Below, in pieces: positions 1 through 27,696 of a stretch of DNA of 27,696 nucleotides (positions are counted from its first letter, which is position 1; the number at the start of each line of letters is the position of its first letter). A program made the position numbers and the translations under genes. Source of the DNA: a virus; the IMG/VR virus record IMGVR_UViG_3300042991_000142, positions 1 through 27,696 of that record; one strand, written 5' to 3'. The notes below the pieces were generated by a model. It worked only from the letters and a program-made list of their open reading frames with translations. It had not been told where the DNA came from and did no database searches.

Positions 1-90
1 GAACTGATCCGGCGTCGGCCGGAACTCGGCAACACCTTCGAGACACGGCGAGCCGGTAACGAATGGATGAAGGCGCCGCCATGCCCGTAG
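1..90 (+). CDS. 3' end of an upstream gene (partial)
   Basis: Frame 1 is open from the left edge to a TAG at 88-90 and gives 29 residues ending in EWMKAPPCP. The 5' part lies outside the window, so no family can be assigned. The stop lies 10 bases inside the next gene (ATG at 81), which fits the tightly overlapping style of this operon. The call rests only on the open frame and this overlap, so it is tentative. Confidence 0.4.
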   Translation, partial: ELIRRRPELGNTFETRRAGNEWMKAPPCP

Positions 91-284
91 AGTTCAAGAC
101 CGGCGGAAGCCAGGCGCATGTCTCGCCGCCGTTCTCCATCGTCCACGGGTCGCTGTTCCCGGTCGCGTGCTGCCGGGTCTGCGGCGGCAGCACGGTTATG
201 ATCAGAACTGACGAGCGGGTGCTGGTTGCGTTCTGCAACAGCCACCATCGTTGCCTGATTAAATGGAAGGCGGCGAAGCCATGA
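81..284 (+). CDS. small cysteine-rich protein, possible zinc binding
   Basis: A 67-residue protein of unknown function. It has a central CCRVCGG and a later CNSHHRC, a Cys/His arrangement that could hold one zinc ion. An in-frame ATG at 63 exists, but the ATG at 81 is preferred: GAAGG lies 7 bases before it, whereas the one at 63 has no ribosome-binding sequence. Its stop overlaps the start of the next gene in an ATGA, so the two are probably translationally coupled. No specific family is recognised. Confidence 0.6.
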   Translation: MPVEFKTGGSQAHVSPPFSIVHGSLFPVACCRVCGGSTVMIRTDERVLVAFCNSHHRCLIKWKAAKP

Positions 285-559
285 CCATTCACCTATTCGC
301 GCCGCCGGTCGAGGGCCGAAAGATCATCTGGCAGGACTGCCCCGATTGCAAAAGGCGCTCGCCCATCGCGTGCCTTTTCTATGAATGGTACGCGCCGGCC
401 ATGACATGCATGCGATGCGGCCGTGAATACTGCGAGGACGGATGGGTGCGCGCCCCGCTGATGCGCGGCTGGCGAGACATGAACAAACGAAACATGCGCC
501 GGGCCTGGAGGCGGGCCGCGCCGAAACCACAAGGAGCAGAACCATGCCCGACAGTCTGA
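281..559 (+). CDS. small zinc-ribbon-like phage protein
   Basis: A 92-residue protein with two CxxC knuckles, CPDC near residue 21 and CMRC near residue 43, followed by GREYCEDGW and a basic, Arg-rich C-terminal third. The spacing is that of a zinc ribbon. Proteins of this size and pattern are common in the early or accessory genes of tailed phages and mostly have no known function. The ATG at 281 forms an ATGA overlap with the previous stop, with GGAAGG upstream. Its end overlaps the next gene by 16 bases. Confidence 0.65.
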   Translation: MTIHLFAPPVEGRKIIWQDCPDCKRRSPIACLFYEWYAPAMTCMRCGREYCEDGWVRAPLMRGWRDMNKRNMRRAWRRAAPKPQGAEPCPTV

Positions 560-1494
560 CGCCGGCGACGCCTGGCATTGATCACCCGCTGGCGGAACGC
601 CTGCGCGGCCGGTACGGATCACGCGGAACTTCCGGCCCGCTGCCGAGCATGATCATGCTCGAAGCCGCCGACCGCATCGAAGACATGGAGCGCGAACTGG
701 CGATGATCAAGGCCGACCGCGATCATCTACTGGCCTGCGCGGATCGGGCGCGGGCCGGTCGCGCCGATGATGCCAGCGAACTCGAAGCATCAATACGCAG
801 CGCGAACTTCCACGGCGAGCAATATGCCCGCATCTGCAGGGAGCGGGACGATGCGCTGCAGCACGCCAAACAGGAAAGCGAGGCGCACGCGCACACGCGG
901 CAGGAGCGAGACACCGCCGAGCGCCTGTACCATGAGGGCCGCATAGAACTAACCGCAACGAAGGCCGAGATTGACAGGTCAACGGTCCTCGGACGGAATG
1001 AACGGGACGCGGTTGTGCGCCTGGTTGGCGAGCGTGACCAAGCCCGCGAAGCCGCCGAGAGCCTGCGCGCTGCGCTTGCGAAAGCGGCGAAACGCGCCGA
1101 CGAAATGGAAGGCAAGGCCGGCGAGTGGATCGCGCTGGACATTCACCGGCAGCGGGTGGCGGCAGCGGTCGCCGGTCGCCAGCGCGACCTGGACGAACTA
1201 CGGGCCGAGGTCGAACGCCTGCAACACTGGCCGGCCGTTGCCGGCTCATTCAGGAAGGACCGCGCCGCGGCCGTTGCCGAAATGGAAATGGCGACGGAGC
1301 AACGGAACAGCCTGGCCCGACTCCTGCGCCGCGTTCAGTCATACGGCGCCACCTATGGCCCGTTCCCGCCAGAGGTCGAGCCGCTGTTCGTTGACATAGA
1401 CTTCGCGCTGTTGGTTGTGAATGGCGATCCGCAGCGGAACGCCGCGGCTCTTGCTGCGGTGCGCTCCGAACTCGGCAAGGCGGAACCGTCATGA
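544..1494 (+). CDS. long coiled-coil protein of unknown function
   Basis: The start is the ATG at 544, with AAGGAG 7 bases upstream, the best ribosome-binding site in this operon; the frame is open further upstream, but only in the shadow of the previous gene. The 316-residue product is rich in Glu, Arg, Ala and Lys with heptad-like spacing from about residue 40 to 260 (DRIEDMERELAMIKADRDHL, for example), so most of it should form a long coiled coil. The C-terminal 60 residues look globular. No catalytic motif or membrane segment is visible. A scaffold or organising role is possible but not shown. Confidence 0.7.
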   Translation: MPDSLTPATPGIDHPLAERLRGRYGSRGTSGPLPSMIMLEAADRIEDMERELAMIKADRDHLLACADRARAGRADDASELEASIRSANFHGEQYARICRERDDALQHAKQESEAHAHTRQERDTAERLYHEGRIELTATKAEIDRSTVLGRNERDAVVRLVGERDQAREAAESLRAALAKAAKRADEMEGKAGEWIALDIHRQRVAAAVAGRQRDLDELRAEVERLQHWPAVAGSFRKDRAAAVAEMEMATEQRNSLARLLRRVQSYGATYGPFPPEVEPLFVDIDFALLVVNGDPQRNAAALAAVRSELGKAEPS

Positions 1495-1988
1495 ACGCCG
1501 ACCCGATGGCCCGCGCCCTGGCGAAGATCCGAGGCCGGAGCAGCCAGCGCAAGGGGACGCACGGCGAAAGCCTGGCGCGATGGGCGCTGGAATCGTTCGG
1601 GGTTCGCCAGGTCTGCCGCATCGAAACCGGCTGGCGCGTGAAGCGCGCAGGGAAGCGGATCGTCGGCGCCGTCCCAATGGCGAAGGTTACGGCCGACTGG
1701 CGCGGAATCTGGCCGCTCATTGGATACGAGTGGCGGCGCGGAACCTCGGTCATGGCAGAGGCAAAGGAGCGATCGGATCGCCTGGTTTATTCCGACCTTG
1801 AGCCACACCAGCACGCGGCGCTGGCCGAGCATCATTCGCACGGCGGGCTGTCGCTTGTCGTGGCAATCTATGAGGACCGCACCGTGGCAATTATTCAATA
1901 CCCGTGCGCTGTGTTCCAGCCGCGACTTCCCGGCCTGACCGCCGTCGAAGCGTCAGAGGCGGCGTTGTGGTGTCGGGTGGCAATATGA
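1491..1988 (+). CDS. putative RecU-like Holliday junction resolvase / PD-(D/E)XK nuclease
   Basis: A 165-residue protein. Visible motifs follow the RecU order: a Gly-Glu near the N-terminus (THGESLARW, E26), KVTADWRG (D69), an acidic-x-Lys pair in MAEAKE (E90, K92), a HQ around residues 106-107 and GGLSLVVAIY from 118. In RecU-type resolvases these surround the metal site that cuts four-way DNA junctions; the length also fits. In a phage this would resolve recombination or replication intermediates before packaging. It overlaps both neighbours by ATGA. The match is from motif memory; another restriction-endonuclease-fold nuclease is the main alternative. Confidence 0.55.
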   Translation: MNADPMARALAKIRGRSSQRKGTHGESLARWALESFGVRQVCRIETGWRVKRAGKRIVGAVPMAKVTADWRGIWPLIGYEWRRGTSVMAEAKERSDRLVYSDLEPHQHAALAEHHSHGGLSLVVAIYEDRTVAIIQYPCAVFQPRLPGLTAVEASEAALWCRVAI

Positions 1989-2089
1989 AATACATCGCCC
2001 GCGCCGTGGCGTTCCCGTTCATCTTCGCCGGCGAGGTCTGTTTCTCGGTAGCGCATGCAATCCCCGGGGAAGACGGGTGGTATCCATGA
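1985..2089 (+). CDS. 34-residue hydrophobic small protein
   Basis: A short open frame begins with ATG at 1985 (ATGA overlap with the nuclease gene) and ends at 2089, where its stop again overlaps the next start by ATGA. The product begins MKYIARAVAFPFIFAGEVC, a basic end followed by a hydrophobic stretch, so it would be a small membrane or exported peptide. The exact 4-base overlaps on both sides are the main reason to regard it as a gene. Function unknown. Confidence 0.5.
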   Translation: MKYIARAVAFPFIFAGEVCFSVAHAIPGEDGWYP

Positions 2090-2442
2090 GCGACGATCGC
2101 CTTGACCTCTCGCGCCTGTCCGACCGCGACATGATCGAATTATTCCTTGCCCAAGTAATGATGCGCCGGGCAACGGGCCAGGACGCCAAGGACGGGACGG
2201 CCGACTTCACGGCCCGCCTTGAGCCGGTGTTGGTCAAGTGCCTGGAGAATATGAAGCGCGTTGATGAACTGACCTCCAAGGTTATCAACCTTTCCGAGAA
2301 CCTGGCGATCGAAAAGATGAGCAACCGCCGCATGCGCGAACTTATTACCGACGCGGCAACCCTGCTGCACGGCCCACCCGCTTGCTACCCTGCGCCACTC
2401 AACGAGTTGGTGGCGCGCATCCAGAAAGAGGTCAGCCCATGA
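2086..2442 (+). CDS. hypothetical protein, helical
   Basis: A 118-residue, mainly alpha-helical protein beginning MSDDRLDLSRLSDRDMIELF. A central segment (ENMKRVDELTSKVINLSENL) has the spacing of a short coiled coil. No family, metal motif or signal peptide is recognised. The ATG at 2086 is chosen over the in-frame codon at 2077 because it forms the ATGA overlap with the preceding small gene. Confidence 0.6.
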   Translation: MSDDRLDLSRLSDRDMIELFLAQVMMRRATGQDAKDGTADFTARLEPVLVKCLENMKRVDELTSKVINLSENLAIEKMSNRRMRELITDAATLLHGPPACYPAPLNELVARIQKEVSP

Positions 2443-2705
2443 GACTTGCCAACAAGATGATCGCCATCGCACTTGCCGCGATGGTCGGCGCCGCCGAGCC
2501 GCCGCCCGACACCCGCGACGAGAAGGCGCTGGCAGAGCTGCGCCGAATCAGGCGCGAGCGCAAGGCGTGGCAGGAGAAGCACGCCGCCGAACTCAAGGCG
2601 GCAGAGGACGCCGCCGCCGCTCCGTACCGGGAAGCGAACCGCGCACGCCGCGCCAAGCACATCAGGCAGACCAACGCCGATGTCCGGCAGGCGGTGCGCG
2701 CATGA
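2439..2705 (+). CDS. exported or membrane-anchored charged helical protein
   Basis: An 88-residue protein. Residues 1-19 (MRLANKMIAIALAAMVGAA) look like a signal peptide or signal anchor. The rest is one highly charged helix rich in Arg, Lys, Glu and Ala. The ATG at 2439 overlaps the previous stop and has AGAGG 7 bases upstream. An N-terminal membrane anchor followed by a periplasmic helix is the shape of inner-membrane spanins, but nothing else supports that, so it is left unassigned. Confidence 0.6.
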   Translation: MRLANKMIAIALAAMVGAAEPPPDTRDEKALAELRRIRRERKAWQEKHAAELKAAEDAAAAPYREANRARRAKHIRQTNADVRQAVRA

Positions 2706-3040
2706 GCGCCGCCGCCGATCGCTTGTATGCTATCGTCCGCCAGCTCTCGGATGAGAACTACCGCTCGCCCGATCCGCCCGACGAGCAGGACATGATCGAC
2801 GCGGTGATCGCTTATGAGGCCGAGCGCAAGCTGACGGGCGAGGCTGGCAATGTGCCGTCGCCCCATGTCGCCAGGAGTCCGCTGCGCGATGATGCCTTCC
2901 GCCTGTCGCGCTTGCTGCTGATCGCGCTCGCTGATCTGACCGGCAGGAAGGCCGGGCGCCTGACGCCTGACCAGCTGCGATCCTTTCTCGATGATTGCGA
3001 TTCCGCCCTGGCGAAGCTCGGGCTGGAGCGTGCCAAGTGA
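2702..3040 (+). CDS. hypothetical protein
   Basis: A 112-residue protein starting MSAAADRLYAIVRQLSDENY, with an acidic N-terminal half and a helical C-terminal half (DAFRLSRLLLIALADLTG). No family recognised. The ATG at 2702 overlaps the previous stop by ATGA and its own stop overlaps the next start by GTGA. Base use matches the neighbours. Confidence 0.6.
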   Translation: MSAAADRLYAIVRQLSDENYRSPDPPDEQDMIDAVIAYEAERKLTGEAGNVPSPHVARSPLRDDAFRLSRLLLIALADLTGRKAGRLTPDQLRSFLDDCDSALAKLGLERAK

Positions 3041-3237
3041 ACGCCATTCACACATTGACCAATGACCCGATGGCGCTGCCGCCGGGGAAGGTCTGCAAGG
3101 ACTGCCATCACCTGCGCCGCTGCATGGGATTGCTGGGCATCTCGCCGGGCAATCGCACCTGCGACTTCTCGCCTTCGCGCTTCGTCCAATACGAGCCGGA
3201 AGCGATCACCCCGAACGGCAACAAGGTGAAGCCATGA
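3037..3237 (+). CDS. small zinc-binding protein with four cysteines (GTG start)
   Basis: A 66-residue protein read from GTG at 3037, chosen because it forms a GTGA overlap with the preceding stop and has GGAG 8 bases upstream. The centre contains VCKDCHHLRRC and a later NRTCDF, giving four cysteines that probably hold one zinc ion. Small proteins with this CxxC-x5-C-x12-C layout are frequent in phages; their role is unknown. Confidence 0.6.
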   Translation: MNAIHTLTNDPMALPPGKVCKDCHHLRRCMGLLGISPGNRTCDFSPSRFVQYEPEAITPNGNKVKP

Positions 3238-3419
3238 CTCGCTCTGAAACCAAGACGGAATGGGGATTGCTCTATGAGGGGACGCTGACCAGATTCCGCG
3301 CCATCACGCGGGCGCAATGCCGACAGCTTCGGAAGATGTGCGAGGACTGCGGATCGCATCCTCGCAGATTCAAGATCGTCCGAGTGATCACCACCGAGGT
3401 CTGGACGGACGCCAAGTGA
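3234..3419 (+). CDS. small hypothetical protein
   Basis: A 61-residue basic protein (MTRSETKTEWGLLYEGTLTR) with two cysteines in CEDCG. The ATG at 3234 forms ATGA with the previous stop and follows AAGG by 8 bases. Its stop forms GTGA with the 3D-domain gene. Function not recognised. Confidence 0.6.
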   Translation: MTRSETKTEWGLLYEGTLTRFRAITRAQCRQLRKMCEDCGSHPRRFKIVRVITTEVWTDAK

Positions 3420-3826
3420 GGGCCGCGCTACTCCTGCTGGCGATCACCCTGGCAACCGCTGGCGAGTGGCGCGAGATCGAGGCGACACTGACGGCCTATT
3501 GCCCATGCTCGATCTGCTGCGGCGTGCGTGCTGCTGGCCTGACCGCTGATGGTACTTCCGTCGATCGTCAACCCTACGGCATCGCCGCCGACCCCAAGCG
3601 GCTGCCCTACGGGACGCGCCTCTGGATTCCGCCCGGCCTGGGCTATCTCGATCATCAGCGCCCGACCGACGAGCAACGGCAATTCACCGTGGACGATACG
3701 GGCGGGATCATCAGGCGCCGCACGCGAGCCACCGGGCGCATCCATCTCGATGTCAGGTTCCGACAGCACGGCAACGCCGTCCGCTTCGGAATCAAGACCG
3801 CGACCGTGTGGGTCTGGATCGACTAG
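3416..3826 (+). CDS. secreted 3D-domain cell-wall enzyme (lytic transglycosylase-like)
   Basis: A 136-residue protein read from GTG at 3416. Residues 1-16 (RAALLLLAITLATAG) form a signal peptide or signal anchor. The rest is a 3D domain, named for three conserved aspartates: TAYCPCSICCG, then LTADGT (D45), GIAADPKRLPYGT (D59), FTVDDTGG (D93, D94) and IHLDVRF (D112), ending with a typical Trp-rich strand. This fold is shared with MltA-type lytic transglycosylases and cuts peptidoglycan glycan strands, so a lysis role in the periplasm is likely. It is the last gene of the plus-strand operon; its TAG shares a CTAG with the opposing gene. Whether it is the main endolysin cannot be told here. Confidence 0.75.
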   Translation: MRAALLLLAITLATAGEWREIEATLTAYCPCSICCGVRAAGLTADGTSVDRQPYGIAADPKRLPYGTRLWIPPGLGYLDHQRPTDEQRQFTVDDTGGIIRRRTRATGRIHLDVRFRQHGNAVRFGIKTATVWVWID

Positions 3827-4488
3827 GCGCCAGCGGCGGCGCGAGCCTTCGCCGCGGTGACGAGATCAGCCACGGTCGACTGGATGCCGAGGCGCTTCTG
3901 CAAGGCCACGGCCTTCGCTTGGACATCAGCCGCCAGCTCGGGCGCCGCCGCCTCGGCCACATGCGCCATCTGGACCCCGTACTGCACAACCGCCGCGCCG
4001 TGCTGGTAGAGCTGGTGCGCCTTGGCGTCGGTGATCCGGTCCACCTTGGGCGCGATGAAGGCGTAGGCGAGGTTGGCAACCATGCCGCCAGCGCCCGGCA
4101 CGAACCGCAGCAGGCCAAGCGCGGCCAGACCGCCCGCTCCGATCATGCCCCACACCCCAGCGCCAAGGCCGGTTGCTGGCTCCCTGGCCGACTTTGCCCC
4201 GGCATCCTCATACGGGGCGGGATCGGCGGCGATCGTCGGCGTGGCGAAGACTGGCGGCGGTAGCTCGGCGTTCTGCGTGGCGCCCTTGATGAACCCGGCG
4301 ATCCCATGGGCGATGCGCTCGCGCCCCACGGGGTCGAGGCTGCCCCATAAGCGATCGTCCAGAACGACCTCGGCGCCAGCTCGGGCTTCGGAGAGCGCCT
4401 GGGCCTGCTCGTCGGACAGGCGCGTGCAGGAGGTAAAGAGAACCGCCGCCATGACGGACAGCCCAAGGAGGAAAACTGTACGGAGCAT
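3823..4488 (-). CDS. putative lipoprotein with a second hydrophobic segment
   Basis: A 221-residue protein starting at the ATG ending at 4488, with GAGG upstream. Residues 1-21 (MLRTVFLLGLSVMAAVLFTS then C21) form a lipoprotein signal; the -3 residue is Phe, which is less usual. A Gly/Ala-rich hydrophobic stretch (VWGMIGAGGLAALGLLRF) near residues 110-127 could be a second membrane segment. The C-terminal part is an Ala-rich helix. It is the last gene of the minus-strand late block, next to a coiled-coil membrane protein, which suggests a lysis or envelope role. No family match is claimed. Confidence 0.6.
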   Translation of the reverse strand: MLRTVFLLGLSVMAAVLFTSCTRLSDEQAQALSEARAGAEVVLDDRLWGSLDPVGRERIAHGIAGFIKGATQNAELPPPVFATPTIAADPAPYEDAGAKSAREPATGLGAGVWGMIGAGGLAALGLLRFVPGAGGMVANLAYAFIAPKVDRITDAKAHQLYQHGAAVVQYGVQMAHVAEAAAPELAADVQAKAVALQKRLGIQSTVADLVTAAKARAAAGA

Positions 4489-4499
4489 GGCGGCGACCC

Positions 4500-4967
4500 T
4501 CAAAGCTTGGGCGCTGGCGCGACCGCTGGCGGCGGATCGGCCATGCCGTTGATGACGAACTTGGCGAAGCGTTCCCCGCCCCAGGCGAGAGCGCCGCCAG
4601 CGATCAGCACAACCCACCACGCCGGGGCGGTCGCCTTCGCCTTGCGGCCCGTGGTCGGCTGCGGCGATGCGCGCTTCTCCAGCGCGGTCGTGCCGTGAAC
4701 CGCGCACCGCTCGCCCTGCGCGTCAACATCCTTCCGAAGCGTGCGGATCTGTTCGCTGCCGCTGGCGAGCCGCGACTTGATCTCGCTGATGTCATCCCGT
4801 AGCTCCTTGAATTCGGATCGGGATTCCTTGCTCTGCGCGTCGATCTTGTTGCTGATCGTTTCAGTCTGCTTGGCGATGTCGGAGCGTAGCCCCTCCACTT
4901 GGTCCATGAGGGCCACGATGATGCTCGTTTCCTGGGATGAATGTTTCGAACGATCGCCGGTAGCCAT
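4500..4967 (-). CDS. coiled-coil protein with C-terminal membrane segment (XhlA-like layout)
   Basis: A 155-residue protein from the ATG ending at 4967. Residues about 15-85 form a heptad-like coiled coil (DQVEGLRSDIAKQTETISNK, then EFKELRDDISEIKSRL). A Trp-flanked hydrophobic segment (WWVVLIAGGALAWGG) lies near residues 113-127. A coiled coil followed by one membrane span is the layout of XhlA-type lysis proteins, although those are shorter. It starts 2 bases after the preceding tail gene and precedes the lipoprotein gene. A holin or holin-partner role is an inference from shape and position only. Confidence 0.55.
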   Translation of the reverse strand: MATGDRSKHSSQETSIIVALMDQVEGLRSDIAKQTETISNKIDAQSKESRSEFKELRDDISEIKSRLASGSEQIRTLRKDVDAQGERCAVHGTTALEKRASPQPTTGRKAKATAPAWWVVLIAGGALAWGGERFAKFVINGMADPPPAVAPAPKL

Positions 4968-4969
4968 GA

Positions 4970-5659
4970 CTACACCGCGGCCTTGCTGCGGAAGCTGCGG
5001 CGATTGAAGGGGATACTGATGAATCCGCTTCCGCTTGCCATGCTTCCATTTACTCGGAGCTGGAGGTAGACCTCCGTTGAGGTCGCACGCGCCTTGGCCT
5101 GCAGATCGCTTGTCGAGATGATGTCGGGAAGGATCGTCTGCCAAGTGTTGGCCAGTGTTACGATCACATCGTCTTCATTGACCACCGTGCCTTCAACCTG
5201 ACGAGAACAGATCCGAACGCCGGTCGGCACCCCTCCAGAGTAGATCACATCAATCAAACTCAATTCCACGGCTACGATGAGGTACGCATGGTTTACGCCG
5301 CCGGTGTCGCTGAATGCTGTCTTTGATCCGACATGCGGAGCAACGCCGCCGAGCGGAACATCGTTGGTGAAGAACATTCCAGAGTGCGCCAGCTCGACCC
5401 ATTCCACATCGTCGGCTACAACGCTGACGATCATCTCGGCTGTTGTGATTGCGACACCGGCCCCCGTCGCCCAAAAAGTATCGTTCAATTCCGCTTGCTG
5501 TGTGCTGGGCGGGATCGTGAACACGGGCGCCGGATCGGCGGGGTCGATGCCGAGAACCGCCAGCACATTGTCCCGCAAGCGGAACATGAGGCTGGTCGTG
5601 ATCGGGCTTTCAGGATCAATCTCGTTATCTGCGATGACTGACCAAGTGGGAATTGGCAT
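4970..5659 (-). CDS. putative tail-tip / baseplate-associated protein
   Basis: A 229-residue, beta-rich protein beginning MPIPTWSVIADNEIDPESPI and continuing with TTSLMFRLRDNVLAVL, a beginning often seen in small tail proteins encoded after the hub in Gram-negative siphophages. It lies 3 bases downstream of the hub gene and 2 bases upstream of the coiled-coil gene. No enzyme motif is visible. It is likely a structural protein of the tail tip; the precise role is unknown. Confidence 0.5.
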   Translation of the reverse strand: MPIPTWSVIADNEIDPESPITTSLMFRLRDNVLAVLGIDPADPAPVFTIPPSTQQAELNDTFWATGAGVAITTAEMIVSVVADDVEWVELAHSGMFFTNDVPLGGVAPHVGSKTAFSDTGGVNHAYLIVAVELSLIDVIYSGGVPTGVRICSRQVEGTVVNEDDVIVTLANTWQTILPDIISTSDLQAKARATSTEVYLQLRVNGSMASGSGFISIPFNRRSFRSKAAV

Positions 5660-5662
5660 GGG

Positions 5663-7498
5663 TTACTCGATTTGATAGGCGTCTGTGTTGTCGAGGAAGC
5701 CGGGCTTTCCGTCGCCGCGATCATCGTATGCGATAAACGCATATCGTAAAGTCTGCAATGGCGTGGCTGCGCTGTAATCGGGGAACGGTGCGGCGCCGTC
5801 GAGGTTCGGAGTGATCACCCCGGTGCGGAGGAAGGCGAATTGCTCCAGCGCCGTGTACTTGTAGCGGATGCCCGCTTCGGTCATCATCTCATCCACCTGG
5901 GTGATGAGATAATTCCTGGGCGTTGCCAGCCCGTTCTCGTCCATGATGTACTTCGTGGCGATCGAGATCGTGTCCCCGGTCCACCACTTGTCATCCTTCG
6001 GGTCCATCGCCCAGGTGAGAACCTTCCGCACATCCTGATACTGGCGCACCATCGTCTCGCCAATGCTCGCCACCGTGCCGGTGTCCGATCGGTTGAGCCA
6101 GCGCGTTCGCGTCTGCGAGATGTAGCTGGCGCCGAATTCAGCCGCCGTCTCGCGGTCGAGGTTCGCCCGCACATCGGTGACTCGATAGGTGCTGGGCAGA
6201 TCAGGGTTGCTGATCGGGCTATTCATGTCGTAGAACATCCACGCTTGCGTGGTGATCTGCGCGGTGTTGTCAGCGACGGCGATCGACTCCCCGATGATGT
6301 TGTTGGCGTCGGTCACATCGGCCGCGTTGGTCTGCTGAAAGCGAAAGCCCTTGAGGCGGACCACGCTCGCCCGCTCGTCCCACCAGATCAGCGTGTTCAG
6401 CTTGGTCATCTCAACGAGCAGATCTTTCACCGCGACCGGGCTGGTGAGCAGCGCGTGGAATGTGAGATACTGGAAGCCGTTGTCGATCTCGGCCTGCCAC
6501 TCGGTCAGCGGCAGATAGGCGGCGTCGATCCCGGCCACACTGTTGAGCAGAAAGAACGCGATGTCGTAAACCTTGGCATCGAACTTCCAGCAGGCTTGAA
6601 CGGTCGCGCCGACCGCGTGCGGCGTGGCGACATTCAGCGAGAAGTCGTACCAGAGCGGCATTGTGGCGCGGGTGACGGTGAGGCTGGGCGTGATCGTGGC
6701 GCTGCCGCTGATCGCGGTCGCCAGCATGATCTCATCCTCCACACGGATGTACCGTTGCCCCGCCGTCCACCAGTCGGTGATCTGCAATGCCGGGTCGTCA
6801 ATGGCAATCGTTGTCACTAGCTCATTGGTCGCGGTGCGGAGGGTAGCCGTGCTGGCCGGGGGCCATTGAGCCTTCTCACCATCGGCCAACTTGAGCGGGT
6901 CCTTGCCCTCGATCGTCACCGTGCCATTGGTCGAGGGGCCGCTGACTTTGGTGATGATGTAGGTCCGGCGCTGGAAATTGGCGACATCATAGGTTCCATC
7001 GTCTTCAAGGTAGCCGGTCAGGACTTGGACGGTGCGGTTCGTGTAGTACTTGTTGCGCGTGAAGAAGCGGGCCAGGAACGATCCACGCTCGTCGGGATCG
7101 AAGGACCGGAGCGACAGGTAGGGGTCGATCCCCGAGTCCGTCCATGGGTGATCTTGGATGGTCACGCTCAACGACGAGCGCACGCCCAGGCCATTGCCCG
7201 GCGAGAGGATCGTCGGCGCCGACTGCACGGCGAGCAGGGTCGGGAAGGTCGGCCCATCGCCCGGCTGCTGGATGCCGTCCACGCGCCGCGTGGCAAAGCG
7301 ATAGACCTTGGTTGTCGGATTGTAATTGGCCGAGTCCTGGCAGCCGCCCCGGCAGTTATAGCAACGGTCGGCGCCCGTGATCCCGATGGCTGCGGTGCAT
7401 GGCGCCGTGCCGTAGACATTCTGGCACAGGTCGAGCCGTAGCTCCACGATGGTGACGGACTGCTTGCCCGGCTGCGCTGCGAGGTCGGCGTAGGCCAT
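5663..7498 (-). CDS. tail hub / baseplate protein with N-terminal cysteine cluster
   Basis: A 611-residue protein after the distal tail gene, where phages and gene transfer agents encode the hub that closes the tail tube and carries receptor-binding parts. The first 60 residues hold five cysteines: C25 and C34 (LCQNVYGTAPC), then C46, C49 and C53 (RCYNCRGGC). This recalls the cysteine-rich region of lambda gpL, which binds an iron-sulfur cluster. The middle and C-terminal parts are mixed beta strands typical of hub proteins (TALEQFAFLRTGVITPNL near the end). Assignment is by position, size and overall look. Confidence 0.6.
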   Translation of the reverse strand: MAYADLAAQPGKQSVTIVELRLDLCQNVYGTAPCTAAIGITGADRCYNCRGGCQDSANYNPTTKVYRFATRRVDGIQQPGDGPTFPTLLAVQSAPTILSPGNGLGVRSSLSVTIQDHPWTDSGIDPYLSLRSFDPDERGSFLARFFTRNKYYTNRTVQVLTGYLEDDGTYDVANFQRRTYIITKVSGPSTNGTVTIEGKDPLKLADGEKAQWPPASTATLRTATNELVTTIAIDDPALQITDWWTAGQRYIRVEDEIMLATAISGSATITPSLTVTRATMPLWYDFSLNVATPHAVGATVQACWKFDAKVYDIAFFLLNSVAGIDAAYLPLTEWQAEIDNGFQYLTFHALLTSPVAVKDLLVEMTKLNTLIWWDERASVVRLKGFRFQQTNAADVTDANNIIGESIAVADNTAQITTQAWMFYDMNSPISNPDLPSTYRVTDVRANLDRETAAEFGASYISQTRTRWLNRSDTGTVASIGETMVRQYQDVRKVLTWAMDPKDDKWWTGDTISIATKYIMDENGLATPRNYLITQVDEMMTEAGIRYKYTALEQFAFLRTGVITPNLDGAAPFPDYSAATPLQTLRYAFIAYDDRGDGKPGFLDNTDAYQIE

Positions 7499-7501
7499 CG
7501 G

Positions 7502-8272
7502 TCAATCCGTGATCGCCAAGATGGGGAGGTCCACCTTCATCTTCGGAGGCGGGCGATCATTCGTGGGCGCGTTGATGTCGGCCGCCGCGGCGAAGGCGAT
7601 CTCGGTCGGATGCCCGGTCGGGTCCCAGCGATACCAGAACGGGCGCTTGCCCGCGTGCTTGGCGAAGGGGTCCCAGGTGGCGCGCACCCAGGCCGGGTCG
7701 AGGTACTGGAGCGAGATCGTCGCCTGCTTCTGCGTGCGGCGCATGTTGCTGCCGAGGATCGAACCATTCACCGCCACCACATTCTCGCGCACGATGCCCT
7801 GGTAGAGCGTGAGAGGGTTCAGCCCCGACCATTGCCCGATCGGGAACAGGAGGCGCTTGCCGACCGACAGCAGGCGCCAAGAGCTGACCGCCGTGAAGGC
7901 GAAGCGGACCCAGCCGTTGGCAGGCACGGTCACGCTGGCGAAGTCGTACCAAGTGATCGTCCCGTCCGTGGCGACGGAGATGGTTCCGATGTTGGTATAG
8001 GTCACATCATCGGCCGACCACGCCAAGGTGAGCGTCGAGGCGCCGACGCCGCCCGATGGCGCCCAGGCCACGGCGGTGTCGATGATCTCCTGCGCCGTGC
8101 ATTGCACCTTGAGGTAGGTCGTTCCTGCCGAGGTTGTGAAGATCGAGAAGTCGCGCCAGTCCACGGCATTGACGGCAGCGAAGCCATCGGGCGGCGTGCC
8201 GCTGTACGCGAGCGATGCCCGGTAGCGGTACATGATCGAGTCCCATAGGACTTGTGCGGCTACCATGGTCAC
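7502..8272 (-). CDS. distal tail protein-like
   Basis: A 256-residue protein read from GTG (codon 8272-8270), which forms a GTGA overlap with the tape measure stop; an ATG two codons later is an alternative. The N-terminal half is a beta-sandwich-like region (LTLAWSADDVTYTNIGTISV), perhaps a carbohydrate-binding-type fold. The C-terminal half (NMRRTQKQATISLQYLDPAW and RPFWYRWDPTGHPTE) resembles distal tail proteins that form the ring joining tube and hub. Position right after the tape measure supports this. Confidence 0.6.
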   Translation of the reverse strand: MTMVAAQVLWDSIMYRYRASLAYSGTPPDGFAAVNAVDWRDFSIFTTSAGTTYLKVQCTAQEIIDTAVAWAPSGGVGASTLTLAWSADDVTYTNIGTISVATDGTITWYDFASVTVPANGWVRFAFTAVSSWRLLSVGKRLLFPIGQWSGLNPLTLYQGIVRENVVAVNGSILGSNMRRTQKQATISLQYLDPAWVRATWDPFAKHAGKRPFWYRWDPTGHPTEIAFAAAADINAPTNDRPPPKMKVDLPILAITD

Positions 8273-10527
8273 TTGCCCACCTGCGCTTTCAGACTCATGT
8301 TGTCGCCCACCTGCTCGTTGATCGCTCCGATCAGTCCGCGCACCTGTGAGCCAGAGAAGCTGTCGCCGTAGAGGGTGACATTCACATTCCGCTGCTCGGC
8401 GCTGGCGGCTTGCTGCTTGGCGACATCGGCGCCCGAGCTGGTCGCGCCACCGCCGCCGACCCCGCCGCCGATCGTCCCGCCGGTCGGCTGCGCTGCCATG
8501 AGCTGCTGGGCGCGGACCAAGCCTGCCAGAACAGCGGTCGCGGCGAACGCGCCGCCGACAACCGGACCGCCGATCTCGGCGCCGAAGGCATAGGAGCTGG
8601 CAGCGGATCGGATTGTGTCGATCACATTCTGCGCCATCGCCGCAACCTTGCCGATCATGAACAGCGTCTTGTTTTTCGACTGCATCAGCGAGGCCAGGTT
8701 ATTCAGCACGCCGCCGATCGCCGCCATCTTCCCCATGGCGCCGGACTCCCACAGCATCACCTGTGCGTCCACGGCCTTGCGTTCGTCAAGTTCGCGCTGG
8801 GCGTTGAATTCATCTTGCCGCGCCGACTGCATGGCCTGGTTATCAACCTGCATGAAGTCGAGTTCGTCCTGCGCGTCCTGCGTGGACTTGAGAACGCGGC
8901 CGAAATGCTCGGCAAGCATCTGCCCGCGCCGGTCGTAGTATTCCGCCTCGGTCCCCTCTGACTCGGCGCGGAAGGCGGCCGTTATTACCTCGCGCTCTTT
9001 CAACCCTTCCTCCGTCGCCTTCGCTGCTGCCTGGTTGAAAGCGATGATGCTGGCCGCGGCGCTGGCGAGCGTGTCGGCAAACGGGTTGCCGCCCTTCATG
9101 CTGGCGATCTTGTACGCCACATCATCGAACGCCTGCACGGCTTCGTCGCGGAACCGCTGCGCGTTGGCAACAAGGTTCTCCATTCCAGTCGATAGCTCGG
9201 TCGGCTTCGTCAGGTCGGCGCGTGCGCCCTCAAGAGCGGACACCGATGCATCGAGGTCATCCCTTGCGCTCTTGAGCAATTCAGCGGACCCGCTGCGAAG
9301 CTGCACGGCGCCGACGATCAACGACCCGCCGGCGTCGGCCAGCTTGCTCCCGGCTTCGATCATTCCTTTCACACCGGAGCGCGACATGGCGAGGCCCATG
9401 TCCTGCATCTGCCGACCGAACGCGATGCCTATTCCGGAAAGGATGTCGATCACTTGGTCGCTGATCCAGCGCCAGGCGAAGACAAGCCCCTCCTTCGTTG
9501 CGTTGAACGATGCGCCGATCCATGCCCATGTCTTGCCGGCCTTGTCTCCAATCCACTTGATCGCGTAAATGATATTGTCTGCCGTCTTCATAAATGCGAC
9601 AGATAGCTCGCCAACAACAACCTTCGCGCCTTCCCACATAAGTTCCAGCCCGGCCCAAACGGTGCGGATGACGCCGATGGAAACAACGATGGCCTTGGCT
9701 ACACCCTTGAACACGGCGTCGAAATCCTCGGTGTTGCCGATCCATTCATCTATTGCCGTGGCAATCCAGTTGAACACTGGAGCAAGGGCGATGCTGATTC
9801 GATTGGACAGCGATTCAAACGCGCCGGCCATCTTTTCAATTGCGCCCTTCGCCGTGTCGAGCTTTCCGAAATCAACTGCCGACATGGTGCGGCCGAGGCG
9901 TTCGCCCTCGGTCCCCATATCCTTGATCCCCTGCGCGCCGAGCCTGACCGTACCGGCAATCTCCTTGCTGTTCTTGCCGAACACCGACAGCATCAGGTCC
10001 ATTTTCTGGCCCTGATTCTCAACGCTGTTCATGCCATCGGCCAGCTTGCCGAACGCTTCCTCGGGCTTGAGGCCGGCGAGGTCGCGGAGAGACAGCCCCA
10101 TCATGCGGAGCTTGGCGTTGGCTTCCTCGCCGCCGGCCGCAGCATCGCCCAAAAACTTTTCCATTTTCATCAGCGCGGCGTTCATGCCTTCCGCTGATCC
10201 CATGTTCAACTTGGCGACATAGTGCAGCTTGGACAATTCATCAACGGCGATGCCTAGCGCCGCGCTCATCTTGCCAAGCGCCTCGTTACGCTCGAACGCC
10301 GACACGATCGCGGCGAAGCCGGCGAAGGCCGTTGCCGCGGCAGCGATCGGCGCAACGACACGGAGCGCCGCGCTTCCCACATTGTTGAGGCCGACCCGCA
10401 GCGGCTCCATCTTCTTTCCGATTTCGCCGGCGAACTTCTTGGCGTTCGCCGTAACCTGCGTGAACGCTTTATTCAGGCCCGACAGGTCCCCGATGATCGG
10501 AACGACTAGCGAAGGAAGATCGGTCAT
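8269..10527 (-). CDS. tail tape measure protein
   Basis: The start is the ATG ending at 10527 (MTDLPSLVVPIIGDLSGLNK), which forms ATGA with the stop of the frameshifted chaperone extension; the longer frame upstream is a shadow. The 752-residue product is mostly helical with several hydrophobic stretches (around AAATAFAGFAAIVSAF and AIVVSIGVIRTVWAGLELMW), a coiled-coil-like middle and a Gly-rich segment before the C-terminus, as in tape measure proteins that set tail length and are ejected with the DNA. At about 0.15 nm per residue the tail would be near 110 nm; this is only the usual ruler estimate. Confidence 0.85.
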   Translation of the reverse strand: MTDLPSLVVPIIGDLSGLNKAFTQVTANAKKFAGEIGKKMEPLRVGLNNVGSAALRVVAPIAAAATAFAGFAAIVSAFERNEALGKMSAALGIAVDELSKLHYVAKLNMGSAEGMNAALMKMEKFLGDAAAGGEEANAKLRMMGLSLRDLAGLKPEEAFGKLADGMNSVENQGQKMDLMLSVFGKNSKEIAGTVRLGAQGIKDMGTEGERLGRTMSAVDFGKLDTAKGAIEKMAGAFESLSNRISIALAPVFNWIATAIDEWIGNTEDFDAVFKGVAKAIVVSIGVIRTVWAGLELMWEGAKVVVGELSVAFMKTADNIIYAIKWIGDKAGKTWAWIGASFNATKEGLVFAWRWISDQVIDILSGIGIAFGRQMQDMGLAMSRSGVKGMIEAGSKLADAGGSLIVGAVQLRSGSAELLKSARDDLDASVSALEGARADLTKPTELSTGMENLVANAQRFRDEAVQAFDDVAYKIASMKGGNPFADTLASAAASIIAFNQAAAKATEEGLKEREVITAAFRAESEGTEAEYYDRRGQMLAEHFGRVLKSTQDAQDELDFMQVDNQAMQSARQDEFNAQRELDERKAVDAQVMLWESGAMGKMAAIGGVLNNLASLMQSKNKTLFMIGKVAAMAQNVIDTIRSAASSYAFGAEIGGPVVGGAFAATAVLAGLVRAQQLMAAQPTGGTIGGGVGGGGATSSGADVAKQQAASAEQRNVNVTLYGDSFSGSQVRGLIGAINEQVGDNMSLKAQVGK

Positions 10528-11119
10528 GCTATCCCCATGTTCTGCAGGTGAGCCTCTAGGCCGGACAGGCGGTCGTGATCCCACGCCCCCCGGCGGCGTC
10601 CGTTCCTTTCGCTGTTGTAGTCACACACGGCAAAGAACTCGCGCAGGGTGAACCGCCAGGCTTGGTCAAGTTGCTGGCCGTGCTTCACGACCAACAGCGC
10701 CACGAAGGCATCCCAGCCTGACGGTTCTTCTTCCTCTACCCTGCCGTCGCCGCTTTTCCCGCGTCACCCGCGTTCGCTGCGGCTTTAAGATCCGCCTCCG
10801 AGGAAAGCGCGTTGGTGAGGTACTGGCCGAACGCCGGCAGAACCGTCGCCAGGCCATCGCGCCGGATCGCTTCTCCGACTTCGATGAAGGTTGGCGGGCG
10901 CTTGCCGTTGTCCTTCCATCCGGCACGGATGCCAGACCAGACGGCGGCGGCGATCACCTTGAACCCGGCCGGCTTCCCGTGGGCCAGTTCGCCCATGACC
11001 TCGTAGGCGGTCACGCCGGCCTTGTCCTCGAACTCCACCAACGACTCGAAGGTGGGGCGCAGCGTGTACTCCACGCCGCCCATTGTAAGGTCTACCTCGC
11101 CCTTGTGCTTGTTTGCCAT
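10524..11119 (-). CDS. tail assembly chaperone, -1 frameshifted (GT-type) fusion
   Basis: The -1 frame is open from 10763 to a TGA at 10526-10524. It encodes SGWDAFVALLVVKHGQQLDQ, then AWRFTLREFFAVCDYN and LSGLEAHLQNMGIA. No good start codon precedes it, while GGGAAAA at 10760-10754 is in the right phase for a -1 slip. The fusion would be 122 residues of the short form plus 76 residues, 198 in total. This is the G/GT organisation known from lambda, where the T part recruits the tape measure. The T-frame stop overlaps the tape measure ATG. Without the frameshift, about 210 bases before the tape measure would be unexplained. Confidence 0.8.
10736..11119 (-). CDS. tail assembly chaperone, short (G-type) product; GTA_gp10-like
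   Basis: A 127-residue protein with a strong ribosome-binding site (AAGGAGG four bases before ATG). The sequence MANKHKGEVDLTMGGVEYTL, then FEDKAGVTAYEVM and an Ala-rich tail, matches the tail assembly chaperone family of gene transfer agents (GTA_gp10-like). Such proteins bind the tape measure during tail assembly. It lies between the tube and tape measure genes as expected. Near its 3' end is a slippery heptamer that yields a longer product (see 10524-11119). Confidence 0.75.
   Translation of the reverse strand: MANKHKGEVDLTMGGVEYTLRPTFESLVEFEDKAGVTAYEVMGELAHGKPAGFKVIAAAVWSGIRAGWKDNGKRPPTFIEVGEAIRRDGLATVLPAFGQYLTNALSSEADLKAAANAGDAGKAATAG
10754..10760 (-). promoter_or_regulatory. programmed -1 ribosomal frameshift site (GGGAAAA)
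   Basis: On the minus strand the heptamer reads G GGA AAA in the chaperone frame, the X XXY YYZ form; lambda uses GGGAAAG at the equivalent place. Slipping back one base re-reads it as GGG AAA and continues in the T frame, skipping the chaperone TAG at 10738-10736. The T frame is closed upstream by a TGA at 10766-10764, so the shift must occur within about 25 bases, where this is the only slippery heptamer. Confidence 0.8.
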
Positions 11120-11139
11120 ATTTCCTCCTTGTTGGAAAT
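11120..11139 (-). promoter_or_regulatory. short inverted repeat enclosing the chaperone ribosome-binding site
   Basis: ATTTCC and GGAAAT (6 bp, 8-base loop) flank the AAGGAGG that starts the tail assembly chaperone. In the mRNA the stem would pair part of the ribosome-binding site and lie directly against the ATG, which could hold chaperone synthesis below that of the tube protein. Only the complementarity is seen; the effect is inferred. Confidence 0.35.
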
Positions 11140-11172
11140 GGCGGTGATGCCCTCACGGGCGGGATTGTCGGA

Positions 11173-11751
11173 TCAGGGCGCTGGCGTGTAGACCACAGCG
11201 CCGGCGCTCGAAAGCGACAGGCTGTACTGTTCCGCGCCGTTATACTCGCCGTTGCGCTCGCAGCTTCCAACGAGGAAGTCCCCGTCGAAGAAATCGCCGC
11301 GCCCGCTGATGATCTTGAAGGTGACGATAGCGCCGCCGGTCACATCGGCCATGATGTCGGCCAACACATCGGCGTTCGAGAAGATGCCGGCGGCGGTCAT
11401 CTCCATGGAGCGGATGCCGACTGCGAGCAACTGACGCCAGGGAACATCGCCCTTGTCGGTGACATCCACCTGTTCGTTGTTGATGGTCAGGCCGGTGGAG
11501 CGCATGCCGGCGATGGTGACATGGCTGGTCGTGGCGGTGACGCCGACGAAGTTCCAGACAACGGTGCCATCGGTCTGCGGCGAGGTCGTGCCGGTCGGGC
11601 CGGTCGCGCCGCTGGTGCCTTCCGTCTTGCAGCGGTAGGTATTCAGGCCGGCGGTCACATACTGGCCGACGCTGTAGGCGGTGAGCGTGACCCAGGCGGT
11701 TGCCGTGATCTTGCGCTTGATGAGAAGGTCTTTGCCTCCGTACTTGGACAT
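11173..11751 (-). CDS. major tail tube protein with an inserted carbohydrate-binding-like module
   Basis: A 192-residue protein with AAGGAG 7 bases before the ATG, a sign of high expression. Residues 86-185 (STGLTINNEQVDVTDKGDVP to ERNGEYNGAEQYSLSLSSAG) match TP901-1-type major tail proteins, which polymerise into the tail tube. Residues about 20-71 (VTLTAYSVGQYVTAGLNTY, then GTSGATGPTGT and DGTVVWNF) form a separate module resembling small carbohydrate-binding domains found on phage virion proteins. The module lies near the N-terminus and would be displayed on the tube surface. A second copy of the tube domain occurs at 14431-16044. Confidence 0.8.
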   Translation of the reverse strand: MSKYGGKDLLIKRKITATAWVTLTAYSVGQYVTAGLNTYRCKTEGTSGATGPTGTTSPQTDGTVVWNFVGVTATTSHVTIAGMRSTGLTINNEQVDVTDKGDVPWRQLLAVGIRSMEMTAAGIFSNADVLADIMADVTGGAIVTFKIISGRGDFFDGDFLVGSCERNGEYNGAEQYSLSLSSAGAVVYTPAP

Positions 11752-11770
11752 GTGATGTCTCCTTGGGGGT

Positions 11771-12178
11771 TCAGGTGGATGCGATGAGCCGGAACTTCAC
11801 GACCGCGTGGTGGGTCAATCCGTCTGGCTCGGTGAAGGCGTGGAACATATAGTGTTGAAGAACGACGGAGGTTGCCGGGCTGGTGAGCGACAGGCTAGCG
11901 TTCTGGAATAATTGGTCTAGTCGGTCCTGGATCGCAAGCGCCTGCTTGTCCCCTCGGTGATCGGTCCACACATCGAAGGCAATGGAGCCATCGAAGCCAT
12001 CGGAGTCTTTGGTGTCGAACTCGCCGGCGTCCTCCCAGCGAACGCGGCAGCATGGCAATGCCTCATCCTGCGGAACATGGTTGAACAGCCCGCCGGGGAG
12101 CATCGCCATGAGGGCGGTGTCGCCAACGGCCTTCGCGTAGGCAAGGGCGAGGATCTGTGCGTGGCTGGGGCTGGTCAC
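11771..12178 (-). CDS. tail completion protein, DUF3168-like
   Basis: A 135-residue protein read from GTG (codon 12178-12176), in a GTGA overlap with the upstream gp10-like gene and with AAGGG about 9 bases upstream. The pattern MLPGGLFNHVPQDEALPCCR, then FDVWTDHRGDKQALAIQDRL and a closing HHAVVKFRLI strand, is typical of DUF3168 (gp17-like) proteins, which cap the tail at its head-facing end. Its place between the gp10-like gene and the tube gene is the usual one. Confidence 0.75.
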   Translation of the reverse strand: MTSPSHAQILALAYAKAVGDTALMAMLPGGLFNHVPQDEALPCCRVRWEDAGEFDTKDSDGFDGSIAFDVWTDHRGDKQALAIQDRLDQLFQNASLSLTSPATSVVLQHYMFHAFTEPDGLTHHAVVKFRLIAST

Positions 12179-12708
12179 TTGGATAACCCTTCCGCGACTG
12201 CGCGCTTGATGTCCTTGTCGATTTCGTCCACCGCCTCGGCCAGGCTCGGGCGCAGGAACGGCCGCTCCTGAATGGCGACCCGGCGCGAGCGCCCGGCGCG
12301 GCGCGTGCCGAACTCAAGCGCGGCGGCGTACTTGGTGTTCGCCGTCACCTTCGCAGTCCACACGCCGTTGCTCTCGGTCGCGTTGATCACATTGATCTTT
12401 CGCGCCAGGTTGCCGGTTTCATTGGCCGGCGGCTCGCCTGGCGCCGAGGCAACATGCACCTTCGCCGCGGCCTTCCGTTGCTGCGTCTTGTTGCCCATCA
12501 TATGATTCACGGTGTAGTTCATCACATCGGCGTTCTTGCCGTAGACGCGGCCTGACTTCGGGCCGTTCATAATGCGCTTTCGCGCCCGCGACTGAACCAA
12601 CAGGGCGCCGCGTGTGATCGCCTTCGCAACGCCATTGCTTATAGCCTTCTGCTTGGCAGAGATGGCGGCGGCGAGCTGCATCACACCACGGACGGGGCCG
12701 ACGATCAT
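12175..12708 (-). CDS. HK97 gp10-like tail/neck protein
   Basis: A 177-residue basic protein. The helical N-terminal half (AISNGVAKAITRGALLVQSR) and the C-terminal motif ALEFGT followed by ERPFLRPSL are the signature of the HK97 gp10 family, which helps join the head and the tail. The ATG ending at 12708 forms ATGA with the stop of the adaptor gene. A basic linker from about residue 45 to 95 is a little longer than usual. Confidence 0.75.
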   Translation of the reverse strand: MIVGPVRGVMQLAAAISAKQKAISNGVAKAITRGALLVQSRARKRIMNGPKSGRVYGKNADVMNYTVNHMMGNKTQQRKAAAKVHVASAPGEPPANETGNLARKINVINATESNGVWTAKVTANTKYAAALEFGTRRAGRSRRVAIQERPFLRPSLAEAVDEIDKDIKRAVAEGLSK

Positions 12709-13058
12709 TGCTCCACCCCGCTCTCGGCAATGATCACCAGAAACTTGTTCCGCAGCTCAATGTTGTTGAGAGCGCGGATGTTGAACAGCGTCCCGCCGTA
12801 GGAGAGGCGATCGGTCTGCACGATGTCGGTGCGCCACCAAGTCGAGAACGCGAACCGCTGGAAGGTGCGGACGCGCCCGGTCGAGCCGTCGCCATACTGC
12901 TCGGTCCCCTGCTCGTTGGTGATCTGCGCGTAGAAGGTCGCCACATTCGACCACACGACATCGAAGCCGCCCGAGCCGTCCGGTGTGTTGACCGGGCGCT
13001 GGACGGTGACGAGGAAGCGGAACTCCCCGGCGGTGATGTCGGCGGTCTTGATCTTCAC
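12705..13058 (-). CDS. head-tail adaptor / head closure protein (GTG start)
   Basis: A 117-residue protein read from GTG (13058-13056), in a GTGA overlap with the connector stop. The longer frame upstream of this codon is a shadow of the connector gene. The sequence FRFLVTVQRPVNTPDGSGG, then ATFYAQITNEQGTEQYGDGS and the ending RLSYGGTLFNIRALNNIELR, is the standard pattern of the head-tail joining family (SPP1 gp16 / HK97 gp7-like), a small beta barrel that closes the head after packaging. Confidence 0.8.
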   Translation of the reverse strand: MKIKTADITAGEFRFLVTVQRPVNTPDGSGGFDVVWSNVATFYAQITNEQGTEQYGDGSTGRVRTFQRFAFSTWWRTDIVQTDRLSYGGTLFNIRALNNIELRNKFLVIIAESGVEQ

Positions 13059-13948
13059 AGGATGGACACCCGAAGGACGCGATACGGATCGAGCAGAGCG
13101 CGCACCGCTGGGAAGCCCAGGATGTCGGGCTGCTGGTCGGCGTTGTCGCCGCGGTTCGACCACAGCGCGGCCGAAATCAGCAGGACCGCATGCTTGAGCG
13201 AGGCCGGGACGGACAGGCTGTCGCTGACGAACTTCCAGACGGCCGTGCCATCGGTGATGGTGGCGCCGGTCCCGCTCGGCCCGCCCGATGCCGCCGAGGT
13301 TCCTGCCGTGGTGCATTGGTAGGACAGCCCGCCGTTGCTCACCTGGGCGCCAAGCCCGTAGGAGGTCGCTGGCAGCCATGCCGTCCAGCCGTTGCGATAG
13401 CCCAGCGAGTAGGCGATCCTGAGTGAATGGGCCACCTGCAGATCGACCGGCCACACCGTTCCGCGCTGGAGGACGATGCGCGCTGGCATGTCCCGGTCGG
13501 CGTTGTCCACGATGTATTGGCTCGGGTCGAACACGACCTCCACGCCGTTGTTGGTGATGAAGTGGAACGAGTCGACCGAGGCCACGGGCGTCCCCATCAA
13601 TTCGAACCAGCGGAACATTCCGATGTTGGCGTAGCGGACGGGGATCTGCGCCGTGCCTGCACCGTAGAGGGTATATTCGTTTCCCGTGCCTGGGAGGAAG
13701 TCCATCCACATGATGACCGACTGCGGCAGGAGGCGACGATTCGTGTATCGCTGCACCGCGTCGATCGCGCCCGGCAGGATCACATCGGTCAGGTATTCGT
13801 CGGCGTTGCTGTCGGTGATCCGCAGGTGAGCCTTGAGCGTGGCGAGCGTGACAACATCACCGACCGGGCCTGCCACTTCCTGCAGGCGCTTGAAGACGGG
13901 GCGCGGGACTGTCCAGCCGCCGAGCGGAACGCTGATGTTGTTGATCAT
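13055..13948 (-). CDS. head-tail connector (gp6-like) with an inserted carbohydrate-binding-like module
   Basis: A 297-residue protein. Residues 30-185 (VTLATLKAHLRITDSNADEY to HSLRIAYSLGYR) and 246-297 (LSVPASLKHAVLLISAALW to the end) together form an HK97 gp6-like connector, which binds under the portal. Between them, residues 189-243 (WLPATSYGLGAQVSNGGLSY, GTSAASGGPSGTG, ITDGTAVWKFV) form an intact small module related to the one in the tail tube protein. Without it the protein would be about 240 residues. The module replaces a surface loop, so it would project from the neck. Sugar binding is inferred from family resemblance only. Confidence 0.8.
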   Translation of the reverse strand: MINNISVPLGGWTVPRPVFKRLQEVAGPVGDVVTLATLKAHLRITDSNADEYLTDVILPGAIDAVQRYTNRRLLPQSVIMWMDFLPGTGNEYTLYGAGTAQIPVRYANIGMFRWFELMGTPVASVDSFHFITNNGVEVVFDPSQYIVDNADRDMPARIVLQRGTVWPVDLQVAHSLRIAYSLGYRNGWTAWLPATSYGLGAQVSNGGLSYQCTTAGTSAASGGPSGTGATITDGTAVWKFVSDSLSVPASLKHAVLLISAALWSNRGDNADQQPDILGFPAVRALLDPYRVLRVSIL

Positions 13949-13949
13949 G

Positions 13950-14216
13950 TCAGCCGATCCTCAGTTTGCCCGAGAACGGGAGATTGGCGGGCGTGACGGT
14001 GATCCGATAGGTTCCGGCGCCAGCGGTCGCGCCTTCGATCTCGACGCCTGTGCCGCCGAACTTCTGGTCGGGCGTGGCGATGTCGTACCATTCAACCGCC
14101 AGCATGGCGTTCCACGGGCCTTCCTCGGGAACATCGGACGCGGCGTTGATGACCGTGCCAGCGCCCAGCGCACGCTCGACGCTCGTTGCTTCGGTGATGG
14201 TGATGATCTCGGTCAT
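13950..14216 (-). CDS. small beta-rich structural protein of the spike cassette
   Basis: An 88-residue protein (MTEIITITEATSVERALGAG, ending LPFSGKLRIG) composed of alternating short strands, without enzyme motifs. GAAGG lies 5 bases before the ATG. It is the last gene of the cassette between the decoration gene and the connector. It is probably a virion protein; no family recognised. Confidence 0.55.
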   Translation of the reverse strand: MTEIITITEATSVERALGAGTVINAASDVPEEGPWNAMLAVEWYDIATPDQKFGGTGVEIEGATAGAGTYRITVTPANLPFSGKLRIG

Positions 14217-14230
14217 GGGAGCCTTCTATG

Positions 14231-14434
14231 TCAAACCGGGTCCGATGGAATCGGCAGCTCGATGCCGTGTGCCTTGAGCGCCGCCAGCAGCTCGGCCTCG
14301 GTGTTGTAGGCGTCGAGCGAATCCTGGCCGGTCGTGATCTCCGAGCCTGCATCAGCGAAGCCGTAATGGTGCGCGCCGCCATCGCTGTGCGCGTGCCACC
14401 AGAGATCGGTCGGAGCGATGATGGTTCGGCTCAT
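14231..14434 (-). CDS. small hypothetical protein
   Basis: A 67-residue protein (MSRTIIAPTDLWWHAHSDGG), Trp/His-rich at the start and with a helix near the end (TEAELLAALKAHGIELP). The ATG overlaps the stop of the LRR protein in an ATGA, with GGAGG 6 bases upstream. The coupling suggests a partner or chaperone of the adhesin upstream, in the manner of small tail-fibre assembly proteins; this is inference. Confidence 0.55.
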   Translation of the reverse strand: MSRTIIAPTDLWWHAHSDGGAHHYGFADAGSEITTGQDSLDAYNTEAELLAALKAHGIELPIPSDPV

Positions 14435-16044
14435 ACCCCGCCTCCGTCAACGATCGTCCAGCCCTTGCCGCCGCCGCCAATCGAAGTTGTCAGATAGGTC
14501 CGCGCCGCGCCGGCCGTGGCTATGTCGTAATTGGCGGTCCCGCCGTGGAAGCTCACGCTGTTGTTTACGGCGCCAGCGGCGAGGTCGATCAGCAAGGCCG
14601 ACCATGCCGCCGTGGCGATCTTGGTCCCGTTGAAAGCGTTGGTCCCGACGCTCATCTTCCGCATGTTGAGCAGCGGGAAGGCGTAGCCGTTGAGGTCGAC
14701 GCAATTCCTCCAGGCCGAATTGAAATTGGTCACATCCTTGGTATCGAGCGCCGGGAACGAAGTCAGGCCAGAGCAGTTGAGCCAGCTCTGATCCATCGCC
14801 ACCAGCGTCGGCCCGAAGGTGATCAGGCCGAACGATACCAGACCGGTGCATCCCGACCATGTGACGATGAAGGTCGTTGCCTTGGGGAACGCCATCGCCG
14901 GGAACGAAGTCAGGCCGACGCAGTCGCGCCAAGCGGAATGGAAATTGGCGCCCTCTGCGAAATTGAGAAGCGGGAACGATGTCAGCGCGGCGCAGCCCTG
15001 CCACGCGCCCTGGAAGCTCGTCCCCTTGCTCACATCGAGAACGGGCATCGACTGCAAGACCGTGCAGCCGTTGCAGACGAAATTGAAGTTGGTTCCATTC
15101 GACCAGTTGAGCGTCGAAGGGATCGAGGTCAGGCTGCTGCAGGCGTTGAATAGGCTGTTGAACTCGACGCCGCCGCTCATGTCGAGATGCGGCACAGAGG
15201 TCAGGCCATAGCAACGGTAGAACATCGACCACCACGACCGCACGCCGCCGGTCTGCGCGTTGGCAGAATCGATCGCGGTGATCTGCATGTTGGCGCAACC
15301 GGCGAAGGCGTAGTAGAACGATTCCCACACCACGCCGCCCCACGCCTTGATCTCCAGCACCTTGAGCTTGTCGCCGCCATCGTTGAAGACCAAGGTCGGG
15401 AAGCCCGAGCCTGATGGGCCGGTCGGGGTGATCGTCACATCATAGACGCCCGCCACCGGATAGATGTGGAGGATGCTCGGGAAGCCCGCGCTGGCGTTGG
15501 TGATGCCTTCGACCGTACCATCGCCCCAATCCACCATGAAGTTGTACACGAAGGACGCGGACGGGCTGAGAGGCAGGATGAAGGTCGCGGCCCCAGGCGT
15601 CACCTGCTCGGTGTTGATCCGCAGGACGAAGGGGAGCGGGCCAGACGCGGCGGCGGTCGCAGACGAGAACGACAGCGAGAACATCTCGGCGCCGTTGTAT
15701 TCGCCGTTGCGCTCCAGCGTGGTCAGCAGATAGAATCCCTGGGCGATCACATCCCGCGGCTCGGTGATCACGCGGACCTCGACCAGCCCGCCATTCATCG
15801 CCGCGAGCATCAGGAAGCCGAACACGGACACCGGATCGGGATTGTCGCGCACCACGCCCGAGCAGACGATCTCGCCCGAGCGGATGCCGAACGCCGACAG
15901 CTCGCGCCATGGGACCACGCCCTTCTCGGTCGTGTCCACCTGCTCGTTGTTGATGGTGGCGCCGGACGATCGCTCGCCTGGCACATCGTACCAAGTCCCG
16001 GCTATCAGGACTTGAACCTTGAAGTCCCTGCCGGAACTCTCCAT
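14431..16044 (-). CDS. tail-tube-like domain fused to PKD-like domain and BspA-type leucine-rich repeats
   Basis: A 537-residue composite protein. Residues 5-132 are a paralogue of the tail tube protein: ATINNEQVDTTEKGVVPWRE and LERNGEYNGAEMFSLSFSSA align with TINNEQVDVTDKGDVPWRQ and ERNGEYNGAEQYSLSLSSA in the gene at 11173-11751, without the carbohydrate-binding-like insert. Residues 140-208 are PKD-like (VDWGDGTVEG, then YPVAGVYDVTITPTG). Residues about 246-475 hold roughly nine repeats of about 24 residues with a conserved Cys and LTS-P pattern (GCAALTSFPLL, DCVGLTSFPAM, NCSGLTSFPAL), like BspA/DUF285 leucine-rich repeats used for adhesion. The end (KGWTIVDGG) is also typical of such proteins. 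Probably a receptor-binding virion subunit. Confidence 0.8.
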   Translation of the reverse strand: MESSGRDFKVQVLIAGTWYDVPGERSSGATINNEQVDTTEKGVVPWRELSAFGIRSGEIVCSGVVRDNPDPVSVFGFLMLAAMNGGLVEVRVITEPRDVIAQGFYLLTTLERNGEYNGAEMFSLSFSSATAAASGPLPFVLRINTEQVTPGAATFILPLSPSASFVYNFMVDWGDGTVEGITNASAGFPSILHIYPVAGVYDVTITPTGPSGSGFPTLVFNDGGDKLKVLEIKAWGGVVWESFYYAFAGCANMQITAIDSANAQTGGVRSWWSMFYRCYGLTSVPHLDMSGGVEFNSLFNACSSLTSIPSTLNWSNGTNFNFVCNGCTVLQSMPVLDVSKGTSFQGAWQGCAALTSFPLLNFAEGANFHSAWRDCVGLTSFPAMAFPKATTFIVTWSGCTGLVSFGLITFGPTLVAMDQSWLNCSGLTSFPALDTKDVTNFNSAWRNCVDLNGYAFPLLNMRKMSVGTNAFNGTKIATAAWSALLIDLAAGAVNNSVSFHGGTANYDIATAGAARTYLTTSIGGGGKGWTIVDGGGV

Positions 16045-16047
16045 GAC

Positions 16048-16224
16048 CTACTCGGCGGATTCTACCGGGGCGGCGAAGTCGCTTCCGTCATAGGTCCAGC
16101 CGATCGCAACATGCGGCTTGTCGGTCACATCAACCAGCGTGCCGGCCGGCTTCCATGCGCTCTTGCCGTCCCACATGGCGACATTTTCGACCGTGCCGTT
16201 CTTGATGATGGCAATGCGCTTCAT
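16048..16224 (-). CDS. small conserved fibre-associated protein
   Basis: A 58-residue protein (MKRIAIIKNGTVENVAMWDG, then VDVTDKPHVAIGWTYDGSDF). The pattern is common in small genes just after phage fibre genes, and the C-terminal WTYDG resembles the start of tail-fibre assembly proteins. AGGGG of its ribosome-binding site overlaps the fibre stop codon, so translation is probably coupled. It may help fold or attach the fibre; this is inferred. Confidence 0.65.
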   Translation of the reverse strand: MKRIAIIKNGTVENVAMWDGKSAWKPAGTLVDVTDKPHVAIGWTYDGSDFAAPVESAE

Positions 16225-16232
16225 GGTGTCCC

Positions 16233-17942
16233 CTAGATCGTTACCGCGACGATGATGCCAAGCCCGCCGTCGCCGCCGGCGCCGGAATTGAAACCGTTGG
16301 TCGAGCCGGCGCCGCCGCCGCCGCCGCCGCCGTAGCGCCCGCCGCGCTTGCCGGGGTTGCCGGCGCCAGCGGTCGAGGAACCGCCGCCGCCGCCGCCGGA
16401 GCCGAGTGGTTCGTTCTCGACGCAATCCGCGCCATCGGTGTTCTGCGCGGCGTTGGCGCCATCGGTCCCGAGGGCCGCGCCGCCGGAGCCACCGGGCTTG
16501 GTCGTATCGACGGCCGTGATCGGCGCACCGCCGCCGCCGCCGGCGCCAGCATCAGCGGACAATCCGCCGACCTGGCCTGCGGTAAACGTGCTGCTGATGC
16601 CGCCGTATCCGCCGCCCTGCACGCCGAGGGGGCTGGAACCGGCGCTGGTCGTTCCGCCGCCGCCTGCCGCGCCAGGACCGACGCGCACATGGCTCCCGAA
16701 GGTCGAGACACCGGCCTGCGACCCGGCGCTGCCGTTGTTGTCATCGCTGGTCTGCGCCGGCCCGCCTGTTCCAGCGGCGCCGATCGTGACGGTTTCGGTT
16801 GCGCCAAGGGATTGCGTCTGGATCACCCGCGCAGCACGGCCGCCGCCGGACCCGCCGACACCGCCGCCGCGAACGGTCACCGTGGCACCGCGCCGGCCCG
16901 AGCCGCCGCCGGCGCCGGGGCCAATGGCTGTTACCGTGGTCATGGCGCCGGCCGCTGGCTTTGTCCAGGTTCCGCTACTGGTGAAGACCTGAACATCGGC
17001 GCGGTTGCCGGCGGCAATCCACTTGCTCGCTCCGTCGCTGGTCAGGAGCATGGACCCGAAGGCCGTGGCGATCTTTTCCTCCACGGCCGTCCCGCCGTTG
17101 AGGGTGTCGCTTCCGTCGCCAACGACCTTGATCTGGACGGTCTGCGAGGCAGCGCCGCTGGCGTCCACGACACAGACGCGGCGACCGGCCGGAACGGTAT
17201 TGGCGGCCGGGAGCGTCAGCGTGCGGGTTGCCGTGATGGCGAGGACAAGCACGGTCGCGCTGGTCGCGACGATCGCGGCGTCCGCATCGCTGACGGCCTG
17301 CACATTATCGACCCCGAGGTTGACGCGGGCGGTCGCCGCGCTCGCCAGGTCGGAGAGGTTGCTGGCCCGCTGGGCGCTGGCGGCGATGGCCGCGACCTGT
17401 GCCGCAGCTGCAGCGCCGACCGGATCTGACGCGGCGATGGCTGCGGCCTGCGCTGCGGCAGCCGAGCCGGCCGGGTCGCTGGCTGCCTCGGCTCCAGCCT
17501 GCGCGGCGTTGGCCTTCGCGGTCGCGTCGCCGGCGGCCGTGGCGATGGCTGCGTTGGCCTTCGCGGTAGCGTCGGCCGATGCGGTCGCCTCGGCTGCAGC
17601 CTGCGCGGCGTTGGCCTTCGCGGTCGCGTCAGAGGCGGCGGCGGCCTGCGCGCCAGCTGAGGACCCTGCGGCATCGAAGTCTGTGTCTTGGGCGGTTGCG
17701 GCCGTTCCTAGACCCAGCGCGGCGCGGGCGGCGTCGGCGTCGGTCAGGTCTAGGAGATTGTTGGCTTTCGCCAGCGAGTTGCCCTCAGCTGCGGCCTGCG
17801 CTGCGGCAGCCGAGCCGGCGGCGTCGAAGTCCTCGGCGGCCTGCACGGCGGCCGTTCCCAGCCCAAGGGCGGTACGCGCCGCCGACTGGTTGGCCGATGC
17901 CATGAAGGTATCAATTGCGGCGGAAACGGTCAGGTCAGCCAT
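16233..17942 (-). CDS. fibre protein: Ala-rich repeat shaft and Gly-rich tip
   Basis: A 569-residue protein with AGAGG 8 bases before the ATG. Residues 1-200 are Ala-rich repeats (TALGLGTAAVQAAEDFDAAG, DATAKANAAQAAAEA), likely a trimeric shaft. Residues 200-330 are beta-rich, with NLSDLASAATARVNLG and a SDGASKWIAAGN strand. From FTSSGTWTKPAAGAMTT to the end the protein is extremely Gly-rich (GPGAGGGSGRRG, RYGGGGGGGAG), like Gly-rich host-recognition tips of phage adhesins. Close to the capsid genes and to a spike-base-like gene, it may be a head spike fibre rather than a tail fibre. The tip should be the part under host selection. Confidence 0.8.
   Translation of the reverse strand: MADLTVSAAIDTFMASANQSAARTALGLGTAAVQAAEDFDAAGSAAAAQAAAEGNSLAKANNLLDLTDADAARAALGLGTAATAQDTDFDAAGSSAGAQAAAASDATAKANAAQAAAEATASADATAKANAAIATAAGDATAKANAAQAGAEAASDPAGSAAAAQAAAIAASDPVGAAAAAQVAAIAASAQRASNLSDLASAATARVNLGVDNVQAVSDADAAIVATSATVLVLAITATRTLTLPAANTVPAGRRVCVVDASGAASQTVQIKVVGDGSDTLNGGTAVEEKIATAFGSMLLTSDGASKWIAAGNRADVQVFTSSGTWTKPAAGAMTTVTAIGPGAGGGSGRRGATVTVRGGGVGGSGGGRAARVIQTQSLGATETVTIGAAGTGGPAQTSDDNNGSAGSQAGVSTFGSHVRVGPGAAGGGGTTSAGSSPLGVQGGGYGGISSTFTAGQVGGLSADAGAGGGGGAPITAVDTTKPGGSGGAALGTDGANAAQNTDGADCVENEPLGSGGGGGGSSTAGAGNPGKRGGRYGGGGGGGAGSTNGFNSGAGGDGGLGIIVAVTI
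17440..17819. repeat. direct repeats in the fibre shaft
   Basis: Two pairs of perfect 32-base direct repeats lie in the shaft coding region: 17497-17528 with 17599-17630 (encoding the DATAKANAAQA unit, with a shorter imperfect copy at 17551-17573), and 17440-17471 with 17788-17819 (encoding an AGSAAAAQAAA unit). Unequal recombination between them could lengthen or shorten the shaft. Confidence 0.75.
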
Positions 17943-17944
17943 GG

Positions 17945-18091
17945 CTAGGGCCTCTTGTAGATGCGAACGCCGTCAGGGCGCAGGTACTTGTCCGCGCTCG
18001 CTGGGCGAAGGTAGGTGTAGACGGGCGCGATGGGGCCGCTGGGCTTTCCGCCCTGCGTCACCCCGACCCCAATGCCGATGCTAATGGGCAT
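17945..18091 (-). CDS. 48-residue small protein of the spike cassette
   Basis: An open frame of 48 codons with ATG at 18091-18089 and TAG at 17947-17945 fills the gap between the spike-base-like gene and the fibre gene. The product begins MPISIGIGVGVTQGGKP, contains VYTYLRPASADKYLRPDG and ends YKRP, with an internal YLRP repeat. Similar tiny proteins accompany spike or fibre genes in alphaproteobacterial phages, as far as I recall. It starts 3 bases after the previous stop and the AGAGG for the fibre gene lies in its last codons. No strong ribosome-binding site of its own. Confidence 0.6.
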   Translation of the reverse strand: MPISIGIGVGVTQGGKPSGPIAPVYTYLRPASADKYLRPDGVRIYKRP

Positions 18092-18094
18092 AAC

Positions 18095-18364
18095 TCAGAA
18101 CAGGGCGACGATAAGGCTGGCCGTGGTGTCGGTGTTGCGGACGCGGCGGCAGGCGACCGGCAGGATGGTCCCGGCCTTGCACGCGGCGAAGGTCACGGTG
18201 TCGCCCGAGAGCAGGGTGTCCACGGTCACATCGCCATCGGCGCCGATGTAGAGCGCCCGCGCTGCGTCGGGAAGGTCCACCGTATCGGACGGCGTGACGG
18301 CGGCGGCATCGAAGGCCGGGGACGATCCGGCTGCGGTCGTGAAGTGTTGGGGAATTCCGCCCAT
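18095..18364 (-). CDS. spike base protein-like (gene transfer agent head-spike family)
   Basis: An 89-residue protein with AAGGA 7 bases before the ATG. The pattern FDAAAVTPSDTVDLPDAARA, LYIGADGDVTVDT, TVTFAACKAGTILPVACRRV and TDTTASLIVALF matches what I recall of the spike base family named after Rhodobacter capsulatus Rcc01079, a protein at the foot of head spikes. This places a capsid spike assembly in the cassette and suggests that the following fibre attaches to it. The family name is from memory; the sequence pattern is clear. Confidence 0.7.
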   Translation of the reverse strand: MGGIPQHFTTAAGSSPAFDAAAVTPSDTVDLPDAARALYIGADGDVTVDTLLSGDTVTFAACKAGTILPVACRRVRNTDTTASLIVALF

Positions 18365-18375
18365 GGCTTAATCCT

Positions 18376-18747
18376 TTACGCGATGCCGAGGATGGTCTTC
18401 TGCGCTGCCAGATCGGCAGCCTGCAGGAGCGCCAGCCCGGCGGCGGTGGCGTTGAGTCCAGCGACCGCAGCGGCGCCAGCGCCGACCGGATCACTGGCAG
18501 CGATCGCTGCGGCCTGGGCGGCGGCGGCGGCGCCAGCGGCTTCGGCGCCGAGGTTGGCGAGAGCGGTGGCCGGGGTGGCGACATCGGACAGGTTGTTGGC
18601 AGCCAGCAACGCGCCTCCTTCCGCCTCCGTCTTCACGGCCTGCATCGAGACGCGGTAGGGAACGCCATTGCGGAACACTACGACCACATCGGTCGGCAGC
18701 AGATCAACGGGCGAAGGAAGCCCGGCAAGTTGAGATATATCGTCCAT
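18376..18747 (-). CDS. Ala-rich spike/fibre-associated protein sharing repeats with the fibre
   Basis: A 123-residue protein. The first 45 residues (MDDISQLAGLPSPVDLLPTD then VVVVFRNGVPYRVSM) are a common N-terminal unit of phage fibre-like proteins. The rest is Ala-rich and contains NLSDVATPATALANLGA and AAAIAASDPVGA, both also present in the fibre at 16233-17942. It probably joins the same structure. GGAGAG precedes the ATG, directly behind a large hairpin. Confidence 0.6.
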   Translation of the reverse strand: MDDISQLAGLPSPVDLLPTDVVVVFRNGVPYRVSMQAVKTEAEGGALLAANNLSDVATPATALANLGAEAAGAAAAAQAAAIAASDPVGAGAAAVAGLNATAAGLALLQAADLAAQKTILGIA

Positions 18748-18755
18748 GGATCTCT

Positions 18756-18811
18756 CCGAGGTTGCCCATCCCCTGTGCGGCTAACCACACGCGCAGGGGC
18801 AGGGCAATCGG
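18756..18811 (-). terminator. large imperfect hairpin after the decoration gene
   Basis: TTGCCC (18762-18767) pairs with GGGCAA (18802-18807), CCCCTG (18770-18775) with CAGGGG (18794-18799), GCG with CGC inside, and CCGA with TCGG outside; the loop is about 10 bases. It starts 6 bases after the decoration stop and ends before the ribosome-binding site of the next gene. No T-run follows, so it is more likely a weak terminator or 3'-end stabiliser than a full terminator. Confidence 0.5.
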
Positions 18812-18817
18812 AGACGA

Positions 18818-19201
18818 TCAGGCCGGGTTGACGGTCGGCTTCTGCGAGGCGTAGCCCTTGTGGCCGGTGATGGTCAGGATCGTGCTGGCCGACTGGACCA
18901 CCACGACGCGGGCGTACCGCTTGCTGCCGACATAGGCCAGGCGGCGGGTCGTGCTGACGGCGTGGGCGCCGGCATCATCAACCACGCTGGTGGCGGGCGC
19001 GGCGGCGAAGGTGGAATCATCGTCCGATTCCTCAATCGTCACGCTGGTGGGGGCCGGGGCGGTCGCGCCGAAGTGGAGGTTGAAGTGCGCGCTGTCGAAG
19101 TCGAGGCAGTCCAGCGAGGCGCTGGTGACGGTCCCGGTCGAGGTCGCGGTGGGGGTCAGCATCTTCTCGACGCAGACATGGATTTCTTCGCGGTTGGGCA
19201 T
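18818..19201 (-). CDS. putative head decoration / capsid-associated protein
   Basis: A 127-residue, beta-rich protein starting MPNREEIHVCVEKMLTPTAT, with AAAGGGA upstream; the longer upstream frame lacks support. The centre (LDFDSAHFNLHFGATAPAP, then VTIEESDDDSTFAA) and the end (RRLAYVGSKRYARVVVV) follow a pattern common to proteins encoded just after phage capsid genes. It is flanked by hairpins on both sides, so it may be expressed as a separate abundant message. A decoration or vertex role is inferred from position. Confidence 0.55.
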   Translation of the reverse strand: MPNREEIHVCVEKMLTPTATSTGTVTSASLDCLDFDSAHFNLHFGATAPAPTSVTIEESDDDSTFAAAPATSVVDDAGAHAVSTTRRLAYVGSKRYARVVVVQSASTILTITGHKGYASQKPTVNPA

Positions 19202-19262
19202 TGGAAGATTCCCTTTCGTTGGGATGGTGGCGCTCTTGCGGACGCCTGGTTTCAACGCCGAA

Positions 19263-19312
19263 CCCCCGAGCCAATCGGCCCGAGGGTGCGGCAGCTATCC
19301 GGAATCTCCGGA
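19263..19312 (-). terminator. two tandem hairpins after the capsid gene
   Basis: In the minus-strand transcript, TCCGGA-GAT-TCCGGA (19312-19298) begins 5 bases after the capsid stop. It is followed by a 10-bp stem CCCTCGGGCC-GATT-GGCTCGGGGG (19286-19263) with two G-U pairs. On the plus strand those two positions are mismatches, so the second hairpin is tuned to the minus-strand RNA. Only two T residues follow, so it is a partial terminator or a stabilising 3' structure rather than a classical terminator. Confidence 0.55.
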
Positions 19313-19316
19313 CAAC

Positions 19317-20660
19317 TCAGGTCGTGGCGAACTTGACCAGCTTGGCCGCTTCCCAGTTCAGCACCTTGCCGCCCACGCGCTTCGTGGTGTAGAACAGCAC
19401 GAAGGGCTTGCTGGTGTAGGGGTCGCGCAGGACGCGGATGCCGATGCGATCCACGATCTGGTAAAACTCCTTCCAGTTGGCGATGGCGATGGCGTACTTG
19501 TTGGTCGAGCCGCTGCCGATCACCGGCATGTCGTTGAACTCGGCCACCGGGAAGTTCAACAGGGTCGAGGGCTGACCAAGCTGGGTGGACGGCTCCCAGA
19601 TATACCGCCCGAAGTTGTCGCGCAGCTTGCGGCAGGCGCCAACCGTGGTGCGGTGCATGGCCCACGCCACCCCGGGGGTGTCGCGGTACTGCGTCTTGAG
19701 CGCGTACACGGCATCCATCAGCGGGTTCATCACGGCACCGTCGCCGGCGGCGGCAGGCGCGAGCGGGAAGCCATCGGCCACGCCGGTCGGGATGTACCCG
19801 ATTTTCTGGTCAGCGATGTAGCTGTCGTAGCTGCCGCTGCCGCCGTTGGCGTCGGAGCGGGTGGCCTCGGTCAAGAACCCCTTGGGCTTGCCGTTGCCGT
19901 CACCGACAACGAAGGCGTTGTTTTCGGTACGGGCGAACTTGTCCGCGAGCTTCGCGGCAAGCCACGCCTCGGGGTCCCAGGCGGCGTCATCAAGGAGCTT
20001 CTGCGTCGCGGCGGGCTGGGCGTACAGTTCGTGGGTCGGGATGCGCCACATGCCGATCTTCGGATTGGCGGTGTTCGACCGGGCGCCCTGTTCGGCAACC
20101 CATGCGGCGGCGGCCTGGTCAGCGTCCATCGGGCCTTCGAGCGCGTCGGTGCTGATAGTCTGCACATTGGCGTACTGGCGGATGGGCGAAGTCTCGAAAA
20201 TGCGCTTGATGATGCGGCCGGACAGGTCGGCGTGGACCATGAATCCGCCCTGCGTGTCATCGCTGACGGCCAGCGCCTTGCACTCGGGGTGCGCTTCGAT
20301 GTAGGCGTCTTTCAGGGCGCTGTCGTTGTCGAGAACGCCCATGATCGCATCGGAGAGGGAGGCGCGGGTGTCGCCGTTGGCGCCCTTGCTCATCCAGGCG
20401 CGGAACGCCTTACGAAGCACCTTCTCGCCCGGCTCCTTGTTGTGTTCGCTGCCGCCGACAGCCGACCGCTTGATGGCGGTTTCGATCTTGTCGAGTTGGG
20501 CGGTCTTGGCATCGATGGCCTTGTTGATTTCGGCCAGCTTGGTTTCGATGTCGGCCACGGACTTGCCGTCAGCCTTCGCCTTGAGTGCTTCGGTATGGGT
20601 CTTCTTGAAAAGATCCCAATCGGCCTTGAGGCCGTCGGCGAGTTCTTTGATTTCAGACAT
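19317..20660 (-). CDS. major capsid protein, HK97 fold, with N-terminal delta domain
   Basis: A 447-residue protein. Residues 1-110 are a charged coiled coil (MSEIKELADGLKADWDLFKK, KLAEINKAIDAKTAQLDKIE), the delta domain that acts as a built-in scaffold and is removed by the prohead protease. From about 130 the HK97 fold follows: DDTQGGFMVHADLSGRII, then RIFETSPIRQYANVQTISTD, QKLLDDAAWDPEAWLAAKLA, FVVGDGNGKPKGFL, AWAMHRTTVGACRKLRDNFG and YAIAIANWKEFYQIVDRIGI. The protease is encoded 35 bases upstream, as usual. There is no clear ribosome-binding site: the bases before ATG are pyrimidine-rich, odd for such an abundant protein. Confidence 0.9.
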   Translation of the reverse strand: MSEIKELADGLKADWDLFKKTHTEALKAKADGKSVADIETKLAEINKAIDAKTAQLDKIETAIKRSAVGGSEHNKEPGEKVLRKAFRAWMSKGANGDTRASLSDAIMGVLDNDSALKDAYIEAHPECKALAVSDDTQGGFMVHADLSGRIIKRIFETSPIRQYANVQTISTDALEGPMDADQAAAAWVAEQGARSNTANPKIGMWRIPTHELYAQPAATQKLLDDAAWDPEAWLAAKLADKFARTENNAFVVGDGNGKPKGFLTEATRSDANGGSGSYDSYIADQKIGYIPTGVADGFPLAPAAAGDGAVMNPLMDAVYALKTQYRDTPGVAWAMHRTTVGACRKLRDNFGRYIWEPSTQLGQPSTLLNFPVAEFNDMPVIGSGSTNKYAIAIANWKEFYQIVDRIGIRVLRDPYTSKPFVLFYTTKRVGGKVLNWEAAKLVKFATT

Positions 20661-20695
20661 GGGAGGATGCTTTCGTTCGGATGGGTTGGGTTGGA

Positions 20696-21379
20696 TCAGT
20701 CGCCGGGTTCTTCGCCGCGCAGCGCGGCGCGCATGCGGAGAAGCGCCCGAATCTCATCTGCGGCACTCGGAATCTCAGCGTCGCGCATGAGGGCCTTGTA
20801 GCCGGTGGACAAGATCGCCTTGGCCTGGTTGGCGGAAAGTCCCGCATCTCGCAGCACTTCCTCCAGGTCGCGGATCGTGGGAAGCTCGCCGTCTTCGACC
20901 AACCCCTTGATGTGCGTCACCAGGGCCTTCGGGTTCATCCCGTAGCCAACAACGGACACTTCCGGGAGGTCAACATCCAACAGCGAACGGATGCCGGTCT
21001 TTTGGTCGAACTCGTACTTCTTGGTGTTGTAGCCGATCGAAAGCCCCTTGGGGCTGGTGCCGCGAAGGAGGTTGCCGGCCTTGCGGCTGCACTCGGTTTC
21101 GGCGTCGCCGGTCCAAAGCTGGCCTTCGACGCGCAGGCCCTTGGCGTCCTCGGTCACATCCAACCAGTCGCCAACCGGCTCGGCGCGGTCGTGCATCCAA
21201 TACATCGCCGGCAGGGTGCCGTTCTTGCGATGGTCGGAAAGGCTGCGCTCGAACGCGCCTTTGATCACCTTGTCTTTGCCGAGGTCCACATTCCCGAAGG
21301 TGGAGCCGTAGCCCTTGAACCGACCGGGCTGGCCGGCGTCCAGCTTGACCTCAAGAAAAGGCGCGAGCAAGGAACGCAT
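20696..21379 (-). CDS. HK97-type prohead protease
   Basis: A 227-residue serine protease of the HK97/herpesvirus assemblin type. The expected catalytic set is visible: H63 in MYWMHDRAEPVG, S114 in KGLSIGY and E140 in DLPEVSVVGY, spaced as in HK97 protease. It cuts the delta domain from the capsid protein inside the prohead. The C-terminal 60 residues (LEEVLRDAGLSANQAKAILS) form a helical tail that probably directs it into the prohead and is later removed. GAAGG lies 5 bases before the ATG. Confidence 0.88.
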   Translation of the reverse strand: MRSLLAPFLEVKLDAGQPGRFKGYGSTFGNVDLGKDKVIKGAFERSLSDHRKNGTLPAMYWMHDRAEPVGDWLDVTEDAKGLRVEGQLWTGDAETECSRKAGNLLRGTSPKGLSIGYNTKKYEFDQKTGIRSLLDVDLPEVSVVGYGMNPKALVTHIKGLVEDGELPTIRDLEEVLRDAGLSANQAKAILSTGYKALMRDAEIPSAADEIRALLRMRAALRGEEPGD

Positions 21380-21422
21380 GACCGCCTTCTATCCGCCTCG
21401 CCTCAGAATGGAAGCGCGAGCA

Positions 21423-22181
21423 TCAAAGCAGTTCGTGAACAACGACACAGCGGCAATTTATAATTTCCTCCGGCGGCCCGTCTGGATCGCCTGGAAACAT
21501 CAGGTCGGCGCCGCCTACCGTGAATGATTCATCAAGTGGAACCGTCTGCCCGTCCGCGTCCATGTGGGATTCGCGTGTATGATCATCCTCCGTTGCCGTC
21601 CAGGTCTTGCGGATGTCGGCGCCGAGTTCGGCCGCCGTCGCTTCCATTTCGGCTTGCTCGCCGTGGCCCAGCGCGGCGGCGGTTTCGGTGCGTGCGATCG
21701 TTTCAGCGCGGGCCGTTGTCATCTTTCCAACATCGCGGCGGATGGCCTGCGCTATCTCACGCGGGGCCTGGTTGTCGGCCAGGCCACGGGCAACGGCGTT
21801 CCGTATCCGAACCTGCGAGGTCTTGGCGATGTCCATTTTTTTTGCCGCGTGCTTCTTTGCCCATAAAATGATGCGCTTGTCCAACTGTTCCTGGGTGTCC
21901 AGCTTCCGCTCAAGACTGGGCGCGTGCGCCTTTCGCACCTGCGCCTCGGCGTGCCTGGCGCCGGCGAGAGCCGCCCGCGTCAACTCGCCCTCCATGATCT
22001 TGACGATCCGGCGGCGATGCTCGCCCATCGTCCCCAGCCAAGCGGGGTACGCCGACGCTGCCGCATTGACCGCCCGATTCAGCTCCGACGCCACCGCTCG
22101 GGACATCCTCGCCTCGCTCGCGTTCTGCAGGTTGTGCCGCGCCCGTGCCAAGCGGAGGCGTTGCGTGCGGCTCATGGTCAT
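21423..22181 (-). CDS. MuF-like head morphogenesis / minor capsid protein
   Basis: A 252-residue protein; the ATG ending at 22181 is chosen for GGAG 7 bases upstream. Residues 1-160 are helical and basic. The C-terminal part carries the MuF core: ARTETAAALGHGEQ (163-176), TWTATEDDHTRESH (193-206), DGQTVPLDESF and the closing INCRCVV (from 241). Such proteins join the portal region inside the head and may be ejected with DNA. No toxin domain follows the core; the protein ends 7 residues after the NCRC motif. It overlaps a zinc-ribbon frame at its start. Confidence 0.85.
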   Translation of the reverse strand: MTMSRTQRLRLARARHNLQNASEARMSRAVASELNRAVNAAASAYPAWLGTMGEHRRRIVKIMEGELTRAALAGARHAEAQVRKAHAPSLERKLDTQEQLDKRIILWAKKHAAKKMDIAKTSQVRIRNAVARGLADNQAPREIAQAIRRDVGKMTTARAETIARTETAAALGHGEQAEMEATAAELGADIRKTWTATEDDHTRESHMDADGQTVPLDESFTVGGADLMFPGDPDGPPEEIINCRCVVVHELL

Positions 22182-22263
22182 GGTCAGGCTCCATATCGGT
22201 TCCGCAGCGCAGGCAGCGGCCCTGCCCATCATCGTGAGTCCAATGGCAGGCCGGGCAGATCAC
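21910..22263 (-). CDS. possible overlapping small zinc-ribbon protein (GTG start)
   Basis: A frame of 117 codons reads from GTG 22263-22261, in a GTGA overlap with the previous stop. Its first 37 residues fill the space before the MuF-like gene and contain a clear zinc ribbon, CPACHWTHDDGQGRCLRCG (two CxxC pairs 12 residues apart), followed by a Asp/His-rich stretch. The last 79 residues overlap the MuF frame and look like out-of-frame translation (Gly, Arg, Ala rich). The beginning looks genuine; the end is uncertain. It may be a real small gene overlapping MuF, or the remnant of one. Confidence 0.4.
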   Translation of the reverse strand: MICPACHWTHDDGQGRCLRCGTDMEPDHDHEPHATPPLGTGAAQPAERERGEDVPSGGVGAESGGQCGSVGVPRLAGDDGRASPPDRQDHGGRVDAGGSRRRQARRGAGAKGARAQS

Positions 22264-22481
22264 TTGCGTGGCTTGGTTTCGCGTGGCGAGAAGTGATTGC
22301 CATCGACCGCCGGGATGCGCCGCTCGCGGAGCATGATGCGGAAGAATTCCCCTTGGACGCGGGCCAGCGCATCATCAGTCAGCGGGAACTCGCCATCCCA
22401 TCGCCCGTCGAGGCGCATGCGGAGATGCGCGTCGGCGCCGCGCCTGACGATCTGAACCTCTGCGATGATGCGCTCGTCCAT
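22260..22481 (-). CDS. small hypothetical protein between portal and MuF
   Basis: A 73-residue protein (MDERIIAEVQIVRRGADAHL, ending HFSPRETKPRK) with a beta-strand start and a helical middle. AAGGGG lies about 6 bases before the ATG, which starts 3 bases after the portal stop. Small genes in this place are common in HK97-like phages. No family recognised. Confidence 0.6.
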   Translation of the reverse strand: MDERIIAEVQIVRRGADAHLRMRLDGRWDGEFPLTDDALARVQGEFFRIMLRERRIPAVDGNHFSPRETKPRK

Positions 22482-22484
22482 GAA

Positions 22485-24146
22485 TCACCCCTTGGGAGGA
22501 ATGGGTTTGCCGCCGACCGGCGGCTTGCCGGGGGCTGGCGCTGGCGCCGGGGCGGGCGCGGGAGCGACTGGCGGCTTGGGCTTGGGCTTGACGCCCATGG
22601 CGGTGAGCGCCTGGGTGAGCGCGGCGATCGCACCGTCTGCCACCGCCGGGAAGCTGATACGGATAAGAGCTTCGGCTGCCTCCACCGACAGATCGCCGGT
22701 GGCGACGGATTGCGCGATCGCAACCAGCGCCGTGATCTGCGCGCCGTTGAGCGCGGTCCCCTGCACCTGATCGACGGCGGCGGGGTCGATAGCAGGCTCG
22801 CCGGGCTTGGCCAATTCGACCGGCTCGATCTCCTGCGTGTCGCCGCCCTCGTCCACTTCCTCGGGAAGCGTCTCGTCGCCATCGTCCGGTTCGTTCGATC
22901 CAGACAGCGGCACAAGCGTAGAAGGCATGAACACTTCGTCCGCGCCAACGTTGTCGATCACGGCCATGCCGGTCGCCTGGCGCTTTTCGTTGAGCGTCAT
23001 CCATGTTGCCTGTGTGACGGCAAGCCATCGCTTTTCGCGCACGGCCGACAGCGCCGGCAAGTCCTCAAGGTATGGAACGATCTTCACATTCTCGCCAAAC
23101 AGCGGCGACAACCAGGCGTTCAGCCCATCGCAAAGAGATTCAAGCAACGGGATGACGGTTTCCTGGTAGAGCGCCTGGCGGGCTTCCTGGTAGTTTGAAT
23201 AAGTGTTGTCGCCGGGGATGCCGAGGCATTGCGGAGGCACGCCGAACGCCAGTGCAATCTCGCGGGACGATAGATGCTTGCCGTTCATCCAATCCATTTC
23301 CGCCGGCGTCAAGCTCATTTGCGTCCACTCAAGGCCGCCATCCAGCAGGAGCGGGCGGCCGGCGTTTCGGCTGCCAGAATATGCGCTGTTGATCTGTTCT
23401 TTGAGCGCGTCGAACTGTTTATCCGACAGGATGGCCGGGCCGGTTCCGGTCCCCTTGTAGGTGAGGGCGCCGGACGGGCGTGCGCCGTTCTGCAAGAGCG
23501 CCTGATTCCACTCGCCGGCCATGTTGTGCGCGTCCACGCTGTAGGCCGCGGCCTCAACCGGCGACATGCCGTACCAATCGTCCAGCGGGTTAAAGAACTT
23601 GACATGGAGAATGGGCGAGGTCCCACGGATCGGGTCAACATCGAAGGTCTTTGTCTGGCCGTTGACCTCGTAAATATACGCGCTCGGCCCAGCGGGGCCG
23701 GGGATCACGCGGGTGCGATCGGGGCGCAGCGCCCAAATCTCCATCGGCGGCTTGCCGTCCGGCCCCACGCCTTCGATGTAGGTGTTGCCGGTCAGGAGCC
23801 AATAGGCGTATACGGCCTCGAAAAATGATGCCTTCGCCTGCCATGGGTTCGGCCTCGCCAGCAGGACGCACAGCGGGTGCGATGGATCGGCCTCCTTGTC
23901 GCCAATCATCACGCGAAGCGGGATCTTCGCCGCGCCCCTGGCAACCTCGTTAATCGCCTTGAACGCGATCACATTTCGCCGGTACGCATCGTCGGAGTAC
24001 TGCGTCGGGTTGCGCTTATAGGCAACGCCTCGGGTCTGGCCCGAGTACATGACATAAACCATCGGCGCGGTTGCCGACGCCTTGCCTTCATCCCCTGGGC
24101 GCTTCTCGCGGAAACCAATCTCGACGCCTAGGAAGTTGAAGCGCAT
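22485..24146 (-). CDS. portal protein, HK97 gp3-like
   Basis: A 553-residue protein with GGAG 7 bases before the ATG; the frame upstream of that ATG is not supported. Portal features are RRNVIAFKAINEVARGAAKI, LARPNPWQAKASFFEAVYAY, WLLTGNTYIEGVGPDGKPP, ALRPDRTRVIPG, FFNPLDDWYGMSPVEAAAYS and LAFGVPPQCLGIPGDNTYSN. It forms the dodecameric ring through which DNA enters and leaves the head. The C-terminal 130 residues are an extension: an acidic region, LNGAQITALVAIAQSVATGD and a Pro/Ala/Lys-rich tail (KPKPKPPVAPAPAPAPAPAP). Confidence 0.9.
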   Translation of the reverse strand: MRFNFLGVEIGFREKRPGDEGKASATAPMVYVMYSGQTRGVAYKRNPTQYSDDAYRRNVIAFKAINEVARGAAKIPLRVMIGDKEADPSHPLCVLLARPNPWQAKASFFEAVYAYWLLTGNTYIEGVGPDGKPPMEIWALRPDRTRVIPGPAGPSAYIYEVNGQTKTFDVDPIRGTSPILHVKFFNPLDDWYGMSPVEAAAYSVDAHNMAGEWNQALLQNGARPSGALTYKGTGTGPAILSDKQFDALKEQINSAYSGSRNAGRPLLLDGGLEWTQMSLTPAEMDWMNGKHLSSREIALAFGVPPQCLGIPGDNTYSNYQEARQALYQETVIPLLESLCDGLNAWLSPLFGENVKIVPYLEDLPALSAVREKRWLAVTQATWMTLNEKRQATGMAVIDNVGADEVFMPSTLVPLSGSNEPDDGDETLPEEVDEGGDTQEIEPVELAKPGEPAIDPAAVDQVQGTALNGAQITALVAIAQSVATGDLSVEAAEALIRISFPAVADGAIAALTQALTAMGVKPKPKPPVAPAPAPAPAPAPGKPPVGGKPIPPKG

Positions 24147-24195
24147 TGTTGTTCTCCGGTTGGTGGAAGCTACCGCAGGAAGCGCGGCGGGGAAG

Positions 24196-26211
24196 TCAGA
24201 GCGTCCGAAGGCGCGGCTCGCCCTGGCTGCCAAGCATTAGCTCGGTTAATGCCCACACCATAGCGTCCATGCGATCCGGCGACCGTTTCGCCGTGGCCGG
24301 GTCAAAGCTTGTGCATTGATCCTCAAGCGCCGCGAATGTCCCGACATGGTGAACCCGGCCCTGTTCATAGAGCGCGGCGATCGGCTCGGCCCTGATGATC
24401 TTCCCGCGGCTGGCATGAACCGCTGAGTATGCCACATGTGGGTCAACGGTTCTGATCGTCAGTTCCACTAAGTCGCCGCCGTTGTTGACCTCGGCAATAA
24501 TCCGATCGGCGCCGTTGTCTTTGTACCAGCCGACAGACGCCTTCGCCCATTCAAGCGCCGCCATCACGCCCGACAGGTCTGCGAGGATGTAGCCGTGGCC
24601 GTCTTCTCCAAGACCAGCGCACACGATCCCGGTTTCATCGCTGTCGGGGTTGCTGGTCACGGCCGGGTCGATCGCCACGACAACGCGCCGCAGGGACGGG
24701 GCGACGCGGACGCGGTTCCGTTCGATAACCTTTGGCGACCATAGAGCGCCGGGGTTTTCGTCCAGAATTTCGGCGTTGATTTCCTGCCGGCCTATGCGCG
24801 TGCCCTCGTACCGTGACAGGATGACATTCAGGAATGAATCCGCCACATTGCCGGCGTTGTCGTAGGTGCTGCCGCCGGATACAACGCAATCGCTGCGGCC
24901 GAAGATTTCGCGCACCAGCTTTGTCGGCCGCGGCGTTGTCGTGATGATGCCGCGAGGCTTCGAGCCGAGGCGAAAGCCGAACATCAGGTTGTCCCATGCG
25001 TCGCGGTCGAACCGCCAGGCGGCGAGTTCATCGGCCCAAAAGCAGTTGTGGACCAGCACGCCGTTGGCGAAATATTCATGGCATCCGTCTACCGTCAGGT
25101 TGTAGACCGTTTGATTTCCAGCGTCCTCCCAGGTTGACACAACGCTGGCTACAGAAATATCCACGCCTGCTGACGAACCATGCTCCGCACACATTGCAGA
25201 CCCGCTTGACCTTTCGCTTTTGTTCAGCGATTTTGTATTGGCACGACTTGCAGACACCTTTGAAGTTTCCCCTATAGCGCACGGACTCGCCGCATGTTCT
25301 GCATGTCGTTTTGTGTTGCTTTGGTGGATGCAATGCAATGTGGTCCGCTCTTGATAAGAGCCGCAGATTGAGCAATGTGTTGTTTGCTTTGTCCCCGTCA
25401 ATGTGGCGGATGTGCGATCCCTTTGGAATATCCCCGTTGGCTTCCTTCCAGACTTCTCGGTGTTGGTATAGTTTACGGCATCGGTAATATCCGACGATAT
25501 ATCCAGCCTCGTTTGTTTTCCAACGCACACCAGATCCCTGACGGTCAATTCCCCCAGTTGTTTCCATCCCTTTGATGTCATCACCGGATGGTCGTTTGTT
25601 CCTGTTAGCTCCACGCCGTTCGACAGCCGAACTGTTCCGACTCTGCATGTTCTGTTCCTTGCGTCGATGACCGGCCGCAAACCTTGGCGCGTCTGCGCCA
25701 TGTCTCCGACCACTACATCACGCAATATCGTCTGCCCACGATTAGTCAATATGGTCGTCTGCCCAATGAAGCACGAATGTTGCGGGCCGCGCAGGAGGTC
25801 CGGTTCATCGGCCGAGAAGCACGAAGCAACCGCCCCGCTCTTGAATGTTACCCGGCGCTTCGACGGCTCATAGAGCGGCCGTTCATCATCGGGGAAGATC
25901 CGAAGCAGGCCGCTTTCGCCTTCGACCATCACATCGCGCACATCGCCGGCGGTTCGTCCGACAAGCGCGATGCGCTCTTGCGGATTGCGCGCCCGATCGC
26001 GCACCCATTCCGCGCCGGTGCGTGTCTTGCCCCAGCCGCGGCCCGCCTTGACCATCCAGAGGTTCCAGTCGCCAGGCGGCGCCATCTGTTCAGGCCGCGC
26101 CCATATGCTCCAGGTCCACACAAGGAGGTTCGCCGGGACGCCGTTCAGGATCCAGCGCCGTTCCGATGGCGTGGCGTCTGCTATGAGTTCAGCCAGGGAC
26201 GGCTGGCCCAT
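24196..26211 (-). CDS. terL: terminase large subunit interrupted by an intein
   Basis: A 671-residue precursor that would become 428 residues after splicing. The ATG at 26211 has GGAGG 6 bases upstream and overlaps the end of terS by 23 bases. The ATPase part has Walker A at 57-63 (GRGWGKT), Walker B split by the intein (ADE at 393-395) and a TTTPRP coupling motif at 424-429. The nuclease part has aspartate D515 (VVAIDPAV), E574 (IIAEVNNGG) and D646/D649 (SPDRMDAMVW). It pumps DNA into the head and cuts it. The intein occupies C147 to N389; the extein joined as RGPQHS plus CFWADELAAW is a normal terminase sequence. Confidence 0.92.
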   Translation of the reverse strand: MGQPSLAELIADATPSERRWILNGVPANLLVWTWSIWARPEQMAPPGDWNLWMVKAGRGWGKTRTGAEWVRDRARNPQERIALVGRTAGDVRDVMVEGESGLLRIFPDDERPLYEPSKRRVTFKSGAVASCFSADEPDLLRGPQHSCFIGQTTILTNRGQTILRDVVVGDMAQTRQGLRPVIDARNRTCRVGTVRLSNGVELTGTNDHPVMTSKGWKQLGELTVRDLVCVGKQTRLDISSDITDAVNYTNTEKSGRKPTGIFQRDRTSATLTGTKQTTHCSICGSYQERTTLHCIHQSNTKRHAEHAASPCAIGETSKVSASRANTKSLNKSERSSGSAMCAEHGSSAGVDISVASVVSTWEDAGNQTVYNLTVDGCHEYFANGVLVHNCFWADELAAWRFDRDAWDNLMFGFRLGSKPRGIITTTPRPTKLVREIFGRSDCVVSGGSTYDNAGNVADSFLNVILSRYEGTRIGRQEINAEILDENPGALWSPKVIERNRVRVAPSLRRVVVAIDPAVTSNPDSDETGIVCAGLGEDGHGYILADLSGVMAALEWAKASVGWYKDNGADRIIAEVNNGGDLVELTIRTVDPHVAYSAVHASRGKIIRAEPIAALYEQGRVHHVGTFAALEDQCTSFDPATAKRSPDRMDAMVWALTELMLGSQGEPRLRTL
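25076..25648 (-). CDS. HNH homing endonuclease nested out of frame within the intein
   Basis: A 190-codon frame lying wholly inside the intein and shifted -1 relative to it. Its HNH core is clear: H63 (LYQHREVWKEANGDIPKG), H82-I-D84-G-D86 and N89, N90, N94 (HIRHIDGDKANNTLLNLRLL), close to the HNH_3 type of phage nucleases. Two four-cysteine zinc motifs follow: CRTC (116-119) with CKSC (133-136), and CNVC (151-154) with CSQRC (166-170). The start at 25648 has AAGGAA 6 bases upstream; Met28 (25567-25565) is an alternative nearer the domain. The enzyme should cut intein-less terL and drive homing; a role in packaging is also possible, since HNH proteins often sit beside terminases. Confidence 0.85.
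   Translation of the reverse strand: MQSRNSSAVERRGANRNKRPSGDDIKGMETTGGIDRQGSGVRWKTNEAGYIVGYYRCRKLYQHREVWKEANGDIPKGSHIRHIDGDKANNTLLNLRLLSRADHIALHPPKQHKTTCRTCGESVRYRGNFKGVCKSCQYKIAEQKRKVKRVCNVCGAWFVSRRGYFCSQRCVNLGGRWKSNGLQPDGRRMP
25646..25660 (-). promoter_or_regulatory. internal ribosome-binding site for the nested HNH gene
   Basis: Within the intein codons for Ala-Arg-Asn-Arg-Thr-Cys the DNA reads AAGGAACAGAACATG: an AAGGAA Shine-Dalgarno, six-base spacer and the first ATG of the HNH frame. This is as good as the sites of neighbouring genes and supports independent translation. No slippery heptamer was found between 25717, where the HNH frame opens, and the HNH start. Confidence 0.6.
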
Positions 26212-26701
26212 TGCCGGCCTCCGGTGGCGCCGCCGGCGCCTGCGGTTCCGCTGCCTGTCCCGGAGTGCCTTTCGTGGCCCGCTTCTTCCGCATGTCGGCA
26301 AGCCGCTTAAACCTGGCCTCAATCATGGCGCGCAGGCGGTCGGCGTTGTCATCGTTCAGCTTTCCATCCTCGAAGACGATTCCGGTTGTTTCCTTCCATC
26401 CACCCTGGCACTTGAGGTAGAAACATTGCGAGCCGAAATGCGGCCGGACAACCCATTCCTTCGTTGCCGGGTCGCGCTCCCCGACCGCCTGGTTGTAAAC
26501 CATCGCGGCAACATTCTTGATCGACTGCGCTTTCGCTTCGTTGAAATCCGCGGCGAGCCATCGCCGCAGGCTGGCCTCATCAACGCCGGTCAGCACGGCC
26601 GCCTGCCGGAAGTTCAGGCCGGACATGCCACACTCGCGCACCCTGCGCCGGAGGTCTGGCGTAATGTCGGCTCGCTTCCTGATGCGTAGCGGCTCGGCCA
26701 T
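26189..26701 (-). CDS. terS: terminase small subunit
   Basis: A 170-residue protein directly upstream of terL, which it overlaps by 23 bases. An N-terminal helix-turn-helix (FRQAAVLTGVDEASLRRWL, about residues 31-49) would bind the packaging start site. A central part (FYLKCQGGWKETTGIVF) and a helix rich in Arg/Lys follow, then a Pro/Ala-rich tail that may contact TerL. This matches Nu1-like small subunits that recognise phage DNA and load the large subunit. The assignment rests on position and the HTH. Confidence 0.7.
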   Translation of the reverse strand: MAEPLRIRKRADITPDLRRRVRECGMSGLNFRQAAVLTGVDEASLRRWLAADFNEAKAQSIKNVAAMVYNQAVGERDPATKEWVVRPHFGSQCFYLKCQGGWKETTGIVFEDGKLNDDNADRLRAMIEARFKRLADMRKKRATKGTPGQAAEPQAPAAPPEAGNGPAVPG

Positions 26702-26705
26702 GGCC

Positions 26706-27696
26706 CTACTCTAAGCCGCCGGTTCCGACCGTCATATTGTTTTCCTTGGCGAACTTCGTCCAGCGCCGCCGGACAACATCGCAAAAGCGCGGCGAGATTT
26801 CCATCGTGCGGCAGACCCGGCCGGACGCTGCCGCGGCAATGAGGGTGGACCCGCTGCCGGCGAACGGCTCGACAACAATCCCGCCTTTCGGCAGGCTGGA
26901 AAGCATGCACCGCTTCATCATTTCCACCGGCTTGGGCGTGGCGTGGCCGTGGCGTTCGTCGCCGGTCACGCGCTCGAACTCCCACACATCGCGCATGATG
27001 TCATGCGCGTTGTCGAAGTAGGCGCGGGCGCCCTGAATCTCGGAAAGCGGCCCGCCCTTCACGGTGTCCCACTCGCGCTTGAGGTCGCGCCACGGCCGCT
27101 CGAAGTGGCCCGGGTACGCCTTCGCCATCGCCTGGTAATGCTTCTCTGGCATCAGCGTGTATTGCGAGCGGGTGAACCAATGCGAGAACATCGCGCACCC
27201 GCAGACCGTCTTTATGTCGGCCGGGCCGATCCCCGCGGCGTCCGCTTGAGCCTGGAAATATCGGCGGGTCGGTTCCCATGTCTCGGGGAAATCGTCGCTG
27301 TTGATGTTGCCCAGGAACTGGTTGCCGATCTGAATGAACAGACACCGCTCCGAGGCTTCCGGGTACTGCGTCAGGCCGGGCGACTTCATGCCGGGGACCG
27401 CTTTCTTGTCCCATACGATTTCGTTCCGCAGCGCCATGACTTCGGAGGCGGCGAGGCCACCTTGATACCAGAGGCGCCAGAGGTCCGGCGCGTTGCCCCA
27501 TATGTAGGCACTCGCGTTGTCGTGGACGAACGGCCGCAAGACCTTCCACCATTTCATCTGGAAGGCGTCAAGGTTCTCCCGGTAAACATTGTCGCCCTCC
27601 ACGCCGTCCGATTCCTTGCCCATGCCGTATGGCGGGTCGGCGTGAATCAGCGCGGCCTTGTCCGATCCCATGAGCGCGAACCAATCCTCGGCGCTG
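26706..27696 (-). CDS. DNA (adenine or cytosine-N4) methyltransferase, 5' end cut by window
   Basis: The frame is still open at the right edge: upstream of the first in-window ATG (27671) it reads SAEDWFAL, so the true start lies outside. The catalytic motif IV is ADPPYGMG and the SAM-binding motif I, VVEPFAGSGSTLIAA, lies near the C-terminus. Motif IV before motif I is the beta-class order of N6-adenine or N4-cytosine methyltransferases. The region between (about 220 residues) would include the target recognition part. No restriction enzyme gene is next to it, so it is probably an orphan that protects phage DNA from host restriction. It ends 4 bases before terS. Confidence 0.88.
   Translation of the reverse strand, partial: SAEDWFALMGSDKAALIHADPPYGMGKESDGVEGDNVYRENLDAFQMKWWKVLRPFVHDNASAYIWGNAPDLWRLWYQGGLAASEVMALRNEIVWDKKAVPGMKSPGLTQYPEASERCLFIQIGNQFLGNINSDDFPETWEPTRRYFQAQADAAGIGPADIKTVCGCAMFSHWFTRSQYTLMPEKHYQAMAKAYPGHFERPWRDLKREWDTVKGGPLSEIQGARAYFDNAHDIMRDVWEFERVTGDERHGHATPKPVEMMKRCMLSSLPKGGIVVEPFAGSGSTLIAAAASGRVCRTMEISPRFCDVVRRRWTKFAKENNMTVGTGGLE

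Follow-up and report, generated by a model that had tools for sequence, protein, structure and literature searches.

Why should a virus keep a second tail tube gene among its fibre genes, and what would the long C-terminal arm fused to it be doing on a tail? These questions are raised by a 27,696-base IMG/VR virus record (hereafter the window, meaning the whole stretch of DNA that was analysed). Its structural genes lie on the minus strand in the order methyltransferase, terminase, portal, head morphogenesis, protease, capsid and fibre cassette, followed by connector, head closure, gp10-like, terminator, TTP1 (the main tail tube protein), tail assembly protein, tape measure and distal genes. 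The second tube gene, TTP2, sits in the fibre cassette between the capsid and connector genes. We suggest, with a probability of roughly two in three, that its product is a minor subunit of the tube which holds interchangeable adhesive modules on the outer side of the tail, where they would be displayed. The genes on which the argument draws are given below in minus-strand order.

19317..20660, minus strand: major capsid protein, the upstream limit of the cassette (Phage_capsid, E 7.8e-74)
18376..18747, minus strand: 123-residue fibre-cassette protein (open reading frame; its start resembles L003:259-492 by eye)
16233..17942, minus strand: glycine-rich tail fibre-like protein (PHROG 8859, E 6.7e-11; PHROG 754 ‘minor tail protein’, E 2.2e-8)
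16048..16224, minus strand: 58-residue protein between fibre and TTP2 (PHROG 14370, E 6.8e-15, unknown function)
14431..16044, minus strand: TTP2, 537 residues, a second tail tube protein with a PKD-like domain and BspA-like repeats (open reading frame, Pfam and PHROG matches, paralogy to TTP1)
13055..13948, minus strand: head-tail connector with a CBM5/12-like module at residues 189-256 (Phage_connect_1, E 1.7e-9)
11173..11751, minus strand: TTP1, 192 residues, upstream of the tail assembly and tape measure genes (Phage_tail_2, E 2.7e-19)
11533..11700, minus strand: CBM5/12-like insert in TTP1, about residues 18-73 (CBM_5_12, 12.8 bits, sub-threshold)

Three observations concern the surrounding genes. 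The DNA methyltransferase gene (N6_N4_Mtase, 26706-27671, minus strand) stands at the contig end beside the terminase gene. The frame at 12705-13709 probably corresponds to a shorter gene for head closure (12705-13058, minus strand), with homologues matching its last 117 residues only. One CBM5/12-like module is found inside both TTP1 (11533-11700) and the connector (13181-13384, minus strand; 44% over 68 residues), and it also occurs in TTP1 of viral contigs L003 and L083 and in TTP2 of L022.

The initial annotation had described a tube paralogue at 14431-16044, placed in a spike cassette 2.7 kb from the main tube gene, with a PKD-like domain and about nine BspA-type repeats. The open frame lies exactly there, on the minus strand (the plus-strand translation contains stops), and 2,679 bases separate the two tube genes. 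The setting agrees as well: TTP2 lies in a fibre cassette, flanked by the gene for the glycine-rich fibre-like protein, and the stop of the intervening 58-residue gene falls 3 bases ahead of the TTP2 start. The protein divides into four parts.

15631..16044, minus strand: tube domain, residues 1-138 (Pfam, PHROG, BLASTP, PDB search, AF2 model)
15409..15549, minus strand: PKD-like core with a WGDG motif, residues 166-212 (sub-threshold PKD_4; the homologous gp93 passes the PKD cut-off)
14632..15312, minus strand: nine BspA-like repeats of about 24 residues each, residues 245-471 (cysteine-centred copies, periodicity, PDB 4fs7)
14434..14631, minus strand: C-terminal region ending in KGWTIVDGG, common to phage PKD-repeat proteins

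By sequence comparison and predicted fold, TTP2 is a paralogue of TTP1 in the tube family. The paralogy that had been proposed for its first 130 or so residues holds: TTP2 and TTP1 share 47% identity over 118 residues (BLASTP, E 2e-28), and TTP2 residues 4-131 match PHROG 1407 ‘major tail protein’ (E 1.1e-10). Residues 17-130 match Pfam Phage_tail_2 (PF06199; E 4.6e-6) with 27.2 bits, above the gathering score of 23.8 bits, which places TTP2 by sequence with the tail tube proteins of the TP901-1/GTA type. In PDB sequence searches, the tube domain alone retrieves Rcc01691, the tail tube protein of the Rhodobacter capsulatus GTA (RcGTA), at E 2e-7, and a family profile that includes TTP1 rows does so at E 9.8e-30. 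Structure prediction, which had been put forward as a check on this domain, gave an AF2 model with a mean pLDDT of about 80 over the tube part and with the beta-sandwich, helix and long loop of the tube fold. Its residues 3-136 align with the RcGTA tail tube (6toa_G) at VIA Z 14.7, with an rmsd of 3.5 over 121 residues; other matches include the monocin tube (Z 15.8), 80alpha (13.1) and lambda gpV (about 12). The TTP1 model finds its best match in RcGTA at Z 11.3, with lower confidence over its insert, in a comparison that sets each model against the same solved chains rather than model on model.

The arm is best understood through a relative. TTP2's PKD-like core scores 14 bits against a PKD_4 cut-off of 27, and its repeats score 14.4 bits against a DUF285 cut-off of 25. 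Gp93 of Synechococcus phage S-CBWM1, annotated ‘putative tail protein’, carries the same PKD and BspA-repeat cassette and aligns end to end with the TTP2 arm at 35% identity; it passes Pfam PKD (PF00801; 26.3 against 23.5) and DUF285 (26.7), though not LRR_5. Because gp93 passes these cut-offs and aligns end to end, we regard the arm as a known kind of phage module, here placed on a tube domain. The PKD fusion that had been proposed is thus carried by a PKD-like core identified through gp93, TTP2 itself scoring below the curated threshold. The repeats fared similarly. Nine copies are present, each centred on one cysteine (residues 250, 278, 302, 327, 351, 375, 399, 424 and 448) with a spacing of 24 to 28 residues; the top self-similarity lags are 73, 24 and 49, and the best score was reached by none of 1000 shuffles. 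The repeats also match PDB 4fs7 at E 3.5e-4. Since the DUF285 score of TTP2 stays below the curated cut-off, ‘BspA-like’ here denotes likeness and not membership of the BspA-type LRR families (LRR_5/DUF285).

The AF2 model was built on tube relatives only; it is weak over the PKD and C-terminal parts, and pLDDT falls to about 45 in the PKD-like core. An alignment mixing tube and repeat relatives was dropped, as the repeats landed on the tube region. Nor was a fold name for the arm drawn from VIA, where LRR ectodomains (thyrotropin receptor, Z 12.4) tie with beta-helix enzymes (Z 12.3). The PKD-repeat cassette occurs without a tube domain in other phages, and endings like that of TTP2 were seen by eye in L023, L024, L026 and L069. 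Exact peptide matching found no relatives of the repeat arm; an alignment-based search gave 8 loci, including S-CBWM1 itself and two look-alike pairs, and no tube domain was found at the start of these relatives among the open reading frames inspected by eye.

Is the second tube gene peculiar to the window? A tube profile was run on 18 and then 5 further viral contigs and on 10 of 23 listed public phage records. Two tube genes are present in 9 of the 23 further contigs (7/18 and 2/5), namely L003, L004, L005, L006, L008, L018, L022, L083 and L089, with split pieces of one tube gene (G004, G020, G021) counted once. Two more contigs, L078 and L088, have a TTP2-type gene between capsid and connector and end before the place of TTP1, which brings the contigs with TTP2-type genes to 12 including the window. 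A shorter contig, L084, encodes the same TTP1 protein as L083 and starts downstream of the cassette. These counts do not measure prevalence, because many contigs are fragments and all were found with tube queries. None of the 10 public phage records carries a second tube gene, and these records therefore offered no cultured example. Two scans of bacterial genome contigs (40 and 149 candidate stretches) gave patterns and no relatives that would name a host.

What varies most among these proteins is the part that follows the tube domain. Above the Pfam cut-offs, the L022 protein carries He_PIG and the L083 protein Fn3_assoc, CHB_HEX_C_1 and Laminin_G_3. Sub-threshold matches are to CBM5/12 and BNR in L022, an arabinofuranosidase-like domain (ArabFuran-like) in L005 and L018, Ig_2 in L006 and a Sortilin/BNR-like domain in L008; the 597-residue TTP2 of L078 has no Pfam match beyond the tube. 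Four other forms (L003, L004, L088, L089) are short, at 158-162 residues. Three of the four are followed directly by a gene that looks like a fibre or spike gene, within 4 bases or overlapping (at 979 in L003, 4484 in L004 and 8381 in L089); the short TTP2 of L088 has no such gene directly downstream. In L004 the partner combines YadA head repeats with a C-terminal domain of the K1-lyase type, both above cut-off, and the L003 and L089 partners were labelled fibre-like from sequence by eye, that of L003 having no match in Pfam or PHROG. Module exchange on TTP2-type tube domains is apparent in these sequences. The initial annotation had suggested a search for other tube-LRR fusions: other tube-adhesin fusions were found, none of them with BspA repeats.

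Other proteins may bear added domains as well. A one-gene version of the arrangement may be seen in a Desulfofustis phage (L030:11938-12651), whose single main tail protein has a C-terminal extension that looks Fn3- or Ig-like by eye. In L006, a module of about 110 residues recurs at 35-43% identity in a post-capsid protein, the connector and the main tube protein (2443-3171, 4521-5618 and 8098-8865), and a relative of it is found in a capsid-adjacent protein at L067:3513-4364. At the tail terminator position, L027:12858-13886 encodes a protein of 342 residues that includes a long additional C-terminal stretch, so that added domains may extend to neck proteins as well.

The trees indicate at least three origins of TTP2, setting aside gene conversion between copies within one phage. 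In a 43-row tree, nine TTP2 proteins form one group (support 92/75), eight of them at 97/86, beside TTP1 of the window's relatives. Support for this main clade went from 100/100 at six members to 92/75 at nine, after four TTP2 and two TTP1 rows were added; L088 TTP2 is a long branch of uncertain placement. The TTP2 proteins of L022 and L089 each pair as sister with the TTP1 from their own phage (99/93 and 99/94). A single ancient TTP2 lineage for all 12 was rejected (p-AU 1.2e-5; 0.034 for the first 8), and it is from the rejection of one clade of twelve that the count of origins follows. A clade of 10, without the L022 and L089 copies, was not rejected (p-AU 0.137), so that L008 TTP2, which has no firm place in the tree and lies near its own TTP1, may belong with the main clade.

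The two copies evolve at different rates and may be made in different amounts. TTP2 is more diverged than TTP1 in all 15 pairs of six phages; between the window and L003, for example, tube-domain identity is 91% for TTP1 and 42% for TTP2, with corresponding values of 72 and 39 for window and L004 and of 82% and 53% for L005 and L018. Predicted ribosome-binding pairing is weaker for TTP2 than for TTP1 in seven of the eight phages tested, in a comparison made without L083 and L089; the difference in L004 is a negligible 0.1 kcal/mol, and L008 is reversed, with the stronger site before TTP2. This weaker predicted pairing fits TTP2 as a minor component.

Our preferred explanation runs as follows. 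The main tube gene was duplicated to give TTP2, which would be a minor tail-tube subunit whose tube domain is expected to occupy positions in the hexameric tube; the duplication, the fold family, the fusion, the module exchange and the repeated origin are all read from the sequences. Incorporation into the tube, low copy number and binding to the host would then be expected of the protein. The PKD and BspA-repeat arm should project outside the tail, as such C-terminal domains do in other tube proteins, and would work as an additional adhesin that touches the surface of the host. In this scheme the tube domain is the mount, on which the same type of paralogue in related phages bears other modules, or else a short tail, in three of four cases with a spike or fibre gene directly downstream. 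Against this explanation stand the TTP1 residues that TTP2 lacks (see below), the reversed strength of the ribosome-binding sites in L008, the finding of no second tube gene among the 10 public records and the low confidence of the model over the PKD part.

Where along the tail such a subunit would sit is a more tentative matter; the initial annotation had offered display along the tail or a ring at the neck or tip, and both are still candidates. In siphophages, gene order often mirrors position. The TTP2 gene lies between the terminator and TTP1 genes in five phages (L005, L006, L018, L022, L089) and between capsid and connector in six (the window, L003, L004, L078, L083 and L088, the L003 contig starting past the capsid gene, inside a capsid-adjacent gene); in L008 it lies between the connector and a head closure gene named from position and sequence. 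Measured against 19 TTP1 references, with loops assigned from the alignment and not from coordinates, the six-member TTP2 clade keeps TTP1-common residues in 13/36 cells of the N-arm, 84/138 of the long loop and 63/108 of the last hairpin. The difference between N-arm and long loop gives a Fisher value of 0.009, for short segments whose cells are not independent. In the RcGTA tube as described in PMC7296036, the N-terminus faces the terminator and the long loop the next disc. Gene order and the conserved-residue pattern therefore lead us to lean, lightly, towards one or a few TTP2 rings at the head-proximal end, in the manner of a collar, rather than a spread along the tube; a mixed tube is nearly as likely.

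If TTP2 is a dedicated docking subunit that evolved at least three times, it might provide a general tail socket, probably at a collar near the head, for swapped adhesive modules that are either fused to it or present as a separate spike binding its short C-terminal tail. We hold this extension of the argument as a possibility with the odds somewhat against it. Were it true, host-contact modules could be swapped while the main tube and the baseplate stayed as they are.

The mixed tube deserves the same caution. TTP2 might be dispersed among TTP1 along the tube, like SPP1 gp17.1* or TpeX, so that the tail bears many adhesive arms; this is a sub-case of the preferred explanation that differs in position and copy number, and we consider it plausible without expecting it. 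SPP1 tubes mixed at 3:1 are a precedent in the account of PMC8718954, and TTP2 conserves the long loop and C-terminal hairpin to about the degree seen when TTP1 proteins are compared with one another. However, the main TTP2 clade has lost N-arm residues and several near-universal TTP1 residues: L9 goes from 18/19 in TTP1 to 0/6 in the clade, T20 from 18/19 to 1/6, and G98 and D99 from 16/19 to 0/6. Because these residues are absent, TTP2 may not copolymerise freely, and its far faster divergence than TTP1 in the same phage pairs also speaks against dispersal.

It is unlikely that TTP2 is instead a Dit-like adaptor holding fibres at the distal tip. The RcGTA distal tail protein does resemble the tube protein and has an insertion domain that may bind sugars, according to PMC7296036, and three of the four short TTP2 types adjoin fibre or spike genes. 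Yet in sequence TTP2 stands nearest to tube proteins, its top Foldseek and VIA matches are tube proteins, with SPP1 Dit far lower (E 1.3e-2), the window has separate distal genes, dist256 and hub611, and in none of the 12 contigs that carry such a gene does it lie among the distal tail genes. Similarly improbable is a non-structural TTP2 (a tube-like decoy, an assembly regulator or a decaying duplicate), which would suit the weak predicted ribosome-binding site and fast divergence, whereas all 12 TTP2-type genes have open frames, and at least three origins with repeated adhesive or spike association are more in keeping with selection for display than with decay.

The minor tube subunit with an outward arm, the reading that we favour, has counterparts among known systems. 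Gp93 of S-CBWM1 shares the arm and, unlike TTP2, has no tube domain, standing alone in the fibre region of a large cyanophage. Evolved Hcp proteins of type VI secretion join a tube subunit of related fold to another functional domain; their extensions are delivered toxins, whereas the TTP2 arm is predicted to be displayed. Of the solved structures, Rcc01691 lies nearest to the tube domain of TTP2 in sequence and ranks with the best matches to its predicted fold, but it is a 137-residue chain with no added domain. RcGTA is described with one tube protein in PMC7296036, and the ‘two major tail proteins’ of JBD30 are, in PMC11445458, two subunits of one protein.

Closer likenesses are found among decorated tubes. 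Outward C-terminal domains on tube proteins are common (lambda, T5 and YSD1, with SPP1 reaching the same end by frameshift; PMC8718954, PMC9022992). Lambda gpV and T5 pb6 have the tube fold and a C-terminal domain projecting outside (PMC8718954), and there, unlike here, every subunit of a single tube protein bears the domain. SPP1 makes gp17.1 and gp17.1* from one gene by frameshift, with the tube domain common to both (PMC8718954). As in SPP1, the window encodes two forms of tube protein, one with a C-terminal adhesive-type domain; the extended form here comes from a separate, diverged gene and its extension is much larger. TpeX of lactococcal 936 phages is an extended major tail protein that arises from the main tube gene through a frameshift, with a BppA-like CBM, and GFP-TpeX bound 4 host strains and none of 4 non-hosts (PMC6669499). 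Both TpeX and TTP2 extend a tube protein, with a host-binding module in the one and a predicted adhesive arm in the other, but the carrier here is a paralogue and its modules vary widely.

TTP2 is best read, then, as a separate-gene variant of the tube decorations known from lambda gpV, SPP1 gp17.1* and TpeX. It shares with the gp17.1*/TpeX type a C-terminal extension on a tube domain and departs from it in origin, being encoded not in or by frameshift from the main tube gene but in a separate, diverged gene 2.7 kb away, and the arms borne by such genes are very large and varied. Searches of the open-licence PMC literature listed no adhesin-bearing tube paralogue. Such a paralogue would raise the questions of how two diverged tube proteins would assemble in one tube and whether a paralogue can specify one tail end. 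In the decorated tubes described in the sources cited here, it is the main tube protein that bears the decoration. A distinct paralogue that evolved more than once and carries exchangeable adhesive modules would, if confirmed, give siphophages another route to vary their contact with the host.

What the first reader, a model, noticed from the sequence alone, without database searches (positions are those of the whole stretch)
25076..25648. HNH endonuclease gene nested out of frame inside a TerL intein
Two functional-looking proteins share one stretch of 573 bases in two frames of the same strand. The 0 frame is an uninterrupted intein with intact blocks A, B, F and G. The -1 frame encodes a complete HNH nuclease with two zinc motifs. 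In ordinary large inteins the endonuclease is in frame between blocks B and F; here it sits in that place but in another frame. For random codons, about 145 non-essential codons staying free of stops has a chance near (61/64)^145, about 0.1%, so selection has probably kept the splicing frame open. The design separates nuclease expression from terminase expression. I know of free-standing nucleases near inteins or fractured genes but not of this arrangement; novelty needs a search.
Basis: partly seen in the sequence, partly recalled or inferred. Interest (0 to 1): 0.95.

Follow-up and report, generated by a model that had tools for sequence, protein, structure and literature searches.

The report
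Nuclease gene hidden inside phage intein
A phage DNA-packaging gene carries a self-splicing protein insert (an intein) whose floppy middle is also read one letter out of step as a separate DNA-cutting homing enzyme, and a survey shows that this two-genes-in-one layout is common in phage inteins rather than a one-off.

Summary
A terL gene (24196-26322, - strand) contains an uninterrupted 243-residue class 1-type intein (25045-25773). The same DNA, read in the -1 frame, encodes an HNH_3/zinc-finger nuclease.

AlphaFold orders intein residues 1-89 and 201-243 and leaves 90-200, the nuclease-coding stretch, disordered. The nuclease frame folds throughout (mean pLDDT 93); its best PDB match is I-HmuI.

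Three corrections. The nuclease probably starts at GTG 25528 (150 aa), at the relatives' start position behind AGGGA, not at ATG 25648. Its first motif His, kept in 120 relatives, is Arg here, so this copy may be impaired. The chance of a stop-free intein frame is 2-3%, not 0.1%.

The layout is common. Of 80 viral loci picked only by an intein C-terminal motif, about 40 carry an out-of-frame HNH_3-like nuclease, all in one relative frame. Five more carry another nuclease in the other frame, two carry one antisense; none has this nuclease family in frame. Relatives show codon-position constraint switching from intein frame to HNH frame and back.

Closest published relatives: the ShiLan out-of-frame HNH insertion (no intein) and fractured genes. 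A 2025 preprint I could not read may overlap. New variant of a known kind.

The parts
24196..26322 (-). terL (terminase large subunit) ORF that carries the intein; TTG-to-stop ORF, likely true start ATG 26211
   Evidence: Terminase_6N 2.9e-14 and Terminase_6C 9.5e-14; start inferred from the first Met, MGQPSLAEL
25045..25773 (-). intein, 243 residues, class 1 type (Cys1, TxxH block B, penultimate His, Asn243, Cys+1), inserted at ..RGPQHS|..|CFWADELAAW next to Walker B
   Evidence: Intein_splicing 1.3e-13; fold matches gp41-1 and DnaB inteins; intein-free relatives L007, L008
25507..25773 (-). N-terminal half of the Hint fold (residues 1-89, blocks A and B)
   Evidence: pLDDT 80-98 per block of ten in the intein model
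25174..25506 (-). intein residues 90-200: linker with no predicted structure; its coding value lies in the other frame
   Evidence: pLDDT mostly below 50; in relatives substitutions here concentrate at HNH codon position 3
25045..25173 (-). C-terminal half of the Hint fold (residues 201-243, blocks F and G)
   Evidence: pLDDT 86-98 per block of ten
25076..25528 (-). nested HNH nuclease gene, 150 codons plus stop, GTG start, -1 frame relative to terL
   Evidence: HNH_3 7.5e-14; model mean pLDDT 93.3; start at the same intein position as in relatives
25529..25648 (-). upstream extension of the nested ORF to ATG 25648; probably not translated
   Evidence: only the start at 25528 is shared with relatives
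25535..25539 (-). AGGGA Shine-Dalgarno-like site, inside intein codons for ..VRDL.. (the GD motif of relatives)
   Evidence: sequence; relatives have GGAGA or GGGGA at the same place; SD-like sites are enriched before nested starts
25403..25408 (-). codons for Arg41-His42 of the HNH motif (IRHIDGD); position 41 is His in relatives with a clear motif
   Evidence: aligned to an Asp-His of I-HmuI
25079..25173 (-). about 31 codons read in two structured frames: the HNH C-terminus (..FCSQRCVNLGGRWK..) and Hint strands near block F

Best explanation
This is a mobile intein made of two overlapping genes. In the terL frame the ribosome makes one precursor with an uninterrupted intein. Its two Hint halves pair across a disordered linker and splice out, leaving active terminase. 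Inside the linker DNA, in the -1 frame, a separate HNH/zinc-finger homing endonuclease gene is translated independently from its own start (GTG 25528) behind a Shine-Dalgarno sequence that lies in intein codons. The nuclease is inferred to cut intein-free terL so that repair copies the intein in. The layout most likely arose when a free-standing HNH gene of the kind found beside terL entered the loop of a mini-intein. The frame used needs few stop codons removed, about 3-4 against about 14 in the other same-strand frame. Shown here by computation: both frames, both folds, purifying selection on the HNH frame in relatives, conserved start and stop positions, recurrence. Inferred: splicing, nuclease expression, cutting of the empty site. 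The nuclease of this particular copy may be impaired (Arg41).
For: Both frames match curated families. Intein frame: ordered Hint halves around a disordered stretch of residues 90-200, closest to the gp41-1 intein, target-normalised TM 0.87. HNH frame: mean pLDDT 93.3, best PDB match the homing endonuclease I-HmuI, prob 1.0 but E only 5.7e-3. Relatives: about half of 80 motif-picked intein loci and 58 of 80 HNH-picked viral loci have the same nested layout, always +2. In a clade of 11, host codon position 3 varies most in codons 1-75 and 256-270, but host position 2 (= HNH position 3) varies most in codons 91-225. Window against its relatives in the HNH frame: 0.48, 0.40, 0.60 at positions 1, 2, 3. 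Free-standing relatives have 1-12 stops in the frame that is stop-free in nested copies. In loci above 40% GC, nested starts have SD-like sites in 14 of 29 cases against 88 of 657 control ATGs, p=1.3e-5.
Against: No expression, splicing or cutting data. The window copy has Arg in place of a His kept in its relatives. Its own stop-free frame alone is only 2-3% unlikely. In AT-rich relatives the nested starts have no SD-like site (0 of 13). The window itself has no close relative (best HNH identity 46%), so its own selection evidence is from distant pairs. Loci in the surveys include near-duplicates and are not phylogenetically independent.
Confidence: 0.88

Rival explanations
1. The nested ORF of this window is a decaying relic: the family is mobile, but this copy has lost nuclease activity and only the splicing intein is still useful. 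(Compatible with the best explanation of the architecture; it concerns only the present activity of this copy.)
For: Arg41 replaces a His kept in relatives, aligned with an Asp of I-HmuI; a decayed relative exists (L116 lacks the HNH core). Loss of the nuclease after fixation is the accepted homing cycle.
Against: The ORF is otherwise intact: all eight zinc Cys, the other motif residues, start and SD. A single transition would be enough, so any decay is recent.
Confidence: 0.4
2. The HNH is made as a fusion by programmed -1 ribosomal frameshifting from the terL-intein frame rather than from its own start.
For: All nested HNH_3 genes are in the -1 frame.
Against: In 25 of 42 loci a stop lies 0-5 codons before the first ATG in the HNH frame, and 0 of 42 have an X_XXY_YYZ heptamer there in host phase. 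Start position and SD are conserved. Frame choice is explained by stop density.
Confidence: 0.04
3. An in-frame HNH intein that two compensating indels made look out of frame.
For: HNH domains fused in frame to inteins are known (general knowledge).
Against: No in-frame copy of this family in either survey; the in-frame translation is disordered; the same relative frame recurs in many loci.
Confidence: 0.01
4. The insert is removed at RNA level (group I intron with an HNH ORF) and the open terL frame is chance.
For: HNH genes often sit in group I introns (general knowledge).
Against: No Rfam intron match in 24500-26400; complete Hint blocks and fold; the open intein frame recurs in many loci.
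Confidence: 0.01
5. Trans-splicing: the HNH gene splits terL and the intein halves act as a split intein.
For: Likely for some relatives: CL2, BL3 and Vibrio 1.245.O, and six survey loci, have separate N- and C-intein ORFs with an HNH gene or remnant between.
Against: In the window one frame runs through the whole intein.
Confidence: 0.01

Closest known systems
ShiLan domain and Pacc40 gp60 insertion (PMC11855218, Genes 2025)
   Same: An HNH-type endonuclease out of frame inside a stop-free insertion in a phage gene; inferred to home
   Different: No splicing domain was found there, so the insertion is thought to stay in the protein; host is a DNA methylase; GTG start with no detectable SD. 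Here a complete intein surrounds the nuclease, with an SD-like site
[quoted passage not shown]
   Same: The title, and how PMC11855218 cites it, suggest overlapping reading frames in actinophage inteins
   Different: Not readable here; whether it reports intein-nested endonucleases is unknown. It is the main risk to novelty
Fractured genes with split inteins and a free-standing endonuclease between the halves (Dassa et al. 2009; from general knowledge, text not held)
   Same: An endonuclease gene sits between the N- and C-halves of an intein; some relatives here are of this form
   Different: There the host gene is broken and splices in trans; here one open frame runs through
Mycobacteriophage TerL inteins (PMC5050341, mBio 2016)
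   Same: TerL is the main intein host in mycobacteriophages; such inteins splice and some cut intein-free terL
   Different: The endonuclease is described as part of the intein; no out-of-frame gene is mentioned in the passages read
I-HmuI (PDB 1U3E), HNH homing endonuclease
   Same: Best structural and profile match of the nested protein
   Different: From general knowledge intron-encoded; the match is weak (E 0.004-0.006)
gp41-1 and DnaB mini-inteins (PDB 6QAZ, 4O1R)
   Same: Same Hint fold
   Different: Target chains of 128-142 residues, against 243 here with the long linker that holds the nested gene

Membership tests
Class 1 intein | Cys1, TxxH block B, His-Asn at the C-terminus, Cys/Ser/Thr +1 | tested here: met
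   CFIGQT.., TGTNDHP, VLVHN followed by C
Class 1 intein | Hint fold | tested here: met
   AlphaFold and Foldseek
Class 1 intein | Splices | not testable with these tools
   needs an expression assay
Canonical large intein | Endonuclease domain in frame between blocks B and F | tested here: not met
   in-frame residues 90-200 are disordered and match no endonuclease; the HNH is in the -1 frame
HNH_3 homing-type endonuclease | Profile match and fold | tested here: met
   HNH_3 7.5e-14; I-HmuI best PDB hit
HNH_3 homing-type endonuclease | Intact catalytic motif | tested here: not met
   first His of the HH pair is Arg41 in this copy; intact in relatives
HNH_3 homing-type endonuclease | Site-specific cutting of the empty allele | not testable with these tools
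   biochemistry needed
ShiLan-type hidden HNH insertion | No self-splicing element | tested here: not met
   complete intein present
Fractured gene / split intein | Host gene and intein split into two ORFs | tested here: not met
   single open frame in the window; met in L216, L220, L222
Group I intron | Catalytic RNA core | tested here: not met
   no Rfam intron match up to E=1

The most novel reading that the evidence does not exclude
Overlapping-gene inteins are a major and largely undescribed class. In phages, heterologous endonucleases (HNH_3, HNH, DUF559/Vsr-like, LAGLIDADG) have repeatedly colonised mini-intein loops out of frame, even antisense, keeping splicing and homing as two independently translated genes on the same DNA. 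For HNH_3 nucleases in phage inteins this is the rule rather than the exception.
Probability: 0.6. Interest if true: 0.85.

Novelty: new variant of a known kind. Interest (0 to 1): 0.77.

Why it matters
Inteins are described as one polypeptide in which splicing and endonuclease domains are fused, or as mini-inteins that have lost the endonuclease. If the survey is right, many phage inteins that annotation would call endonuclease-free carry a complete nuclease gene in another frame. That changes how intein mobility is scored, explains long disordered intein linkers, and uncouples nuclease dosage from terminase dosage. The loci also give many repeats of one kind of overlapping-gene event, with free-standing relatives for comparison and clear selection on both frames, which makes the origin of gene overlap directly testable.

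Tried and rejected
A direct search with the window HNH protein found no relative in viral contigs or named phages; relatives came from the intein side and a motif scan. The HNCxWADE pattern gave 5 hits, one real (L091). The genome-contig pattern scan found nothing; the second scan gave only free-standing HNH proteins, so nested copies in prophages remain unseen. Rejected: compensating indels, programmed frameshifting, group I intron (see rivals). The start ATG 25648 was considered because AAGGA precedes it at good spacing and dropped because relatives share the start at 25528. The survey-1 definition of nested requires an open host frame; the control and the HNH-picked survey were run to remove that bias. 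The products of stop-free probabilities across loci are not real p-values, because loci are related. In one search the automatic intein-start parse failed for some loci (for example L241, L245, L246, L249, L254, L258, L260); those rows were not used.

Full report
WHAT IS THERE. The window is a virus record of 27,696 bases. On the - strand a terminase large subunit ORF, 24196-26322, contains an intein of 243 residues at 25045-25773, between ..LLRGPQHS and CFWADELAAW, beside the Walker B motif. The intein has Cys1, the TxxH of block B, His-Asn at its end and Cys at +1, and matches Intein_splicing at 1.3e-13. Relatives such as L007 (77% identical TerL) and L008 have no intein and align across the site in one piece. 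In the -1 frame of the same strand ORF 25076-25648 matches HNH_3 at 1.1e-13.

CORRECTIONS. In many related nested genes the start codon sits about 245 nt into the intein, usually ATG, preceded by GGAGA or GGGGA, which the intein reads as its conserved Gly-Asp. The window has GTG at exactly that place (25528) behind AGGGA. The 150-residue protein from there, MRWKTNEAGYIVGYY.., aligns end to end with L146 MLRWRQNKQGYFVAYS... The 40 residues upstream, back to ATG 25648, are not shared. The nested gene thus begins after block B and ends in block F. Second, the HNH motif reads IRHIDGD where relatives with a clear motif read HH (120 rows with His in that column). In the profile alignment to I-HmuI the Arg position aligns with Asp of an Asp-His pair, which from general knowledge of I-HmuI is the metal ligand and general base. 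One transition (CAC to CGC) would do it; it could be a recent loss or a sequence error. Third, with the HNH protein fixed and codons re-drawn, the intein frame stays open with probability 0.02-0.03 (0.003 for uniform codons), so for this locus alone the stop argument is modest.

TWO FOLDS FROM ONE STRETCH. The intein-frame model (24 sequences) orders residues 1-89 and 201-243 with high confidence and leaves 90-200 below pLDDT 50 almost throughout; Foldseek places it with the gp41-1 and DnaB inteins. The HNH-frame model (38 sequences) has mean pLDDT 93.3 and its best PDB match is I-HmuI, probability 1.0 though E is only 5.7e-3; the profile search gives the same chain at E 0.004. About 31 codons at the 3' end code structured parts of both proteins: HNH ..FCSQRCVN.. 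and Hint strands before block F.

HOW COMMON. The script counted 42 loci with an out-of-frame HNH_3-like ORF inside the intein, all in frame +2; two of the 42 (L091 and the window itself) had been added by hand, so 40 belong to the 80. Five more (L112, L143, L158, L160, L170) have another nuclease in frame +1. A six-frame control found no HNH of this type in frame and none beside a broken host frame, but found two antisense ORFs inside inteins (L103, L151). Pfam names the five +1 genes as HNH (four) and DUF559 (L158), and the nested gene of Xanthomonas phage FoX3 as LAGLIDADG_2; the antisense genes are DUF559/Vsr-like. Survey 2 started from the HNH side: of 80 viral loci, 58 are nested in an open intein frame +2, six are fractured, five have only the N-half detected, 11 are free-standing, none is in frame. 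The 37 loci most similar to the window are all nested. The 11 loci from bacterial genomes are all free-standing. Most hosts in survey 1 are terminases: 24 match Terminase_6N and 15 Terminase_3 of 46 scanned. Named phages with the layout: Tetrasphaera phage TJE1, Rhodobacteraceae phage LS06-2018-MD07, Acinetobacter phage Highwayman and gut phage MT838676. Lactobacillus CL2, Brochothrix BL3 and Vibrio 1.245.O have the fractured form.

SELECTION. In 11 relatives with inteins of 266-270 codons, codons 1-75 vary most at host position 3 (0.37-0.50 against 0.20-0.34), codons 91-225 vary most at host position 2, which is HNH position 3 (0.35-0.54), and codons 256-270 return to host position 3 (0.45 against 0.04 at position 2). 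So the intein frame is constrained at both ends and the HNH frame in the middle. In the window's subfamily the HNH frame gives 0.39, 0.35, 0.57 at positions 1, 2, 3 over 71 pairs. Free-standing relatives carry 1-12 stops in the frame that is clean in all nested copies.

WHY ALWAYS THE SAME FRAME. Recoding shows about 3.7 stops expected in the host frame as arranged and about 14.5 in the other same-strand frame for HNH_3 proteins. The used frame is simply the one easier to clear.

TRANSLATION. SD-like sites precede 14 of 29 nested starts in loci above 40% GC against 88 of 657 control out-of-frame ATGs (p=1.3e-5), and 0 of 13 in AT-rich loci, some of which may be phages of hosts that do not rely on SD (inference). 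In 25 of 42 loci a stop lies within five codons upstream of the first ATG and none has a slippery heptamer in the right phase, which argues against frameshifting.

MECHANISM. Shown by computation: two coding frames, two folds, selection, recurrence, an empty site. Inferred: splicing, independent initiation, cutting of intein-free terL, gene conversion. Free-standing HNH genes of this family lie beside terminase genes in several phages, a plausible source.

NOVELTY. PMC11855218 (2025) describes an out-of-frame HNH in a stop-free insertion of a phage methylase, explicitly without any splicing domain, and cites a preprint on non-canonical actinophage inteins that is not held. Literature searches found no paper describing an out-of-frame endonuclease inside an intein, but the library is incomplete. 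I rate it a new variant of a known kind, with the survey more interesting than the single locus.

Noticed in passing
L103 (4112-4966 +) and L151 (10885-11727 +): DUF559/Vsr-like zinc-finger endonucleases encoded antisense inside inteins of a phage Mu-F-like protein (L103) and a protein with an ADP-ribosyltransferase domain (L151), with the host frame open. L151's host protein has a second intein in which a DUF559 domain is in frame.
   Followed up: partly
L006 (2111-2866 +): Xanthomonas phage FoX3 helicase intein has a LAGLIDADG_2 endonuclease nested out of frame, so the layout is not limited to HNH.
   Followed up: partly
L112, L143, L158, L160, L170: A second class of nested nucleases (HNH PF01844 or DUF559, about 300 aa) in the other frame (+1), apparently an independent origin; several hosts look like terminases with a DDPxK motif.
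   Followed up: partly
L216, L220, L222: Lactobacillus CL2, Vibrio 1.245.O and Brochothrix BL3 terL are split: N-intein stop, HNH ORF (a remnant in BL3), separate C-intein ORF. A possible intermediate or end state of the nested form.
   Followed up: partly
L116 1807-2160: Nested gene that has lost its HNH core while the intein frame stays open, a decayed stage of the cycle.
   Followed up: no
window 25045-25773: The intein is 52% GC and its HNH part 51% against 64% for the exteins and window, consistent with recent arrival.
   Followed up: partly
window 14431-16044: Large ORF whose C-terminal part looks like repeated short leucine-rich (BspA-like) units behind a phage tail-type N-terminus; not searched.
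   Followed up: no
window 26706-27695: N6_N4 DNA methylase gene next to the terminase genes (E 1.7e-25).
   Followed up: no
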